From Candidatus Bipolaricaulis anaerobius (GTDB lineage: Bacteria > Bipolaricaulota > Bipolaricaulia > Bipolaricaulales > Bipolaricaulaceae), in the NCBI RefSeq assembly GCF_900465355.1, contig NZ_LS483254.1, positions 310,001 to 374,000 on the forward strand: a DNA stretch of 64,000 nucleotides, read 5' to 3'. The position numbers and the translations under genes were made by a program. Of the stretch, positions 1 through 64,000 are shown in pieces. The notes beneath the pieces are model-generated. The model was not told the DNA's origin, made no database searches, and saw only the letters and a program-made list of their open reading frames with translations. The stretch's first letter is position 1. Every line of letters begins with the position of its first letter.

Positions 1-321
1 CCCTTTCCCTTCCATCACCGGGAGCGCGGCGTGGGGGCCGATGTCGCCCAAGCCCAGCACCCGCGTGCCATCGGACACAACGGCGACCATGTTCCCCTTG
101 TTCGTGTACTCGAATACCTTCTCCGGGGCTTCGGCGATTTCGCGGCAGGGCTGGGCGACGCCGGGCGTGTACCAGATCGCGAAGTCGTCGTAGCCGGTGA
201 TGGCGCACTTCACGCCCAGTCCGACCTTGCCCCGGTAGAAGGCATGCCAGGCCGGGGCCTTCCTCCCCGGCTCCTTCGCCTTGGCGAGCAGTTCCTCGAC
301 GTTCGGCTTGTTTTCCTTCAT
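1..321 (-). CDS. NAD(P)-dependent malic enzyme, N-terminal part (runs off left edge)
   Basis: Reading leftward from an ATG at 321, the frame stays open for 107 codons to the window edge, so only the N-terminus is visible. It contains the malic enzyme signatures [20 protein letters not shown] and [18 protein letters not shown], the last being the start of the nucleotide-binding part. The family interconverts malate and pyruvate + CO2 with NAD(P). It is the last visible gene of the long minus-strand operon, 14 bp after the fumarase beta gene. That position fits supplying malate from pyruvate, or the reverse, next to fumarase. Whether a C-terminal phosphotransacetylase-like domain follows, as in some malic enzymes, cannot be seen. 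Confidence 0.9.
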
Positions 322-335
322 TCCCCCTCCCTAAA

Positions 336-920
336 CTATGAGCGGATCCGGGCGCGAATCCCCTTCATGTTCGCCTCGACCTGGACCGCGAGGTCCTTGT
401 AGAGCGATTTGCCGTGGCTATCCATCGCCACGACGAGGGGCCCAAACCGCTCCACCTCCATGACCCAGATCGCCTCCGGCATCCCCAGTTCCTCGAGCCA
501 GTGGACAGCCGCCACCCGCTTCACAGCCTTCGCCGCCAACGCCCCCGCCCCGCCGGTGAAGTGGGTGTACACCGCCCCGACCTCGCCGAGGGCGGCGAGG
601 GTCTTGTCGCCCATCCCGCCCTTGCCGACGATGATCCGCGTCTTGAACTTGCGCAGGAAGTCGGCCTCGAAGAGCTCCATTCGGGCCGAGGTTGTGGGGC
701 CGGCGGCGAGGATCTGCCACCTTCCCTCCACCTTCTGGGCCACTGGGCCGCAGTGGAACAGGGCCAATCCCTCCACCGGAAGCGGGCTCCCCCGCTCGAG
801 CATCATCTTGTGGGCCTCGTCGCGGGCGGTGAACATCGTCCCCGAGACGTAGATCACGTCCCCGGCCCGGAGGGCACGGGCGTCCTTCTCCGAGATCGGC
901 GTTGTGAGCACGCGATCCAT
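336..920 (-). CDS. fumB: Class I fumarate hydratase, beta (C-terminal) subunit
   Basis: 194 aa. Two-subunit [4Fe-4S] fumarase/tartrate dehydratase C-terminal domain, which interconverts malate and fumarate with its partner. Visible family features are the start DRVLTTPIS, the GDVIYVSGTMFTARDEAHK segment, HCGPV, AAGPTTSARME and VGKGGMGDKT. The ATG at 920 has GGAGGTGG eight bases upstream and overlaps the stop of the alpha gene (ATGA), so the longer reading frame starting at 983 is not used. The symbol follows the two-subunit naming and does not refer to E. coli FumB. It sits between the alpha subunit and malic enzyme, which fits malate-to-fumarate flux. Confidence 0.93.
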   Translation of the reverse strand: MDRVLTTPISEKDARALRAGDVIYVSGTMFTARDEAHKMMLERGSPLPVEGLALFHCGPVAQKVEGRWQILAAGPTTSARMELFEADFLRKFKTRIIVGKGGMGDKTLAALGEVGAVYTHFTGGAGALAAKAVKRVAAVHWLEELGMPEAIWVMEVERFGPLVVAMDSHGKSLYKDLAVQVEANMKGIRARIRS

Positions 921-1771
921 CACGCCACCTCCATCCGTCCATCCGCGCGCACGCGCACGGTCGCGCGGCGGTGGGCCCAGCACTGGGTAACGATCCCCAC
1001 CGGCAACGACGCGGGATGCCGGTGGGCGTATTCGGCGTGCACCGCCAACACGGTCGTCTTCCCCCCGAGCCCCATCGGCCCCACGCCGGACGCGTTGATG
1101 AGGTCCTCCAGCTCAGCCTCGAGCGCGGCCACTTCCGGCTCGGGGTGCCGCTGCCCGAGGGGGCGCAGGAGGGCCGTCTTCCCCAGCTTCAGGGCAAGAT
1201 CAGCCCCGCCCCCGATCCCGACCCCGACCACGGTCGGCGGGCAGGGGAGGCCGCCGCAGCCCACCACATGCTCGACCACTGCCTCCTTGACCCCCTTCAG
1301 CCCGACGCCGGGGGCAAGCATCTTCAGGGCGCAGCAGTTCTCCGACCCCCCGCCCTTGGGGAGGATGTGGATCTCCGCTCCATCCCCGTCCGTCATCTCC
1401 CACGTCACGGCCGGGATGTAGCGGCCGGTGTTGTCACCGGGGTTCTTCCCGGTGAAGGGGTGGACCGTGTTGGGCCTGAGGGGAACCGCCTTCGTCGCCA
1501 GCCGCGCCGCCTCGGGGAGGGCGCCCACGAGGGCGGGGAGGTGGGGGAATCCCATCCCCAGTCTGACGAAGAACGTAATCGTCCCCGTATCTTGGCAGAT
1601 CGGGACCATGCCCTCCCGAGCGATCCGCACGTTCTCCAGGATCGCCTCCAGCTGCACCCGGGCCGGTCCTGCCTCCCGGTCGCGGGCCGCCTCAAGCGCC
1701 CGCACGACATCGGGCGGAAGGATCGTCGCCGCCTTGCCGATCGCCAGAGCTAGCTCGTTGCCGAAGTTCAC
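920..1771 (-). CDS. fumA: Class I fumarate hydratase, alpha (N-terminal) subunit
   Basis: 283 aa from a GTG start at 1771 that overlaps the korB stop (GTGA) and has a GGGAGGG ribosome site. It is the [4Fe-4S]-binding half of oxygen-sensitive class I fumarase. Cluster and active-site motifs are visible: CQDTGTITFFVRLG, NTGRYIPA, LPKGGGSENCCALKML, and CGGLPCPPTVVGVGIGG. With fumB it makes the heteromeric enzyme typical of anaerobes. A longer open frame extends upstream to 2473, but that part is an out-of-frame shadow of korB; the protein family begins near NFGNELALAIGKA. Co-transcription with kor and tfr genes suggests use in the reductive direction (malate to fumarate); the direction is inferred. 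Confidence 0.94.
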   Translation of the reverse strand: MNFGNELALAIGKAATILPPDVVRALEAARDREAGPARVQLEAILENVRIAREGMVPICQDTGTITFFVRLGMGFPHLPALVGALPEAARLATKAVPLRPNTVHPFTGKNPGDNTGRYIPAVTWEMTDGDGAEIHILPKGGGSENCCALKMLAPGVGLKGVKEAVVEHVVGCGGLPCPPTVVGVGIGGGADLALKLGKTALLRPLGQRHPEPEVAALEAELEDLINASGVGPMGLGGKTTVLAVHAEYAHRHPASLPVGIVTQCWAHRRATVRVRADGRMEVA

Positions 1772-2631
1772 TTGTTCCCTCCCATCTCCGCCACCTTCGC
1801 CGCGTACATCTCGTGGTAGGTCGGTTTGTCTACGTCGACGAATTTGCCGACGAGGAACGGCTTCCCAGATACGATCTCCGCCTCCTTGGGGTCCGCCCCG
1901 TGGCGGATCACAGCGTGGTCTGCGTAGTAGCGCAGCTCGTCCAGGCCCTCCCCGATCCGGTTGCGGCGGCCGTAGTTCGTCGGGCACGGGGAGATGACCT
2001 CCACAAACGTGAACCCCTCGTGGGCCATCGCCTCCACGAGCCCCTTCTGGAGGCGGCGGCCGTCGAGCGTCGTCCACCGCGCGACATAGCTCGCCCCGGC
2101 CGAGGCGGCGAGGTGAACGAGGTTGAACGGGTGCTCGAAGTTGCCGAACGGGGTCGTCGTGGTCTTCCCGTCGAGGGGGGTGGTGGGCCCGCACTGGCCG
2201 CCCGTCATCCCGTAGTTGAAGTTGTTCACGCACACCACGGTCAGGTCGAGGTTGCGCCGCGCCGCATGGATGAGGTGGTTCCCGCCGATCGCGAACAGGT
2301 CCCCGTCGCCGGAGATCACGGCCACGTGGAGTTTGGGGTTGGCGAGCTTGAGGCCGGTGGCGAACGGGATCGCCCGGCCGTGGGTGGTATGGTACGCGTC
2401 CAATTTGAGGTAGCCGGCGATGCGGCCGGTACAGCCGATCCCCGACACGACCGCGACCTCGTCGGGATCCCACCCCAGCTCATCGAGGGCGTAAAGGAAG
2501 TTCCCGAGAACCGTTCCCAATCCGCACCCGGAGCACCAGATGTGGGGGATACGGTCCGTGCGGAGGTACTTCTCCATCGGGTGCCGGGCCCCGGGGACGA
2601 TCTCGAAAGCGGGCTTCGTCTTCACCTGCAT
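1768..2631 (-). CDS. korB: 2-oxoglutarate:ferredoxin oxidoreductase, beta (TPP) subunit
   Basis: 287 aa; ATG at 2631 with GGAGGTGG upstream, overlapping the end of korA by 10 bp. The beta subunit binds thiamine diphosphate and a [4Fe-4S] cluster. CSGCG at residues 33-37, the TPP/Mg motif GDGDLFAIGGNH, VCVNNFNYGMTGGQ and the later cluster cysteine in GGQCGPTTP are all visible. The complex catalyses succinyl-CoA + CO2 + reduced ferredoxin to 2-oxoglutarate, or the reverse. Substrate preference is read from overall similarity to Kor/Oor proteins; other 2-oxoacid substrates cannot be excluded from sequence alone. Confidence 0.92.
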   Translation of the reverse strand: MQVKTKPAFEIVPGARHPMEKYLRTDRIPHIWCSGCGLGTVLGNFLYALDELGWDPDEVAVVSGIGCTGRIAGYLKLDAYHTTHGRAIPFATGLKLANPKLHVAVISGDGDLFAIGGNHLIHAARRNLDLTVVCVNNFNYGMTGGQCGPTTPLDGKTTTTPFGNFEHPFNLVHLAASAGASYVARWTTLDGRRLQKGLVEAMAHEGFTFVEVISPCPTNYGRRNRIGEGLDELRYYADHAVIRHGADPKEAEIVSGKPFLVGKFVDVDKPTYHEMYAAKVAEMGGNK

Positions 2632-3773
2632 CGTGCCACCTCCTTGATCCCGGCGAGGACCTCCTCGGGGGTGTGGATCCGCCCCCCAGCGTGGGACACG
2701 CCCGCGAGAGGGACCTTGCCCCGGGTCGCCCGCTCCACCTCGCGGCTCATTTGCCCCAGGTTCAGCTCCACGACCGCGATCCCCCTCACCTGATCCGCAA
2801 GGGCCCGCACCCGCTCGTCGGGGAACGGCCACGCCGTGATGAGGCGCAGCATCCCCGCCTTGATCCCCTGCTGACGGGCCTGGGCGAGGGCTCCGTAGGC
2901 AACGCGGGCGGAGATCCCGTAGGACACGACCGCGACCTCGGCATCGTCGAGGCCCACTTCCTCGTAGAGCGTGTACTCCTCCCGGTAGCGGAGGACCTTC
3001 TCTGCGAGCCGACGCACGAGCCTGTCGTGGGCCTCGGCGGACATGTCCGGGTACCCTCGCTCGTCGTGGGTGAGGCCGGTGACGTGGACCCGGTACCCCT
3101 CGCCCGCGCACGCCATCGGGGGGACGAGGTCGGGATCGGGCTGGTAGGGGATGAACTCCTCCGGCGGGACCTGGGGCCGCCGCCGGGGGGCCAGGGGGAC
3201 CTCGCCCGGGATCTCCACCCGCTCGTACATGTGCCCCACCACCTCGTCCGTCATGAGGAGCACCGGAACCCGGAACCGCTCGGAGAGGGCGAACGCGCGC
3301 ACCGTGAGATCGAACGCCTCCTGGGGGGAGGCAGGGACGAGGGCGATGATCTCGTAGTGGCCGTGGGAGCCCCACCGCGCCTGCATCATGTCCCCTTGGC
3401 CAACGGCGGTGGGGAGGCCGGTCGAGGGCGCACCGCGCTGAACATCCACCACCACGCACGGGGTTTCGGTCATGATCGCCAGGCCCAGGTTCTCCATCAT
3501 CAGCGAGAACCCGGGGCCGGAGGTGGCGGTCATCGCCTTGGCCCCGCCCCAAGCCGCTCCCACCACCGCCGCCATCGCCCCCAGCTCGTCCTCCATTTGG
3601 ATGAACGCCCCGCCCACCCGCGGCAGGCGCCACGACAGGCGCTCCGCGATCTCGGACTGCGGCGTGATCGGGTAGGCCGCGAAGAACCGACACCCGGCGG
3701 CGATCGCCCCTTCCGCGATCGCCTCGTCGCCGTTCATGAAGTGAATCCCGGACAGGGTGGCCTTAGGCGGCAT
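2622..3773 (-). CDS. korA: 2-oxoglutarate:ferredoxin oxidoreductase, alpha subunit
   Basis: 383 aa. N-terminal pyrimidine-binding domain with NGDEAIAEGAIAAGCRFFAAYPITPQSE and the MEDELGAMAAVVGAAWGGAKAMTATSGPGFSLMMENLG region, followed by the transketolase C-terminal-like domain II (VVSYGISARVAYGAL, then VVELNLGQM). This is the standard layout of KorA/OorA without a fused gamma domain. It overlaps korD by 11 bp upstream and korB by 10 bp downstream. The gamma subunit gene (korC) is separated and lies about 9 kb away at the head of the same operon. Confidence 0.93.
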   Translation of the reverse strand: MPPKATLSGIHFMNGDEAIAEGAIAAGCRFFAAYPITPQSEIAERLSWRLPRVGGAFIQMEDELGAMAAVVGAAWGGAKAMTATSGPGFSLMMENLGLAIMTETPCVVVDVQRGAPSTGLPTAVGQGDMMQARWGSHGHYEIIALVPASPQEAFDLTVRAFALSERFRVPVLLMTDEVVGHMYERVEIPGEVPLAPRRRPQVPPEEFIPYQPDPDLVPPMACAGEGYRVHVTGLTHDERGYPDMSAEAHDRLVRRLAEKVLRYREEYTLYEEVGLDDAEVAVVSYGISARVAYGALAQARQQGIKAGMLRLITAWPFPDERVRALADQVRGIAVVELNLGQMSREVERATRGKVPLAGVSHAGGRIHTPEEVLAGIKEVARCR

Positions 3774-4026
3774 CCTTTACCTCCGCAGTTTCTTTCTCCG
3801 TCCAGATGGCAAAATCAGGGCACACGAGCTCGCAGAACCCGCACATCACACACGCATCGGGGTCCACCACCTCTGGGGGATGGTACCCCTTGGCGTTGAA
3901 GTGTTCCGATTGGGCGAGGACCTTCCGCGGACAGTACTCGATGCAGAACCCGCACCCCTTGCAGATGTCGTCGAGGACGTAGACGTGTCCCTTCGGTACC
4001 TTCCACCGCTTCGCCCCCTGCGTCAT
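3763..4026 (-). CDS. korD: 2-oxoglutarate:ferredoxin oxidoreductase, delta (ferredoxin) subunit
   Basis: 87 aa polyferredoxin with two [4Fe-4S] motifs, CKGCGFCIEYCP and CVMCGFCELVCP. It passes electrons between the KorAB active site and soluble ferredoxin. The ATG at 4026 overlaps the tfrA stop (ATGA), so translation is coupled to the fumarate reductase-like gene, and its own end overlaps korA. Longer open frames through this segment are shadows. The delta subunit lies directly between tfrA and korA, as expected for a single kor transcription unit inserted after tfr. Confidence 0.92.
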   Translation of the reverse strand: MTQGAKRWKVPKGHVYVLDDICKGCGFCIEYCPRKVLAQSEHFNAKGYHPPEVVDPDACVMCGFCELVCPDFAIWTEKETAEVKDAA

Positions 4027-5678
4027 AGCAGGTCCACCATCCGCGACAGGGCCTTCTCGCCCCGGTACTCGGGGAGGAGCAGGGGCGCTTTCCGGTCCGC
4101 GGGGACGCCCGCCGACTGTAGTTGCTCCACGTACCGCCTGACGTGGGCGAGGGTAGGGGCGCCTAGGGTGGCTTTCTTGGCGTGCCCGGCGGCGGCGATC
4201 CCGGCCCTCCGGCCGAACACGTTGTAGTCGAGGAGCGAGTTCCCCATCAGCCGGTTCTTCCCGTGCACCCCGCCCTCGACCTCGCCCGCGGCAAATAGCC
4301 CGGGGATTCCCGTCCAACCGTGCTCGTCGATCACCACCCCCCCATTTTGATAGTGGAGGGTGGGGTAGACGAGGATCGGCTCCCGGGTCGGATCGATGTC
4401 GAACCGCACGTACATCCGGTGGATGGAGGACAGGGCCCGCTGGAACGTGCCCTTGCCGTGGATCATGTCCACCATCGGCGTGTCCAGCCACACCCCGACC
4501 ATCCCCGTGGGGGTGGGAACCCCCAGCCCGCGGCCGCCCTTCTCCGGGGAGGCGCACTCGCGGATGAACGCCGCCGACTCCACGTCGCGCGGCTCCAAGG
4601 GGTGGACGAACACCTCCCCCAGCCGGTTCAGGGGTAAGGCGTCCATCCCCCGCACCTTCTCCGTGATGAGGAGCCCGACGAGCTGCTCCGGGTAAGCAGC
4701 GCCGGTGGGATGGTACTGCACGGCGTCGAGGTCTCGGAGCTTCGCCCCCGCCCGGTAGGCGAGGACGAGCCCATCGGCGGTGGCACCGTAGTGGTTCGTG
4801 GTCGGGAACCCCTGGATGTGCAGCCGGCCCCAGCCGCCGGTGGCGAGGACGACCGCCTTCGCCCGCACCACGGTGTACTCGCTCGTCTCGAGGTTCCACA
4901 GGACGGCGCCCACGACCTGGCCCTGGCCATCGGTGAGGAGCTCCACCGCCGGGGAGAACTCGAGCACTGGGATGCCGCGGCTTCGCGCCTCATCCCGCAA
5001 CACGCGCATGATCTCGAGGCCCGTGTAGTCCTTCGCCGAGTGCATCCTCTTCCGGGACGTGCCCCCCCCGTGGATGGTGATCATCGTCCCGTCAGGCTCC
5101 TTGTCGTACATCACCCCAAGGTCTTCATGCCAGCGGATGACGCTCGGGGCATCCTCCACCAGGGCCCGTACGAGCTTGGGGTCGTTGGTGAAGTGCCCGC
5201 CCCCCAGGACGTCGAGGTAGTGGATCGCCGGCGAGTCGTTCGCCTTGTCCGCGGCCTGGATGCCGCCCTGGGCCATGATCGAGTTCGAGTCGCCGTGGCG
5301 GAGCTTGGTGGCGATGAGGATCCGCTCGGCGGGGATCCCGGACTGGTGAGCCCAGATCGCCGCCACCGTGCCCGCTCCCCCCCCGCCGATCACGAGGACG
5401 TCCACGTCGTGGTCCGGCTGCGAGACATCCACCGCCCGCGGGTCGAGGAGGGGGTACGCCTCGAGGAGGTCGGCGAGCTCATGGGGCACAGGTTCCCCCC
5501 ACGATGCCCCCACCTTGAGCTTGCGCTTCCCCTCTGGCCGGTAGTCGGGGTGAAACCCCTTGAGGAGGGCCTCCTGCTCTTGAAGCGTGAGCCGCGGGGG
5601 CTTCGTGGCCATCCGTGCTGGCCGCGTCGCCTCCACGCGCTCGATGGACTCTTGGATCTCTTTGGGATAGGTGGCCAC
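4023..5678 (-). CDS. tfrA: Fumarate reductase-like flavoprotein (TfrA / FrdA family)
   Basis: 551 aa FAD-dependent oxidoreductase 2 family. Residues 1-92 form an N-terminal extension seen in the soluble bacterial branch. The Rossmann motif VLVIGGGGAG is at about 94-103, followed by GDSNSIMAQGGI, RMHSAKDYTG, VVLATGGWG, DAVQYHPTG, and the FAD-closing motif IPGLFAAGEVEGGVHGKNRLMGNSLLDYNVFGRRAG. The C-terminal capping domain is short compared with SdhA/FrdA. With TfrB it should reduce fumarate to succinate, or oxidise succinate. No membrane anchor gene is nearby, so it is predicted to be cytoplasmic. The electron donor is inferred to be HdrB/HdrC from gene order; a thiol donor such as the methanogen CoM/CoB pair is not supported by anything here. 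Confidence 0.85.
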   Translation of the reverse strand: MATYPKEIQESIERVEATRPARMATKPPRLTLQEQEALLKGFHPDYRPEGKRKLKVGASWGEPVPHELADLLEAYPLLDPRAVDVSQPDHDVDVLVIGGGGAGTVAAIWAHQSGIPAERILIATKLRHGDSNSIMAQGGIQAADKANDSPAIHYLDVLGGGHFTNDPKLVRALVEDAPSVIRWHEDLGVMYDKEPDGTMITIHGGGTSRKRMHSAKDYTGLEIMRVLRDEARSRGIPVLEFSPAVELLTDGQGQVVGAVLWNLETSEYTVVRAKAVVLATGGWGRLHIQGFPTTNHYGATADGLVLAYRAGAKLRDLDAVQYHPTGAAYPEQLVGLLITEKVRGMDALPLNRLGEVFVHPLEPRDVESAAFIRECASPEKGGRGLGVPTPTGMVGVWLDTPMVDMIHGKGTFQRALSSIHRMYVRFDIDPTREPILVYPTLHYQNGGVVIDEHGWTGIPGLFAAGEVEGGVHGKNRLMGNSLLDYNVFGRRAGIAAAGHAKKATLGAPTLAHVRRYVEQLQSAGVPADRKAPLLLPEYRGEKALSRMVDLL

Positions 5679-5687
5679 GCCTCCTCC

Positions 5688-6359
5688 TTAACTCTCGATC
5701 TCGCGGGCCTTGTAGGCCGCGACGAGGGCGTCCCTGCCAAGCGACAGGAGGGCGTCGAGGTCGGACTTGAACACCCCGGCGGCGATCTCCTGGACACGTT
5801 TCTGGACGTGCAGCGCCCGTGGGGTGAGGTAGGCCCCGTTGAGCCTCCGGGCGAGCTGCCACACGTGGTGGTGGGAGATCTCGGCCGGGCAACGCATCGT
5901 GCACAACCCGCACGATACGCAGTCGAACGTGAACTCCGCCACCTGGGGGATGTCGCCGCGCAGGGCCGCCTGGACGGCGTCCATCACCTCCAGCTTCTGC
6001 GGGCAGGCCTTGGTGCACGTGTTGCAGGCCACACAGCGGGCGAGCTCGGGGAACAAGGCGAGGAGGGTCTCCCCGCGGGGCTGGAGGTCGGTCAGCTGGT
6101 ACGGCGGCCGCTCGGCGGGGGTGAAGGGGAGCTGGGCGATGTACATCCCGTCCTGAACCGGGGTCTGACAGGCGAGGTCGGCGTAGAGCCGGTAGTCGCC
6201 CCGCAGCCGGTACACCGTGGCGCACGCTCCGCAGTAGCCGCCCCGGCACCCGCACCCGCGGCCGAGGCGGTACCCGGCGTACTCCATCGCCTTCATGATC
6301 GTGAGGCCTTCCGGGACACGGTACCCCTTGCCCATGATGAACACCGTCACTTCATTCAT
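5688..6359 (-). CDS. tfrB: Fumarate reductase-like iron-sulfur protein (TfrB-like)
   Basis: 223 aa. Plant-type [2Fe-2S] cysteines at 38, 43, 46 and 64 (CRGGYCGAC then LAC), then two [4Fe-4S]-type motifs CVACNTCTKACP (109-120) and CVSCGLCTMRCP (147-158). It resembles the first half of archaeal TfrB. The CCG domain that TfrB carries at its C-terminus is absent here but is encoded separately by the adjacent hdrB, whose 3' end overlaps this gene's start. It therefore looks like the wiring subunit between HdrBC and the TfrA flavin. The ATG at 6359 overlaps hdrB by 8 bp. Confidence 0.85.
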   Translation of the reverse strand: MNEVTVFIMGKGYRVPEGLTIMKAMEYAGYRLGRGCGCRGGYCGACATVYRLRGDYRLYADLACQTPVQDGMYIAQLPFTPAERPPYQLTDLQPRGETLLALFPELARCVACNTCTKACPQKLEVMDAVQAALRGDIPQVAEFTFDCVSCGLCTMRCPAEISHHHVWQLARRLNGAYLTPRALHVQKRVQEIAAGVFKSDLDALLSLGRDALVAAYKAREIES

Positions 6360-7179
6360 CTCGCACCCCCAGAGGGAACAGGTTCGCCGGTTCGTCCGCC
6401 CCGAACGCCCACCCCAGCACCTGCCCGAGGTAGAGGACGGGGAGGGTCGGTGCCGCCGCGGGCCGGCGCTCGGCGAGGTTGAACTGGCACAGGGGGCAGG
6501 TCGTGACCACGAGGTCCGCCCCGCCGCCCCGCGCCGAGCGGAGGATCCTCCCCACCCTCTCGGTAACGATATCGGATCGGCCGACCGTGAGGTAGGCCCC
6601 GCAGCACTCCATGCGTTCCGGGAAGGGGACGGGCTCTCCGCCGAGGGCCTCCACGACGCGCTCCATGACCTCCGGCCGGTCCGGGTCGTCCACCGCGAAC
6701 TCCCGCGGCCGGAGGAGGACGCACCCGTAATACGTGGCGACCTTGAGCCCGTTCAGGCTTCGCTTGACCTGGGAGGCGAGCTTTTCGTACCCCACCTCGT
6801 CGCGGAGGAGGGGGAGGAGGTGGACGACCTCGATTCCGCCCCGGAAATCCTCCTCCGTATCCAGGAACGCGTTGATCCGCGCCAGTCGCTCTTCCTCGCG
6901 CACGAATTGGGATGAACGTTTGAGCGTTCCGTAGCACATCGCGCACAGGGTGAGCACCCGTTTCTCTCCCATCCCCTGGACGCGGATGAGGTTCCGCACC
7001 GGCCCCACGTGGCGCATGAGGTCGTCCTGGGCGAGGGAGTACACCGTGCCGCAGCAGTTCCAGCGCGGGATCTCCGCGACCTCGTACCCCAGCGCGGCCA
7101 GCGCGTGGAGCGTCCCCGCCTCGTCGGGGCGGGCCTGGTCCTTCATCGCACATCCCGGGAAATAGGCGAGCTTCTTCAT
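6352..7179 (-). CDS. hdrB: Heterodisulfide reductase-like subunit B (two CCG domains)
   Basis: 275 aa. Both cysteine-rich CCG motifs are complete: C10-x31-C42C43-x35-C79xxC82 and C153-x38-C192C193-x34-C228xxC231. In methanogen HdrB these ligate two noncubane [4Fe-4S] clusters that split CoM-S-S-CoB. A bacterium without those coenzymes would use another acceptor; the directly adjacent tfrBA genes suggest fumarate. The ATG at 7179 overlaps the hdrC stop (ATGA). It is predicted to be cytoplasmic with no signal or membrane helix. The function is secure at family level, but the physiological electron acceptor is inferred from context. Confidence 0.9.
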   Translation of the reverse strand: MKKLAYFPGCAMKDQARPDEAGTLHALAALGYEVAEIPRWNCCGTVYSLAQDDLMRHVGPVRNLIRVQGMGEKRVLTLCAMCYGTLKRSSQFVREEERLARINAFLDTEEDFRGGIEVVHLLPLLRDEVGYEKLASQVKRSLNGLKVATYYGCVLLRPREFAVDDPDRPEVMERVVEALGGEPVPFPERMECCGAYLTVGRSDIVTERVGRILRSARGGGADLVVTTCPLCQFNLAERRPAAAPTLPVLYLGQVLGWAFGADEPANLFPLGVRDE

Positions 7180-7571
7180 GGCGTGAGTTTCCTGTACGCG
7201 CCGACGAGGGCGATCTGGGGATAGGGCCGGTCCGGCACCACCGGCGCTGGGGTGATCCCCTTCCGCAGGGAGAGGAGGCGCAGCGCCTCCATCGTCTTGG
7301 CGATGTCCACGCCCTTCGGGCACCGCACCGCACATGCCAGGCACGAAGCGCACACCCACGGGGCGGAGAGACGGAGGGCCGCCTCGTCCCCGAGCTGAAC
7401 CAGGCGCAGGACCTGGTTCGGGAGCGCGTCCATGTGATCGGCGAACGGGCATCCCGCGGAGCACTTCCCGCACTGGTAGCAGGCGTAGGGGTTCTCCCCC
7501 GATAGTTCCTCCACCCGCCGCGAAAACGGCGCCTCCAACCGATCCCGCGATAGGTTCAGTTCGCTAGCCAT
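7176..7571 (-). CDS. hdrC: Heterodisulfide reductase-like subunit C
   Basis: 131 aa with two [4Fe-4S] motifs, C31/C34/C37/C41 (CYQCGKCSAGCP) and C74/C77/C80/C84 (CASCLACAVRCP). It transfers electrons from HdrA to the HdrB clusters. The ATG at 7571 has a GGAGGTGG ribosome site and overlaps the 3' end of the hydrogenase protease gene by 16 bp. It is unusual that hdrCB is separated from hdrA by the mvhDGA-protease block instead of lying next to it, although all genes are in one transcription unit. Confidence 0.9.
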   Translation of the reverse strand: MASELNLSRDRLEAPFSRRVEELSGENPYACYQCGKCSAGCPFADHMDALPNQVLRLVQLGDEAALRLSAPWVCASCLACAVRCPKGVDIAKTMEALRLLSLRKGITPAPVVPDRPYPQIALVGAYRKLTP

Positions 7572-8005
7572 CGCTCCACCTCCGCCACCGCCCGCGGCAC
7601 GGCCTGGGCCACCTGAGGGGAGAGCCCCCGCTGGAACGGGACCTTCTCCTCGACGCCGATCGCGAGGGCCCACGTCTCAGGGACGGGAAGGCCCACCGCC
7701 CGCAACGCGGCCAGCCCCTGCGCAAGGCCCAGACCGTGGAGCCAGGACCCGTGGTCCATCGTCCGTCCTCCGTCGTCCACCGAGAGCGGGATCAGGGCCA
7801 CCTCCCCCACGGGGAGGGCCGGGCAGGCATCCACGACGAGGGCCCGCTCGAACCCGACGAGGGACTGGGCGAGGGGGAGCCCCCCGCGGATCGCCTCCCA
7901 CACCTCGACCCCCGGCTGAGGGGGGACCCTCTCGACCACGGCCGGCCCCACGCCGTCGTCGGCGCGGTCCGGGTTCCCCAGCGCCACGATCACCTGGCGG
8001 CGCAC
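7556..8005 (-). CDS. [NiFe] hydrogenase maturation endopeptidase
   Basis: 149 aa from a GTG at 8005, 4 bp after the mvhA stop codon. It belongs to the HyaD/HycI/FrcD protease family, which removes the C-terminal peptide of the large subunit once Ni is inserted. Visible motifs are VALGNPDRADDGVGP (with the conserved Asp), VVDACPALP and a later His-containing HGLGL segment corresponding to metal-binding positions. No strong ribosome site precedes the GTG; translation is probably coupled to mvhA. The frame is open further upstream inside mvhA to 8098, but that part does not look like the family. Its natural substrate is almost certainly MvhA, encoded immediately upstream. Confidence 0.85.
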   Translation of the reverse strand: MRRQVIVALGNPDRADDGVGPAVVERVPPQPGVEVWEAIRGGLPLAQSLVGFERALVVDACPALPVGEVALIPLSVDDGGRTMDHGSWLHGLGLAQGLAALRAVGLPVPETWALAIGVEEKVPFQRGLSPQVAQAVPRAVAEVERWLAN

Positions 8006-8009
8006 GGCG

Positions 8010-9461
8010 CTAGCGGGAGATCCGGCGTTCAAGGCGCCCCTCCGCGTTGTAGATTTCGATGGCCAACGGCATCTCCCCGGGCAGGAAATGGGTCGCACAG
8101 GCGAGGCACGGATCGTAGGCGCGGAACGCCATCTCGATCCGGTTGAGGAGGACCTCGTCGAGGTCCTTCTTGCGCACCACGCCCTCCGCCATCCCCTTCA
8201 CGGAGAGGCCGATCCCCGCTGCGTTGTGCGTTGTGGCCACGATGAGGTTCACCTCCGCGATCAGCCCCTGCTCGTCGAGGGCGTAGCGGTGGAACAGGGT
8301 CCCCCGCGCGGCCTCGACCACGCCCACCCCTGCCCCGGGTTCCCCGAGCTTCCCCCGGATCTCCGTTTCCGTGAGGCCCTTCTCCTCAGCGAGGGCAGCC
8401 GCGGCCTCCGCCGCCTGGACCATCTCCACAAGCCGCGCCCAGTGGTAGGCGAACGTGGCGTGGACCGGCTTCGCCCCGAAGAAATCGAGGAACCGCTCGT
8501 ACTCCTCCTGGGCAAGGGGGGTCGCCATCCGCTCCGCGACGTTGAGGCGAGCGAGCGGCCCCACCCGGTAGATACCGGATCCCGCGCCGGCCTCAAACCC
8601 CGTCCACCCGGGCTCCTTCAGGTACGGGAACTTCACATACGTCCAGGGCTCGCTGCGCTCGGCGATCCTGTCCAGGGCCGCTGCCCCGTCGAGCCGGAAC
8701 AGCTCCGTCCCGTCGGGGGACACGGCCCGCAGCTGGCCCCGACAGAAGCTCGGCGCAAGGTTGGGATCCACGAGGCCCAGGTAGTGGGTCGGGAGGTGGG
8801 CCTGGGGGAGGGCGAGGAGGGATTGGTAGCCCGGATCGGGGAGGACCTCCTCGTGGAAGAAGGTCACGAACGTCCGAGCGAGGGCGACCATCGCCGCGGT
8901 GTGGGAGCGGATCTCGTTCCGCTCATCGCCGGTGAGGGGGCGGGCCACGCCCCCGGGGAGGGCGAACACGGGGTGGATTGCGCGCCCACCGATGATCTCC
9001 AGGATCCTCTGGGCCCGCGCCCGCACCGTGACCACCTCCCGCCCAAGCTCGGGGAACGCCTCGAGCACGCCGAGCACGTTCCGGTTCGCCTTCGGGGTGT
9101 CCGCCGGAAGCAGCAGGTCCGGCCCGCCGAGGAACACGAGGTGGAGGAGGTGGTCGGCGAAGATGTACGTGTTGTAGAAGAGCTCCCGTTGGATCCACGC
9201 CGGCGCGGGGACCGCGGCGTTGTAGGCAGCATCGAGGGCCCGGGCGGAGGCGAGGTGGTGGGCCTCCGGGCACACCCCGCAGATCCGCTCCGTGATCTGG
9301 GGCATCTCCTCTCCCGGGCGGCCGCAGCAGAACGCCTCGAACCCCCGCAGCTCGGGGACCTGGAGCACGGCGCCCTTGAGGCCACCCGCCTCGTCGAGGT
9401 AGAGGAGGATCTTCCCGTGTCCCTCGAGGCGTGTGATGGGATCGATCGTGAGCTTCTTCAA
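8010..9461 (-). CDS. mvhA: [NiFe] hydrogenase large subunit, group 3 (MvhA-like)
   Basis: 483 aa. N-terminal RLEGHGKI and L1 motif RICGVCPEAHH (C61, C64) plus L2 motif DPCLACATH (C452, C455, H458) supply the four Ni/Fe cysteine ligands. The 25 residues after His458 form a cleavable C-terminal tail, so the protein needs the protease encoded next door. Gene order with mvhD, mvhG and hdrA points to the non-F420-reducing, Hdr-associated group 3c type that oxidises H2 and feeds electrons through MvhD to HdrA. The ATG overlaps the mvhG stop. No signal peptide or twin-arginine motif is present, so it is cytoplasmic. Confidence 0.92.
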   Translation of the reverse strand: MKKLTIDPITRLEGHGKILLYLDEAGGLKGAVLQVPELRGFEAFCCGRPGEEMPQITERICGVCPEAHHLASARALDAAYNAAVPAPAWIQRELFYNTYIFADHLLHLVFLGGPDLLLPADTPKANRNVLGVLEAFPELGREVVTVRARAQRILEIIGGRAIHPVFALPGGVARPLTGDERNEIRSHTAAMVALARTFVTFFHEEVLPDPGYQSLLALPQAHLPTHYLGLVDPNLAPSFCRGQLRAVSPDGTELFRLDGAAALDRIAERSEPWTYVKFPYLKEPGWTGFEAGAGSGIYRVGPLARLNVAERMATPLAQEEYERFLDFFGAKPVHATFAYHWARLVEMVQAAEAAAALAEEKGLTETEIRGKLGEPGAGVGVVEAARGTLFHRYALDEQGLIAEVNLIVATTHNAAGIGLSVKGMAEGVVRKKDLDEVLLNRIEMAFRAYDPCLACATHFLPGEMPLAIEIYNAEGRLERRISR

Positions 9462-10408
9462 CCGCTCCTCCTCTTCGTTGTCGCGACGTAGGAAGGGAGA
9501 GAGTACTTGTAGAGCGTCCCCAATGGGTCAACGAGGGAGTCGAGGACCGCGTCCTCGGCGGCGAACGACGCCTCGCCCTCGTCCCCTGCCCGCACGAGCG
9601 AGGCGAGGGTGGAGATCATCGCCAGCCCGGGGTCGCCGGCGCGGGGGGTCGGACCGAGGCACCCCGTGCACGGCATCCCCGCCTTCGGGCACGCTGCCCC
9701 GCATCCCCCGCGGGTCACCGGCCCCAGGCAGATCATCCCCTGGTCGAGGAGGCAGGCCTCCGGATCCGGGACGAGCTCGTGGGGGCGGACGATCTTGGCA
9801 AGCACCCGGTCCTCCCAGGTGCGGGGGCACTCCTCACAAAGGGCCTTGTCGTGGGCGAACACGTGGCCCGCCGGGGGGGGCTCGCCGGAGAGGAGGGCAT
9901 CGAACAGGAGCCCGATCAGCGCGGGGGGCGGAGGGCATCCGGGGACGACGTAGTCCACCGTGACCTCGGCAGAGAGGGGCTGCGCCTGCGGGAGGAGCTT
10001 GGGGGGGGCATCCTCCGCCTCTCCTCCCGGCGGGGGGGCGATCGCAAAACCGTCCCCGTAGACCCGGCGCAGGGTCTCCTCGCGGGAGACGAGGTTGGCG
10101 AGCCCCGGCACCCCCCCGAGATGGGCGCACGCCCCGAACGCGACCACGAGCTGTGATTTCTCGCGGAGGAGGTGGACCATCTCCACGTTCTCCTCCGTGC
10201 GCAGGGTGCCGTTGATGAGGGTCGCGGCGAGGGAACGGGGGGCGAACGCCTCCACGTCGGCGCGCTTCGCGTCCACGAGGGCGGGCCAGAACGCGATCTC
10301 CACCTTGGCGAGTACGTCGAGGAGGGGGGCGCCGAGTTCGAGGAACGACACATCGCACCCCCCGCATCCCCCTGTCCAGTACACGGCGATCTTCGGCTTG
10401 CCGACCAT
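9458..10408 (-). CDS. mvhG: [NiFe] hydrogenase small subunit (MvhG-like)
   Basis: 316 aa. Iron-sulfur small subunit without a Tat signal. WTGGCGGCD provides the first two ligands of the proximal cluster, GACAHLGG and PGCPPPP the following ones. The C-terminal part has CEECPR, then CLGPVTRGGCGAACPKAGMPCTGCLGP, ligating medial and distal clusters. The ATG at 10408 follows the mvhD stop by 2 bp with an upstream GGAGGAAGG, so the much longer reading frame beginning at 10834 is a shadow. It relays electrons from the MvhA active site to MvhD. Confidence 0.9.
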   Translation of the reverse strand: MVGKPKIAVYWTGGCGGCDVSFLELGAPLLDVLAKVEIAFWPALVDAKRADVEAFAPRSLAATLINGTLRTEENVEMVHLLREKSQLVVAFGACAHLGGVPGLANLVSREETLRRVYGDGFAIAPPPGGEAEDAPPKLLPQAQPLSAEVTVDYVVPGCPPPPALIGLLFDALLSGEPPPAGHVFAHDKALCEECPRTWEDRVLAKIVRPHELVPDPEACLLDQGMICLGPVTRGGCGAACPKAGMPCTGCLGPTPRAGDPGLAMISTLASLVRAGDEGEASFAAEDAVLDSLVDPLGTLYKYSLPSYVATTKRRSG

Positions 10409-10410
10409 CG

Positions 10411-10875
10411 TCAACCCTTCCTCCGGGACGGGACCGGGGGTGCGGCGGATGGAGCCGCTTCCACGGAGTCCGTCCGTGGCCCCAGCGCCCGCAGTTCCTC
10501 CACGAACTCGCGCATCAGCCGGGCGAACTTCGCCCCCTCGGTGGCCGATACCCATTCCAGCCGCACCCGCTCCGGCTCGATCCCCAGCTCGGACAGCATC
10601 CGCTTCAGGAGGTGAACCCGGCGGCGGGCCTTGTAGTTCCCGGATACGTAGTGGCAATCCCCGGGGTGGCAGCCTCCGATGAAGACCCCGTCGGCTCCCG
10701 ACCGAAACGCCTCCATCACCCACTGCGGCTCGACCCGCCCCGAGCAGTTGACCCGGATCGCCACCGCGTTCGGGGGGTAGCGGAGGCGGCTCGTGCCCGC
10801 GAGGTCGGCACCTGCTCCGGCACACCACCGGCACAGGAAGGCCACGATCCGCGGCTCGAACTGGGCCTCAGCCAC
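10411..10875 (-). CDS. mvhD: F420-non-reducing hydrogenase iron-sulfur subunit D
   Basis: 154 aa MvhD family protein, which carries a [2Fe-2S] cluster and links the hydrogenase to HdrA. Conserved cysteines are in FLCRWC (C15, C18), RVNCSGRV, and IGGCHPGDCHY. The C-terminus after about residue 130 is a Pro/Ala/Arg-rich tail. It overlaps hdrA by 8 bp, the usual hdrA-mvhD pairing. In other organisms MvhD can also connect formate dehydrogenase to HdrA; here the adjacent mvhGA indicates H2 as donor. Confidence 0.92.
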   Translation of the reverse strand: MAEAQFEPRIVAFLCRWCAGAGADLAGTSRLRYPPNAVAIRVNCSGRVEPQWVMEAFRSGADGVFIGGCHPGDCHYVSGNYKARRRVHLLKRMLSELGIEPERVRLEWVSATEGAKFARLMREFVEELRALGPRTDSVEAAPSAAPPVPSRRKG

Positions 10876-12898
10876 CGGCCACCTCCACCGCCTCGGCCAG
10901 GGCCGCTCGGATCATCCTCTCCACCTGGAGATCGGTGTGGTTCCGCATCGTCATCGCCCCGGACGGGCAGGCGGCGACGCACGTGCCGCACCCCTCGCAG
11001 AGGAGCTCGTTCACGTGGGCCACGTCGCCGGGGGTGATCGCCCCGTACGGGCACTGGGGGACGCAGATGGAGCACCCCGAGCAGAGGTCCTCGTTCACCT
11101 CCGCCACCTCCGGGGAGTGGGTGAGGACGGGTGCGGACAGGATGGCGATCGCCTTCGCCGCCGCCCCCGAGCCCTGGGCCACCGCCTCCGGGATGTCCTT
11201 CGGGCCGTGGGCCGCGCCGGCGAGGAAGATCCCCGCGGTGAGGGCCTCGAGCGGCCGGAGCTTGGGGTGGGCCTCCTTGAGGAACCCCTCCCCCCCGCAG
11301 GCGATGCGGAGCTTGCGCGCGAGCTCCCCCGTTCCCGCGGACGGGACCATCGCCTGGGCGAGCACGACGAGGTCAGCGGCCACCTCGACCCTCTTCCCGG
11401 TGAGGGTATCCACCCCCCACACCACGACCTTATCCCCGTCCCGGAACACCTTGGCCACCTTGCCCCGCAGGTAGAGGATCCGCTCGTCCTCCATTGCCCG
11501 GACCACGAACTCCTCGTAGTCCTTTCCCCCGGCGCGGATGTCGATGTAGAACACGTACGCCTTCCCATCGTGCACGTTGTGGCGGTACAGGAGGGCGTGT
11601 TTGGCGGTGTACATGCAGCAGATCTTCGAGCAGTACGACTTGTGGAGCTCGGGATCGCGGGACCCGGAGCACTGGACGAACACGACCTCCATGGGGACCT
11701 TCCCATCGGACGGGCGGCGCACCTCGCCCTTCGTCGGCCCGCCCGCGGACAGAATCCGCTCGAACTCCAGCCCATCGATCACGTCAGGCACAGTGCCGTA
11801 GCCGTACTCGGCCATCCTCTCCTTTTCGTAGAGGTCGTAGCCGGTGGCGACGACGATCGCCCCCACGTCCTCCTCGATCCTCTCCTCCGGCATGTCGTAG
11901 TCGATCGCCCCCGCGGTGCACACCTTGGCGCACTCGCTGCAGCGGAGGGGGTTCAGCCCGAGGCAGCTTCCTTCGTCGAGGGTGTAGGAGGAGGGGACGG
12001 CCTGGGGGAACGGGACGTAGATCGCCGCCCGCTCCGAGAGCCCCCGGTCGAACTCGCTGGGGACGCGGATCGGGCAGGCCTTGGCGCAGTCCCCACACAG
12101 GTTGCACTTGTCGGGGTCCACGTAGGTCGGCCTCTTGCGGATCACGACGTGGTAGTTCCCGAGGTACCCCGTGACCTCCGCCACTTCGGAGTAGGTGAGG
12201 AGGCGGATCCGCGGGTGGCGGGAGGCCTCGACCATCTTCGGGGTGAGGATGCACTGCGAGCAGTCGAGGGTGGGGAACGTCTCCGAGAGCTGCGCCATCC
12301 GCCCCCCGATCGAGGGGGTGCGCTCGACGAGGAGGACCTCGAACCCAGCGTCGGCGATATCGAGCGCGGCCTGGATCCCGCTGATCCCGCCGCCGATGAC
12401 GAGGCACTTGGCGGCATGGCCGACCTCGATCGGGGACAGGGGGTGGTTCCCCTTCACCTTCTCCACCATCGCCCGCGCGATGCGGATCGCCTTGTCCGTG
12501 GTCTCCGGTCCCTCGTGGACCCACGAGCACCCCTCGCGGATGTTCGCGATTTCGAGGAGGTATGGGTTGAGCCCCGCCTCCTCCGCCGCGCGGCGGAACG
12601 TGGTTTCGTGCATCGAGGGCGAGCAGGCGGCGACCACAACGCCGGTGAGGCGGTGGTCCCCGATCGCCTTCTTGATCATGTCCTGGCCGGGGTCGGAGCA
12701 CATGTACTCATGGCGGGCGGCGTAGACGACGCCGGGGTAGTGGGCGATCGCCTCCACAACCCGTTCCACGTCCACCGTCGCCGCGATGTTCTTCCCGCAG
12801 TGGCAGACGAAGACCCCGATCCGCGGTCCGCTGCCCCCTGACCGGTGGCCGGCCTCGGGGCCGGGATTGCGGTTCGCGGGTGACGGCTCACGGCTCAC
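10868..12898 (-). CDS. hdrA: Heterodisulfide reductase-like subunit A (bifurcating flavoprotein)
   Basis: 676 aa. HdrA holds the FAD at which electron pairs are split between a high-potential acceptor (HdrBC side) and ferredoxin. Features in order: N-terminal CHCGKNI (about 32), FAD Rossmann motif VIGGGISGIQ (168-177), LDCSQC (C214, C217), [4Fe-4S] motif CNLCGDCAKACP (266-277), and two C-terminal ferredoxin motifs CSGCSICVPQCP and CEGCGTCVAACP. A GTG start at 12898 with AGGAG eight bases upstream overlaps korC by 11 bp; this gives a 26-residue low-complexity N-terminal extension. Being second in the operon, directly after korC, fits ferredoxin from HdrA serving the KOR enzyme. Confidence 0.93.
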   Translation of the reverse strand: MSREPSPANRNPGPEAGHRSGGSGPRIGVFVCHCGKNIAATVDVERVVEAIAHYPGVVYAARHEYMCSDPGQDMIKKAIGDHRLTGVVVAACSPSMHETTFRRAAEEAGLNPYLLEIANIREGCSWVHEGPETTDKAIRIARAMVEKVKGNHPLSPIEVGHAAKCLVIGGGISGIQAALDIADAGFEVLLVERTPSIGGRMAQLSETFPTLDCSQCILTPKMVEASRHPRIRLLTYSEVAEVTGYLGNYHVVIRKRPTYVDPDKCNLCGDCAKACPIRVPSEFDRGLSERAAIYVPFPQAVPSSYTLDEGSCLGLNPLRCSECAKVCTAGAIDYDMPEERIEEDVGAIVVATGYDLYEKERMAEYGYGTVPDVIDGLEFERILSAGGPTKGEVRRPSDGKVPMEVVFVQCSGSRDPELHKSYCSKICCMYTAKHALLYRHNVHDGKAYVFYIDIRAGGKDYEEFVVRAMEDERILYLRGKVAKVFRDGDKVVVWGVDTLTGKRVEVAADLVVLAQAMVPSAGTGELARKLRIACGGEGFLKEAHPKLRPLEALTAGIFLAGAAHGPKDIPEAVAQGSGAAAKAIAILSAPVLTHSPEVAEVNEDLCSGCSICVPQCPYGAITPGDVAHVNELLCEGCGTCVAACPSGAMTMRNHTDLQVERMIRAALAEAVEVAGG

Positions 12899-13433
12899 GG
12901 TAGTGCTCCTTCACGTACGCGTACCCGGCCTCGAACGCCTTCTCGTTGAGGCCGCGGGTGTGGGGGGGGACGGCGGCAAGGACCGCCTTGAGAAGGGCAT
13001 CCTTCGATACCGTCGGCACGGCAGCGGCGAGGGCGCCCAGGATGACCACGTTCGCCACGATCTTCCTCCCCAACCCTTCCGCGATCCGCGTGGCGGGGAC
13101 GAGGAGGAGCCGCACGTCTGGGCGCGGCTCGTGCTCGACGAGGTCTTCGTCGAGGATGAGCGTGCCCCCGGGTCGGAGGTCGTGGCTGTACGTAGCATAG
13201 GCCTCCTGGGACATGATCACCGCCACGTCGGGGGTGCTGACCACCGGGTAATCCACTGCCGTGTCGGCCACCACGACCTCGGCGGCGCACGCCCCGCCAC
13301 GGGCCTCCGGGCCGTAGGACTGGGTGAGGACGGCGTGTTTGCCATCGAAGAGGACCGCTCCCTGTCCCGCGATGCGGCCGGCGGAGATGATGCCCTGCCC
13401 GCCGAACCCGGCGAACCGGATTTCCTGACGCAT
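12888..13433 (-). CDS. korC: 2-oxoglutarate:ferredoxin oxidoreductase, gamma subunit
   Basis: 181 aa. The start EIRFAGFGGQGIISAGRI, the QSYGPEARGGACAAEVVV segment and the later GRKIVANVVILGALA are standard for the POR/KOR gamma domain. The ATG at 13433 gives the usual family N-terminus but lacks a clear ribosome site; an in-frame GTG at 13457 has GTGAGGA upstream and would add eight residues, so the exact start is uncertain. It is the first gene of the minus-strand operon, separated from korDAB by about 9 kb of hdr/mvh/tfr genes. Confidence 0.9.
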   Translation of the reverse strand: MRQEIRFAGFGGQGIISAGRIAGQGAVLFDGKHAVLTQSYGPEARGGACAAEVVVADTAVDYPVVSTPDVAVIMSQEAYATYSHDLRPGGTLILDEDLVEHEPRPDVRLLLVPATRIAEGLGRKIVANVVILGALAAAVPTVSKDALLKAVLAAVPPHTRGLNEKAFEAGYAYVKEHYREP

Positions 13434-13538
13434 GGTTTGTCCAAGGGTACCCCGCACGCACGGTCCTCACCATGACGGAGATCAGTCCGCAGGATGATCG
13501 TGGGCATCCGTTGGGGCGAGAGGGCCGTACCCCGCCCG

Positions 13539-13568
13539 TTGCCCTTGTGGGGAATGGTGGGGTAGGAT
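13539..13568 (+). promoter_or_regulatory. Putative sigma70-type promoter for the GYD gene
   Basis: TTGCCC at 13539-13544 and TAGGAT at 13563-13568 with an 18 bp spacer, ending 25 bp before the GTG of the GYD-domain gene. It lies in the 160 bp divergent region shared with the hdr/kor operon. No equally good minus-strand promoter was recognised. Judged by eye only. Confidence 0.45.
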
Positions 13569-13593
13569 CGGTCCACCACCGAAGGAGGGGCAT

Positions 13594-13884
13594 GTGCAGA
13601 CCTACGTGCTTCTGAGCCGACTCACCGACGAAGGGGCGAAGACGATCACGGAGAAGCCGGAGCGGATCCTCGAGGTCAACCGGGAGATCGAAGCCCTCGG
13701 GGCGAAGGTCATCCACCAGTACGCCGCGCTCGGGCGGTACGACTTCGTGACGATCATCGAGGCCACGGGGGCGATGGCCGTCGCCCGTGTGGCGGTGGCA
13801 ATGGGGGCGCGCGGTACGGTGAAGATCGAAACGCTGAGCGCCCTTCCCATCGACGATTTCGTCGCCAGGATTCAGCAGAAGTAG
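13594..13884 (+). CDS. GYD domain-containing protein
   Basis: 96 aa from GTG at 13594, preceded by GGAGGGG; an overlapping ATG at 13592 is out of frame. The sequence begins MQTYVLLSRLTDEGAKTI and contains LGAKVIHQYAALGRYDFVTIIEA, matching the GYD family of small dimeric alpha/beta-barrel-like proteins (ferredoxin-like fold). Their function is not established. It diverges from the large hdr/kor operon, so its promoter region may be shared with it, but no regulatory role can be shown. The next gene starts 6 bp downstream. Confidence 0.85.
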   Translation: MQTYVLLSRLTDEGAKTITEKPERILEVNREIEALGAKVIHQYAALGRYDFVTIIEATGAMAVARVAVAMGARGTVKIETLSALPIDDFVARIQQK

Positions 13885-13889
13885 GATCC

Positions 13890-14858
13890 GTGGTGACGAT
13901 GAAGCGTGGCCTGGGGCTCGTCCTGTGCGCCGTGTGGGCGGTGGCGGGAACGGGTGGGGCATCCCTCAGCTGGTTGTGGGAGGTGGAGGCGGCCTGCCCG
14001 TGCTCCGCGACCGGGGGGACGGTCGTACAGTTTCAGGTCCCGGAGGGGTCCCCGACCACGGTCTCCCTCTCCGTGTCCGCCACCCCACCGCGGATGGTCT
14101 CCCTCGCGCCCCTTGCCCTCCTGGGCGGGGGGGCACCCGCCTCGTCCGGTTGGGGCACGGCGACCACGGTCTACACGTTCACTCCGCCCCCCGGGAGCGC
14201 GGGGCGTGAGGTGGAGATCGTGTACCGGGCCGCGGCGGATGGGGTGGCGCCCGTGGACCTGCGGATCACGGTCAGAATCGGTCCGCCGAACCCATCCTGT
14301 ACCCTTCCGCCACCTTCCCCGGCCACATCCCCTCCTACCGCCCGGCTGTACTGGGAGGCGGGCCGACCGATCACGTGGGCCGACTTCTGGGGGGAGCCTC
14401 CTCCCGACCGTGATCCGCAGGCGGCGGCGGGGATTGCCCTCGCCCTCGAGTACAGCCTCACCCTGGCCACGGGACGGGAAGGGGCGGTCTGGCAGGCCCG
14501 CATCGCGAGCTCGACCGTCACGGCCGCGATGGAACGGGACCGGTCGTGGGCCCTTTCGGGCCGGCGGACCGCGGCTGGGCTCAGCCACGAGCAGAGGCAC
14601 TTCGACCTCGCCGAGGCCTACCGCCGCCTCCTCGCCGCGCAGCTCCCGGGGATCGTGGGGACCGGCACCACCGAGGCCGATGCCCACCGGGACCTGCTTT
14701 CCCAGGCCGCGGCCGCGTTCCGGGATGTGAACGACCGCCACGCTTCGCTCCAGGCCCAGTACGACCGCGAGACGGACCACGGCCGCGACGACCTGCGGCA
14801 GGGGGAGTGGGAGCGGAGGATCGCGGCGTGGCTCCTTGCCCCCTCCTCCCTCCCCTAG
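13890..14858 (+). CDS. Secreted DUF922-like putative zinc protease
   Basis: 322 aa (GTG at 13890; the ATG at 13899 gives a cleaner signal peptide start). Residues 4-24 form a signal peptide (MKRGLGLVLCAVWAVAG). Residues about 25-130 look like a beta-rich Ig/Cadherin-like domain, followed by a Pro-rich linker. The C-terminal half has ITWADFWGEPP, LSHEQRHFDLAEAYRR and YDRETDHG, the pattern of DUF922 proteins, in which HEQxH is thought to be a metal-binding protease motif. The conserved pattern is visible; activity is inferred. It is transcribed with the GYD gene (6 bp gap) and converges on the lipoprotein gene, overlapping it by 4 bp. Confidence 0.7.
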   Translation: MVTMKRGLGLVLCAVWAVAGTGGASLSWLWEVEAACPCSATGGTVVQFQVPEGSPTTVSLSVSATPPRMVSLAPLALLGGGAPASSGWGTATTVYTFTPPPGSAGREVEIVYRAAADGVAPVDLRITVRIGPPNPSCTLPPPSPATSPPTARLYWEAGRPITWADFWGEPPPDRDPQAAAGIALALEYSLTLATGREGAVWQARIASSTVTAAMERDRSWALSGRRTAAGLSHEQRHFDLAEAYRRLLAAQLPGIVGTGTTEADAHRDLLSQAAAAFRDVNDRHASLQAQYDRETDHGRDDLRQGEWERRIAAWLLAPSSLP

Positions 14859-15532
14859 CCCCCGGCGGCCTTGGTCAGGTTGTCCTCGATGCACCACCCG
14901 GTGTAGCCCGCGTCGAACTCCACCCGCCACCACACCCACTCCCCCGCCCTCTCCGGGCCGCCGATGACCTTCCCCTCCACCCCGGCGGGGGCCGAATCGC
15001 GGTAGTTGACGTGGGTCACTGGGGCGTTCTCCGTCCCCGGTCCCGTCCGGACGCGGACCGCGCTCGTGACCCGCACCCGGTCTCCCACCTTGAACTTCGT
15101 GGAGGCCACCGCCGGGAGGCCGACGATGAGCGGGCTCGGCTCCGCTGGGGCCTGGGTATAGGTCGTGTTCGCGTCCTTGCCCACGATGAACTGGATCGTG
15201 TACGTCCCCGGCGAGGTCACGATGAACTCCCACACCGCGGTGCCCTGCTTCCCCGCCGCCACGGTCACGTCCTTGGCGGGCAGGGTCACCGGCACGTTCG
15301 CGCTGTCCTTCACGAGTGCGCGGACGAAGAAGGTCCCCGTTCGGTTCCCCGTGTTGGTGAACGTGACGCTCAACGGGACGGTCTTCCCTGCCTCGACCTG
15401 TACTGGATTGCTCGGGCTGTAGGCGTCGATCTTCGCCGTCACCCGCCCGCACCCGGCCAGGGCGGCGACGAGGAGCCCACACGCCGCCACCGGCACCAGA
15501 ACCTTGACCCATCTCTTCGTATGCTGACCCAC
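14855..15532 (-). CDS. Lipoprotein with CARDB-like and SH3b-like domains
   Basis: 225 aa from GTG at 15532 with GGAGGGTACC upstream. The N-terminus is a lipoprotein signal with lipobox LAGC, so it should be anchored on the outer face of a membrane. Residues about 35-140 form a beta-sandwich-like region (SVTFTNTGNRTGTFFVRALVK, GTYTIQFIVG) resembling CARDB/Ig adhesion domains. The C-terminal 75 residues (FKVGDRVRVTSAVRVRTGPG to GYTGWCIEDNL) look like a bacterial SH3 domain that often binds peptidoglycan or peptides. No specific function is known. Confidence 0.7.
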   Translation of the reverse strand: MGQHTKRWVKVLVPVAACGLLVAALAGCGRVTAKIDAYSPSNPVQVEAGKTVPLSVTFTNTGNRTGTFFVRALVKDSANVPVTLPAKDVTVAAGKQGTAVWEFIVTSPGTYTIQFIVGKDANTTYTQAPAEPSPLIVGLPAVASTKFKVGDRVRVTSAVRVRTGPGTENAPVTHVNYRDSAPAGVEGKVIGGPERAGEWVWWRVEFDAGYTGWCIEDNLTKAAGG

Positions 15533-15716
15533 GGTACCCTCCAGCGCAGCGAACTGTGATCTGCATTACACGGTAGCCGGTGGTTCCCTTCGGCCAAGGT
15601 CAGAGGTGACGTGAGGAAGTTCCCCGTGTCTCCCCCCCGAGCGCATGGCGGCCCGCCCGGGGCGCGGCTACCATCGTGGGTACGGCCGGCGAAGGCTCGG
15701 GAAGCGTTTCCTCACT

Positions 15717-18542
15717 ATGGACAAGCTCATCATCCGCGGCGCTCGGGAGCACAACCTGAAGGGGATCGACGTCGAGATCCCCCGGGATCGCCTCGTCGTC
15801 ATCACGGGGATCTCCGGGTCGGGGAAGTCCTCGCTCGCATTCGACACGATCTACGCTGAAGGGCAGCGCCGCTACGTGGAGTCGCTCTCCGCCTACGCCC
15901 GCCAGTTCCTCGGACTGATGCAGAAGCCGGACGTGGACTTCATCGAGGGGCTGTCGCCCGCGATCGCGATTGACCAGAAGTCCCGCTCCCACAACCCCCG
16001 CTCCACCGTGGGCACGGTGACGGAGATCCACGACTACCTGCGGCTCCTGTTCGCCCGGATCGGCCACCCCCACTGCCCGCAGTGCGGGCAGCCGATCGAA
16101 CGCCAGACGGCGCAGCAGATCACGGACCAGGTGATGGCCCTTCCTGAGGGGACCGCGGTTCAGATCATGGCCCCCGTGATCCAGGGCCGCAAAGGGGAGT
16201 ACAAGAACCTGTTCGACGACCTGAAACGGGAGGGGTTCGTGCGGGTGCGGGTGGACGGGGCCCTGCGCACCCTCTACGAGCAAATCGAACTCGACCGCAA
16301 CAAGCGCCACAACGTGGAGATCGTCCTCGACCGGATCAAGGTCACGGACAAGAAGCGTAGCCGGATCGGGGATTCGATCGAGACCGCCCTCCGCTACGGG
16401 CAGGGGCTAGCGATCGTGGAGGTGGTTGGGCAGGGGGAGCGCCTGTACTCGGAACACTTCGCGTGCACGACGTGCGGGGTGAGCCTGCCGGAGATCGAGC
16501 CCCGGCTGTTCTCGTTCAACTCGCCGTTCGGGGCCTGCCCGACCTGCGACGGCCTCGGGGTGCGGATGGTGGTGGACCCCGACCTCGTCATCGATCCCCG
16601 CCGCTCGCTCCGCGAGGGAGGGCTCCTCCCCTGGGCGAGCACCAAGTCCCGCTGGATCGCGGCGCTCCTCGATGGGGTGTGCCGCGCCTACGCGATCGAC
16701 CCCAACCGACCCCTGGGGCAGCTCCCCCCGGCGAAGCTCCACGTCCTCCTCTATGGGACTGACGGGGAGCCGGTGGAGTTCACCTACACCACGACCTACG
16801 GCCGGACCCGCGTCTACCAGCGGCCGTTCGAGGGGCTGATCCCAACTCTGGAGCGTAACTACCGGGAGGCGACGTCCGAGGAAGCGCGGGAGGGCATCGA
16901 ACAGTACTTGTCCGCCCTCCCGTGCGAGGTGTGCCGCGGGGCGCGGCTGCGGCCGGAGGCGCTCGCGGTGACGGTGGGGGGGAAGAGCCTGTGGGACGTG
17001 ACCCGCCTCCCGGTGCGCGAAGCGCTCGCGTTCTTCACCTCGCTTGAGCTGACCGAGCGGGAGCAGCTGATCGCCCACCAGATCCTGAAGGAGGTCCGAT
17101 CTCGCCTCCAGTTCATGGTGGACGTGGGGTTGGACTACCTCACCCTGGACCGGTCGGCGGGGACCCTCGCCGGGGGGGAGGCGCAGCGGATCCGGCTCGC
17201 CACCCAGATCGGCTCCCAGCTCACCGGCGTCCTGTACGTGCTCGATGAGCCCTCGGTGGGGCTCCACGCCCGGGATAACCGGAAGCTCCTCTCCACCCTG
17301 AAGCGGCTGCGGGACCTGGGGAACACGGTCCTCGTTGTCGAACACGATGAGGAGACGATGCGCGAGGCGGACTACCTCGTCGACCTCGGCCCGGGGGCGG
17401 GCATCCACGGCGGGTACGTCGTCGCCACCGGGACCCCGGACGAGGTCGCGGCCGAGCCCCGTTCCCTCACCGGCCAGTACCTGGCGGGGACGCGGCGGAT
17501 CCCGATTCCGTCCGCGCGGAGGAGGGCGGATGGTCGGTGGCTCGTCGTGCGGGGGGCACGGGAGCACAACCTGAAGGGGATCGACGTCCGCTTCCCCGTG
17601 GGGCTGTTCACGTGCATCACCGGCGTCTCCGGGTCGGGGAAGTCCACCCTCGCTGAGGAGATCCTGTACCGAGGCCTCGCCTGGCGGTTGGGGTATATGG
17701 TGGGGAAACCGGGGCTTCATGACGGAATCGAGGGGGCCCAGTACTTCGACAAGGCGATCGAGATCGATCAGTCACCGATCGGGCGCACCCCGCGCTCGAA
17801 CCCGGCCACGTACACCAAGGCGTTCGACCCGATCCGGGAAATGTTCGCTGCCACCCCCGAGGCGCGGATGAGGGGGTATGAGCCGGGACGGTTCTCGTTC
17901 AACGTGCGGGGAGGACGGTGCGAGGCCTGTCAGGGCCAGGGGAAGGTGAAGATCGAGATGCACTTCCTCCCCGATGTGTACGTGCCGTGCGAGGTGTGCC
18001 ACGGCACGCGCTACAACACGGAGACCCTCGCCGTGCGCTACAAGGGGCGGACGATCGCGGAGGTCCTGGAGATGACGGTCGAGGAGGCCCTCGGGTTCTT
18101 CTCCCCCATCCCCCCGATCCGGGAGAAGCTCCAGACCCTGTACGATGTCGGCCTCGGCTACATCAAGCTCGGCCAGCCGGCGACCGAGCTCTCGGGGGGG
18201 GAGGCGCAGCGGGTGAAGCTCGCCCGGGAGCTGGCCCGCCGGGCCACGGGGCGCACCCTGTACGTCCTCGACGAGCCGACGACCGGCCTCCACCCCGAGG
18301 ACGTGCGGAAGCTCCTCTCCGTCCTCCACCGGCTGGTGGATGTGGGGAACACGGTGGTCGTGATCGAGCACAACCTCGATGTGGTGAAGACTGCGGACTG
18401 GATCATTGACCTCGGCCCGGAGGGAGGGGAGGAAGGGGGCCGCGTGATCGCGGAGGGGCCGCCGGAAGCGGTGGTGGGGGTCCCCGCCTCGTACACAGGC
18501 CAGTTCCTGCGCGGGAGCCTCGCGCTTTCGGAGGTGGCATGA
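15717..18542 (+). CDS. uvrA: Excinuclease ABC subunit A
   Basis: 941 aa, full length for UvrA. DNA damage recognition ATPase of nucleotide excision repair. Two ABC modules: Walker [10 protein letters not shown] (31-39) and GVSGSGKST (about 636-644); signature and Walker B in [31 protein letters not shown] and [30 protein letters not shown]. Zinc-binding CxxC pairs are visible ([36 protein letters not shown]). The ATG at 15717 begins the canonical [17 protein letters not shown]; an in-frame extension to 15645 is unlike the family. First gene of a five-gene overlapping operon. Confidence 0.97.
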
Positions 18543-19594
18543 CCGGGGTCTGGGTTGCGGTCGGGTTCCTTGCGGTGATGGTGCTGGCGTTGGCCGTGAT
18601 CCTCATCCGACGGCGGCCGGGTTCGGACCTCGCCCGCGAGCTTCCCACCCTCCGGGAGTCCACGCGGCTCCTCTCCGATCAGGTGAGCCAGCTCGCGCAG
18701 CTCGTGACGACCCAGCTGGGGACGCTCTCCTCCCAGGTCTCCGATCAGCTCGCGAGCACGGCCCAGCTCCTCCAGAGGCAGGAAGGGACCCTTGGCGAGC
18801 GGTTGACCGCGGTCCAGGGGGTGGTGGCCGACGTGCGGGAGAGGCTGGGAGGCCTCACCGAGACCGGCCGCCGCCTCACCGAGCTCGCCCAGGACCTCGC
18901 CTCCCTCCAGGAGATCCTCCGCGCCCCCAAGGCGCGGGGCGCGATCGGGGAGTGGCTCCTCGGCGATCTCCTCGCGGAGGTGCTCCCCCACGATCGGTAC
19001 CGGGAACAGTACCGGTTCAGCACCGGGGAGGTGGTGGACGCCGCCATCTTCCTCGAGGGGACGATCGTCCCGGTGGACGCGAAGTTCCCCCTCTCCGGGT
19101 TCGAGCGCCTCCTCTCTGCGGCCACGGATGAGGAACGAAAGAAGCACAAGCGGGCCCTCGTGCGCGATGCTCAGAGGCACGCCGACGGGATCGCCGAGAA
19201 GTACATCCGGCCCGAGGAGGGGACGGCCGACTTCGCCCTCATGTACGTCCCCGCGGAGGGGGTGTACCACGAGCTCCTCATCCCGGAGGGGGATCTCGAC
19301 TTCCTCGCTTGGGCGATGGGGAAGCGGGTCGTCCCCTGTTCCCCGAACTCGTTCTATTCCTACCTCCGATCCGTGGCGATGGGGTTGCGGGGGATGGCCC
19401 TGGCGCGCAACGTGCAAGAGGTGTTCGGCGAGCTGCGGGCGGTGGAGGGGTTGATGGAGAAGATGGAGGGAGAGATGCAGACCCTCGGCACCCACCTCCG
19501 CAACGCGCGGGGGAAACACGAGGAGATCGAGAAACTGGTCGGCGACATCCAACAACGGCTGACCAAGCTTGCTCGGCAGGAGGGTGAGGGATGA
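18539..19594 (+). CDS. rmuC: DNA recombination protein RmuC homologue
   Basis: 351 aa. An N-terminal membrane helix (about 4-23) is followed by a coiled-coil Gln/Leu-rich stretch (about 40-120) and the RmuC nuclease-like core: [79 protein letters not shown]. RmuC proteins are thought to limit recombination at inverted repeats; the biochemical activity is inferred from a PD-(D/E)xK-like fold. Its ATG overlaps the uvrA stop (ATGA), and its stop overlaps the next gene the same way. Confidence 0.92.
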
Positions 19595-21423
19595 ACGGCG
19601 TGTACGGGCGGTACCTGGATGTGGATCTCACGCAGGAGGCGCTCCGGGAACGGGAGATCCCACCCCGGTGGTACGAGCTCCACCTCGGCGGGAGGGGGAT
19701 CGCGGCGCGGCTCCTCCTCGATCTCGTTCCCCCCGGGACGGACGCGCTGGCCCCGGAGAACGCCGTCATCTGGGCGACCGGTCCATTCCAGGGGACGGGG
19801 CTCGCTGGCGCGGGCCGGCACGTCGTGATGGCCGTATCCCCCAAGACGGGGTCCATCGCCGATTCCTATGTCGGCGGCTACGTCGGCCACGAGCTCGGGC
19901 GGTCCGGCTATGACGGGATCATCGTCCGCGGCCAGGCCAGGGAGCCGGTGTACCTCCTCCTCGCCGCGGGACGGGCCGAGCTCCGCGCTGCGGCCGACCT
20001 GTGGGGGAGGATGACCGGTGACGTGGACGCGATCCTCAAGGGAAGGCACCCTGGTGTGCACGTGGCCGCGATCGGCCCCGCCGGGGAAAAGCTCGCCACC
20101 CAGGCGTGCATCATCCATGACGCGAACCGGGCCGCGGGCCGGCCGGGGTTGGGGGCGGTGCTCGGATCCAAACGCCTCAAGGCGATCGCGGTCCAGGGAC
20201 ACCTGGAGAAACCGCTGGCAGACCCGGCCGGGTTCGCCCGGGCGCAGGCCGCGTTCGCCCACGACCTCATGGACGAGGGGACGCAGCGGTTCGGGGAGCT
20301 CGGCACAGCCCGCGGGCTGGCGTGGCTCTCCGCGATGGGGATCCTCCCCACGAGGAACTTTCAGGAGGGCACGTTCGATCGCGCGGCCGAGATCGGGGGG
20401 GAGAGGATGGCGGAGACGATCCTCATCGGCCGCGAGACCTGCGCCGGGTGCCCGGTGCGCTGTAAGCGCGTGGTGAAGACCACGTTTGGGGGGAGGGAGG
20501 TCCAGCCCGGGTACGGGGGGCCGGAGTACGAAACCCTCGCTGCGCTGGGGTCCCTCTGCCTGTGCGCCGACCTCGCGGCGATCGCGCTTTCAAATCAACT
20601 CTGCAACGCGTATGGCATGGACACGATCTCGGTCGGGGTCGCCATCGCCACCCTCATGGAGGCCTCCGAGAAGGGGCTCATCGCGGAACGCATCCCGTGG
20701 GGCGATGGGGGGGCGATCGTGGCCTGGGTGGAGAGGATCGGGCGCCGGGAGGGGCTAGGGGACGCGATCGCCGCCGGACTCGACCGCTGGGCCCGTGAGG
20801 TCGGGGCCGGGTTCGCGGCCCTGGTGAAGGGGGTTGAGGTGCCGATGCACGAGCCGCGGGGCAAGGTCGGCCTCGGGCTCTCCTACGCCCTGAGCCCGCG
20901 CGGGGCGACCCACATGGAGGGGATGCACGATACGATGCTCGAGACCGACTCCCCCACCCCGGAGCTGGGGATCACGGAGCGGATGGATCGGTTCGCCCTC
21001 CGCGGGAAGGCGCGGGTCGTGGCCACGTACGAGGACCTGCGGTCGTTCGTGAACTCGCTTGTCCTGTGCTCGTTCGTGACGCAGGACGCCGGCCCCCGCT
21101 ACAACTACCCCCTCATCCGGGAGCTCCTCAGGCACGCCACCGGGATCGAGCTCGGCCCGGAGGAGATGCTCACCGTGGGGGAGCGCAACTTCGCCCTCCT
21201 GCGCCTCTACGCGGGCCGGGCCGGGCACGGGCCGGAGGAGGACCGGCTCCCTCCGCGGTTCCACGAGCCCCTCCCCCGGGGCGCCTCCGCGGGGCGGCCG
21301 ATGGACCCGGCGACGTTCCGGGCTGAGGTCGCGGCGTACTATCGCCGGCGGGGGTGGACGAAGGACGGCCTGTCCGCGGCGAAGCTGAGGTCGCTGGGGC
21401 TGGAGGACCTCGCCGGGACGTGA
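19591..21423 (+). CDS. aor: Aldehyde:ferredoxin oxidoreductase (tungstopterin family)
   Basis: 610 aa. AOR family enzyme oxidising aldehydes to carboxylates with ferredoxin. N-terminal half: YGRYLDVDLT, GGRGIAARLL, GRHVVMAVSPKTGSIADSYVGGYVGHELG (pterin-binding). [4Fe-4S] ligands C284, C287, C291 (CAGCPVRCKR), with the distal Cys in FVNSLVLCSFV. Another pterin-proximal motif is GPEYETLAALGSLC. The substrate cannot be told from sequence. It is embedded between DNA repair genes with 4 bp overlaps on both sides, an unusual setting for a tungstoenzyme. No moaD-like gene is adjacent. Confidence 0.93.
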   Translation: MNGVYGRYLDVDLTQEALREREIPPRWYELHLGGRGIAARLLLDLVPPGTDALAPENAVIWATGPFQGTGLAGAGRHVVMAVSPKTGSIADSYVGGYVGHELGRSGYDGIIVRGQAREPVYLLLAAGRAELRAAADLWGRMTGDVDAILKGRHPGVHVAAIGPAGEKLATQACIIHDANRAAGRPGLGAVLGSKRLKAIAVQGHLEKPLADPAGFARAQAAFAHDLMDEGTQRFGELGTARGLAWLSAMGILPTRNFQEGTFDRAAEIGGERMAETILIGRETCAGCPVRCKRVVKTTFGGREVQPGYGGPEYETLAALGSLCLCADLAAIALSNQLCNAYGMDTISVGVAIATLMEASEKGLIAERIPWGDGGAIVAWVERIGRREGLGDAIAAGLDRWAREVGAGFAALVKGVEVPMHEPRGKVGLGLSYALSPRGATHMEGMHDTMLETDSPTPELGITERMDRFALRGKARVVATYEDLRSFVNSLVLCSFVTQDAGPRYNYPLIRELLRHATGIELGPEEMLTVGERNFALLRLYAGRAGHGPEEDRLPPRFHEPLPRGASAGRPMDPATFRAEVAAYYRRRGWTKDGLSAAKLRSLGLEDLAGT

Positions 21424-22046
21424 CACGGATCCTCGTCGTGAGCGATGAGGTCAGCCCTGCCCTGGAGCGATCCCTCCCCGGACAGGGGTTCGGCGAACTC
21501 GACCTCATCCTGTCCTGTGGCGACCTCCCCTACGATTACCTCGAGTACCTCGTGGATGCGTTCGATGCCCCCCTCCTCTACGTCCACGGGAACCACGATC
21601 ATCCTGTGGAAACCGAGGGCCGCCTCATCACTGCCCCGCAAGGGGGGACGAACGTGGAGGGCCGCGTGGTGGAGGCGGCGGGGCTCCTCATCGCCGGCCT
21701 CGGGGGGAGCCCGCGCTACGCGCCGGGCGGTACGTACCAGTACACGGAGGGGGAGATGCGGAGGCGGGTGCAGAGGCTCGCCGGGCGGCTGCGGTGGGCC
21801 GAGCTGAGGGGCCGGAGGCTGGACATCCTCCTCACCCACGCTCCCCCGCGGGGGATCCACGACCACACGGATCCCGCCCACCAAGGGTTCCAGTCCCTCC
21901 TCCCCTTGGTGGAGCGCCACCGGCCCCGCTACCTCATCCACGGCCACTCCCCGCCCCGGCCCGGCCACCCCACCCGGACTCAGAGTGGGGCGACCGGGGT
22001 CATCCATGTCCGGGGCCATGCCCTCCTTGAGGTGCCCGATGCCTGA
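21420..22046 (+). CDS. Calcineurin-like metallophosphoesterase
   Basis: 208 aa from a GTG at 21420 that overlaps the aor stop (GTGA). Metallophosphoesterase motifs in order: LVVSDE (the usual DxH is replaced by DE), LSCGDLP, YVHGNHDH, LTHAPPRG, IHGHSPPR. The dinuclear metal site is therefore mostly intact except for the first histidine. Substrate unknown. The frame extends upstream inside aor to 21354, but the conserved fold starts at TRILVVSDE. It is coupled to the downstream gene by an 8 bp overlap. Confidence 0.85.
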   Translation: MTRILVVSDEVSPALERSLPGQGFGELDLILSCGDLPYDYLEYLVDAFDAPLLYVHGNHDHPVETEGRLITAPQGGTNVEGRVVEAAGLLIAGLGGSPRYAPGGTYQYTEGEMRRRVQRLAGRLRWAELRGRRLDILLTHAPPRGIHDHTDPAHQGFQSLLPLVERHRPRYLIHGHSPPRPGHPTRTQSGATGVIHVRGHALLEVPDA

Positions 22047-22884
22047 TCCCCGCACCCCGTGGCAACGCCTGCTGGACGGGATCTTCAACCACGTCCGCCG
22101 GGAGCCGACCCTGCTCCTTCCGTTCGACTGGGTGAGGAAGAACGTGGGGACGAAGGCCTGGCGCTACAAGGGCCTCCAGGAGGTGGAGGTCGAGAAGATC
22201 GTGGGGAGCGTGAACCGCTACCAGGACTTCGACCGCGCGTTTTTCCCTATCCACGGGGCTTCCCCCCGCCTGCGGCAGATCGAGGATGCCTGGCGCAGCG
22301 GGGAGATCCTGCCCCCGGTCAAGTTGTACCAGATCGGGGACGCCTACTTTGTCGAAGACGGCCACCACCGCGTGGCGGCGGCGCGGCGGGCCGGGGCACG
22401 GTCCATCGACGCTGAGGTCGTGGAGTTCGTCCCCCTCGTGCCCATCTCCGCGACCGATACCCCGCGCGACATCCTCGTCAAGGCCGAGTACGCGGCATTC
22501 CTCGCCCAGACGCACCTTGACCGCCTCCGCCCCGACCAGGAGATCCTGTTCTCCGAGCTCGGGAAGTACAAGATCCTCCTCGAACACATCGCTGTCCATC
22601 GCTACTTCCTCGGGATCGAGCAGCAGAGGGAGGTGCCGTACGAGGAGGCGGTTGCCTCGTGGTACGACCGGGTGTACCGGCCGCTCGTGGACACGTTCCG
22701 CCGCACGGGGGCCCTCGCCCACTTCCCTGGCCGGACCGAGGCCGACCTCTACGTGTGGGTATCGGAGCACCTCCATTACCTGCGGGAGATGTACGGGCCG
22801 GACGTGGACCTCGAACAGGCGGTGCGGGACTACACCCACCGCTTCGGGATCCTGGGCGACCCGCCCCCCTCCTCCACCCTGTAA
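22039..22884 (+). CDS. DUF4032 / ParB-nuclease-like domain protein
   Basis: 281 aa; ATG at 22039 with GAGGTG upstream. The N-terminal half contains a ParB-like core, ILPPVKLYQIGDAYFVEDGHHRVAAARRAG, preceded by RYKGLQEVEVEKIVGSVNRYQDFDRAFFP. The C-terminal half (DRLRPDQEILFSE, LLEHIAVHRYFLG, EEAVASWYDRVYRPLV, FPGRTEADLYVWVSEH) is the DUF4032-type region. The family is found in varied bacteria without an assigned role; the ParB-like fold suggests nucleotide or DNA binding, which is inference. Last gene of the uvrA operon. Confidence 0.75.
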   Translation: MPDPRTPWQRLLDGIFNHVRREPTLLLPFDWVRKNVGTKAWRYKGLQEVEVEKIVGSVNRYQDFDRAFFPIHGASPRLRQIEDAWRSGEILPPVKLYQIGDAYFVEDGHHRVAAARRAGARSIDAEVVEFVPLVPISATDTPRDILVKAEYAAFLAQTHLDRLRPDQEILFSELGKYKILLEHIAVHRYFLGIEQQREVPYEEAVASWYDRVYRPLVDTFRRTGALAHFPGRTEADLYVWVSEHLHYLREMYGPDVDLEQAVRDYTHRFGILGDPPPSSTL

Positions 22885-22988
22885 TCCCCATCACGCACCA
22901 GGTTCCGCTCCCCCGCGGACCCCCTCCCTCTCCCGGCGGCGTGCGCCGGGATACACAGGGACGGCAACAGATGAAGGAGGTCCTGCCG

Positions 22989-24221
22989 ATGAGACGACTG
23001 GGGATCGCGCTGGTGTGTGCCGCTGCTGTAACCGTGCCCTCGATGGCCCAACTGAGCGGAAGCTGGGAGGCAAGCCTCCTCATCCTCCCTTCCCCACCAG
23101 GGGTGACTCTGGAGACGTGCGTTCTCACCCTGGGGTACGGCGTGGCGGCGGGGTGGCAAGTGACAAGCACCTCGACGTTCGGCACCCTCGGCCTCACCGC
23201 TCAGGCGTTCGGGGTCCTCGGCGCGTTCGGGCCCCTCTCCATCACCGGCGGGATCGAGTTCAACCCGCAAGCTGGGACCATGGTGACGGTGACCTACCCC
23301 GCAGGGTGTACACCGCAGACGGAATCCGTGAGCCTTGTCTCTCCCGCCTACAAGTTGGCCTGGTTCAAGACCGAACTGAGCTTCCTTGGCGCCGGGGTGG
23401 CCTTCCAACTCAATCATTGGGCCTATCCCTACACCTTGGATCCCACGGATCCCGATGACGTCGAAGATTACCTCTGGCCGTGCTGCCCACCCCAAACGCA
23501 GAGCTACACCCTCCTCGCCCTCATCGTGAGCGCCCCCCCCGCGACCCTGACCGCCCGCTTCTCTGACTGCTGCACGGGGATCGCGTTCACCGATGTGACC
23601 CTGACCCTGTCGGACGCCTCCCTCTGCTGCGGGATCACCCACGATATTGAGGTCTACTTCACGAAGGCCGGGTTCGGGCACCTCCTGTTCACGATTGACC
23701 TCCCGATCTGTTGTGGGATCTCCATCGAGGCCTCGATCACGTACACCGTCACCCAGAAGGAGCTCTCCGTAAAGCCGAAGTGGAATGGGCAGGGGCAAGC
23801 GTGCTTCGAGGTCTACGGTGATGTCCTGTGGGACTGGGACGAGGAGCCGATGACCATCACCGGGCTTGCGATCTACGGGTACAAGCTTCGCTGTGACTTC
23901 AGCTCCTGCTCCTACGCCGAGTTCATGACCGCCCTCGATGTCGCCGAGGTCGAGGAGATCCTCGACGATGAAGACCTCTTCCAGGATCTCGAGTTCGAGT
24001 ACATGAAGCTTGGATTCTGCGGGCCCGGGTGTTGCGGTGGAATGTACACGCTCGCCCTGGCCGTCTATTTCCAGCCTGAGGGGACCCTGTTTGGGTTCAC
24101 GAGGATCGGCGCGGACCTCGGAGTCCCCCTCCTCGCCAACTTCCGGTTGACCCTCTCGTTTGGGGTCACGGCCACGGGTGGGCCCACCACCCTGGCCGTC
24201 GGGTGGGTCCTCACCTTTTGA
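22989..24221 (+). CDS. Secreted cysteine-rich beta-rich protein (CCG-motif paralogue 1)
   Basis: 410 aa. The ATG at 22989 lies eight bases after a perfect AAGGAGG; an in-frame ATG at 22971 is less likely. A signal peptide ends near PSMAQ (residue 20). The rest is predicted all-beta, acidic, with repeated paired cysteines (WPCCPP, SDCCTG, SLCCGI, PICCGI, GPGCCGG) and no recognised enzyme motif. Its C-terminal half aligns with that of the next gene (shared CxxVYGDVxW, ITGLxxYGxxxxCxF, FEYxxL, CCGG). No named family was recognised; it is probably an exported surface or matrix protein. A terminator follows. Confidence 0.75.
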   Translation: MRRLGIALVCAAAVTVPSMAQLSGSWEASLLILPSPPGVTLETCVLTLGYGVAAGWQVTSTSTFGTLGLTAQAFGVLGAFGPLSITGGIEFNPQAGTMVTVTYPAGCTPQTESVSLVSPAYKLAWFKTELSFLGAGVAFQLNHWAYPYTLDPTDPDDVEDYLWPCCPPQTQSYTLLALIVSAPPATLTARFSDCCTGIAFTDVTLTLSDASLCCGITHDIEVYFTKAGFGHLLFTIDLPICCGISIEASITYTVTQKELSVKPKWNGQGQACFEVYGDVLWDWDEEPMTITGLAIYGYKLRCDFSSCSYAEFMTALDVAEVEEILDDEDLFQDLEFEYMKLGFCGPGCCGGMYTLALAVYFQPEGTLFGFTRIGADLGVPLLANFRLTLSFGVTATGGPTTLAVGWVLTF

Positions 24222-24242
24222 GAGAGGATTCCTGTTTGAGTC

Positions 24243-24274
24243 GGGCCCCGGGTTTCCGGGGCCCGTCCTTTGTT
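24243..24274 (+). terminator. Rho-independent terminator after the first CCG protein
   Basis: Perfect 9 bp GC stem GGGCCCCGG/CCGGGGCCC (24243-24251 with 24256-24264), loop GTTT, followed by the T-biased GTCCTTTGTT. It lies 22 bp after the stop codon at 24221. Confidence 0.85.
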
Positions 24275-24297
24275 GGGGACAGGGGGGCGCGTACAAT
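24270..24297 (+). promoter_or_regulatory. Putative promoter for the second CCG protein
   Basis: TTGTTG at 24270-24275 and TACAAT at 24292-24297 with a 16 bp spacer, immediately behind the terminator. It would give a leader of about 28 nt with an AGGAGG site at 24321. Judged by eye. Confidence 0.5.
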
Positions 24298-24331
24298 CAC
24301 GTCAACCTAAGCGCGAGACCAGGAGGACGTC

Positions 24332-26161
24332 GTGCGGGTGGTGGGCGCAGCATCCCTCGTCCTTGCCTTCGCCCTGGGGGCGCAGGCCCAGCCCCCAATC
24401 TCGGGGGCATTGGACCTGACCCTGGGGCTCCTTCCCGCGTTCGAGCTTCAGGGGTGCTCGCTCACCCTCAAGGCCACCGTCGCCGGGCTCGGAGTAGAAA
24501 GCGAGTCCACGTTCTACCACGATGGCCTCCGCTACCAGAGCTTCTCTTTGTCCGGACCAGCGGGCCCGTTCGATCTCGAGGGGAAGATCTACTTCCACGC
24601 CCAGGAGGTGCGCTACCGGCGGGCATGGGCCCACCTGGAGATGGCGATCGGCGATGGAACCCTCCTCCTCAGCGCCTACCACTTTGGCTCAGCGGGGGAG
24701 TACACCTCCTCCGACAAGGACAGGTTCGGGCCCTGGCCGTGTGTGAACGCGATCCCGTGGGATGAGGCGTGGCAGCACATCGGGCGCACGCTCTACGTGG
24801 AGGGACCGGTCGTGGGGTACGACGGGTCGGGCCCCCTCAAGCTGTACCTCGGCCGCCTGCCTCCCGATCCGGAGCGGCTCGAGGTCTCCATCTCCGCCGC
24901 GAATGTCGCCAAGTTCGAGGAGGCCTTGGGCCCGCAGTTCTGGCAGGGCCTTGTGGGGAAGGTCGTGTGCGTGCGGGGGACGATCAAGGACGTCCGCTAC
25001 ACGACCCCCCCCGCCCATTCTGCCCCCCAGGTGACCGTGTCCAGCACCTCTGACCTCACGGTGGGCTCCTGTTGCGGGCTGCGGCCGGATACGACCTGCC
25101 CCCACCCCCTCATCCTCTGGTCCGAGGTCCTTGAGCATGTGGGGGAGGCCGTGTTCATCCAGGGACCGGTGGCGAGCGTGACCTCGCCCGCGGGGTACCG
25201 TCGCCTCCGCCTCGGGGGAGGGGAAACGGTCCCCAACCGGCTGGAGGTGTACATCCCTGAGACTGCCCTGCCGGCCTTCCAGGACGTGTTTGGGGGTTCT
25301 TTCCCCAGCAGCCTGATGAATAAGACGATCTGCGTCCGGGGGATGATCGGCACGGGCCCCCCGGCGGCGGAGAACGTCGCCCGCGTGGTCCTCACCGATC
25401 CCGGCGATCTCTCGATCGGGCCGTGCTGCGGGGCGGATCTTCACACGGGAGGCCTGTTCGTGGCGCGGACTCACTTCGCGTGGGACCGCTGGTCGTTCAC
25501 CGTGGACCTTTCCGATTGCGGAGTCGGCCTGGGCCTCCTCCAGGCCACGGCCGCGCTTGAGGGCTATCCCCTCGCGGACGGCCTCCGGCTCGACCTTGGG
25601 CTCACCTTCTCCAAGTGTCGCGGGCTGGACGCCGTTACCCTCACGCTTGAGGGGCTCTCGGTGGGCTGCTGCGACCTCGCCGCCGAGGTCGGGATCTCCC
25701 TCACGCCGGGGAAGAAAACCGTGACGTTCACGCGCATCTGGCCGCGGCTCTCCGGCTGCCTCACCGTGTACGGAGACGTAGATTGGAATGGGTCAAGCTT
25801 CACGGGGATCTCCTTCTACGGCTGGCGGGTTTCCTGCTCGTTCGGCCCGGTGAAGCTGGGGCTCGTCACCGCGCTCGATCCCGATGCGGTGGAGGACATG
25901 ACCGACGTCACGTTCTACGCCGACGAGTTCGAGTACGTTGAGATCTCGTCCACCGGGGGTGGCTGCTGCGGAGGGTCGATCACCTCGACCACAGAACTGT
26001 GGTTCGGGGCGAAGGGGACGGTCGGCGGCCTGCAGCGGGTGCGGCTCACGCTCGAGATCCCCCTCGCCGCGAATGCGACCGTATCCGCGAAAGGGCAGTG
26101 GAACTTCGTCAAAGCCGAACCGTTGGAATGGTTCAACGTGGGAGGGAAGGTCTCCTTCTAG
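24332..26161 (+). CDS. Secreted cysteine-rich protein with two OB-like repeats (CCG-motif paralogue 2)
   Basis: 609 aa from GTG at 24332 with AGGAGG six bases upstream. A signal peptide ends near GAQAQ (residue 20). Residues 21-136 are a beta-rich N-terminal domain. Residues 137-249 and 256-367 are two copies of a 112-113 residue domain with pattern hGxxhhhxGPV...LEV.I...F...L..K..CVRG.I ... DL..G.CCG, suggestive of an OB-fold. Residues about 370-609 match the C-terminal half of the preceding gene's product (SCDL/CCDL, CLTVYGDVDWNG, ISFYGWRVSCSF, FEYVEI, GGCCGGS). No catalytic motif seen. It is probably exported; function unknown. Confidence 0.75.
   Translation: MRVVGAASLVLAFALGAQAQPPISGALDLTLGLLPAFELQGCSLTLKATVAGLGVESESTFYHDGLRYQSFSLSGPAGPFDLEGKIYFHAQEVRYRRAWAHLEMAIGDGTLLLSAYHFGSAGEYTSSDKDRFGPWPCVNAIPWDEAWQHIGRTLYVEGPVVGYDGSGPLKLYLGRLPPDPERLEVSISAANVAKFEEALGPQFWQGLVGKVVCVRGTIKDVRYTTPPAHSAPQVTVSSTSDLTVGSCCGLRPDTTCPHPLILWSEVLEHVGEAVFIQGPVASVTSPAGYRRLRLGGGETVPNRLEVYIPETALPAFQDVFGGSFPSSLMNKTICVRGMIGTGPPAAENVARVVLTDPGDLSIGPCCGADLHTGGLFVARTHFAWDRWSFTVDLSDCGVGLGLLQATAALEGYPLADGLRLDLGLTFSKCRGLDAVTLTLEGLSVGCCDLAAEVGISLTPGKKTVTFTRIWPRLSGCLTVYGDVDWNGSSFTGISFYGWRVSCSFGPVKLGLVTALDPDAVEDMTDVTFYADEFEYVEISSTGGGCCGGSITSTTELWFGAKGTVGGLQRVRLTLEIPLAANATVSAKGQWNFVKAEPLEWFNVGGKVSF
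24740..25078 (+). repeat. OB-like domain repeat, copy 1 (protein-level)
   Basis: Encodes residues 137-249 of the second CCG protein. Anchors shared with copy 2: HIGRTLYVEGPV, RLEVSI, FEEALGPQFW, GKVVCVRGTI, DLTVGSCCG. Confidence 0.7.
25097..25432 (+). repeat. OB-like domain repeat, copy 2 (protein-level)
   Basis: Encodes residues 256-367 of the second CCG protein. Anchors matching copy 1: HVGEAVFIQGPV, RLEVYI, FQDVFGGSFP, NKTICVRGMI, DLSIGPCCG. Similarity is at protein level, so the duplication is old. Confidence 0.7.
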
Positions 26162-26187
26162 CGGCCCGTCTGAGAGCGCCGGCATCC

Positions 26188-26949
26188 TCAAGGGAGGTGG
26201 CCGTGGGGGCGGAGCCTCTCCTCGGGCTCTGCGGCGAGCCACTGGCAGAATGCGTTCAACCTCTCCGCGGCCGCGGTGAGGAGTGCCTCCCCCTTTTCCG
26301 CTGTGGCGCGGGAGGGGTTCCCCGTCGCGCCGCTTGCGGAGAAGTCGCGCGTGTCGAACCCGACCTCGATCCCGTGGAGGCGCTTCCCCCACTCCGGGGC
26401 CGCCCCGGCGATGGCGTCCGCATACCGGTTCGTGTCCACGAGCTCGGGGGCGAACGCGAGCACGGCGGAGGTCTCCATCTCCCCGGCATGGGACCCTCCC
26501 GTCTCGATTACGGCCGCGATCGTCTCCGGGATCGCCCTCCACCACGAGAAGACAAAGCAGAAGATCCCTTCCCCGCGGAGGGTCCGCGCCGCCTCGTCGA
26601 GGGCAGCGGTGTTGCCGCCGTGCCCGTTCACGAACACCATCCGGCGCACGCCGTGCGTCCCAAGCGACCGGGCGATCCCGAGGACGTAGTCCCGGAGGAG
26701 AGAGGGCTCGACCCACAGCGTACCCCAGAACTGACGGTGGTGCTCGGACACCCCCACCGGCACGGTGGGGAGGACGAGCCACCCCCCACGAGCGCTCGTC
26801 CGCCGCGCCACCTCGGCTGCGGTGAGGTGGTCGGTCCCGAGCGGGAGGTGCGGTCCGTGTTGCTCGGTGGACCCCACCGGAAGGAGAGCGACCCGCGCCT
26901 TACCCAGTCTGTTCCTCGCTTCAGCCCAGCTCATCCGAGAGAGTTCCAT
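26188..26949 (-). CDS. Creatininase-family amidohydrolase
   Basis: 253 aa; ATG at 26949 with AAAGGAGG upstream (a frame open to 27033 is rejected). The creatininase fold is supported by GSTEQHGPHLPLGTDH (metal ligands Glu, His, Asp), VFVNGHGGN and HAGEMETS. Members hydrolyse cyclic amides (creatinine, formamides in flavin/riboflavin-related pathways, mycofactocin peptide); which applies here cannot be said, and no neighbour helps. It is transcribed divergently from the beta-helix protein gene, with only 78 bp between starts. Confidence 0.85.
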   Translation of the reverse strand: MELSRMSWAEARNRLGKARVALLPVGSTEQHGPHLPLGTDHLTAAEVARRTSARGGWLVLPTVPVGVSEHHRQFWGTLWVEPSLLRDYVLGIARSLGTHGVRRMVFVNGHGGNTAALDEAARTLRGEGIFCFVFSWWRAIPETIAAVIETGGSHAGEMETSAVLAFAPELVDTNRYADAIAGAAPEWGKRLHGIEVGFDTRDFSASGATGNPSRATAEKGEALLTAAAERLNAFCQWLAAEPEERLRPHGHLP

Positions 26950-26976
26950 CCCGCCTCCTTTGAAGATCCACATTGG

Positions 26977-27005
26977 TTGCTTAGCCTGTGCACCATCGCT
27001 ATCCT
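26977..27005 (+). promoter_or_regulatory. Putative promoter for the beta-helix/DUF192 gene
   Basis: TTGCTT at 26977-26982 and TATCCT at 27000-27005 with a 17 bp spacer, 22 bp before the ATG at 27028; an AAGGAGG ribosome site lies between. It sits in the divergent region shared with the creatininase-family gene. Confidence 0.5.
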
Positions 27006-27027
27006 TTGCCAAGTCTAAGGAGGTACG

Positions 27028-28890
27028 ATGCACAGAGCAATCGCGATCTTACTGAGTGGGGTGGCTCTTGTCGTGGGCGCGGCGGCTGAGCGCGGGCCCA
27101 TTGTCATCCTTTCCGATGCCGATTTCACAGCCGACAACGGGGTGATCGGCGGCGCGGGAACCCCCGCTGATCCCTACCTGATCGTGGGGGGGCAGATCCG
27201 CGTCCCTGATGGGGAGCTCTACGGGATCCGGGTCGAGGATACCACGGCCGCGTTCGTCATCCGGGGGTGCCTGGTGAGCGGAGCGATGGACTCCCGCGGG
27301 GCCGCGATCTACCTCGCCGATGTGACGGGAGGGACGATCGAGGATTGCTCAGTTAGCGATAGCATCAATGGGATCCGCATCCAGACGTCGCGGGATATCG
27401 CGGTGCGCGACACCTTCCTCGGCGTGTACGGGGTCGGGTTCCAGGTGTTGGGGCTCGAGGCGGAGCACTTTCGGCACGCGGTCGAGCCGACCACCACCGT
27501 GAACGGCCAAGAGGTCCGCTACTACTACGGGGCCTCTGGGCAAGTCCTGGAGGGGATCGCCGCGGGGAACATCACGCTCGCCGCGTGTCGCAACGTGACC
27601 CTCCGGGGGGCGAAGATCGACAAGGGGGATGGGATCACGGTTGCCTTCTCCGAGGGCGTGCGGATCGAGAACGCGGACATCTCGCGCGCGATGGGGAACG
27701 GGGTGTTCATCGTCTCCTCCCCGGGCACGGTGGTCGTGGATTCCCCACGGATTGCGAACTGTGCCCAGGCGGGGATCTCGGTCCTCCTCTCGGATCGGGT
27801 GTGGGTGGAGAAGGTTGGGCTGTACGCGAACCAGGTGGGGTTGCTCGTGAACGGCTCCGACGGGGTGATGGTGCGGAACAATGCGTTCGCCGCGAATTCG
27901 ATCGGCGTCCTTGTGACGGGCGGGGCGCAGGAGACGGTGATCCAGCAGGGGCTATTCTACCAGAACAACCATGGGGTGGAGATCGAGACGTCGCAGGGCG
28001 CGGTGGTGGAGGCGTGTGCGTTCACCGAATCCGATGTTGCCGTGTTCATCGAGGGCGGGGCCCAGAACCCGCGGGTGGCGTACTCGACGATGGCCCAGGT
28101 GGGTTATGGGATCTCAACCCTCGGTTCGTATGGGGTCTACGAACGGAACCTCATCGCGCGGGCGAATATCGGGCTCATCTTCGAGGAGGCCTATGGGCAG
28201 GCCACCCCCACCGGCAACACCGTCCGCCACAACGTGCTCTACCGCTCTACGGACGCGCTGTACCTCGGCACGGAGACGAGCGGGACTCGGGTCTACGAGA
28301 ACCTGATCTGGGATTGCAGCCGCGCGGCGCGGGACCTCGGGAAGAACCTGTGGGCCCCCGACGGGCGGGGGAACTGGTACTCCGACTACACAGCGCCGGA
28401 CGAGAACAAGGATGGGATCGGCGATCTCCCGGTCCTGTTCGGGGGCGGGGGCGAGGACGCTGCTCCGCTCCTGGACCGTGGCTTCTACCCTGGCCTGCCC
28501 GGGGTGGTGGGGACGATGCGCGAACAGGCCCTGATCCTGGCGGACGCGGCCGGGAACCAGGCGAACCTCGTAGCCCGCGTCGCCGCGCTCCCGCACGAGA
28601 GGTTCATCGGGTTCCAGGGGATCCCGAGCGAGACGGGAAAGGACCTCGCGATCCTGTTCGTGTTCGAGGCCCCCACGGTGAGCCAGTTCCACATGCAGAA
28701 CGTGTTCCTCCCGCTCGACCTCGTGTTCTTCGCCGCCGACGGGGCGTTCCTCGGCCGGACGACGATGGAGGCCGATTCGAAGGACCTCTACGGGGCAGCT
28801 GATCCGTTCACATTTGCGCTCGAGGTGCCAGCGGGAAGGCTCGCCGCACTCGGGCTGGGGCGGGAGGTCACGCTCACCCGGGTCCCGTGA
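27028..28890 (+). CDS. Secreted right-handed beta-helix protein fused to a DUF192 domain
   Basis: 620 aa; ATG at 27028 after AAGGAGG. A signal peptide covers residues 1-20. Residues about 30-490 are a NosD/pectate-lyase-like parallel beta-helix: repeated short units such as ITLAACRNVTLRGAKI, GVRIENADISRAMGNGVFI, GVMVRNNAFAANSIGVLV, ending with GNWYSDYTAPDENKDGIGD as in NosD/CASH repeats. Residues 514-620 match DUF192 (ERFIGFQGIPSETGKDLAILFVF, QNVFLPLDLVFF, FALEVPAG). Helix proteins of this type bind or cleave polysaccharide, but no catalytic residues were identified. DUF192 is usually a stand-alone small secreted protein, so the fusion is unusual. Confidence 0.8.
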   Translation: MHRAIAILLSGVALVVGAAAERGPIVILSDADFTADNGVIGGAGTPADPYLIVGGQIRVPDGELYGIRVEDTTAAFVIRGCLVSGAMDSRGAAIYLADVTGGTIEDCSVSDSINGIRIQTSRDIAVRDTFLGVYGVGFQVLGLEAEHFRHAVEPTTTVNGQEVRYYYGASGQVLEGIAAGNITLAACRNVTLRGAKIDKGDGITVAFSEGVRIENADISRAMGNGVFIVSSPGTVVVDSPRIANCAQAGISVLLSDRVWVEKVGLYANQVGLLVNGSDGVMVRNNAFAANSIGVLVTGGAQETVIQQGLFYQNNHGVEIETSQGAVVEACAFTESDVAVFIEGGAQNPRVAYSTMAQVGYGISTLGSYGVYERNLIARANIGLIFEEAYGQATPTGNTVRHNVLYRSTDALYLGTETSGTRVYENLIWDCSRAARDLGKNLWAPDGRGNWYSDYTAPDENKDGIGDLPVLFGGGGEDAAPLLDRGFYPGLPGVVGTMREQALILADAAGNQANLVARVAALPHERFIGFQGIPSETGKDLAILFVFEAPTVSQFHMQNVFLPLDLVFFAADGAFLGRTTMEADSKDLYGAADPFTFALEVPAGRLAALGLGREVTLTRVP

Positions 28891-29534
28891 TCCGGACTGT
28901 ACTCTTCGACCTCGACGGGACCCTCGTTCGCTACCACGGGGTCGCCTTCGAGTCGAGTTGGGGCGCGCTCGGCGTGGCCGCAGGGGTCGGGGAGCTGTGG
29001 GACGATCTCCTCGCCCGCTACCGGGGGCGGCTGGATGAATATCCAGACTGGGTGAGGGAGAACGCTTCCCTGCTCCGCGGGGTGCCTCTCGCCCGTGTAG
29101 AAGAGGCCCTGTTCCCTCCCCCCTACGCCCCCGGCGTCCGCGAGGCGGTTGCCGAGCTAAAGGAGGCCGGATACGTCCTGGGGATCGTGTCCTCGGGGGT
29201 GAGCCTCGTCGCGGACCGGGTTCGGGAGGAGCTCGGCCTCGCTTTCGCGATCGCGAACGAGCTCCTCGTCGCGGACGGTCGGTTCACGGGGGAGGCGGTG
29301 GTGCGGGTGGGCCTGGGCGAGAAGCGCGCCGTGGTGGAACAGGTGGCACGCCAGCGGGGCCTGTCCCTCGGGGAGGTCGCGTTCGTGGGGGATCACCTGA
29401 ACGATATCCCGGTGTTCGCAGCCGTGGGGTACGCGATCGCCTACGCGCCGAAGGAGCCGGAGGTGGCGCGGGCTGCGCACGCGGTCGTTGACCACTTCCG
29501 CTCGATTCCCGAACTGGTGCGGGCCGCGAGTTGA
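28887..29534 (+). CDS. HAD-family phosphatase (SerB/Gph-like)
   Basis: 215 aa; GTG at 28887 overlapping the previous stop (GTGA). HAD motif I FDLDGTLV (nucleophile Asp9, acid/base Asp11), a cap domain, motif II IVSSGVS, conserved Lys in LGEKRAVVEQV, and motif III/IV FVGDHLNDIPVF. The layout is closest to phosphoserine phosphatase/phosphoglycolate phosphatase-like enzymes; the substrate is not determined by the sequence. It probably shares a transcript with the beta-helix gene. Confidence 0.87.
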   Translation: MIRTVLFDLDGTLVRYHGVAFESSWGALGVAAGVGELWDDLLARYRGRLDEYPDWVRENASLLRGVPLARVEEALFPPPYAPGVREAVAELKEAGYVLGIVSSGVSLVADRVREELGLAFAIANELLVADGRFTGEAVVRVGLGEKRAVVEQVARQRGLSLGEVAFVGDHLNDIPVFAAVGYAIAYAPKEPEVARAAHAVVDHFRSIPELVRAAS

Positions 29535-29571
29535 CGGCCCATGCGGGGATCGCCACAATGGCCGGTAGGCC

Positions 29572-30921
29572 ATGGACCGCGAACGGGGGAGAGAGGAGGT
29601 CGCCCAGAAATGGCGGGAGCTTCTCGGGGGAGTCCAGGATCAGCTGCTCCGCGCGTGCCTTCCTACCTCCCCAGATAAGGTCCGACGGGACCGCGGTGTC
29701 CTCCTGATCGAGATCGACTCACCGTTCAAGAGAGACTACGTCCAACGCAAGCTGGGGAAGCTCACCGAGGCGGTGCGGGCCGTGTTCGGGGAGGTCGAGG
29801 TGCATCTGACCGAGCCAGGGGAGCAACGCACGCTCCCGTTTGAAGAGGAGGCCACGATACCCGTGCCCGCGGAGGCCCCCGCCCATCCCATGCCGGCGCG
29901 GATCCTCGTCCTGGGGATCGGGGGTGGGGGGATCAACGCCCTCAGCCGGATGCGCGACGCCAAGCTGGCGGGGGTTCGCCTGGCGGCCCTCGACACGGAT
30001 CGTCAGGTGCTGTCCTCGTTCCATGGCGGGGAGGGTCTTCTCCTCGGCCAGCGGGTGACCCATGGCCGGAGCACCGGTGGGGATCCGGACAAGGCGCGCC
30101 GGGCGGCGGAGGAGGCTGTGGCGGAGATTGAGGATCTCATCGCTGACGCCCACCTCGTGTTCCTCACCTGCGGGCTCGGGAAGGGGACGGGCGCGGGCAG
30201 CGCGCCGGTGGTGGCCCAGATTGCCCGCTCCCGTGGCGCGCTCACGGTGGGGGTGGTCACCCTCCCGTTTTCGTTCGAGGGGGAACTACGGGCCCAGCGG
30301 GCCCAGGCGAGCCTGGCGCGGTTGGCGGAGAAGAGCGATGTCCTGATCGTGGTCCGCAACGATCGCCTCCTGGAGATCGTCCCCAACGTCTCGGTGACCG
30401 AGGCGTTTCGGCTCGCCGATGACGTGCTCCTGCGTGGGGTGCGGGGCATCTCCGACCTCATCACCGTGCCCGGCTTGGTCAACCTCGACTTCGCGGATGT
30501 CGCCTCCGTGCTGCGGGGGGCGGGGACGGCGATGATGGGCATGGGGGAGGACCGGGGCGAGAACAGGGCCCTGCGCGCGGCGAAGGCAGCGGTGACGAAC
30601 CCCCTCCTCGAGGGGGGGACGATCAAGGGGGCGCGGCGCGTCCTCCTCAACATCACCGGCGGGGAGGATCTCACGCTGACCGAGGTGACCCAGGTGGCGG
30701 AGTTCATCCGCCGATCCGCTGCCGCCGAGGCCGATATCACGTTCGGGGCAGTGATCCAGCCCCAGCAGAGCGGGAAGGTCGAGGTGACCGTGATCGCGGC
30801 CGACTTCCGCGAGGTCGCAGTTGAGGAGGAGGAGAAGGAGCGGCCGCGGCCCGTCATCCCCCGCCGGACCCCCGGCGAGGACCTCGACATCCCAACGTTC
30901 CTTCGGCGTTCGGAAGGCTGA
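29572..30921 (+). CDS. ftsZ: FtsZ with an N-terminal DnaA-domain-I-like module
   Basis: 449 aa. Residues 108-412 are a full FtsZ: GIGGGGINALSRM (116-127), DTDRQ, the tubulin G-box GLGKGTGAGSAP (201-212), FEGELR, NDRLLEIV, T7 loop NLDFADV (304-310), NITGGEDL. The C-terminal tail ends DLDIPTFLRRSEG, the conserved FtsA/ZipA-binding peptide. Residues about 8-80 (KWRELLGGVQDQLLRAC, LLIEIDSPFKRDYVQRKLGKL, FGEVEVHL) resemble domain I of DnaA or the DnaX C-terminal domain, a small KH-like protein-binding module not normally in FtsZ; a linker (81-107) joins them. The G-box reads GKGTGAG rather than GGGTGTG. No ribosome site is obvious; a CACAAT box lies 13 bp upstream. No second ftsZ is seen in the window. 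Confidence 0.9.
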   Translation: MDRERGREEVAQKWRELLGGVQDQLLRACLPTSPDKVRRDRGVLLIEIDSPFKRDYVQRKLGKLTEAVRAVFGEVEVHLTEPGEQRTLPFEEEATIPVPAEAPAHPMPARILVLGIGGGGINALSRMRDAKLAGVRLAALDTDRQVLSSFHGGEGLLLGQRVTHGRSTGGDPDKARRAAEEAVAEIEDLIADAHLVFLTCGLGKGTGAGSAPVVAQIARSRGALTVGVVTLPFSFEGELRAQRAQASLARLAEKSDVLIVVRNDRLLEIVPNVSVTEAFRLADDVLLRGVRGISDLITVPGLVNLDFADVASVLRGAGTAMMGMGEDRGENRALRAAKAAVTNPLLEGGTIKGARRVLLNITGGEDLTLTEVTQVAEFIRRSAAAEADITFGAVIQPQQSGKVEVTVIAADFREVAVEEEEKERPRPVIPRRTPGEDLDIPTFLRRSEG

Positions 30922-30923
30922 CG

Positions 30924-32312
30924 ATGGCCCCTCCGGCCGCAGGCCCGCGTGGTTCGTCCCGCCGTGGGCCGCACGTCCTCTCGGTGTTATGGGCGGTCGT
31001 CCTCGCCACCGCCCTTTCCGGAACCTCCCTCGCCGCATCGGTCCGGTATGAGCTAGCGATCTCGGTCGGGGCAGGGGGGGAGATCTGGGGGGAGGCCACC
31101 GTCCGCGGGGTCGCCCCTGCCGATTGGCCAGAGGCCGTGTTCCGCCTGTACCCGGCGGCCCCCAGGGGCGACCGTCTCGCCCTCCGTGGGGCGTGGGTTG
31201 AGGGCCAGGAAGTCAGTTGGGAATGCATCGAGCCGACGACGGCGACCGTGGCCATCTCCACCGGAGCCGGGGAGGAGTTCACGGTGGCCCTCGCCTTCGC
31301 CGGGACGGTGCCGGAGTTCTCATCCACGGACGGATATGGGGCCTATGCCCGCTCCGCGCACGCGATCGTCCTCTCCCAAGCCTACCCAATCCTCGCCCCG
31401 TGGGACGGAGGGTGGATCGCCTACCCCGTCTTCCCGTGGGGCGATCCGCTGGTCGCGGAGGCCGCGGACTACACGCTCGACCTGGCTGTGCCCGACGGGT
31501 GGACCGTCGTCGCGGGCGGGACCGAGGTCGAGATCGCCCCGGGCCGGTACAGGGCTGAAGGGGAAAGCCTGCGGGAGATGGCGGTCGTCCTCCTCCATGG
31601 GTACGAACTCCAAACGGCGTCGGCGAACGGGGTTGAAGTGCACAGCTACTCTCGGCCCGAGCACGCGGAGGCGAGCCGGGCCGCGCTCGAGATCACGGTG
31701 GCCGCGCTCGACGTGTTCGCGCGCCACTTTGGCCCCCTCTCCCTTTCCGAGCTCGATGTGGTCGCGGTGCCCCTGCGGGGGGCGGCAGGGATCGAGTACC
31801 CGGGCCTCATCCTCGCCGGGGAGGGCTACTACAGCCGCTATCCGTCCGATCCTCTGTTCTTTCCGATGATCTTCGCCCACGAGGCCGCCCATCAGTGGTG
31901 GTACGCCGAGGTGGGGAGCGACCAGGTGGCCGAGCCATGGGCGGACGAGGCGCTCGCCACCTACACATCCGGCCTCTACTTCGAGTCCGAGGGGAGGTCC
32001 GCCGAGATCCTCCGCTACTGGGAATCTGGCTACGCCCAAGGTCGGGCGCGGAACAGGACCGCTGGGATCACAAGCCCAGTGTGGGAGTTCCCGAACGGGG
32101 ACGGGTACGGGGGGATCGTGTACTCCGGTGGCGCGCTCTTCTTCCATGCGGTGCGGGAGAGGATGGGGGATGACGCGTTCTTCCGCGCCCTCCGCCGCTA
32201 CCGGGAGGAGTTTCGGGGGCGGATCGCCTCCGGGGCGGACCTCCTCGCGGCCCTCGCCGCAGAGAGTCCTTACCCGCTCGCCGACCTCATCGCGGATTGG
32301 CTCGGGCTCTAG
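30924..32312 (+). CDS. Secreted M1-like gluzincin peptidase
   Basis: 462 aa, starting 2 bp after ftsZ. An Arg-rich N-terminus and signal helix (SVLWAVVLATALSG) end near residue 38. A beta-rich N-terminal domain is followed by the catalytic domain: HEAAH at 319-323 and the third zinc ligand Glu342 (WADEALATY), i.e. HExxH-x18-E of the M1 family; the nearby IEYPGLIL resembles the GxMEN-type substrate loop. It is shorter than typical M1 enzymes because the C-terminal helical domain is missing after about residue 450. It is predicted to be an exported zinc peptidase. Its TAG overlaps the stop of the convergent permease gene. Confidence 0.83.
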   Translation: MAPPAAGPRGSSRRGPHVLSVLWAVVLATALSGTSLAASVRYELAISVGAGGEIWGEATVRGVAPADWPEAVFRLYPAAPRGDRLALRGAWVEGQEVSWECIEPTTATVAISTGAGEEFTVALAFAGTVPEFSSTDGYGAYARSAHAIVLSQAYPILAPWDGGWIAYPVFPWGDPLVAEAADYTLDLAVPDGWTVVAGGTEVEIAPGRYRAEGESLREMAVVLLHGYELQTASANGVEVHSYSRPEHAEASRAALEITVAALDVFARHFGPLSLSELDVVAVPLRGAAGIEYPGLILAGEGYYSRYPSDPLFFPMIFAHEAAHQWWYAEVGSDQVAEPWADEALATYTSGLYFESEGRSAEILRYWESGYAQGRARNRTAGITSPVWEFPNGDGYGGIVYSGGALFFHAVRERMGDDAFFRALRRYREEFRGRIASGADLLAALAAESPYPLADLIADWLGL

Positions 32313-32992
32313 GCGCCGCGGCCGGACGTCCCGAGGCCGGGGACACGGAGCCTCTTCTCGACCCAGCGCATGGTCAGGGTGAGGAGGAGCACCACCGCGA
32401 GGTAGATGGCCGCCACCACGAGGAACAGCTCGAGGAACCGGAAGTTCTTCGCGGCGATCGTGCGCCCGACCCCCATCAGATCCGCCGCCCCCACCATGTA
32501 CACGATGGATGAGTACTTGAGCATGTAGATGAGCTCATTCGACCATGGCGGGATCACGAGCCGCAATGCCTGGGGGATGATGACGTGGCGGATCGCCTGG
32601 AGGCGAGTGAGCCCGATCGACCGCGCGGCCATCATCTGCCCCGCTTTGACGGATTGGATCGCGCCGCGGAAGTACTCCGCCTGGTAGGCCGCGGTGTTGA
32701 GGGCCATCGCTACTAAGCCGGATACGAACGGGGTGAAGACGATTCCCACGTTGGGGAGGCCGAAGTGGACGATCATGAGCTGGACGAGAAGGGGGGTCCC
32801 CCGGAACAGGTGCACGTAGGCGCTTGCCAGCGCGTAGAGGGGGGAGAGCCATCCCCGCGCGTAGACGCGGAGGAGGGCGAGCACGATCCCCACGAGCGCC
32901 CCGAGGGCCATGCAGGCCGCGGTGAGCTCAACGGTGAGGACGAGGCCCCGACCGAGCTGGGGCAGCCACGCCCAGTCGAAGACGAGGTTCAT
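32309..32992 (-). CDS. Polar amino acid ABC transporter permease (HisM/GlnP family)
   Basis: 227 aa. Integral membrane protein with about five helices and the polar amino acid permease pattern: LGRGLVLTVELTAACMALG at the start, YVHLFRGTPLLVQLM, and the cytoplasmic EAA-type loop AARSIGLTRLQAIRHVIIPQALR that docks the ATPase. It overlaps the ATPase gene by 4 bp. Substrate is probably a polar or acidic amino acid such as glutamine or glutamate, by family only. Confidence 0.9.
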   Translation of the reverse strand: MNLVFDWAWLPQLGRGLVLTVELTAACMALGALVGIVLALLRVYARGWLSPLYALASAYVHLFRGTPLLVQLMIVHFGLPNVGIVFTPFVSGLVAMALNTAAYQAEYFRGAIQSVKAGQMMAARSIGLTRLQAIRHVIIPQALRLVIPPWSNELIYMLKYSSIVYMVGAADLMGVGRTIAAKNFRFLELFLVVAAIYLAVVLLLTLTMRWVEKRLRVPGLGTSGRGA

Positions 32993-33738
32993 GCCGCGTC
33001 CCCGTAGAGCTCGCTGATCTTGCGCAGGAAGTCCCCCGTCCGCGCCACTTCGGGGGAGCGGAACATCTTCTCCGGCGGCCCCTGTTCCACGATCACCCCG
33101 TGCTCCATGAACACGATCTCGTCCGCTACGCTGCGGGCGAACCCCATCTCGTGGGTGACGACGATCATCGTCATCCCCTCCTCGGCGAGCTTCACCATCA
33201 CCCCCAGCACTTCGCCGATCAGCTCAGGGTCGAGGGCGCTGGTGGGCTCATCGAACAGGATGAGTTGCGGGTCCATCGCCAGGGCGCGGGCGATCGACAC
33301 CCGCTGCTGCTGGCCCCCCGACAGTTCGGCGGGGTAGGCGCTCGCCTTGTCGGCGAGCCCGACCCGCGTCAGCTCCGCCATCGCCCGCTCCGTGGCCTCC
33401 TTCTTCCCCATCCCCTTCACGCGGAGGGGGCCGAGCCGCACGTTGTCCAGCGCCGTGAGGTGGGTGAACAGGTTGAAGTCCTGGAACACGAACCCGATCT
33501 GAGATCGGATCCGGTTGAGGTTGGTCCCCTTCCCCGTGACCTCGCTGTCCCCCAACCACACCCGCCCCCGATCGGGCTCGGTGAGGCGGTTGATGCAGCG
33601 TAGGAGCGTGGACTTGCCCGTGCCCGACGGGCCGATGACGACCTTCGTCTCCCCCTTCACCACCGTGAGCGAGACGCCGCGGAGCACCTCCTCCGTCCCG
33701 TACCGTTTGTGCAGGTCCTCCACCCTTAGAAGCGGCAT
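32989..33738 (-). CDS. Polar amino acid ABC transporter ATP-binding protein (GlnQ/HisP family)
   Basis: 249 aa. Walker A GPSGTGKST, Q-loop FQDFNLFTHLT, signature LSGGQQQRVSIARALAMDP, Walker B LILFDEPTSALDPE, H-loop VTHEMGFAR. This is the classic polar amino acid subfamily (VxxLHKxYG, VTHEMGFAR). It sits between two permease genes, so the transporter is probably a heterodimeric permease with this ATPase. Its ATG overlaps the upstream permease stop by 1 bp. Confidence 0.95.
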   Translation of the reverse strand: MPLLRVEDLHKRYGTEEVLRGVSLTVVKGETKVVIGPSGTGKSTLLRCINRLTEPDRGRVWLGDSEVTGKGTNLNRIRSQIGFVFQDFNLFTHLTALDNVRLGPLRVKGMGKKEATERAMAELTRVGLADKASAYPAELSGGQQQRVSIARALAMDPQLILFDEPTSALDPELIGEVLGVMVKLAEEGMTMIVVTHEMGFARSVADEIVFMEHGVIVEQGPPEKMFRSPEVARTGDFLRKISELYGDAA

Positions 33739-34415
33739 CAGCCCCTCACCTCCAGCCCCGGCACGCGCAGCCGCCTCTCCAGAAGGCCGATCCCCCAGTT
33801 CCCAGCGTAGGTGAGGATGAGGAACATCAAAGCCACGACGATGAATGCGGGCAGGGCGAGGGGGAAGTTACGGGCAGTGAGGTAGCGGGCCTGGCGCATC
33901 ACCTCCACCACGCCGATCCCGTAGGCGAGCGTGGTGTCCTTGAGCACGGACGAGAACTCGTTCGACCAGCCGGCCAGCGACAGGCGCAGGGCCTGGGGGA
34001 GGATCACGTGGCGGATGACGCCGAGCCGGCTCATCCCCAGGCTGCGCGCGGCGAGGGACTGCCCCGGTGAGATCGTCTGGATCGCCCCACGGAAGATCTG
34101 GGACTGGTAGGCTGACGAACGGAACCCCAACGCGAGCACCGCGGCGAGGAACGCCGAGATCTCGACCCCGAACTGGGAGGGTCCGAAGTAGAATAGGAAC
34201 AAGAGCACGAGCTCCGGGACCCCCCGGAAGAACCATTCATAGGCGAGGGCGAGCGCCCGGAACGGGCGCGGGGCATACACCTCGACCAGGGCCACGACCA
34301 CGCCGATGACGAGCCCTAAACTGAGCAGCCCGGCGAGGAGCTCGAGGTTCACCGCCAGGCCCTGAAGGAGGACCGGAACCTTGGGCCAAAGCTGAGACCA
34401 GGATTCGAGCGTCAA
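33738..34415 (-). CDS. Polar amino acid ABC transporter permease (second subunit)
   Basis: 225 aa from a TTG at 34415 (no ATG/GTG fits the family N-terminus; weak ribosome site). HisM/GlnP-family permease with VNLELLAGLLSLGLVIG, EWFFRGVPELVLL, AARSLGMSRLGVIRHVILPQALR and about five membrane helices. It pairs with the other permease of the operon. An 11 bp inverted repeat lies directly upstream, between this gene and the solute-binding protein gene, so expression may be lower than that of the binding protein. Confidence 0.87.
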   Translation of the reverse strand: MTLESWSQLWPKVPVLLQGLAVNLELLAGLLSLGLVIGVVVALVEVYAPRPFRALALAYEWFFRGVPELVLLFLFYFGPSQFGVEISAFLAAVLALGFRSSAYQSQIFRGAIQTISPGQSLAARSLGMSRLGVIRHVILPQALRLSLAGWSNEFSSVLKDTTLAYGIGVVEVMRQARYLTARNFPLALPAFIVVALMFLILTYAGNWGIGLLERRLRVPGLEVRG

Positions 34416-34426
34416 TGGGTCAAGTC

Positions 34427-34455
34427 ATACGGGGGAGGGGTCTGCGGCCCCTCCC
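34427..34455 (-). terminator. Intra-operon hairpin (attenuator/partial terminator) after the amino acid binding protein
   Basis: Perfect 11 bp inverted repeat CGGGGGAGGGG/CCCCTCCCCCG with a 7-base loop, 10 bp after the binding protein stop and 11 bp before the permease start. The following bases (TATGACTT) are not a strong U-tract, so it may work as an attenuator or an mRNA-stabilising 3' end instead of a full stop. Confidence 0.6.
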
Positions 34456-34465
34456 CCGCTTGGGT

Positions 34466-35305
34466 TCACTCGGTCACCAACGCCGCGAACGTCTGGGCGA
34501 ACTTGAGGACGTCCTTCTCTACGAGGAGGATGTCGATGGATGCCTCCCACGCGGCCTCGATCTCCTCCAGGCCCGGCCCAAAGTAGGCGGAAACGAGGAG
34601 GTCCCACGCTCCGGATTCCTTGAGCTTCCCCATGCCGGAGCTCAGGAGGGGAAGGATCCCCTTCGGATCGCCCTTCGCGACGAGGAAACCGAATTGCTCC
34701 CCCGTCTCGATGATCCCCGCGATCTCCAGCAGCCCCGGGTACTGGGCCACCGCCTGCCGCGACGGATCCACGTCCTGCACCACGGCGTCCAGACGCCCGG
34801 CGAGGAGGTCGAGGACCGCCTCCGGATAGGTCTCGTAAAGGACGAGGGTCACATCCGGGTACTGCTCCTCTACCCATCCCGCCCCGGTCGTGCCCCGCTG
34901 GGCTCCGACCTTGCGCCCCGCCGCCAGCGCCCCACCCACGTCGAGGCCCGCCCCGGCGCGCGTGACGACCGCCTGATCCGAGGTCCAGTACGGCTCGGAG
35001 AAGTCCACCACCTGGGCCCGCTCCTCGTTGATGGTGAACCCCGATGCCCCGATGTCCCCCTTGCCGGCGATCACGGCCGGGATGATCGAGTCGAACGGGG
35101 TATCCCGGATCTCGATCTCGTAGCCCTCCACGATCGCGATCGCTCGCATCACGTCGAGGTCGAACCCGAGGTAGGCCCCCTTGGCGGACACCCACTCGAA
35201 CGGAGCCCACGCGATGTCGCAGAGGACGACGTACTTCGGCTGGCCCATGGCCAGGGCCCCCACGGACAGAACCGCCGCCAGAACAAGAACCGCGCCTCGC
35301 CTCAC
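34466..35305 (-). CDS. Amino acid ABC transporter solute-binding protein
   Basis: 279 aa from GTG at 35305 with GGAGG upstream (the frame open to 35371 is not used). Signal peptide RRGAVLVLAAVLSVGALAMG, then a family 3 extracellular solute-binding fold: WAPFEWVSAKGAYLGFDLDVMRAIA, FDSIIPAVIAGKGDIGASGFTI, ERAQVVDFSEPYW, and a C-terminal EQFGFLVAKGD. No lipobox cysteine is present, so it may be periplasmic and soluble or anchored by its uncleaved helix. It captures a polar amino acid for the two permeases downstream. Confidence 0.92.
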   Translation of the reverse strand: MRRGAVLVLAAVLSVGALAMGQPKYVVLCDIAWAPFEWVSAKGAYLGFDLDVMRAIAIVEGYEIEIRDTPFDSIIPAVIAGKGDIGASGFTINEERAQVVDFSEPYWTSDQAVVTRAGAGLDVGGALAAGRKVGAQRGTTGAGWVEEQYPDVTLVLYETYPEAVLDLLAGRLDAVVQDVDPSRQAVAQYPGLLEIAGIIETGEQFGFLVAKGDPKGILPLLSSGMGKLKESGAWDLLVSAYFGPGLEEIEAAWEASIDILLVEKDVLKFAQTFAALVTE

Positions 35306-35377
35306 CTTGACCACCTCCGAAAGGATGGATGATTCAGTTGTACTATACGCGGGAGGAGGTGGGGCCGTCAACAGGGG

Positions 35378-35932
35378 CTAGGGGCGATCGAGGTGGCGGC
35401 GGGCCCAGTCCGCTTCCTCTCCCGGCAGGAGGAACGGCTCGGGGGGGACGAGCCGGCGGTGGCGCGCGATCTGGCGGTAGGGGAAGCGGTGGACGAGGAA
35501 GGCCCAGCTCAGGGCGAGGTCGTTGTAGGACCGGCGGGCGAGGTCCCGCTCCTCGTCGGCCTGGGCCAGGCGGTCCTGGGCCTGGCGGATGGCCTCGATC
35601 CGCTCCCGGGGGAGGCCGCGGTAGATCTGGAGGAGGACGTCCTCCACCGCCCGATCCGCGGCGGCGAGGTCGCGGGGACCGGTGGCCTGGCGCAGCTTGG
35701 CCACGGCCTCCCGTAGCCGAGGCCTCCCTTCCGGGACGTACCCCGCCTGCTCGAGCTCCGCATGCATCGCCTCGAGGGCGGTCGCTCTCTCCGCGAGCGC
35801 CTTCTCTAGCTCCCCCCACGCCGCGGTGACCCGCGCCAGGCCGCGCGTGACCCGCCGCGTCCATCGCCACCACAAGATGAGAGCCGTCCCCACGACGAGG
35901 AGGGCGAGGACGAGCCAGGAGATGGGGTTCAT
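35378..35932 (-). CDS. LemA-like membrane-anchored coiled-coil protein
   Basis: 184 aa; ATG at 35932 (a frame open to 36094 is a shadow of the DUF2207 gene). One N-terminal helix (NPISWLVLALLVVGTALILWW), then a helical bundle ending with RRSYNDLALSWAFLVHRFPYRQIARHR, which matches the YN...FP...A pattern of the LemA family in diverged form. It sits 4 bp after DUF2207 and is therefore the second LemA-type protein of a three-gene unit. Role unknown; LemA proteins are often linked to envelope stress. Confidence 0.65.
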   Translation of the reverse strand: MNPISWLVLALLVVGTALILWWRWTRRVTRGLARVTAAWGELEKALAERATALEAMHAELEQAGYVPEGRPRLREAVAKLRQATGPRDLAAADRAVEDVLLQIYRGLPRERIEAIRQAQDRLAQADEERDLARRSYNDLALSWAFLVHRFPYRQIARHRRLVPPEPFLLPGEEADWARRHLDRP

Positions 35933-35936
35933 CCCG

Positions 35937-37610
35937 TCACCAGCTCCGCCCTCCCCCGCCGCCCATCCCCCCCCCGGAGAACCCGCGCCCCCCGAACCCC
36001 GACCCGCCGCTCCACCCGCCGCTATGGGCCGAGCGCGGGGCCGAGGTGGCGGCGCTGTAGGCGCTATGCTGGAGGGCGACGAGCCTCCTCCCAAACCAGT
36101 ACGGGGCGAACGTGGGGAACCGCCCCTCGTACCACTGGGGAGGCTGGGCGAGGAGCCCGTCGAACTTCTTCGTCCACAGCTCGGTCAGCCCGAGGGCCAT
36201 CGCGTAGGGGAGGAGCTCGTCGAAGTGCTTCTCCCGGGCCGCGAACTCGATCCGGTCCACCTCAGCGCGGCGGATGTACTCCACCAACCCCAGCACGCTC
36301 CGCAACGCCTCGGTCCCCTTCCCCGTCCGCTTGGGCATGAACGGGGCGAAGAGGAGGATGATGAGACCGGAGACGCCGAGGGCGAGGCCGAGGTAGAGGG
36401 ACTGGGTGAGGGACCCGAGGAAGGCGGCGAGGACGATCGTCCCGATGCCGATCCCGTAATAGGCGCTGCGCACATGGTTGGGGTTCCCGAGGTAATACCC
36501 GTCTTCGCTCAGGTCCATGTACAGCCGGGTCTTGAGGCCTGGCATCTTGTCGTACAGCTTGTACTTGAGGTCGGAGAGCTTCCGACTCCCCGCCCCGCCG
36601 AGCAGGGCGTCGCGCAGGGCCTGCTCGTACGGGGTGAGCGGGGCATCGCTCTCCGTGGCCACGAGCTCGAAGTCGTCGGGCTCGCGAGCGCTTTCGTCTG
36701 TCCAGATCTCGCGGATCTTGATGTGCCCCTTCGTGGCTAACGAGAGGATCCCCGCCGCGAAGTCGCGCGGATCGACGCGGTTATCGAGGAGCACCCCCGC
36801 CTCGGCCGGGCCCAGGCCAGCGATCGGCGTGTACTCCGGGGCCACCGACCCCACCTTGGGATCGCGCCCTCGCTTCCACCACAGGGTGAACATCCCGACC
36901 AGGATGAGGATCGGGATCCCCGCGTACAGGTTATCTTGGAGGAACCACAGGAATCCCTGCCACGCCCCGGGGAGGGCCACCGTTCCCTCCGGGAACCGCA
37001 CCGCGACCGTGAGCCCCTCCCCCGCCCGCAGCCCGGCTGCCTCGCCCACGAGAGAGCCGTCAGCCCACCCCAACTCCCACGGGCCCATGGTCCCGTACGC
37101 ACCGCGGTACCCTACTGTTCTCACGTCGGTGGGGGCGACCTCAGGGGGGAACGCGATCTCGACCCGAGCCCGGGCGATGGGCATCGCCCAGTCGGTTCCG
37201 ATCGCGTTCCAGTAGAGCTCGATCTCCTCGTCGTAGCGGCGCAGGGCTCGCCGGAGTTGGTAACGGATTGTATACGCAATCGGGCCGCGCACGGTGCGGT
37301 CCGGGTCGCCGATCTGGAGGACGAGGTTCTTCCCTTCCGTGTACTTCCGGTACGGAACCGGCTCGCCCTCCGCCAGGACCTCGTCCACCGTGACCCGCAG
37401 CCGGTAGGTCTCCCCCGTGGGGAGGCGGTAGGAGATGGGGATCTCGCGGTAGACCCCGTGGCGGGCGACGTCGAAGTACACCACGATCTCCTCGCGCACG
37501 GCGACGGATCCGTCCTCCCCGATCTCCGCCCGGACGGAGTAGCTCTGGATCTCCTCCCCGCAGCCGAGGATGGGGAACAGGAGGGCGAGGACGAGGGCGA
37601 AGCGCGTCAT
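35937..37610 (-). CDS. DUF2207 membrane protein
   Basis: 557 aa; ATG at 37610 overlapping the lemA stop (ATGA). N-terminal signal/lipoprotein-like segment (LLFPILGCG), an extracytoplasmic beta domain (VYREIPISYRLPTGE, YTIRYQL, ELYWNAIGTDW), membrane helices near 235-255 and 375-415, and a low-complexity Gly/Ser C-terminus (GGRGFSGGGMGGGGG). This layout is diagnostic for DUF2207, which is regularly encoded beside lemA. Function unknown. Confidence 0.87.
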   Translation of the reverse strand: MTRFALVLALLFPILGCGEEIQSYSVRAEIGEDGSVAVREEIVVYFDVARHGVYREIPISYRLPTGETYRLRVTVDEVLAEGEPVPYRKYTEGKNLVLQIGDPDRTVRGPIAYTIRYQLRRALRRYDEEIELYWNAIGTDWAMPIARARVEIAFPPEVAPTDVRTVGYRGAYGTMGPWELGWADGSLVGEAAGLRAGEGLTVAVRFPEGTVALPGAWQGFLWFLQDNLYAGIPILILVGMFTLWWKRGRDPKVGSVAPEYTPIAGLGPAEAGVLLDNRVDPRDFAAGILSLATKGHIKIREIWTDESAREPDDFELVATESDAPLTPYEQALRDALLGGAGSRKLSDLKYKLYDKMPGLKTRLYMDLSEDGYYLGNPNHVRSAYYGIGIGTIVLAAFLGSLTQSLYLGLALGVSGLIILLFAPFMPKRTGKGTEALRSVLGLVEYIRRAEVDRIEFAAREKHFDELLPYAMALGLTELWTKKFDGLLAQPPQWYEGRFPTFAPYWFGRRLVALQHSAYSAATSAPRSAHSGGWSGGSGFGGRGFSGGGMGGGGGRSW

Positions 37611-38179
37611 CGGCTGAAGTCCACCTTCGGCGGCTCCGCCATCGTCTCCGAGGGGAGCATGTAGAACTCCCGCTCCTTGATTCGGAACAGGTTTGCGATC
37701 ATGTTCTGGGGGAACACCTTGATCGCCGTATTTAGATCGCGGACCACCGCGTTGTAGTAGCGGCGCGAACGGGCGATCTCCTCCTCCAGCTCCTCGAGCG
37801 ACTTCTGAAGCGCGGTGAAGTTCACGTTCGCCTTCAGCTCGGGGTAGTTCTCCGCCACGGCGAACAGCGACTTGAGGGTCCCGGCGAGGACGTTGTCCGC
37901 CTCGGCCTGCTCCTTGGGCGTCTGCGCCTTCATCGACGCCGAGCGGGCTTCGGTCACCCGCTCGAACACCTCCCGTTCGTGGGTTGCGTAGCCCTTGACC
38001 GTTTCCACGAGGTTCGGGATGAGGTCGAACCGCTTGCGCAGCAGGGTGTCGATCCCCCGCCATGCCTCCTCCGCCCGCACCCCGAGCCGGACGAGCTTGT
38101 TGTACACCACGGTCACCCACAGGAAGAGGAGGACGAACACGCCTAGGACGATCCACCCGATCAGCGATCCGAAGTCCAT
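37607..38179 (-). CDS. lemA: LemA family protein
   Basis: 190 aa; ATG at 38179 with GAGGTGG upstream. N-terminal membrane helix (SLIGWIVLGVFVLLFLWV), then the LemA core VVYNKLVRLGVRAEEAWRGIDTLLRKRFDLIPNLVETVKGYATHE, LFAVAENYPELKANVNF, LEEEIARSRRYYNAVVRDLNTAIKVFPQNMIA. All family hallmarks are intact. A TAGAAT box lies at 38196-38201 on the minus strand, 16 bp upstream. First gene of the lemA-DUF2207-lemA-like unit. Confidence 0.93.
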   Translation of the reverse strand: MDFGSLIGWIVLGVFVLLFLWVTVVYNKLVRLGVRAEEAWRGIDTLLRKRFDLIPNLVETVKGYATHEREVFERVTEARSASMKAQTPKEQAEADNVLAGTLKSLFAVAENYPELKANVNFTALQKSLEELEEEIARSRRYYNAVVRDLNTAIKVFPQNMIANLFRIKEREFYMLPSETMAEPPKVDFSR

Positions 38180-38265
38180 AACACCACCTCGAGGCATTCT
38201 AAGCGAACTCTCTCCGGACGGCGAACCGTGGCCGGGCGCGGCGGGACCGGCTAGACTCGGAGGCG

Positions 38266-38907
38266 ATGAAGCTCTACCTGGACACGGCGAACGTGGCGGA
38301 GATCCGCGAGCTCTCCTGGCTCGTGGACGGGGTGACGACGAACCCGTCCCTCGTGGCGCGGGAGAAGCGGCCGTTCTCCGAGGTGCTAGGGGAGATCTGT
38401 GGGATCGTGCGCGGTCCGGTGTCGGCAGAAGTCGTGGCCCTCGATCGCGACGGGATGATCCGCGAGGCGCGGGAACTGGCGCGCGTTGCCCCGAACGTGG
38501 TCGTGAAGATCCCCATGACCGAGGCCGGGATGCAGGCCGTGCAGGCCCTGGCGCGGGAAGAGGTGCACACGAACGTGACCCTCGTCTTCTCCGCGAACCA
38601 GGCCCTGCTCGCCGCCAAGTGCGGGGCGACCTACGTCTCCCCGTTCGTGGGGAGGATTGACGACGCTGGTGGGGACGGGATGGGCGTCGTGGCGGAGATC
38701 CTCCCGATCTACCGCCACTACGGGTTCCCGACCGAGGTCATTGTGGCGAGCGTGCGCCATCCCGGCCACGTCCTCCAGGCGGCCCTCCTCGGCGCGCCCA
38801 TCGCCACCGTGCCCTACGAGGTCCTGAAGAAGCTGTTCGGGCACCCCCTCACCGAGGCGGGGATTGCCCGGTTCCTCAAGGACTGGCAGAAGGTCCCCAA
38901 GGCCTGA
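38266..38907 (+). CDS. fsa: Fructose-6-phosphate aldolase / transaldolase (TalC/FSA type)
   Basis: 213 aa, the short class of transaldolase. Begins [13 protein letters not shown]; Schiff-base lysine Lys81 in VVVKIPMT; other motifs [41 protein letters not shown] and [12 protein letters not shown]. Cleaves or transfers dihydroxyacetone units between sugar phosphates. FSA versus transaldolase activity cannot be separated by sequence reading alone. It has a TAGACT box and a GGAGG site just before the ATG and stands alone. Confidence 0.92.
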
Positions 38908-38932
38908 CGGGTTTGCGGCCCAGATTCGACGT

Positions 38933-39937
38933 TCAGGGACGAACCACGGTGGGAACGACCTGGCCATCGCGGCCGGCGAGGGGGGTGGCGGCAACGAGGG
39001 CGGAGTAGATCGCCTCTTCCGTGGCCTCGGCCGCGGCCCGGTACAGGCCCCCCATCGTCGGGGAGCGATCGGCGATGAGCTCCATCGGGATACGTTCCAC
39101 CCCCCGCGGGATCCGCCACCCGATGGAGAAGGCAACGGTGAAGTCCCCGCTCTCCGTGGTGGCCGGGGCCCCGGTGCGGGCAGCGCCGAGGGAGGCCCGG
39201 CGGGCGAGCCGCGACAGTTGTTCGGGGGAAAGCGGGGCATTTGTGGCCAGGACCACGATGAGCGAACCCGTCGCCCCTTGTTGATCAGGCGGGCTGGCCC
39301 TCGCCGGTGCCGGGAGGCCAGGGGGGGGACGGAGGTCTTCCCGGCGGCCCATGTTGGGGAGGGCGAGGGCGCCCACCGTGAACGAACCCACGGCGCGGGA
39401 CGCCGTTCCGATCCCAGACTTGAGGCCGAACGCGACCATCCCCGTCCCGGCTCCCACACACCCTTCCTCGACATGCTCCGCCCCTGCCCCCAGGGCGGCC
39501 AGGGCGTCGCCCTCCGTCACAGGACGGGCCTCGATCGCCGACAGTCGGCCATCGTTACACTCCAAGACGACGGGGTTCACGGACCGCGCTGAGGGATGTC
39601 GGGCGAGGGTCCAGGTGAGAAGCGCATCGGCGCACCGGGGTACGGCGAGGGTGTTCGTGAGGAGGATCGGGGTCTCCAGTTCCCCGAGGTGGAGGATCTG
39701 CCAGAGCCCCAACGCCTTCCCGTGGCCGTGGAGGACGAACACCCCGGCCGGAAGGGGCTCCGCGTAGGGATCCCCGGGGGGGAGGATCGCCGTGACCCCG
39801 GTGCGGATAGCGTTTGCGCCTTCGCCGTGGGCGATCGTGTGGTGCCCGACCCGCACCCCGGGGACATCGGCGAGCGTTCCCCCCGCTCCGGGCGGGAGCT
39901 GCCCCAGCGACAGACGAGCGTCACGAAACGCGTTCAC
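38933..39937 (-). CDS. P1 family peptidase (DmpA/BapA-type self-cleaving aminopeptidase)
   Basis: 334 aa from GTG at 39937, overlapping the glnA stop. Conserved blocks: DVPGVRVGHHTI, GVFVLHGHGKALGL, ILLTNTLAVP, VLECNDGRL, and the autocleavage/nucleophile site with Ser225 in GATGSLIVVLATNAPL. The family splits itself at Gly-Ser to form an N-terminal nucleophile hydrolase releasing N-terminal (D- or beta-) amino acids from small peptides. Coupled to glutamine synthetase, which suggests an amide or amino acid-related role that is not defined here. Confidence 0.88.
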   Translation of the reverse strand: MNAFRDARLSLGQLPPGAGGTLADVPGVRVGHHTIAHGEGANAIRTGVTAILPPGDPYAEPLPAGVFVLHGHGKALGLWQILHLGELETPILLTNTLAVPRCADALLTWTLARHPSARSVNPVVLECNDGRLSAIEARPVTEGDALAALGAGAEHVEEGCVGAGTGMVAFGLKSGIGTASRAVGSFTVGALALPNMGRREDLRPPPGLPAPARASPPDQQGATGSLIVVLATNAPLSPEQLSRLARRASLGAARTGAPATTESGDFTVAFSIGWRIPRGVERIPMELIADRSPTMGGLYRAAAEATEEAIYSALVAATPLAGRDGQVVPTVVRP

Positions 39938-41295
39938 GCGTAGAGGAGGAATTCGTACGGGTGCGGCCGACCAGCGAGCTCCCGGATCTCGTCCTCCTTG
40001 ACCGAGATCCAGCGGTCAAGGAGTTCCTCAGGAAATACTCCACCCAGGGTGAGGAAGTCGTGGTCCCGCTCCAGGGCCGTAAGGGCCTCGCCGAGGCTCC
40101 CCGGGAGGGATGCGATGCGCCGTTTCCCCCCCCGTGCAGCGAGGCCACCTTCCACCGGCCCCCACCCCTTCGCCACCGGATCTACCCCCTCTCGGATCCC
40201 GTCCACGCCGGCCATGAGGCACGCCGCGAGCGCGAGGTAGGGATTGGAGGTGGGATCCGGCGGCCGGTACTCGATCCGGGCGTGGGCGGGGTCGGTGAGG
40301 TAGCCGGGGATGCGGACCGCGGCGGTGCGGTTCGCCCGGCCGAACGAGAGGTGGACCGGGGCTTCGAACCCCGGCCCCAGGCGGCGGTAGGAGTTCGTGG
40401 ACGGGGAGACGAGGGCGGAGAGGGCCCGGCCATGAGCGAGGAGGCCTCCCACGTAGTGGAACGCGGTCTCGGAGAGGCCTTCCTCGCCTGAAAACAGGTT
40501 CACGCCCTTTGCAGCGAGGTATTGATGGAAGTGGAGGCCGCTGCCGGCCTGGTTGTGGAGCGGCTTTGGGAGGAAGCAGGCCACGAGCCCTTCCGCGGCG
40601 GCGAGGCGGGAGATCGCGTCCATGGCCAGGGCCGTCCAGTCCGCCGCGTCGAGGAGCCTTCCCAACCCAAGTTCGATCTCCATCTGTCCCAACGCCCCCC
40701 CCTCGTGGTGGTGGTAGCGGACGGGGATCCCCCACTGGCCGAGGGTCTCCACCACCCGCTGTCGGAGGAGCCGTCCCTGGTCCTCCGGCCCGCCCGCGTG
40801 GTAGCCGGAGCGGGGGCCCGGCACCGCCCGCGGCCCGGCTGCCCCGAGCGGGCTCACCTCGACCCATTGGGCGAGGGGCGCATCCTCGATCCAGATCGCG
40901 TCGAACAGGTAGAACTCGAGCTCTACCCCGAACCGCGCCTCGTCGGCGATCCCCGCGCTCGCGAGGAACGCCTCCGCCGCCTTGGCCACCGTCCGCGGGG
41001 CGAGGGGATGAGGCCCCTCGTCGGGCTGGGCGAGGTCGCACAGGAGGACGACCGATGGCGGGTCGCGGGTCGCGTCCACGCGGGCGGTGGAGAGGTCGGG
41101 GATGAGGACGAGATCCCCTCCCGGGAGCCCATAGTGGGAGGCCGCTGCTCCCACGCCGTTGGCGAAGGTGGCCGGGGTGAGTTCGCCGGCGGGCAGGGTC
41201 AGGCAGCGCAGTCGGCCCAGCAGGTCGGCTGCGCGGAGGTCCACCCAGCGGATGTCCTCGGCCTGGATGAGGGCAACGAGCTCGCTGAACGTCAT
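39934..41295 (-). CDS. glnA: Glutamine synthetase family protein
   Basis: 453 aa; ATG at 41295 with AGGAGGGAGG upstream. The catalytic domain shows FGVELEFYLFD, ALGQMEIELG, GSGLHFHQYLA, SPSTNSYRRLGPGFEAPV, RIEYRPPDPTSNPYLALAACLMAG, i.e. the metal and glutamate-binding positions of GlnA. N-terminal beta-grasp region is present (WVDLRAADLLGRLRCLT). It may be the assimilatory enzyme or a gamma-glutamylamide synthetase of the same fold; the peptidase partners make the second option worth keeping. Adenylylation cannot be judged. Confidence 0.88.
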   Translation of the reverse strand: MTFSELVALIQAEDIRWVDLRAADLLGRLRCLTLPAGELTPATFANGVGAAASHYGLPGGDLVLIPDLSTARVDATRDPPSVVLLCDLAQPDEGPHPLAPRTVAKAAEAFLASAGIADEARFGVELEFYLFDAIWIEDAPLAQWVEVSPLGAAGPRAVPGPRSGYHAGGPEDQGRLLRQRVVETLGQWGIPVRYHHHEGGALGQMEIELGLGRLLDAADWTALAMDAISRLAAAEGLVACFLPKPLHNQAGSGLHFHQYLAAKGVNLFSGEEGLSETAFHYVGGLLAHGRALSALVSPSTNSYRRLGPGFEAPVHLSFGRANRTAAVRIPGYLTDPAHARIEYRPPDPTSNPYLALAACLMAGVDGIREGVDPVAKGWGPVEGGLAARGGKRRIASLPGSLGEALTALERDHDFLTLGGVFPEELLDRWISVKEDEIRELAGRPHPYEFLLYA

Positions 41296-41303
41296 CCTCC
41301 CTC

Positions 41304-42254
41304 CTACGGTTGGGGGAACGCGAGGTCGGAGGGCCCCCACTGCGAGAGTACCGCCCCGGGGAGCGAGGTCTGGATGAGCTCGTGGATGATCTCCGCGTGC
41401 TTCACCTTCTCGCGGCCCCAGTCGGCGAGCATCTGCCCCGACACCCACGGCTTGTACAACGCCCCTGGGCCGGCGACGCACGCGGGGCCCGGTTCGAGCT
41501 TGAAGTAGCACGGGGCGCAGGTCCGCACCATCTCCGGGGCATCGTAGAACCGGTTGAACCCGCCGAAGCTGTCGGTGAGGAAGATGTGGAGGTCCATCGG
41601 CAGGCGCACGGCCTGGCGGATCGCGGCCAGCTCCGGCAGGTCGAGGTCCCCCACCGGATTGAACGTGTTCGCCCCCAAGCTCTCGAGGACCTTGGCCCCC
41701 GCGGCGTTCCCGTGCCCGGCGAACACCGAGACCTTGAACACGACGTCCGGGGGGAGATCCCCCGTGGCCCTCATCTGGGCAAGGAGCCACAGGAGCCCCT
41801 CGTCGAGGACGAGGAACCCACGGAACCCAACCTCCACCGCGCGCACGATGTCGGCGATCACGTAGCGCAGCTGATCTGAGCCCCGAAACCGGAGGCCGGA
41901 CATGCTCCCCTCCGGCGTCACGAGCTGGCGGCCGGTGTCCCACCCCGAGCGGGGGCCGGGGGTGAGGATCACCTCCACCTTCGCCTCCGCCGCGATCTGG
42001 GCGAAGGCCTTGAGCTCGCTCCGGGTGAGGAGCGTTGCCCCCATGACCACCGAGATCATCCGGTGCACGGCGATCTTTCGCTTGCGCGCTTCGTCGATGA
42101 CCGCCTCCAGGACCTCCGGCCGCTCGACCCCGGAGATCTCCATCCGGTACTGGGCCCCGTCGGGGAAACGGTGAGGGCTCGTCGGGAGATCGTACGCATC
42201 CCGGCCCGGGATCCCGTGTTTCTCCATGAGCTTTGCTACCTTCCGCTGGTCCAT
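41304..42254 (-). CDS. U32-peptidase-like TIM-barrel protein
   Basis: 316 aa; ATG at 42254 with AGGAGG upstream (a frame open to 42386 is rejected). Recognisable pieces are KIAVHRMISVVMGATLLTRSEL, EVILTPGPRSGWDTGRQ, GFRGFLVLDEG, VVFKVSVFAGHGNAAGAKVLESLGANTFNPVGDLDL, and a Cys-bearing TCAPCYFKLEPGP. It resembles the U32 peptidase/TIM-barrel family but without a clear catalytic pair, so the peptidase label is tentative. It precedes glnA by 8 bp, forming a three-gene unit with the P1 peptidase. Confidence 0.65.
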   Translation of the reverse strand: MDQRKVAKLMEKHGIPGRDAYDLPTSPHRFPDGAQYRMEISGVERPEVLEAVIDEARKRKIAVHRMISVVMGATLLTRSELKAFAQIAAEAKVEVILTPGPRSGWDTGRQLVTPEGSMSGLRFRGSDQLRYVIADIVRAVEVGFRGFLVLDEGLLWLLAQMRATGDLPPDVVFKVSVFAGHGNAAGAKVLESLGANTFNPVGDLDLPELAAIRQAVRLPMDLHIFLTDSFGGFNRFYDAPEMVRTCAPCYFKLEPGPACVAGPGALYKPWVSGQMLADWGREKVKHAEIIHELIQTSLPGAVLSQWGPSDLAFPQP

Positions 42255-42406
42255 CGTGCCTCCTGATTCGGTTGAGGAGTGGACCGATGATACCCGCAAC
42301 GGAGGGCAGCGGGGTGAGGGGCTGCACTCGCCGGATGGGCAGGAGATCACGTGCCCCCTCTCGGTGACCGGCCCGACTCGCAGCAAGACCGCGACCGAGC
42401 CTCTCG

Positions 42407-42451
42407 ATGACGCCTGCCATCGAACTCCGCAACCTCACGAAGCTCTACGGC
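42407..42451 (+). pseudogene. Fossil 5' end of an ABC transporter ATP-binding gene
   Basis: Fifteen codons from ATG at 42407 read MTPAIELRNLTKLYG, the standard first strand of an ABC ATPase, after which the sequence turns into unrelated Pro/Gly-rich coding without Walker A. The frame stays open to 42778, but that part is antisense to the GGDEF gene. It looks like a remnant left by a deletion. Confidence 0.55.
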
Positions 42452-42476
42452 CCTTCTCCAGGACCGCACGGGGGGC

Positions 42477-44096
42477 CTAGCTCCGGACATCTCCCCGTGC
42501 TGTGCAGACCCGGTTTCGTCCCATCCCTTTTGCGCGGTACAGGGCCCCATCGGCCGCGTGCACGAGCTCGTCCGGGGTCACGCCGTGGTCGGGGAAGGCC
42601 GCGGCCCCGGCGGACAGGGTCGGACCCGTCCCGAGACCGAGGCCAGGGACCATGGCCGCGGCGAACGCGCGGCGAATTTCGTCCGCCCGCCCTACGGCCG
42701 TGGAGAGGTCCGTCTCCGGCAGGACGAGCACGAACTCCTCCCCCCCCAGCCGACAGGCGATGTCCCCCGGGCGGGTGAGGCGGGTCAACAGCCGTCCGAG
42801 CACAACGAGCAGCTCGTCCCCCACGCGGTGACCGTAGGTATCGTTCGTCTTCTTGAAGAGGTCGATGTCGAACAGCACCACCGCCAGAGGGCGGCCGTCG
42901 TGCGTGGCCCGCTCGAGGAGGCGGGGGAAGGCCTCGTCGAAGTACCGGCGGTTGAACACCTTGGTCAACGGGTCGCGGAGCGCCTGCTCCCGAAGCTCCT
43001 TCTGGAGGCGCTGGACCTCCTGAACCTGTGCGTGCAATTCCTCGTTGGCCTCCTGGAGCATCGTCTCCGATCGATACTGCCCGGTCACGTCGCGGACAAC
43101 GAGGAGATGGCCAGTGGGCCCCGCGATGCCCCCCTTCAGGGGTGTCACCCGCACGTCGAGGCGGAGGAGGGGATCCTGGGACGCGGTGAGCTCGAGGTGG
43201 GACTCCTCATGCGGGAGGAGATGGGGTGCGATCTCCGGCCAGATCGCAAGCGCGTGAGCTGCTTCCGTTCCGAGGGCCTCCGCCGCCAGCGAGAGGAGAG
43301 CTCGCGCCGCTGGGTTGGAGTCCACGATCCGCCCCGCGGCGTCCACCACGATGATCCCGTCGCTCATCCGTTCGATGAGCGCCTCGCGGGCCGCCGGCAC
43401 CAGCTTGAACAGGTGGAGGGGGACGATGGCGACGGAGAGGGTGAGCCCGCTCAGGAGGAAGCTGATCGGCGCGAGGTCCAGCCCCGGGACGGGGGTGAGG
43501 CCTATCGTGTACAGGAGGCCACCGAGGATGGGGAACACCGCAGCAACCAAGATGGCCGCCGTCTGCCGCCGCTGGGGAATGGGCGCGCGGAGGGCAGAGG
43601 AGACGAGCAGGGACATGGCCAGGGCGAGGTAGATGTAGAGCCCAACGACCACGATGAAGAAGGCCGGGCCGTGGTGGTAGACGAGGATGTTGGACCTCGG
43701 CGGCCCGGAGGTGAAGCCGGTCCAGATCCAGTGGTGAAGGTCGTTCGTCGCCACGAGGGCGACCTGGGCGATGGGGAGGGCCCATAGGAGCGCCAACGTG
43801 CGCCGCGACCTCCCCGCGGTCCGCCCGGTGTAACGGAGGGCGAAGAAGAGGAACAGAGCCGCAGAGCTTCCTGAGCCCGCGTATTCGAGGGTGGACAGGA
43901 GGATCTTCAGACGGAGCGGGACGGCGGCAGATTCCAGCCCCACCGCGAGCGCCCACCACGCTACGGCGAACATGGTGGCGGCGAGAGCAGGGATGCCCCG
44001 GATCCGGCGGTAGCGCATGAGGCCAATCGCCACCCCAACCGCGAGGGCACTCGTGGTAAGGAGCACGATCGCCAGGGGTGTCCATTGCCAGGTCAT
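42477..44096 (-). CDS. Diguanylate cyclase with 7TM sensor and PAS domain
   Basis: 539 aa; ATG at 44096. N-terminal seven-helix membrane sensor (about 1-220, of the kind found in 7TM-histidine kinases), a PAS domain (about 235-340, ERMSDGIIVVDAAGRIVDSNPAA), a short coiled coil (LQEANEELHAQVQEVQRLQKEL) and a GGDEF domain starting at DPLTKVFNRRYFDEA. The active-site loop is GGEEF (451-455), with an RxxD inhibitory site (RPGD) five residues before it. It should make c-di-GMP in response to an unknown signal and be product-inhibited. It is monocistronic; no EAL protein is seen in the window. Confidence 0.92.
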   Translation of the reverse strand: MTWQWTPLAIVLLTTSALAVGVAIGLMRYRRIRGIPALAATMFAVAWWALAVGLESAAVPLRLKILLSTLEYAGSGSSAALFLFFALRYTGRTAGRSRRTLALLWALPIAQVALVATNDLHHWIWTGFTSGPPRSNILVYHHGPAFFIVVVGLYIYLALAMSLLVSSALRAPIPQRRQTAAILVAAVFPILGGLLYTIGLTPVPGLDLAPISFLLSGLTLSVAIVPLHLFKLVPAAREALIERMSDGIIVVDAAGRIVDSNPAARALLSLAAEALGTEAAHALAIWPEIAPHLLPHEESHLELTASQDPLLRLDVRVTPLKGGIAGPTGHLLVVRDVTGQYRSETMLQEANEELHAQVQEVQRLQKELREQALRDPLTKVFNRRYFDEAFPRLLERATHDGRPLAVVLFDIDLFKKTNDTYGHRVGDELLVVLGRLLTRLTRPGDIACRLGGEEFVLVLPETDLSTAVGRADEIRRAFAAAMVPGLGLGTGPTLSAGAAAFPDHGVTPDELVHAADGALYRAKGMGRNRVCTARGDVRS

Positions 44097-44180
44097 ACTG
44101 AAGGTGATTGTCGGATAAACAAAGAGGATGGCCCGGACCTCAGTCCCTTCCCCCCTGGACTGTGGTCGCGGGCGATTCGG

Positions 44181-44681
44181 TCACGGCAAGCCGGACGGGG
44201 CCCTGTGTAGCTCGAAATTGAGGAGGGCATCGCCGTCGAACGTGAACCGTCCGGCGAACCGCTCGCCGCGGAGCATCCACGGGAACCAGATGCGGTCATC
44301 GGCCCACATCCGGTCGAACGGGATCTCATCCACGGGGACCCAGAACGGGATCGCCTCGTCCGATTCCCGTGGCTCGCCGCGGCAGTCGCCCGCCCGAAAC
44401 ACGTGGACGAGGAGGGAAAGGCCGTCGGTGAACTGGAACCGGAGCTCACCGCACGGTTCGACGCCCAGCGGGGTGATCCCCAGCTCCTCTTCCACCTCGC
44501 GCACCGCGCACGCCGCCGGCGTTTCCCCATGCTCGACGTGGCCGCCCGGGCCGTTGACCTTGCCCGCCCCCAGGCCCCGCTTCTTGTGGATGAGGAGGAT
44601 CTGCCCATCGCGGATGACGAAGAGGAGCGTTGCCTCCTGCTCGGGTTCCCACCTCGCCCAGTCGATGTCTTCGATCCTCAT
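44181..44681 (-). CDS. NUDIX hydrolase (MutT-like)
   Basis: 166 aa; ATG at 44681. The Nudix box GGHVEHGETPAACAVREVEEELGI is complete, so the metal site is intact. The N-terminus (TLLFVIRDGQILLIHKKRGLGAGKVNGPGG) and the C-terminal FDRMWADDRIWFPWML resemble the MTH1/8-oxo-dGTP diphosphatase subgroup; the exact substrate is uncertain. Monocistronic, with a TAGAAT box 12 bp before the ATG. Confidence 0.88.
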   Translation of the reverse strand: MRIEDIDWARWEPEQEATLLFVIRDGQILLIHKKRGLGAGKVNGPGGHVEHGETPAACAVREVEEELGITPLGVEPCGELRFQFTDGLSLLVHVFRAGDCRGEPRESDEAIPFWVPVDEIPFDRMWADDRIWFPWMLRGERFAGRFTFDGDALLNFELHRAPSGLP

Positions 44682-44693
44682 GTCCTAGAGGAC

Positions 44694-44699
44694 ATTCTA
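44694..44699 (-). promoter_or_regulatory. -10 element (TAGAAT) of the NUDIX gene
   Basis: TAGAAT on the minus strand ends 12 bp before the ATG at 44681, placing the expected start of transcription within a few bases of the start codon. No clear -35. Confidence 0.45.
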
Positions 44700-44997
44700 C
44701 CCGGGCCCGTGCCCGGGAGGAGCAAGTTCCCACCGGATGATGATTCTCGCGAGGTGAGCCGGGGCAAGCGAGACCTCTCCCGGTCGGTTCGATGTTTGGG
44801 GCCGTGGTGGCGCCAGGGGGTCACCGGCGGTGAGGGACGCGTCCCCCGTCTGCTGGGTCTCCCCGAAGCGGCGGATAGCGAGCCGCTCCTCTATACTCCC
44901 GATGCCCCCGGTGATCGGGGAGCCCGCGCCCTGGGGTTGTGCTTACGGCCCTCTCGCGAGCGGGGGGGCAGGGCTTGCCCGTAGGCGAAGGAGGTGC
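44700..44997. other. Intergenic stretch with hairpins, no gene seen
   Basis: No convincing coding frame. It contains a 7 bp perfect hairpin CCCGGGC/GCCCGGG at 44700-44717, a TATACT box at 44892-44897 on the plus strand without a good -35, and short GC hairpins near 44904-44985 upstream of the small ORF and the DUF1538 gene. I do not recognise a riboswitch. Confidence 0.4.
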
Positions 44998-45162
44998 GTG
45001 AGGAAGGGGACGTTCGAGCCGGATAACGTTGAGCTGGTGGGTATCGCGGCAGCTGCCGGTCGGGGATGTGGTGTGTCCCGGTGTGGGACTACGATCACGG
45101 CGACAGCGCTGGAGCCAAGGTGGCCACCCAACCGGGGCAACTTCCACCTGCATCCTTGTTGA
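44998..45162 (+). CDS. Small hypothetical ORF upstream of DUF1538
   Basis: 54 codons from GTG at 44998, preceded by a strong AAGGAGGTGC site and ending 12 bp before the DUF1538 start. The product begins MRKGTFEPDNVELVGIAAAAG and has three cysteines; it matches no family I know. The ribosome site argues for translation; composition is not decisive. It may be a leader peptide or a remnant. Confidence 0.35.
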   Translation: MRKGTFEPDNVELVGIAAAAGRGCGVSRCGTTITATALEPRWPPNRGNFHLHPC

Positions 45163-45174
45163 GGAGGGACCAGA

Positions 45175-45861
45175 GTGCTCAAGGACTTGCTCTATGCCTT
45201 TAGGATCCTAAGCCCCATTGTCTTCGGTCTCGCATTGTTTCAAATCCTGATCCTGAGAAGCCCCCTTCAGAAACCCTATACCCTGTTGGGAGGTTATCTC
45301 CTGACCCTTGTCGGCCTGTTTATGTTCTTGAAGGGGATCTCCCTCTGCCTGATCCCCATCGGGGAATCCGTTGGCTCCAACCTGCCGGCGTTGGGCAGCC
45401 GAGTGCTGATCATCGGCGTGGGGTTCCTGTTGGGGTACCTGTCCACCCTGGCTGAACCGGCGCTTCAAGCCTTGGCCATGGAGGTTGAGGAGGTTTCTAT
45501 CGGCGCTTTGCCGAAGAGCACGCTGGTCCATGCGGTGGCCGTCGGCTTCGGCGTCGGGATGTCGCTAGGCATCGCCAAGATCCTCTTCCGGATCTCCTCA
45601 GCGAAGATCATCATCCCTCTCCTATTGGTCAGCCTTGTGCTCACGTATTTCGCCCCGGCGGGCATCGTGGGCATCGCCTTTGATTCTGCCAGCGCCACAA
45701 CCGGTCCGATCAACATTCCCATCAGCATGGCGATCGGCATCGGCCTTTCCAAAGTCATTGTCGGTAGCGACCCGTTGCTGAACGGGTTTGGCTTGGTGGG
45801 CCTTACTTCACTTGGCAGCGCCATTTCCGTTCTGGTGATGGGGATGTTCAGTGGGATCTAG
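45175..45861 (+). CDS. DUF1538 family membrane protein
   Basis: 228 aa from GTG at 45175 with GAGGAGGGA upstream. About six to seven membrane helices. DUF1538 marks: GLFMFLKGISLCLIPIGESVGS, LLGYLSTLAEPALQALAMEVEEVS, and AFDSASATTGPINIPISMAIGIGLS. It is one half of the usually two-part family, probably an ion-linked transporter-like protein, but no substrate is assigned. It is followed by a P-II-like gene, suggesting allosteric control of transport. Base composition is noticeably less GC-rich than its surroundings. Confidence 0.87.
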   Translation: MLKDLLYAFRILSPIVFGLALFQILILRSPLQKPYTLLGGYLLTLVGLFMFLKGISLCLIPIGESVGSNLPALGSRVLIIGVGFLLGYLSTLAEPALQALAMEVEEVSIGALPKSTLVHAVAVGFGVGMSLGIAKILFRISSAKIIIPLLLVSLVLTYFAPAGIVGIAFDSASATTGPINIPISMAIGIGLSKVIVGSDPLLNGFGLVGLTSLGSAISVLVMGMFSGI

Positions 45862-45892
45862 CTGGTTAGCAGAGAATGAGGGGGGTCCAGTT

Positions 45893-46210
45893 ATGCACTT
45901 CATCGTTGTGATCATCGTCGTGGCCCGCGGGCAAGCTGACCACGTCGTGGAAGAAGCGAAGAAGGCGGGGGCATTGGGGGCTACCATCCTGTTCGGACGG
46001 GGGACAGGGGAGAAGGAGTTCAGGAAATTCTTCGATCTGCACATTGAATCATCCAAAGAGGTCATCTTCATACTGACCGAAGAAGAGAAGAGCAGACCGA
46101 TCGTCAAGGCCGCGGTCGAGGCTGGGAGGCTCAACGATCCAGGGACCGGCATCCTCTTCACCATGCCGGTGATCGATGTCATCGGCCTGCACCATCGGGA
46201 ACCCCTGTAG
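45893..46210 (+). CDS. P-II-like signalling protein
   Basis: 105 aa; ATG at 45893 after a GGGGGT site. The P-II fold is suggested by HFIVVIIVVARGQADHVVEEAKKAGALGATILFGRGTG and KEVIFILTEEEKSRPIVKAAVEAGRL plus DPGTGILFTMPVIDVIGL. The T-loop tyrosine uridylylation motif of GlnB is absent, so it belongs to the divergent transporter-associated group. It is 31 bp after DUF1538 and probably binds a nucleotide to gate that membrane protein (inference from pairing). Confidence 0.8.
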   Translation: MHFIVVIIVVARGQADHVVEEAKKAGALGATILFGRGTGEKEFRKFFDLHIESSKEVIFILTEEEKSRPIVKAAVEAGRLNDPGTGILFTMPVIDVIGLHHREPL

Positions 46211-46420
46211 GTGCAACTTCCGTGGCCTCACGGGGCACCAGACCAGCGGGGGTGTCTTCGGCCGGTCGGGTGGAGGGAGCCACCGCCGCCGGGCGGGAAC
46301 CCGTGGTTCCGCTCAAGGGGAGGAAGCGGGCAGCGCAGAATGCGTTTCCCCAAGCCCGAGCAGCTTGGGAACCGGAGTGGGTTCAGCTGGCCGCTCGCCC
46401 GCGCCACACACCTGGGCGCG

Positions 46421-46426
46421 TATAAT
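46421..46426 (+). promoter_or_regulatory. -10 element (TATAAT) of pheS
   Basis: Consensus TATAAT ending 8 bp before the pheS ATG, with no ribosome binding site between. This predicts a leaderless transcript. No recognisable -35. Confidence 0.65.
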
Positions 46427-46434
46427 CGGGCCCC

Positions 46435-47436
46435 ATGACCCTCGACGAGCTGGAGGCGCGGTGCGAGGAAGTGCGGATGGAGTGGGCGCAGGCGAGCGCC
46501 GCCGCCCACGACCCAGAAGCGCTAGAGGCGCTGCGGGTCCGGTTCCTCGGCCGCAAGGGTTCGGTCACGTCGCTCTTCGACGCGCTTCGTGCCCTTCCCC
46601 CCGATGCGCGGGCCACCGCCGGGAAGCTCCTCAATGCCCTCAAGGGGGAGATCACCGCCGCGCTCGACGACCGTCGGGGGGCGCTCGAGCGGGAGGCGAT
46701 CGGAGCCCGGCTCCAGGCTGAGCGATGCGACCTCTCCCTCCCCGGGACGTGGCGGCCGCTGGGGCGGCTCCATCCCCTGACCCAGGTCCGCCTCGAGATC
46801 GAGGACATCTTTCAGAAGCTCGGGTTCGATGTGGCGAGTGGGCCCGAGGTGGAGACGGACTACTACAACTTCGAGGCCCTCGCGATCGGGGCCGATCACC
46901 CCGCGCGGGACGATTGGGACTCGTTCTATATTGAGGATCGCCTCCTCCTCCGCACGCACACCTCGCCGGTGCAGATCCGGGTCATGAAGTCCCAGCCCCC
47001 TCCGGTGCGGATCGTGTGCCCGGGCCGCTGCTACCGGCGGGACGACCCCGATGCCACCCACTCCCCGGTGTTCCACCAGATCGAGCTTTTGTGGGTGGAG
47101 AAGGGGCTCACGATGGCCCATCTGAAGTGGATCATCGGGGAGTTCGTGAGCGCGTTCTTCGGCCCCGGGTACGAAATGCGCTTCTCTGCGGACTTTTTCC
47201 CGTTCACCGAGCCGTCGGCCCAGATCCACATCCGCCGACCCCCCGGGGATTGGCTGGAGATCATGGGGGCGGGGATGGTGGACCCGGCGGTCTTGGTCGA
47301 GGTCGGCTACGATCCGGAGGAGGTCAGCGGGTTCGCGTTCGGGCTCGGGGTGGAGCGGATGGCGATGCTCCGCTGGGGGATCGAGGACATCCGCCTCTTC
47401 TACCAGAACGACATCCGGTTCCTTTCACAGTTCTAG
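46435..47436 (+). CDS. pheS: Phenylalanyl-tRNA synthetase alpha subunit
   Basis: 333 aa, normal length. N-terminal coiled coil (about 1-90) then the class II catalytic domain: HPLTQVRLEIEDIFQKLGF (motif 1), GRCYRRDDPDATHSPVFHQIELLWVEKG (motif 2), FPFTEPSAQIHI, and motif 3 GFAFGLGVERMAMLRWGIEDIR. Charges tRNA-Phe together with PheT, which is not encoded next to it: the next gene is on the opposite strand. ATG at 46435 is 8 bp after a TATAAT box. Confidence 0.95.
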   Translation: MTLDELEARCEEVRMEWAQASAAAHDPEALEALRVRFLGRKGSVTSLFDALRALPPDARATAGKLLNALKGEITAALDDRRGALEREAIGARLQAERCDLSLPGTWRPLGRLHPLTQVRLEIEDIFQKLGFDVASGPEVETDYYNFEALAIGADHPARDDWDSFYIEDRLLLRTHTSPVQIRVMKSQPPPVRIVCPGRCYRRDDPDATHSPVFHQIELLWVEKGLTMAHLKWIIGEFVSAFFGPGYEMRFSADFFPFTEPSAQIHIRRPPGDWLEIMGAGMVDPAVLVEVGYDPEEVSGFAFGLGVERMAMLRWGIEDIRLFYQNDIRFLSQF

Positions 47437-47494
47437 GCGCCTCGCTCGACCAGGCCTTCCGCCTCACCCCCCATCGCGGGTCGCCCATTTTTCC

Positions 47495-48268
47495 CTAGCG
47501 GGCACCCCAGGTGCGGAACGCTGCCTTGCCCTCCGCGGTGAGGAACGCCCAGCGGATGAGGCTCGTCCGATCGCGGTCAAGCGAGATCCCCCCGTGATCG
47601 AGCCAGGCGTGGACGGCTCCCAGGAGTTCCTTGATTCCCTGCGGTGTGGGGGCGGAGAGGAGGGCCGCCATCCGGGCAGGGATCTCCTCCGGAACGCCGA
47701 GGAGCCGCAGCTCCTCCGCCGCCCAATGGCGGGTCGGGGCCCACGAACCGCAGACCACGGCGAGGAGCTTCGTCAGAGCCACTAAGCCTTCCCCGAGGAC
47801 GAGCCGCGTGGCGAGGTCGCTCCCCCGGTCGAGGCACTTCGCCGCCCGGCCGAGGGCGAACACCGTCTCCAGGTAATGGACCCGCACCCGCGTCGCTTGC
47901 ACCTCCGCCGGCAGCGCTGCCAGACGGGGGAACAGCTCACCAAGCAAGCGCTGGGGATCGTGGAGGATCACCGCGTGCTGGAACGGGTAGTGGTCGAGGT
48001 CGAGGGGCGAGCGCTCCATCGCCGCGAGCTCGCTCCACGGCCGGAGGTAGAACTCGTGGTCCACCCGCCGCGGTGGCCCATCTTCGATTGCGAACACGTG
48101 CCGCTCCTCCAGCCCGGTTCGCTCATAGGCCTCATCCTCCACCGCGACCTCGAGGTCGTAATCGGAGATCCGGTCCCGGAACGGTCGGCTCGCCGAGCCG
48201 ACGAGGTACACCCCGATCACCCCCGGCCGCCCTACGTACCTCTGCGCAAGCTCCCGTGCGTGCTCCAT
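47495..48268 (-). CDS. Nucleotidyltransferase with DUF4037-like C-terminus
   Basis: 257 aa. Pol beta-type nucleotidyltransferase core GVYLVGSASRPFRDRISDYDLEVAVED (GS then DxD-type acids), followed by an all-helical region with WAAEELRLLG, as in DUF4037 proteins. These transfer nucleotides to small molecules or proteins; the substrate is unknown. A TAGGAT box ends 6 bp before the ATG. Convergent with pheS and therefore not part of a pheST operon. Confidence 0.75.
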   Translation of the reverse strand: MEHARELAQRYVGRPGVIGVYLVGSASRPFRDRISDYDLEVAVEDEAYERTGLEERHVFAIEDGPPRRVDHEFYLRPWSELAAMERSPLDLDHYPFQHAVILHDPQRLLGELFPRLAALPAEVQATRVRVHYLETVFALGRAAKCLDRGSDLATRLVLGEGLVALTKLLAVVCGSWAPTRHWAAEELRLLGVPEEIPARMAALLSAPTPQGIKELLGAVHAWLDHGGISLDRDRTSLIRWAFLTAEGKAAFRTWGAR

Positions 48269-48403
48269 GGGCGAATCCTACCCGCGAAGGGTGGGGGAGC
48301 CGGGACAGGCCCGAGGCCCGTGGCCGGGCGTGGCTCCCCGACCCGCAGGCCCCCGCCCAGCCGTGAGGGGGCTCACCGCCCCGCGTGGCGACGGCCGCGG
48401 TCG

Positions 48404-49135
48404 CTAGCCCAGCCCCGGAGCACCTCCGCGACCCACATCGTACGCCCTCGCTTCCCCATCAGGGCCCACAGCGAGGAGGGTCCCGTTCGGCATGGGTTCC
48501 CATCCCGCCCGGCCGTCCACGGGTTCGGACGCCACGACCACGGCCCCGTCCCCCCCGCGCCGATGGAGGGTGTAGTAGTCTGGATCCCGGGTGTGGCAAC
48601 AGAACGCGTAGAGGGAGGAGCCGTCGGTGAGGAGGAGGTTGAGGGCGGTGTAGTCGTGGATGAACCCGAGGAGCTCCCGCAGTGCCTCGACCAGCCGGTC
48701 CGGGGTCCGCGGGTGCCACGCCCCTGCGAGCCAGTCCAGGATTCGCTGGGAGTCCGTCCCGCTCCCGTCCCCGAGGGATGATGTGTCCCGCACGGTCCCG
48801 TTGTGGGCGAGGAACACCCCGTCCCGAACGAGGGGGTGGGCGTGGATCGCCCCCCGCATCGCCCGGTACTCGGGCGAGGCCTTGCGGGCGTGGGCGATGA
48901 GGAGCGTCGTCTCCGGGGACGGATCCCCGGGGAGCCCGTCGTTCCCAGCGAGAGCCCCCCCGCCCCAGCGGTGGAGCCTCATCCGACCCCGTGCGTCGCG
49001 GTAGGCCCACCCCACGCCATCGCGGTGGGGGGCCTTCGCCCCGCGGAGGCTGAGCGCGAGGAGCCCATGATCCTCCAGGAGGTACCGGCGGAGGGGGAAC
49101 GGTGTTCCGGCGAGGGCCCCGACGAGCCGGCACAT
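48404..49135 (-). CDS. Class II glutamine amidotransferase (YafJ/EgtC-like)
   Basis: 243 aa. The N-terminal Cys2 (MCRLVGALAG) is the Ntn nucleophile after Met removal. Further marks are HRDGVGWAYRD, LIAHARKAS, HPLVRDGVFLAHNGTV and FIHDYTALNLLLTDG. Hydrolyses glutamine or a gamma-glutamyl bond; partner unknown. It lies 7 bp after the flavin reductase gene, so the two may be co-transcribed. The 135 bp downstream contain no recognisable gene. Confidence 0.87.
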   Translation of the reverse strand: MCRLVGALAGTPFPLRRYLLEDHGLLALSLRGAKAPHRDGVGWAYRDARGRMRLHRWGGGALAGNDGLPGDPSPETTLLIAHARKASPEYRAMRGAIHAHPLVRDGVFLAHNGTVRDTSSLGDGSGTDSQRILDWLAGAWHPRTPDRLVEALRELLGFIHDYTALNLLLTDGSSLYAFCCHTRDPDYYTLHRRGGDGAVVVASEPVDGRAGWEPMPNGTLLAVGPDGEARAYDVGRGGAPGLG

Positions 49136-49142
49136 CGTCCGA

Positions 49143-49733
49143 CTACCCCTCGACCTCTTCGGCGAGGAGCCGGCCCAGCTCCTGCGCCCCCTCGAGGGGC
49201 CTCTCCTCGTCCTGGGCGAGGTCCCCCCGACCCGCCACGCCGTAGTACGGGTAGCGCTTCACGGTGAGCGGGGTCATGCGCAGGGACACGGCGAACTGGA
49301 ACAGGTACTGGAAGACGTCCCACGGATCCGTGCCCCCGGTCGCGGCCACGAGGGCGCACGGCTTGTCCTCGAGCAGGTGGGCTCCCTTGTGGTGGCGCAG
49401 GTCGTGAAAGTAGGCCAGGCACACCAACCGCTCGCACACCGCCACCAGCCGCGATGGGACGGGGAAGTAGAGCGGGGACCCGATCACGAGGCCGTCTGCC
49501 TCCTCCATCTTCTGGATGAGGCCCGGGAAGTCATCCTTGACCACGCACTTGTAGGGCGTCTTGGCGCAGACCTCGTAGCAGCCCTGGCAGGGCCCGATCT
49601 CGAGCTCGGACAGGTGCACGGTCTGCGTCCGCATCCGGGGCTTCGCTTCCTTGACGGCGCTCAGGACCGCCTCCACCAGCTGGCCCGTGTTCCCCTCGTT
49701 GCGCATCGAGCCGACGATGCCGAGCACCTTCAT
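49143..49733 (-). CDS. NADPH-dependent FMN reductase / flavodoxin-like iron-sulfur flavoprotein
   Basis: 196 aa. Begins MKVLGIVGSMRNEGNTGQLVEAVL (FMN phosphate loop) with a Cys cluster CQGCYEVCAKTPYKC that could bind [4Fe-4S] or act as a redox site, and GSPLYFPVPSRLVAV, ATGGTDPWDVFQYL. It fits the NAD(P)H-dependent FMN reductase family with an Isf-like cysteine motif. Electron carrier or reductase; partners unknown. Confidence 0.85.
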   Translation of the reverse strand: MKVLGIVGSMRNEGNTGQLVEAVLSAVKEAKPRMRTQTVHLSELEIGPCQGCYEVCAKTPYKCVVKDDFPGLIQKMEEADGLVIGSPLYFPVPSRLVAVCERLVCLAYFHDLRHHKGAHLLEDKPCALVAATGGTDPWDVFQYLFQFAVSLRMTPLTVKRYPYYGVAGRGDLAQDEERPLEGAQELGRLLAEEVEG

Positions 49734-49791
49734 TGCGCCACCTCCGGGGCCGAGCGTACCGTCCCGGGCGCGGCGGGTGCAAACCGCCCCT

Positions 49792-51504
49792 TCACCGTCC
49801 GCGCTTGCGGGCGGCGAGGAGGTCCTCCACGGGAAGCGTGTTCAAGATATGTTCCGCCGTCGCCCAGCCGCGACGGGCGGTGATGACCCCGAACTCGAGG
49901 AAGTCGAGGTGGCCAACATCGTGGGCATCGGTCCCGATCGCGAGCCGGGCCCCGAACCCGATTGCCCGCCGGATGAGCTCCGCCCCGAGGTCGAGCCGCT
50001 GGGGATGGGCGTTCACCTCGAGCGCGGTCCCCGTCTTCGCTGCCCGGCGGAACACCTCGTCCCAGTCCGCCTCGCAGGGGGGGCGCTCCCCGATCAGGCG
50101 GCCGGTGGGATGGCCGAGGATGTCCACCCCCTCGTCCTCCACCGCCCGCAGGAGGCGGTCCGTCATCTCCTTCCTCCCCAGCCGGAGGTGGGTGTGCACG
50201 GAGGCGATGACGAGGTCGAGGTCCTTCAGGAGGTCGCGGGGGACATCCACCGTCCCGTCGCGGGCGATGTTCGCCTCGACGCCCGTGAGGAGCGTCAGGC
50301 CAGCTGTCTCGTTCCGGCGGCGCACCTCCTCGATCTGGCGGCGGAGGTCGTCGGCGGATAGCCCGGGGATGGCCTGGGCGAACCGGAGGTGGTCCGTGAT
50401 CGCGATCGCCCGGAGCCCGCGCTCCGCGGCGGCGCGGGCCATTGCCAGGAGGGTCGCCTCCCCGTCCGAGGAATCGGTGTGCACGTGGAGGTCGCACCGG
50501 ACCCGGCGCGCGTCCACGAGCTCGGGGAGGGTGCCCGCCTCGGAAGCAGCGATCTCGCCCCGGTCCTCGCGCAGCTCGGGCGGGATGTAGGCGAGGCCGA
50601 GCGCCCGGTAGATCCCCGCCTCGTCCTCTCCGGCGAGGACCTCCCCGTCCGCGGAGGTGAGCCCGTACTCGGAGAGCTTCCACCCCCGAGCCGCCGCCCG
50701 CTCGCGGAGGCGGATGTTGTGCTCTTTCGAGCCGGTGAAGTACTGGAGCGCTGCGCCGAACGCATTCGCGGGGACGAGGCGCAGGTCCACCTGGAACCCG
50801 TCGCTGAGGCGGATCGAGGACCTCTTTGGCCCCTGGGCGAGGACCTCCGCCACGTCGGGGAGGGAGCAGAACGCGCGCATCGCCTCGTCCGGGCGGTCGG
50901 ACACGGCGAGGAGGTCGAGGTCGCCCACCGTTTCCTTTCCCCGCCGCAGCGAGCCCGCGGGCTCCACGTGCCGGTAGAGCCCGGTCGCCATGAGCTGCTC
51001 CACGAGGTGGCGGGCGAGGGGCCACGCCCGGCCGAGGAGGAGCCGCTTCTCCGCCCCCCGCGTCTCGGCCAGCCCTCGCCTGATCTTCTGTTCCGTCTTC
51101 TCCCCGAGGCCCTTCACGCTGCGGATCCGCCCCTCCGCGGCGGCCCGTTCGAGGTCGGCCAGGTTCCGGATCCCGAGCTCCTCATAGAGGAGGCGGGCCG
51201 TCTTCGGCCCGATCCCCTCGACCTGGGTCAACGCGCGCAGCTCCACGGGGAGCTTCGCCTTCAGCTCCTCGTGGTAGGCGAGCTTCCCCGTGGCCACGAT
51301 CTCCGCCACCTTCTGCGCGATCGCCTCCCCGACCCCGGCGATCTCGGTGAGCCGCCCCTCCGCCGCGAGGTCCTCGATCGGCGTCGGACAGTCCTCGATC
51401 GCCCGCGCCGCCCTTCGGTAGGCCCGGGGCTTGAACGGGACGCCCTCCAGCTCGAGGAGGTCCGCCACCTCGTACAGGATCTTCGCCACGAGCGCGTTCT
51501 TCAT
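49792..51504 (-). CDS. polX: DNA polymerase X family protein with PHP domain
   Basis: 570 aa; ATG at 51504 overlapping the DUF6485 stop (ATGA). N-terminal helix-hairpin-helix region (LTEIAGVGEAIAQKVAEI, LTQVEGIGPKTARLLYEELG, RSVKGLGEKTEQKI), Pol X palm/nucleotidyltransferase with EPAGSLRRGKETVGDLDLLA and the FQVDLRLVP acidic residue, then a C-terminal PHP phosphoesterase domain beginning DLHVHTDSSDGE and including ITDHLRF, GVEANI, IASVHTHL, ILGHPTGR, IGTDAHDV. Base excision repair polymerase with 3'-5' exonuclease, by family. Confidence 0.95.
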   Translation of the reverse strand: MKNALVAKILYEVADLLELEGVPFKPRAYRRAARAIEDCPTPIEDLAAEGRLTEIAGVGEAIAQKVAEIVATGKLAYHEELKAKLPVELRALTQVEGIGPKTARLLYEELGIRNLADLERAAAEGRIRSVKGLGEKTEQKIRRGLAETRGAEKRLLLGRAWPLARHLVEQLMATGLYRHVEPAGSLRRGKETVGDLDLLAVSDRPDEAMRAFCSLPDVAEVLAQGPKRSSIRLSDGFQVDLRLVPANAFGAALQYFTGSKEHNIRLRERAAARGWKLSEYGLTSADGEVLAGEDEAGIYRALGLAYIPPELREDRGEIAASEAGTLPELVDARRVRCDLHVHTDSSDGEATLLAMARAAAERGLRAIAITDHLRFAQAIPGLSADDLRRQIEEVRRRNETAGLTLLTGVEANIARDGTVDVPRDLLKDLDLVIASVHTHLRLGRKEMTDRLLRAVEDEGVDILGHPTGRLIGERPPCEADWDEVFRRAAKTGTALEVNAHPQRLDLGAELIRRAIGFGARLAIGTDAHDVGHLDFLEFGVITARRGWATAEHILNTLPVEDLLAARKRGR

Positions 51505-51698
51505 TGGTGGAGCTCCGTGAAGCGGCGGAACGAACGGTCGTAGGTCCGCTCCACCTCCGGGGGGAAACAGCATGCCGGGAGCTCGCCCTGGCTGAGGTGG
51601 TAGGCGAGGCAGGCGCAGCAGTTCCCCTTGCGTGGGCACGTGGGCCAGGTGCACGGGCAGCGGGCCAGGTTATCGTCGAGCTTCGGACAGGTCGACAT
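51501..51698 (-). CDS. DUF6485 small cysteine-rich protein
   Basis: 65 aa; ATG at 51698 with GGGGAG upstream (an in-frame ATG at 51719 is also possible). Ten cysteines in 65 residues, with the pattern CPKLDDNLARCPCTWPTCPRKGNCCACLAYH, GELPACCFPPEVERTYDRSF, typical of this family, which probably binds a metal or Fe-S cluster. Function unknown. It is directly upstream of polX and coupled to it. Confidence 0.85.
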   Translation of the reverse strand: MSTCPKLDDNLARCPCTWPTCPRKGNCCACLAYHLSQGELPACCFPPEVERTYDRSFRRFTELHQ

Positions 51699-51732
51699 CG
51701 CGTCTCCCCACCGGGTCATGGGGGCTGACGGC

Positions 51733-51738
51733 TATAAT
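51733..51738 (+). promoter_or_regulatory. -10 element (TATAAT) of the phosphodiesterase gene
   Basis: TATAAT ending 10 bp before the ATG at 51749 with no ribosome site between; suggests a leaderless or very short-leader transcript. The -10 overlaps another in-frame ATG at 51737. Confidence 0.6.
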
Positions 51739-51748
51739 GCCCCAGACC

Positions 51749-52969
51749 ATGAGCAACCGGCAACAGATACTGAAACGCATCCTGGACGATACAGGCGGCC
51801 ACCGCCCCCACTACGAACGGTACTCCCTCCTCGCCGTCCCGGCGACGATCGAGGCCCTGTTCGGACTCCCCACCACGGGGCCCTCCCTCAAGGCCGAGCT
51901 GGGCCTCCCCCCGTCCGAGGTGGTGATGAGCGTGATTGTGGATGGGCTCGGCTACCACAGTCTGGAGGCACTGCGCGAGAAGGGGGTGGTGGATCTCGGC
52001 CCGACCCTCGCCGGTGGTCACTACCTCCCCCTCACGTCGGTGTTCCCCTCCACGACCACCGCAGCCCTCTCCTCCCTCTCCACGGGCTTGAGCCCGATCG
52101 GCCACGGGGTGCTGGGGTACAAGCTGTTCCGGTCCGAGGTGGGGTCGGTGGTGGATATGATCCGCCTCACCACCCCCGGCGGCCGCGACAACGCGCTGGA
52201 GAAGCTGGGCATTCCTCCCGAGCGCGTGCTGCAGGCGAGCACCGTGTACCAGCGACTGGCCGCGGCGGGGGTGGCGACGACCCTCTTCCTCCCCAAGTAC
52301 CTCGTGGATTCGGGCCTGTCCCGCGCCCTGTACCAGGGGGTGGAGCACACGGTGCCCTACCTCACCTCGTCCGACCTCCTCATGCACATCGCCCACGCGG
52401 GGCGGGGCCCGAAGCCGGCTCTCCTCAGCGTGTACTGGCCATCCACGGACAGCCTTGGCCACGTGTACGGTCCCACCACCCAGGCCTTCGAGCTGGAGGT
52501 GGCCCACGTGTTCCGCATCCTGGGCCAGGCGTGCGCGATGCTGCCCCGGGGGACGACCGTCCTCGTTACCGCCGATCACGGGTTCCACGAGGCGGATCCC
52601 GCTGCCGACATGGTCTCCTGCCCCGCTCATCCCGCGCTGCGGGATGGGCTCCTCCTCCCCCCGGTCGGGGATCCCCGCGCCTCGTACCTATTTGTACGGC
52701 GCGGGCACGAGGAGGAGGTGCAGGCGTTCTTCTCTCACTCGTTCCCCGACGAGTTCGCCGTCCTCGCGGTCGAGGAGGCGTTGGCCCGCCAGCTGTGGGG
52801 GCTCGACGAACCCACCCCGTCTGTGCGGGCCCTCCTCGGCGACCTCCTCGTCCTGTCGCAGAAGCGCAAGTTCCTCCTCTGGCCGACGGAGGAGTTCAAG
52901 CTGAGGGGGCTCCACGGGGCCCTCACCCCGGGCGAGCTGTACGTGCCGCTCCTGGCCAAAGTGGTGTGA
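51749..52969 (+). CDS. Alkaline phosphatase superfamily phosphodiesterase / nucleotide pyrophosphatase
   Basis: 406 aa; ATG at 51749. The core shows SVIVDGLGYHS (Asp65, metal), SVFPSTTTAALSSLSTG (nucleophile region), KLFRSEVG, YWPSTDSLGHVYGP and VTADHGFHEA, i.e. the metal-binding set of the type I phosphodiesterase/NPP family. No signal peptide, so it is cytoplasmic. Substrate unknown. It is followed 11 bp later by the cupin and then mnmA on the same strand, possibly co-transcribed. Confidence 0.87.
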   Translation: MSNRQQILKRILDDTGGHRPHYERYSLLAVPATIEALFGLPTTGPSLKAELGLPPSEVVMSVIVDGLGYHSLEALREKGVVDLGPTLAGGHYLPLTSVFPSTTTAALSSLSTGLSPIGHGVLGYKLFRSEVGSVVDMIRLTTPGGRDNALEKLGIPPERVLQASTVYQRLAAAGVATTLFLPKYLVDSGLSRALYQGVEHTVPYLTSSDLLMHIAHAGRGPKPALLSVYWPSTDSLGHVYGPTTQAFELEVAHVFRILGQACAMLPRGTTVLVTADHGFHEADPAADMVSCPAHPALRDGLLLPPVGDPRASYLFVRRGHEEEVQAFFSHSFPDEFAVLAVEEALARQLWGLDEPTPSVRALLGDLLVLSQKRKFLLWPTEEFKLRGLHGALTPGELYVPLLAKVV

Positions 52970-52980
52970 AGGAGGCGAGA

Positions 52981-53334
52981 GTGGCGAGCGTGAAGAGGAT
53001 CGCCGACATCAAGGTGCGGGATATGTCGAATGGGGCGGAGATCGTGGGCGTCCAGAAGCGGGTCCTGATCGGTCCGGCCGATCGGGCGCCGACGTTCGCG
53101 GTGCGCCAGTTCACCCTTGGCCCCGGCGGCCACACCGCGGCCCACAGCCATCCGTTTGAGCACGGGGTGATCGTCCTCCGCGGGACGGGGACCGTCCTCA
53201 CCCCCACCGGCCCGGTCGAGATCGGGGAGGGGAGCGTGGTGTTCGTCCCCCCCGGGGAGCACCACCAGTTCCGGAATACCGGCCCCGGATCGCTAGAGTT
53301 CCTGTGCGTCATCCCCGTCGAGCACGAGACGTGA
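52981..53334 (+). CDS. Cupin domain protein
   Basis: 117 aa from GTG at 52981 with AAGGAGGCGA upstream. Single cupin_2 barrel with both motifs: GGHTAAHSHPFEHGVIVLRGTG (His/Glu/His metal ligands) and VFVPPGEHHQFRNTG. Substrate unknown. Lies between the phosphodiesterase and mnmA. Confidence 0.9.
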   Translation: MASVKRIADIKVRDMSNGAEIVGVQKRVLIGPADRAPTFAVRQFTLGPGGHTAAHSHPFEHGVIVLRGTGTVLTPTGPVEIGEGSVVFVPPGEHHQFRNTGPGSLEFLCVIPVEHET

Positions 53335-53340
53335 CCGTGG

Positions 53341-54378
53341 ATGGCGCAGCGGGTGTTGGTGGGGCTATCGGGGGGAGTGGACTCCACGATCGCTGCCCAC
53401 CTCCTCCGTGAGGCGGGCTACGAGGTCCACGGCCTGACCCTGTGGCTCTGGGATCCCGCCGGTCGACGGGAGAACCCCTGCTGTTCGGTGGATACGGCTT
53501 CCCTCGCCGCCCGTGAGCTGGGGATCCCCCATGAGGTGGTCGAGGTCGGGGCGGAATTCCGCCGGCTCGTCGTGGAGCCCGCGCTCGCAGCCTACCAGAG
53601 CGGCCTCACCCCCAACCCGTGTGCGGTCTGCAACCGCGAGGTGCGGTTCTCCCTCCTCGTTCGGGAGGCGGAGGCGCGCGGGATCGCGTTCGTCGCCACC
53701 GGGCACCACGCCCGGATCCGCCACGCCGCGGACGGGGCCCACCTCTGGCGCGGTGCCGACCCCGCCAAGGACCAGTCCTATTTCCTCTACCGCGTCCGCC
53801 GCTCCGAGCTCGCGCGCGCTCTGTTCCCGGTGGGCGAGCGGACGAAGTCCGAGGTCAAGGCCCTGGCGGAAGCCCTCGGCCTGACGGCGGCCCGGCTCCG
53901 GGAGAGTCAGGACCTGTGCTTCGCCCCGGGGGGCATCCCGTCCCTCATCGCGGATTCCCCGCCCGGCCCGATCCTCGACCTCTCCGGGCGGGTGGTGGGG
54001 GAGCACCGGGGGCTCCCCCACTACACCGTGGGCCAGCGGCGCGGCCTTGGCCTGTCCTCCCCGGAGCCCCGGTACGTGGTGGCCCTCGACGGGAGGACGA
54101 ACGCGGTGATCGTGGGACCGGAAAGCGCCCTGTACGCCGATGAGCTTGTGGCCACGGATCTCTCCTGGATCGCGGGGGCACCGCCGGGAGCGCAGTTCAG
54201 AGCGGAAGTCCAGATCCGGTACCGCAGCCCGGCTACCCCGGCCGAGGTCGCGATCGGGGGGGAGGAGGCCCGCGTCCGGTTCGCGCATCCGGTGCGGGCG
54301 ATCACCCCGGGCCAGGCGGCCGTGTTCTACCGCGGGGAGGAGGTGTTGGGCGGGGGGATCATCGCCTCCCCCTGCTAG
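53341..54378 (+). CDS. mnmA: tRNA-specific 2-thiouridylase
   Basis: 345 aa. PP-loop GLSGGVDSTIAAHLL (8-22), catalytic cysteine Cys94 in NPCAVCNREVRF, second cysteine Cys193 in SQDLCF, ATGHHARI, KDQSYFLYRV and the C-terminal OB-like domain (GPILDLSGRVVGEHRGLPHYTVGQRRGLGL). Thiolates U34 of Glu/Gln/Lys tRNAs. Starts 6 bp after the cupin gene. Confidence 0.95.
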   Translation: MAQRVLVGLSGGVDSTIAAHLLREAGYEVHGLTLWLWDPAGRRENPCCSVDTASLAARELGIPHEVVEVGAEFRRLVVEPALAAYQSGLTPNPCAVCNREVRFSLLVREAEARGIAFVATGHHARIRHAADGAHLWRGADPAKDQSYFLYRVRRSELARALFPVGERTKSEVKALAEALGLTAARLRESQDLCFAPGGIPSLIADSPPGPILDLSGRVVGEHRGLPHYTVGQRRGLGLSSPEPRYVVALDGRTNAVIVGPESALYADELVATDLSWIAGAPPGAQFRAEVQIRYRSPATPAEVAIGGEEARVRFAHPVRAITPGQAAVFYRGEEVLGGGIIASPC

Positions 54379-54380
54379 CG

Positions 54381-55253
54381 TCATTCGGGAAGGGGGACCC
54401 CGGCGAGGCGTGGATCGAGGGCGTCCCGCAGCCCCTCCCCGAACAGGTTCATCCCCAGCACGAACAGGAAGATCGCGATCCCGGGGAAGGTGGAGATCCA
54501 CCATCCCCGTGCCGCGTACAGGTACTGCCGGCCGTCGGCGATGATCGTCCCCCAGCTCGCCTGGGGGGGCTGAATCCCCAATCCGAGGAAGGACAGCGCG
54601 GCCTCCATGAGCACCACCCACCCCACGCGGAGGGTTCCGATGACGATCGCGGACGGGATCACGTTGGGGAGGAGATGGCGGAACAGGATCCGGGTCGGCG
54701 TAGCGCCGATGGCGCGGGCCGCCTCGACGAACGCCGCCTCCTTCATGGTCAGGACCTCGCTGCGCACGATCCGGCACGAGGTGGTCCATTCCTTGAACGC
54801 CAGCGCGATCACCATGTTCAGAAAACCTGGGCCGAACAGGGCCATGAGCGCGATCGCCAGGATCAGGTACGGGAATGCCAGCAGGACATCCACCGTGCGC
54901 TGGATCACCGTGTCCACCCATCCCCCCACGTAGCCGGAGATGAGGCCGAGGCTGACCCCGACCACGGTGCAGACGACGATCACGAGCAGCCCAAGGGAGA
55001 TCGAGACGCGCGACCCCGCGATGATCCGGCTCAGGAGGTCTCGCCCCAAGTTGTCCGTCCCCAGCGGGTAGATCCAGTCCCCCTCGGCGGACACGGCGGG
55101 CGGCTGGAGGCGCCGGGAGAGGTCCCCGCGGGTCGGATCGTGGGGGACGATCCACGGGGAGAGGAGGGCGATGAGGGTGAACGCCCCCACCAGCCCCGCC
55201 CCTCCGAGGGCGAGGCGGTTACGCCGGAACGCGCGCCACGCCCGGCCCCTCAC
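54381..55253 (-). CDS. Dipeptide/oligopeptide ABC transporter permease (DppC-like)
   Basis: 290 aa from GTG at 55253 overlapping the DppB-like stop (GTGA). N-terminal helix, the extracytoplasmic HPLGTDNLGRDLLSRII-type motif (PLGTDNLGRDLLSRI), EAARAIGATPTRILFRHLLPNVI docking loop, and about six helices. DppC/OppC family. A longer frame open to 55535 is a shadow. Confidence 0.92.
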   Translation of the reverse strand: MRGRAWRAFRRNRLALGGAGLVGAFTLIALLSPWIVPHDPTRGDLSRRLQPPAVSAEGDWIYPLGTDNLGRDLLSRIIAGSRVSISLGLLVIVVCTVVGVSLGLISGYVGGWVDTVIQRTVDVLLAFPYLILAIALMALFGPGFLNMVIALAFKEWTTSCRIVRSEVLTMKEAAFVEAARAIGATPTRILFRHLLPNVIPSAIVIGTLRVGWVVLMEAALSFLGLGIQPPQASWGTIIADGRQYLYAARGWWISTFPGIAIFLFVLGMNLFGEGLRDALDPRLAGVPLPE

Positions 55254-56272
55254 CTCTTCCCTCCTCCCGCCGCGACGCGCGGATCGAGCCGGGCGTAGGA
55301 AAGGTCGGCGATGAGATTGAGGAAGACGTAGGTCACCGCGTACACGAGGACACAACCGCGGATGAGGGGATAGTCGCGGCTCTCCACCGCTTCCACCACC
55401 AGCCGCCCCAGGCCTGGCCAACTGAACACGGTTTCCACCACCATGTTCCCGCCCAGCAGTGCCCCCACGTTGAGGGTGATCGCGGTCACCACCGGGAGCA
55501 GGGCGTTGCGGAGGGCGTGGCGGAGGATGACCCATCGTTGGGGCAGGCCCTTGGCCTGCGCCGTGCGTACATAGTCCTGATGGATCGTTTCAAGCAAGCT
55601 CGACCGGGTGAGGCGCATCGTCATCGCCATCATCCCCGCCGATAGGGCGAGGGCGGGCATCACCAGGTGCCGCAGGATGTCCACGAACGCGGGCCAGTTG
55701 CCCTGCAACATCGCGTCCAGGAGAAGGAAACCTGTCTGCCAGTGGAGGCCGGTGCCATAGGATGCCCGCCCCGCCACGGGGAGCACCTTGAGCATCACCG
55801 AGAACACGAAGATGAGGATGAGGCCCAGCCAGAAGCCGGGCAGGGACACCCCGAGGAGGGAGACCGTCGTCCCGATCGCATCGAGCCACGTGTTGCGCCG
55901 CACGGCGGCGACCACCCCCGCCGGGATCGCCACGAGGAGGGCGATGAGCGATGCGAACAGCGTCAACTCGATCGTGGCCGGGAGCCGTTCCCCGATCAGG
56001 GTCGCCACCGGGCGGCGGTAGATGATGGACTGACCGAGGTTCCCGCGCAGGATTCCCCCGAGGAACAGCCCGTACTGCTCAACAAACGGGCGATCCAGGC
56101 CGAACTCGTGGCGGACACGCTCGATCTCCTCCTGGGACACGATCCCCGCCTGACCCATGAATAGCTGCACCGGATCTCCCGGGGTGAGGTACATGAGGAG
56201 GAACACCACGAACGTCACCCCGAGGAGCACGGGGACCGCTTGCCCCAGCCGTCGCAGGATATAGCCGGACAC
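55250..56272 (-). CDS. Dipeptide/oligopeptide ABC transporter permease (DppB-like)
   Basis: 340 aa from GTG at 56272. Six-helix DppB family protein: YILRRLGQAVPVLLGVTFVVFLLMYLTPGDP at the N-terminus, RRPVATLIGERLPATIELTLFA, and the docking loop YVRTAQAKGLPQRWVILRHALRNALLP. The start codon lies right after the hairpin/T-rich segment separating it from the binding protein, so it has no free ribosome site. No ATPase gene for this importer is seen in the window. Confidence 0.92.
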   Translation of the reverse strand: MSGYILRRLGQAVPVLLGVTFVVFLLMYLTPGDPVQLFMGQAGIVSQEEIERVRHEFGLDRPFVEQYGLFLGGILRGNLGQSIIYRRPVATLIGERLPATIELTLFASLIALLVAIPAGVVAAVRRNTWLDAIGTTVSLLGVSLPGFWLGLILIFVFSVMLKVLPVAGRASYGTGLHWQTGFLLLDAMLQGNWPAFVDILRHLVMPALALSAGMMAMTMRLTRSSLLETIHQDYVRTAQAKGLPQRWVILRHALRNALLPVVTAITLNVGALLGGNMVVETVFSWPGLGRLVVEAVESRDYPLIRGCVLVYAVTYVFLNLIADLSYARLDPRVAAGGGKR

Positions 56273-56281
56273 AGAAAGAGT

Positions 56282-56308
56282 GGGGAGGGGCGCCGATCGC
56301 CCCTCCCC
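56282..56308 (-). terminator. Hairpin between the peptide-binding protein and permease genes
   Basis: Minus-strand inverted repeat of 11 bp (GGGGAGGGGCG/CGCCCCTCCCC, 5-base loop) 8 bp after the binding protein stop, followed by CTCTTTCTG, a moderately U-rich tract. Probably a partial terminator; the dppB-like GTG at 56272 follows immediately. Confidence 0.7.
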
Positions 56309-56316
56309 TAACCCAT

Positions 56317-57852
56317 CTACAGGATCAGATCCACGTCGTGGAGGTTGATCCGGCTATCCGGACTCGGCTTCCACCCGACCACCCGCGCGTTCACCCCGTA
56401 CGACTCCTGCGCGACCCACAGGAACGCCATCGGAGCATCGTCGTAGATCACCTGTTGCGCGATGTGGTAGGCCACCCGACGGACCTCCGGGTCCACCGTC
56501 ACCCGCTCCGCGAGGTCGATCAAGGCTTCCAGCACGCGGCTCGAGTACCCACTGAAGTTCCCGCGCTCCCCGGTCACGAGCTTGGGGATCATGATGTCGT
56601 TCGGCTCGAGGGTTGAGTTCCCCCAATCCCCGAGGTGCATCATCCGCGTCCCGGCGAGGAGCTCCGCCTGGAGGACGCCCCACTCCCACACCTGAACCTT
56701 GGCGTCGATCCCCACGTCGCGCAGCATCTCGGCGATGACGAGGGCCACATCCTGGAAATGGGCCTGTGTATCGATCGTCACGCTGAACCCGTTCTCGTAG
56801 CCAGCGCGAGCGAGGAGGGCCTTTGCCTTCGCCGGGTCGTACCCATAGGGGGGGATGGGGGCGTAGAACGGGGAGTCGGGGGACATGATCGTGGGGATGG
56901 GCGTGGCCAATCCATCGAGGATGAACTCGATGATCGTGTCCACGTCAATCGCATAGTTGATCGCCCGCCGCACGCGGACGTCATCGAACGGAGCCATGTT
57001 GACGTTCACCTCGAGGAACGTGCTGCGGGTCCCGCGTACGCTCATCACGGCGAGGTTGGGATCGGCGTCTACCGTTGCAATCAGGTCAACCGGGATCCGG
57101 GTCGCGATGTGGATTTCGCCGGCGCGGAGCGCGGCAATGCGGGTCGAGGTCTCAGGGAGGACCCGGAAGATGACCTGGTCCAGCTTCGCCGGTCCGACCG
57201 GTGGCAGGTCGGGGGGGCCGCCGTAGTACCCATCGTGGCGCTCCATCACCACCTGCTGTCCCCGATCCCAGCGCACGAACCGGAACGGCCCAGTGCCGAT
57301 CGGCCGTTCCCCGAACTCGGCGTCGCCGACCGCCTGCACGTAGTGCTTGGGGACGATCAGGGTGTGGGGAAGGAACGACGGGAGCGCGGCGAACGGGACC
57401 GAGGTGATGAGCTTGACGGTGAGCGGGGAGATGGCCACGGCATCCGTCACGGGGTCGAGGAGGCTCTTGCGGGGTGAGGTCAGCCCGCCGATCCTCCCCT
57501 CCTTGACCGTGCGCTCGACCGTGAACACCACATCCTCGGCCGTGAACGGCGTCCCGTCGTGCCACGTTACCCCGTCCCGCAGGTGGAACACCCATTCCCG
57601 GTCCGAGAGGCGTTCCCAGGACACAGCGAGCTCTGGCACGATCCGGCCCTCCGGCGTCCGTGTCACCAGACCGTCGAACATGTTGCGGAGGATCGTCTCC
57701 GTCTCCCGGTGGCGGAAGTTGCCGGGGTCCATCGTCATCGCGTCGGCCTCGATCCCCACGACCAGCGTCTTGATGGCCTGGCCTGAGCCGAGTACGGAGA
57801 CCGCGAGTGTGATTGCAAACAGCAGAAGATGCACAATTAGGTTCCTCTTCAT
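56317..57852 (-). CDS. Peptide ABC transporter solute-binding protein (family 5)
   Basis: 511 aa; ATG at 57852 with AAGGAGGGAG upstream. Signal peptide NLIVHLLLFAITLAVSVLGSGQA, then SBP_bac_5 fold: LVVGIEADAMTMDPGNFRHRETE, WVFHLRDGVTWHDGTPFTAEDVVFTVERT, IGTGPFRF, VRRAINYAID, GYDPAKAKALLARAG. No lipobox. Binds a peptide or similar ligand outside the membrane for the two permeases downstream. Confidence 0.94.
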   Translation of the reverse strand: MKRNLIVHLLLFAITLAVSVLGSGQAIKTLVVGIEADAMTMDPGNFRHRETETILRNMFDGLVTRTPEGRIVPELAVSWERLSDREWVFHLRDGVTWHDGTPFTAEDVVFTVERTVKEGRIGGLTSPRKSLLDPVTDAVAISPLTVKLITSVPFAALPSFLPHTLIVPKHYVQAVGDAEFGERPIGTGPFRFVRWDRGQQVVMERHDGYYGGPPDLPPVGPAKLDQVIFRVLPETSTRIAALRAGEIHIATRIPVDLIATVDADPNLAVMSVRGTRSTFLEVNVNMAPFDDVRVRRAINYAIDVDTIIEFILDGLATPIPTIMSPDSPFYAPIPPYGYDPAKAKALLARAGYENGFSVTIDTQAHFQDVALVIAEMLRDVGIDAKVQVWEWGVLQAELLAGTRMMHLGDWGNSTLEPNDIMIPKLVTGERGNFSGYSSRVLEALIDLAERVTVDPEVRRVAYHIAQQVIYDDAPMAFLWVAQESYGVNARVVGWKPSPDSRINLHDVDLIL

Positions 57853-57948
57853 CTCTCCCTCCTTGTGTGAGGTGTAGGATGACGGTTGCATCAGGGGGAG
57901 TTCGTGCCCATCTCACCTCCCCGGTTCTGTGGGATAACTGCAACCTTC

Positions 57949-57977
57949 AGAATACCAGTCGACCTCTCCCGGCGCAA
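57949..57977 (-). promoter_or_regulatory. Putative promoter of the peptide transporter operon
   Basis: Minus-strand TTGCGC (57977-57972) and TATTCT (57954-57949) with a 17 bp spacer, about 96 bp before the ATG at 57852. Judged by eye. Confidence 0.4.
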
Positions 57978-58022
57978 GGCGAGGCAGGAGCGGGGACCCC
58001 AGGCGGCCTGGAGAGGACAGGA

Positions 58023-58304
58023 TCAGGCGAGCTTCGGTGGGATGACGATCTTCCCCAGGTTCTTCTCGTACTTCTCGATGTTCTCCCCGATCGCCTCGTG
58101 GAGCCGTTTCATGTGGCGGGGGGAGAGGATGACCCGCGACACGAGGATCGCCTGCCCCCGCTCCGGGGTCTGGGCCTGGGGATCCACGAGGAGGAAGTCG
58201 AGGAAGAACTCGTCCGGCTGGTGCGAGATCACCGCCAGGTTCGCGTACACGCCTTTTCGCGTATCCATTTCTGCGCCGACCTGCATTTCCCGTTCTGTAG
58301 CCAT
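58023..58304 (-). CDS. DUF3467 family protein
   Basis: 93 aa; ATG at 58304 with GGAGGTGCC upstream (a frame open to 58499 is rejected). The sequence VYANLAVISHQPDEFFLDFLLVDP followed by VSRVILSPRHMKRLHEAIGENIEKYE is diagnostic of this small cytoplasmic family. Function unknown. Divergent from the ABC exporter. Confidence 0.9.
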   Translation of the reverse strand: MATEREMQVGAEMDTRKGVYANLAVISHQPDEFFLDFLLVDPQAQTPERGQAILVSRVILSPRHMKRLHEAIGENIEKYEKNLGKIVIPPKLA

Positions 58305-58368
58305 GGCACCTCCGACGGCATCGTAGCCGTCGCGGTGAAGGCGATCAACTTCCCGCCACGCGTTCGGC

Positions 58369-58396
58369 TTGGCCTGCCGGGAGGATCCCGTATAAT
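58369..58396 (+). promoter_or_regulatory. Promoter of the ABC exporter pair
   Basis: TTGGCC at 58369-58374 and TATAAT at 58391-58396 with a 16 bp spacer. The -10 ends 11 bp before the ATG at 58408 and no ribosome site lies between, so the transcript is predicted to be nearly leaderless. Confidence 0.65.
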
Positions 58397-58407
58397 CCCC
58401 GGTCCCC

Positions 58408-60123
58408 ATGCGTGGCATCTTCCGAGAGCTGTGGCGGTACCGCTGGCGCCTGCTCACTGGCGTCCTCGCTCTGTTCGTGGTGGATACCCTCCAGCTCATC
58501 GCCCCGCTCGTCGTGCGCAGCGCGGTGAACGACCTCGTTGCCGGGACGGGGGAGCACCTCGTCCGCTACGCCCTCTACCTGGTGGTGATCGCGGCGGTCG
58601 TGTTTGGGTTCCGGTTCCTGTGGAGGATCCTCCTCTTCGGCGCGGGGCGCCTCATCGAGCGGGACATGCGCAACCGCCTCTACGCGCACCTCCTCAAGCT
58701 CTCCCCCGCCTACTACGTCGAGCACTCCACCGGGGACCTCATGGCCCATGCCACGAACGATCTCGAGGCCGTGCGCCGCTCGTGCAGCCAGGGGGTCCTC
58801 ATGGCCTCGGACGCGGTGATCATGATCTCCGTCTCCCTCGCGGCGATGATCGGGATCTCCCCCCTCCTCACCCTGTACGCGTTCGTCCCCCTGCCGTTCA
58901 TCACCCTCGCCGTGGTCGGGTTCGGTCGGCTCATCCACCGCCGGTTCGAGCGGGCCCAAGCCGCGTTCTCGGCGCTCACGGAGCGGGTACGGGAAGCCCT
59001 GTCTGGGGTCCGCCTCCTGCGGGCGTTCGCGCGAGAGGAGGGGATCGAGGGGGCGTTCTCCGTCACGAACCGGGAGAACGTGGAGGCGAACATGGCCCTC
59101 ACCCGGGTGTCGGGCGTGTTCGACCCTGCCGTGGGGCTCCTCGCCGGTCTCGGGACGGTGATCATCCTCTGGTTCGGGGGACGGGGCGTCCTCGGCGGCA
59201 CGCTCAGCCTGGGGGACCTGGTGGCGTTCATGAACTACCTCGGGATGATGGTGTGGCCGATGATGGCCATCGGGTGGGTCGTGAACACCCTCCAGCAAGG
59301 AGCAGCCTCGATGAAGCGGCTGGACAGGATCTTCGCCGAGGAGCCGGACATCACGAGCCCCGCTGAACCGCTCCCGATGCCGTCCTCCCGGCGGATCGAG
59401 TTCCGCGATCTCACCTTCACCTACCCCGGCACAGCTCGCCCCGCCCTGCGGGACGTGAACCTCATCGTGGAAGAGGGAACGACCTTGGGCGTCGTCGGCC
59501 TCACCGGGTCGGGCAAGTCCACCCTCGTCCGTCTCCTCCCCCGCCTGTACGATCCCCCGCCGGGGACGGTGCTCCTCGGCGGAGTCGACATCCGCCTCCT
59601 CGACCTTGGGGAGCTGCGAGGGCAGATCGCGATGGCCCCTCAGGACGTGTTCCTCTTCTCGGCCACGTTGCGGGAGAACATCGCCTACGGCCGACCGGAG
59701 GCGAGCGAGGACGAGGTGTGGGAGGCAGCGCGCCTCGCCGGGCTCGCCGAGGAGGTCGCGTCGTTTCCCGATGGCCTGGACACGATCGTCGGGGAGCGGG
59801 GGGTGACCCTGTCCGGGGGCCAGCGGCAGCGGGTGGGGATCGCCCGGGCGCTCCTCCTCAATGCGCCGATCCTGATCCTCGATGACGTTCTGTCGTCGGT
59901 GGACGCCCAGGTCGAGGAGGAGATCCTCGGCCACCTGCGGGGCGTCCTGGAGCGGCGGACGGCGATCGTCGTCGCCCACCGCATCACCGCCGTCCGTGAG
60001 GCGGACCACATCATCGTCCTCGACGGAGGGCGGATCGTGGAGCAGGGGGACCACAGCCACCTCGTGCGCCTCGGGGGGCTCTACGCGCGGCTGAACGAAC
60101 TCCAGCAGGCCCTCGTGCGATGA
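58408..60123 (+). CDS. ABC exporter half-transporter, degenerate-site subunit
   Basis: 571 aa. Six-helix transmembrane domain (1-320) and NBD: Walker A GLTGSGKST (364-372), Q-loop PQDVFLFSATL, signature LSGGQRQRVGIARALL, Walker B LILDD with Asp in place of the catalytic Glu (LDDVLSSVD), H-loop VVAHRITAV. The Glu-to-Asp change marks the non-consensus half of heterodimeric exporters (as in TM287/288), so it does not mean a dead gene. The stop overlaps the next gene (ATGA). Confidence 0.92.
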   Translation: MRGIFRELWRYRWRLLTGVLALFVVDTLQLIAPLVVRSAVNDLVAGTGEHLVRYALYLVVIAAVVFGFRFLWRILLFGAGRLIERDMRNRLYAHLLKLSPAYYVEHSTGDLMAHATNDLEAVRRSCSQGVLMASDAVIMISVSLAAMIGISPLLTLYAFVPLPFITLAVVGFGRLIHRRFERAQAAFSALTERVREALSGVRLLRAFAREEGIEGAFSVTNRENVEANMALTRVSGVFDPAVGLLAGLGTVIILWFGGRGVLGGTLSLGDLVAFMNYLGMMVWPMMAIGWVVNTLQQGAASMKRLDRIFAEEPDITSPAEPLPMPSSRRIEFRDLTFTYPGTARPALRDVNLIVEEGTTLGVVGLTGSGKSTLVRLLPRLYDPPPGTVLLGGVDIRLLDLGELRGQIAMAPQDVFLFSATLRENIAYGRPEASEDEVWEAARLAGLAEEVASFPDGLDTIVGERGVTLSGGQRQRVGIARALLLNAPILILDDVLSSVDAQVEEEILGHLRGVLERRTAIVVAHRITAVREADHIIVLDGGRIVEQGDHSHLVRLGGLYARLNELQQALVR

Positions 60124-62198
60124 ACGGACACCACCACGGCTTCGAGGACGAGCAGCTCGGCAAGGCGATCGACTTCCGCCTCCTCGGGCGGATGATCCGC
60201 TTCGCCCGTCCGTACTGGCTCCTCTTCGTCTCGGCGTTCCTCCTCGCGGGGGGGATCACGGTCATCGAGCTCGCGATGCCCTACGTCGTGAAGACGGCGG
60301 TGGACACGGTCCTCGTCCTGCCGTGGCTCGAGGTGCGGGCCGATGTTCCCCCCGTCGAGGGGGCGATCCCCTACGATCCGGGCACGTTCCTCGTGGACGG
60401 GCGGACCCTCCCCGAACCCGTGCGCGCGGCGCTCGAGAAGGAGGGACGGGTCCTCCGCCGGTTCCTCGTCGTCCCCCCCGACGGGGCCGAGGCTGAGCTC
60501 GTCGCCCGCTATCCAACGGCGTTCCGCCTCACCTCCGCGGGATACGCGGCCCCCGAAGAGACGCTGCGGGGCCTCCCGAGCGGGGATCTTCTGCGGTTGC
60601 GGGCGTCGGCGATCCAGATCCTGGGGTTCCTCACCCTCGCCTACATTGGGTTCCTCCTCGTACGGTTCCTCTTCACCTACGGTCAGGTGTACACGATTCA
60701 GTACGCGGGGCAGAGGATCCTGTACGACATGCGGCGGGCCGTGTTCGGGCATCTGCTACGGCTCCCGATGAGCTACCTCGACCAGCAACCGGTGGGGCGG
60801 CTCGTCACGCGGGCCACGAACGACGTGGCGGCGATCAACGAGGTGTTCACCCAGGTCCTCGTCCGGCTCCTGCAGGACCTTCTCATGATCGCCGGCGTGT
60901 TGGGGATCATGTTCCACCTCAACCCCCGCCTTGCCCTCCTCCTCCTCGCGCTCACCCCGTTCATCCTCGTCCTGGCGTTCTGGTTTCGGAAGCGGGCCCG
61001 CGAGGCCTACAGCGCGGCGCGGCGGATCCTCGCCCGGATCAACGCCTACATCGCCGAGTCCCTGTCCGGGATGACGATCATCCAGCTCTTCCGCCAGGAG
61101 AAGCGCAGCATGGAGGCGTTCGCCGACATCAACCTGAGGTTCTTCCGGGCCCAGATGCGCTCCATCACCGTGTACGGCGTATTCGGGCCCGTGATCTCGG
61201 TGATGCAGAACGTGGCCCTCGCCCTCCTCATCTGGTACGGAGGTCGCGAGGTGCTGGCCGGGGCGTTCACCCTTGGGGCGCTCGTCGCATTCACGAGCTA
61301 CATCCGCATGCTCTTCCAGCCGATGGTGAACCTCTCCGAGCAGTACAACATCCTCCAAGCGGCGATGGTCGCTGCGGAGAGGATCTTCGGGATCCTCGAC
61401 GAGCCTACGGAGCCAACGGGCACCCGCACGCTTCCCGTCCTCCAGGGGGAGATCGAGTTCCGCAATGTGTGGTTTGCGTACAGCGACGAGGATTGGGTTC
61501 TCAAGGACGTGTCGTTCAAGGTCGCCCCCGGGGAGAGGGTGGCGATCGTCGGTCCGACCGGGGCCGGGAAGACGACGGTCGTGGGCCTGATCCTCGGGTT
61601 CTACCGTCCCCAGAGGGGGCAGATCCTCGTGGACGGGGTGAACCTGGCCGAGCTCGACCTCCACGACTACCGGCGGAAGCTCGCCCTCGTCCCCCAGGAG
61701 GTGTTCCTCTTCTCCGGCGACGTGGCGGAGAACATCCGGATGTGGGACGGGGTCGTCCCCCCCGAGGTTGCCGAGCAAGCGGCGAAGGCGGTCGGGGTCC
61801 ACGACCACCTCGTCCGCCTCCCCGACGGGTACGGGACCCAGGTCAAGGAGCGTGGGGTGCGGCTGTCGGTGGGGGAGCGGCAGCTTCTGTCCCTGGCGCG
61901 CGCCGTGGCGGCTGAGCCCAAGCTGATCGTCCTCGACGAGGCGACGGCGAACATCGACTCCCAGACCGAGGCCCAGGTCCAGCAGGCATTGGAGCGGGTG
62001 CTGGCCGGCCGCACCTCGATCGCGATCGCCCACCGCCTGTCCACGATCCGCAATGCGGATCGGGTCTTGGTCATCCACGAGGGGAAGCTCGCCGAGCAGG
62101 GGACGCTCGCCGAACTCCTCGCGAAGAAGGGCCTGTTCTGGGCGCTGTGGCAGCTCCAGTTCGCTGCCGGCGACGCGCCGCCCGAGCCGGCGGAATGA
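60120..62198 (+). CDS. ABC exporter half-transporter, catalytic subunit with extra extracytoplasmic insert
   Basis: 692 aa. A His-rich start (MNGHHHGFEDEQL), helix 1 (about 33-62), then an unusual insert of about 90 residues (69-157) before helix 2; the remaining helices follow. NBD: Walker A GPTGAGKTT (from 478), PQEVFLFSGDV, signature LSVGERQLLSLARAV, Walker B LIVLDEATANID with intact catalytic Glu, IAIAHRLSTI. Works with the previous subunit; substrate (drug, lipid or peptide) unknown. Confidence 0.92.
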   Translation: MNGHHHGFEDEQLGKAIDFRLLGRMIRFARPYWLLFVSAFLLAGGITVIELAMPYVVKTAVDTVLVLPWLEVRADVPPVEGAIPYDPGTFLVDGRTLPEPVRAALEKEGRVLRRFLVVPPDGAEAELVARYPTAFRLTSAGYAAPEETLRGLPSGDLLRLRASAIQILGFLTLAYIGFLLVRFLFTYGQVYTIQYAGQRILYDMRRAVFGHLLRLPMSYLDQQPVGRLVTRATNDVAAINEVFTQVLVRLLQDLLMIAGVLGIMFHLNPRLALLLLALTPFILVLAFWFRKRAREAYSAARRILARINAYIAESLSGMTIIQLFRQEKRSMEAFADINLRFFRAQMRSITVYGVFGPVISVMQNVALALLIWYGGREVLAGAFTLGALVAFTSYIRMLFQPMVNLSEQYNILQAAMVAAERIFGILDEPTEPTGTRTLPVLQGEIEFRNVWFAYSDEDWVLKDVSFKVAPGERVAIVGPTGAGKTTVVGLILGFYRPQRGQILVDGVNLAELDLHDYRRKLALVPQEVFLFSGDVAENIRMWDGVVPPEVAEQAAKAVGVHDHLVRLPDGYGTQVKERGVRLSVGERQLLSLARAVAAEPKLIVLDEATANIDSQTEAQVQQALERVLAGRTSIAIAHRLSTIRNADRVLVIHEGKLAEQGTLAELLAKKGLFWALWQLQFAAGDAPPEPAE

Positions 62199-62279
62199 GC
62201 GCCTTGCCCCGGACCACCTGTTCGAGCGCCTAAGCCCCCGCTCCCAAAGGAGTGCGGGATCCAACGTTGCCCCTGCCGC

Positions 62280-63413
62280 TCAGGCCAGCGCCCACTCGGC
62301 TGACAGGGCCTCGGCCTGCTCCAGGACCGTCCGCGTGGCCTGCTCCTGCTTGTCCGGCGGATAGCCGTACTTGCGCAGAACGCGCTTCACGAGCACCCGC
62401 AGTTGCGCCCGCACGTTCTCGCGGAGGGTCCAGTCGATGGTCACGTTGGCGCGCACCACCCGCACCAGCTCGCGAGCGATCGCCTGCAAGGTTTCATTTC
62501 CCAGAACCTGCACCGCGCTATCGTTCGTCTCCAGCGCGTCGTAGAAGGCCACCTCGTCATCCGTGAGCCCCAGTTTCTCTCCGCGTCGGCCCGCCTCACG
62601 TAGGTCCTTCGCCAAGGCGATCAATTCTTCGATCACCTGCGCCGTCTCGATGGCCCGGTTCTGGTATTTCTTGATCGCATTCTCAAGAAGCTCGGCAAAC
62701 GACCGGGCCTGCACCAAGTTCTTTCGCCCGCGTGCCTTGATCTCGCCTTCGAGAAGCTTGCGCAGCATTTCGACCGCCAAGTTCCTTTGCGGCATGCCGC
62801 GCACTTCCGTTAGGAACTCATCGGACAGGATCGAGATGTCCGGCTTCTTCAGCCCGGCGGCCGCGAAGATGTCGATGACCTCATCCGAAGACACCGCCTT
62901 CGAAACGATCTGCCGAATGGCGAACTCCACCTCTTCCGAGCTACGACGGCCTTCGCCCGTGCTCTTCGTAAGTACGGACTTCACGGCCTGGAAGAAGGCC
63001 ACGTCGTGCCGAATTTCCAGCGCCTTCTCATGCGGGACAGCGAGCGCAAACGCCTTCGACAATTCGCCCACCGCCTTCACAAGCCGATTCTTGCCGTCAT
63101 CCTGAGCCAGCACGTGTTCCTGCGCCGCCGGCAGCACCGATAGCCGCGCCTGCGGATCACCCGTAATCCATGTCGACCAGTCGAAGCCGTGGAATATTCC
63201 GCAACAAACCTCGTAGCGCTCCAGCATGACCGCCACGGCCTCTTCCTGATTAATAGCTGTCTGCCCCTTGCCCCCGCTCTCGGTATAGTTGGCCAAGGCC
63301 CGCTTTAGCTGGTCGGCCAGGCCCAGATAGTCCACCACCAGGCCGCCGGGCTTATCCTTGAACACGCAGTTCACTCGCGCGATGGCCTGCATCAGCCCGT
63401 GGCCGCGCATCGG
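62280..63413 (-). pseudogene. hsdR: Type I restriction enzyme HsdR, C-terminal fragment
   Basis: About 376 residues matching only the end of HsdR: the helicase motif VI region [14 protein letters not shown] at the first residues, then [16 protein letters not shown] and the DUF3387-type helical C-terminus ([39 protein letters not shown]). The nuclease and most helicase domains (about 600+ residues) are missing, and the motif VI arginine is Cys (ARVNCVF). In-frame reading upstream of 63413 meets a stop within five codons. No hsdM or hsdS is seen. The fragment keeps a long open frame, so the loss is probably recent. Confidence 0.85.
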
Positions 63414-63483
63414 CGACCGCCTCTATTTCCTCAAGGAGGATCTCAAAAGCCTCGTTGACTTCGTTCTCATCCACGGCGCTCAC
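63352..63483 (-). pseudogene. Truncated 5' end of an accessory gene joined to hsdR DNA
   Basis: A GTG at 63483 overlaps the upstream gene by 17 bp and encodes [24 protein letters not shown], the acidic coiled-coil start of a small helical protein. At about 63413 the sequence changes to hsdR DNA in another frame and the reading ends in nonsense ([12 protein letters not shown]...) at 63352. The break is therefore a rearrangement point in both genes. Confidence 0.55.
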
Positions 63484-64000
63484 CTTCGAGTAGATCCCGG
63501 AACTCCAGAAATCCACGGCTGCCGAGGTAGTGGATGATCCGCTCCGCTTCCTTCCCCGCGGTGGGATTCCGCAATGCCACTGCGAGGATCCTTCGGATAT
63601 GATCGCGGCTTGCGTAGAGCTTCCACCCTTCACGGTCCCCTTCGGCAAGTATCCTCAGGCATTGAGCTGATTCCACAGGATGGCTTTCCACAGTCCTTGC
63701 AAGATGCTCCAGCACCATATGTTCGGGGTCTGTCTGATGGACGAGTTGGAGCGATTCGAAAAGCTGCGCAATGGCCCAGCTCACGTCGAATTTGTCCGAT
63801 ACAAACCACCAGCCAAAGGCTGCCATTTCTTTCTCGAAATCGGAGGGCTGTTGTGCCTTCTTGGCGATGGCAAGACGCAGTTCCCACAACTTCTTGAGCC
63901 GATCCAGGATTTCTGCTGGAATATCCCCTTTCGTTTGCTTCAAAGCCCGCCCTACGAACTCTATGGCGTGACCCCGAAGGCCGTCTGGCGCCTTTTCCCA
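63467..64000 (-). CDS. C-terminal part of a large helical protein of unknown function (runs off right edge)
   Basis: The frame is open to the right edge, so 177 residues of the C-terminus are visible, beginning WEKAPDGLRGHAIEFVGRAL. The sequence is alpha-helical (RLKKLWELRLAIAKKA, FGWWFVSDKFDVSWAIAQLFESL, AQCLRILAEGDREGW, SRDHIRRILAVALRNP, IIHYLGSRGFLEFRDLL), suggestive of helical repeats at the end of a big STAND/SIR2-type or similar protein. No domain was named with confidence. The following gene starts inside its end, so the two were probably one operon. Confidence 0.65.
   Translation of the reverse strand, partial: WEKAPDGLRGHAIEFVGRALKQTKGDIPAEILDRLKKLWELRLAIAKKAQQPSDFEKEMAAFGWWFVSDKFDVSWAIAQLFESLQLVHQTDPEHMVLEHLARTVESHPVESAQCLRILAEGDREGWKLYASRDHIRRILAVALRNPTAGKEAERIIHYLGSRGFLEFRDLLEGERRG

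Follow-up and report, generated by a model that had tools for sequence, protein, structure and literature searches.

The window, the whole stretch of 64,000 nucleotides that was analyzed, is part of a single-contig genome of 1.32 Mb and contains two adjacent genes, here called A and B (Table 1). An earlier note on this DNA had described them as an adjacent pair of exported, cysteine-rich proteins, and this description held: both open reading frames were located at the coordinates given in Table 1, both proteins begin with a signal-peptide-like segment (AQA/Q in B, judged by eye), and CC, CCG and CCGG pairs together with a VYGDVxW motif are common to A and B. The hairpin behind A, a consensus match only, has a perfect GC stem of 10 bp with a T-rich tail behind it, because of which A and B look separately terminated.

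Table 1. Features of the A–B locus (positions in the window; aa, amino acids)
Feature	Coordinates	Strand	Description	Basis
Gene A	22989..24221	+	410 aa, ATG start, GGAGG upstream	Open reading frame and translation
A signal peptide	22989..23048	+	aa 1-20 (SMA/Q)	Sequence by eye; AF2 helix 2-18, then strand 21-33
A loop 7-8	23421..23504	+	aa 145-172, predicted extracellular, includes WPCC	Strand map, insertion survey
A segment with ten near-invariant Cys	23625..24035	+	aa 213-349	Column conservation in 39 homologues
A C-terminal strand	24189..24218	+	TLAVGWVLTF, beta-signal-like	Terminal-residue count; published beta-signal definition
Terminator-like hairpin 3' of A	24242..24265	+		Consensus match only
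Gene B	24332..26161	+	609 aa, GTG start, AGGAGG upstream	Open reading frame and translation
B OB-fold repeat 1	24695..25075	+	aa ~122-248	Repeat comparison, Teb1 fold match
B OB-fold repeat 2	25076..25447	+	aa ~249-372	Repeat comparison, fold match, conservation
B C-terminal end	26132..26158	+	FNVGGKVSF, beta-signal-like	

Two further genes were observed in the same part of the window. A NosD/beta-helix protein with a C-terminal DUF192 domain (27028-28890) adjoins the A–B locus and is kept there in relatives, and an FtsZ-like protein (29572-30921), whose gene is conserved in relatives, has an N-terminal extension of approximately 105 aa. This extension matched no Pfam family and gave no credible PDB sequence match; visual inspection suggests a likeness to a DnaA-type N-terminal domain.

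A shared core and its distribution

The B protein matched the A locus with E = 1.6e-24 and 32% identity over residues 355-584 of B, and a second match was found in the N-terminal part. The earlier note had described a shared C-terminal half; the C-terminal match was confirmed, but the restriction to that half was not, since the homology spans the whole core with the N-terminal seven strands included. The main difference between the two proteins is an insert of two tandem repeats of ~120 aa in B. The genome-wide paralogue count that the earlier note had suggested gave three members: A, B and a third at 81.6-83.0 kb.

The family was searched for in a wide set of genomes. With B as the query, 39 of the 40 genomes searched within its GTDB family gave matches, and a profile search recovered the family from 90 of 100 phylum genomes, many of which contain 5 to 15 matching places each, some being fragments of one gene. 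When every GTDB species genome was scanned with a narrower alignment, the homologues fell on contigs named Bipolaricaulota or Acetothermia with few exceptions, in agreement with the lineage-specific character proposed before. The exceptions are a few MAGs labeled Thermotoga sp., archaeon or uncultured bacterium, and these off-phylum labels are taken to be naming errors. A virus-derived origin of the family was rejected in view of its phylum-wide presence and of the viral contigs searched, which encode no relative.

The profile searches suggested in the earlier note gave the A and B core no above-chance model in Pfam, NCBIfam or PHROGs, and no known enzyme motif was seen in either protein, so the designation as an unknown family without enzyme motif still applies. 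Among 57 relatives scanned against Pfam, the matched families were all of added-domain types and none was a barrel; PDB sequence searches with the family gave only weak, implausible matches and no significant similarity to solved structures. On the best reading, A and B represent a Bipolaricaulota family not described before, set apart as a new family within the BAM-type outer-membrane proteins.

The predicted barrel and the candidate machinery for its insertion

AF2 models of A (mean pLDDT 81.5, alignment of 39 sequences) and B (mean pLDDT 86.0, alignment of 32 sequences) have cores made of strands throughout, as the term all-beta in the earlier note had anticipated. The DSSP strings of A and B alike give 7 + 15 = 22 antiparallel strands, with lower AF2 confidence in strands 12-16. 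In Foldseek searches against the PDB, all 50 of the 50 best matches of A were membrane beta barrels, including PapC, porins, PirA, OprC, OmpM1 and VDAC; with low TM-scores (at most 0.45) and a high rmsd, these matches establish that the fold is of the membrane-barrel class but do not identify the exact barrel. The matches of B were BtuB, LptD, PapC and FecA for the barrel and Teb1 for the insert.

In bacterial barrels, both termini face the periplasm, and the topology was assigned by this rule. The periplasmic turns of A are then all 2-5 aa long, while its long loops of 31, 28 and 21 aa are all on the external side, where some other loops are unusually short (2-4 aa). The hydrophobicity alternation along the strands of A is 1.27 compared with 0.63 (sd 0.10) for shuffled sequences, and none of 1000 shuffles was as high. 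A has no plug: strand 1 begins straight after the signal peptide, and a Pfam plug match is absent.

The C-termini of the family match the published beta-signal, the motif definition of which was followed here (PMC10945584). A terminal Phe was found in 93 of 96 close family members, mostly inside a beta-signal-like motif, and a terminal Trp or Phe in 17 of 19 distant members; aromatic ends make up 5% of background open reading frames. The genome of the window encodes BamA (PF01103, above the cut-off), directly followed by a Skp-like gene as read from the sequence, while a whole-genome search with the LptD profile PF04453 gave no match. The core of A and B is very probably a BAM-type outer-membrane beta barrel, predicted to have 22 strands and no plug.

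The sole SLH match in the genome of the window belongs to a separate protein. It is an exported protein of 161 aa encoded near SecA (L123:1237-1722) that combines a single SLH domain with a helical stretch and has a hydrophobic segment at its C-terminus, and it may be a separate envelope tether.

Inserted domains, cysteines and variation

The insert of B lies between strands 7 and 8, and its two repeats share 35% identity (E = 2e-20). In the papers searched, no case of OB-folds carried by a barrel loop came up. The predicted fold is a tandem of OB-folds (AF2, with a Foldseek E = 4.4e-7 to the Teb1 OB pair). OB-folds also serve in sugar or protein binding, and binding of nucleic acid by the insert of B can be proposed from its modeled fold only tentatively. 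A sub-threshold match of the OB repeat to FlgD_tudor (Pfam) was rejected as chance. The OB domain of B recurs at the C-terminus of small exported proteins in related genomes (L114-L122), with 39-51% identity over ~85 aa; the N-terminal part of these proteins is weakly SNase-like (E = 0.006, below the Pfam cut-off). The genome of the window itself yielded no counterpart of these SNase-like and OB proteins.

Loop 7-8 of A is, by the insertion survey, the position where paralogues hold additional domains. Among 109 members, 43 core insertions of at least 60 aa were counted, all in predicted external loops and 38 of them in loop 7-8; the 43 are not independent events, as several come from one protein or close orthologues, and faulty alignment may account for a few of the placements in loop 5-6. 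The paralogues L043, L072 and L099 carry CBM48/AMPK1-type starch-binding modules, the CBM48-type modules of relatives are located in loop 7-8, and the CBM-bearing paralogues probably bind alpha-glucans. Many relatives also have N-terminal additions (CBM48, DUF11, InlB-like and Big_9), which would be periplasmic under the standard topology, the least comfortable point for a display model. In three long loci (L036:14-9580, L037:4193-7960 and L039:35-3325), open reading frames of up to 3188 aa were observed in which the barrel is joined to DUF11-type repeats, an arginine-containing hydrophobic stretch, a further signal-peptide-like segment and an InlB-like domain, and these are perhaps cleaved precursors.

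Cysteines occupy ten columns in 90-100% of 39 homologues, because of which chance is ruled out for the shared pattern. All ten map to the predicted periplasmic turns 10-11, 12-13, 14-15, 16-17 and 18-19, where strands 10-19 end, and the external cysteines are less conserved. Disulfide stabilization or metal binding had been suggested in the earlier note; the cysteine-rich exported protein stands, and profiles of DsbA, DsbB, VKOR and Thioredoxin_4 found no match in the 97%-complete genome of the window, while these profiles did find matches in several control genomes. The conserved cysteines may form disulfides by another route or may bind metal. They could instead form the functional center of the barrel, as a rim of thiolates at the periplasmic mouth that binds metal (Zn, Fe or Fe-S) or relays redox equivalents in metal uptake or electron transfer. 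Near-invariance in five consecutive periplasmic turns speaks for such a center, as does the lack of evident catalyzed disulfides, but other oxidoreductases may serve beyond the four disulfide-machinery families searched, and no cytochrome or metal-export neighbor was seen. Moreover, the richness in cysteine peaks in the taxonomic family to which the window belongs and declines in more distant relatives, at least one of which has none; members from other families drop many of these residues and retain the family signature, and so the barrel and not the cysteines defines the superfamily. A functional center in the rim is considered unlikely.

The A locus was compared with that of a genome in which it is otherwise nearly identical (G011). 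The DNA identity is 96.6% up to 23069 (approximately codon 27 of A), falls to ~44-66% per 100 bases over the rest of A (~55% overall, with 69-80% in the breakpoint blocks) and recovers to 93% from 24243, where the 3' limit of the replacement coincides with the terminator-like hairpin. The mature part of A in G011 is replaced by a homologue of ~44-46% identity. Two genomes, one of them G004, have A without B at the same locus, and OB-fold repeat 2 is among the least conserved and fastest-evolving parts of B in most comparisons. Divergence of mature A and of this repeat is as would be expected for surface-exposed proteins. It could also be read as the main point, with rapid variation of the surface serving escape from phages or grazers and the binding domains being secondary. 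The divergence of mature A between the two near-identical loci and the separate occurrence of A and B in other genomes favor such a role, but the comparison covered a single clear replacement event, and no connection to phages or predators came to light. Rapid surface variation as the primary role is rather improbable, and it is compatible with the porin/receptor reading set out below and not exclusive of it.

A proposed display barrel and its counterparts in known systems

The whole reading that best accounts for these results is a porin/receptor family of BAM-inserted barrels with a loop for the display of ligand modules, to which a probability of roughly 0.68 is given on computational grounds. 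The BAM-type barrel core and the two OB-folds in an external loop of B had been overlooked in the earlier note; its proposal of a surface or sheath protein agrees with the predicted cell-surface site, while nothing specific supports a sheath or S-layer. A and B would be exported via Sec and cross the periplasm, perhaps with the Skp-like protein encoded beside BamA, and BamA would insert the barrel through its C-terminal strand (G-x-x-hydrophobic-x-Phe). The barrel would form a pore or an anchor in the outer membrane, with a putative transport role, and external loop 7-8 would be the display site, short and porin-like in A. For the two OB-folds of B, the likeliest ligand at the cell surface would be single-stranded nucleic acid, with another polymer as a possible alternative, and such polymer capture would be the first step of nutrient uptake. 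In paralogues, the same loop would present CBM48-type modules to starch, and cysteines in the five adjacent periplasmic turns would lock that rim by disulfides or a bound metal.

A bolder version is doubtful: one external loop would have acquired ligand-binding domains of unrelated kinds (OB-folds and starch-binding modules) more than once, giving each paralogue a distinct capture role at the surface, and the ten cysteines would form a metal or redox ring at the periplasmic mouth in a host without recognized disulfide machinery.

Soluble or S-layer/sheath all-beta coat proteins, stabilized by disulfides and without a membrane barrel, would agree with the signal peptide, the richness in cysteine, the lineage specificity and the surface-type domains (DUF11, Big_9 and InlB-like) attached in relatives, and the mono- or diderm state of the related Ran1 was left unsettled (Hao et al., PMC6092417). 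This explanation is distinctly improbable, as the conserved terminal Phe/Trp follows the beta-signal pattern, BamA is encoded in the genome, A gave fold matches to membrane barrels only, short turns and long loops are asymmetrically placed with hydrophobic alternation along the strands, and neither A nor B shows an SLH or sorting motif. An equally improbable alternative is that B is a porin for DNA uptake in competence, the OB-folds of which would bind ssDNA outside the cell so that ComEC can import it: its tandem OB-folds resemble Teb1 AB, a binder of telomeric ssDNA, a ComEC-family protein is encoded in the genome, and a related OB domain occurs with the SNase-like domain in exported proteins of relatives, but the ComEC family is present in 10 of 14 control genomes and is weak evidence, the SNase match is under the Pfam cut-off, and the CBM-bearing paralogues suggest a general nutrient role.

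For the barrel with a display loop, the wider significance concerns the envelope of the phylum. One versus two membranes in Bipolaricaulota (Acetothermia) was left open at the first closed genome (PMC6092417). The likelihood of a simple outer membrane that lacks LPS transport is raised considerably by a large family of predicted barrels in 90 of 100 genomes, together with the presence of BamA and the absence of LptD in the genome of the window. The family is also a natural case of a barrel loop accepting whole folded domains, and it offers a fast-changing surface locus and an unexplained ring of conserved cysteines.

Several known systems share parts of this architecture. The chlamydial MOMP and the disulfide-linked outer-membrane complex (PMC549562) are similar in kind, as a cysteine-rich, lineage-specific outer-membrane porin; in A and B, however, the cysteines are grouped in five predicted periplasmic turns next to one another, and DsbA and DsbB were not detected. 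The tandem insert of B has its fold in common with Teb1 AB (PDB 3u58), an OB-fold binder of ssDNA, whereas the insert is exported, embedded in a barrel loop and ~12% identical, with nucleic-acid binding only predicted. Barrels of 22 to 24 strands, namely, the TonB-dependent PirA, OprC and BtuB, the usher PapC, and LptD, belong to the same size class and match in fold; A and B differ from the TonB-dependent receptors in having no plug or TonB box and from PapC in having no usher domains, and the genome has no PF04453 match for LptD. The OmpM-type porins of diderm Terrabacteria (Veillonella OmpM1, PDB 8byt; PMC10628300) are alike in being outer-membrane barrels of an early-branching diderm lineage with a proposed role as nutrient channels, and OmpM1 itself appears among the Foldseek matches of A. 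OmpM has an N-terminal SLH domain and a coiled-coil stalk, both of which are missing from A and B, whereas the AF2 models of A and B have 22 strands and the family holds its extra domains in an external loop.
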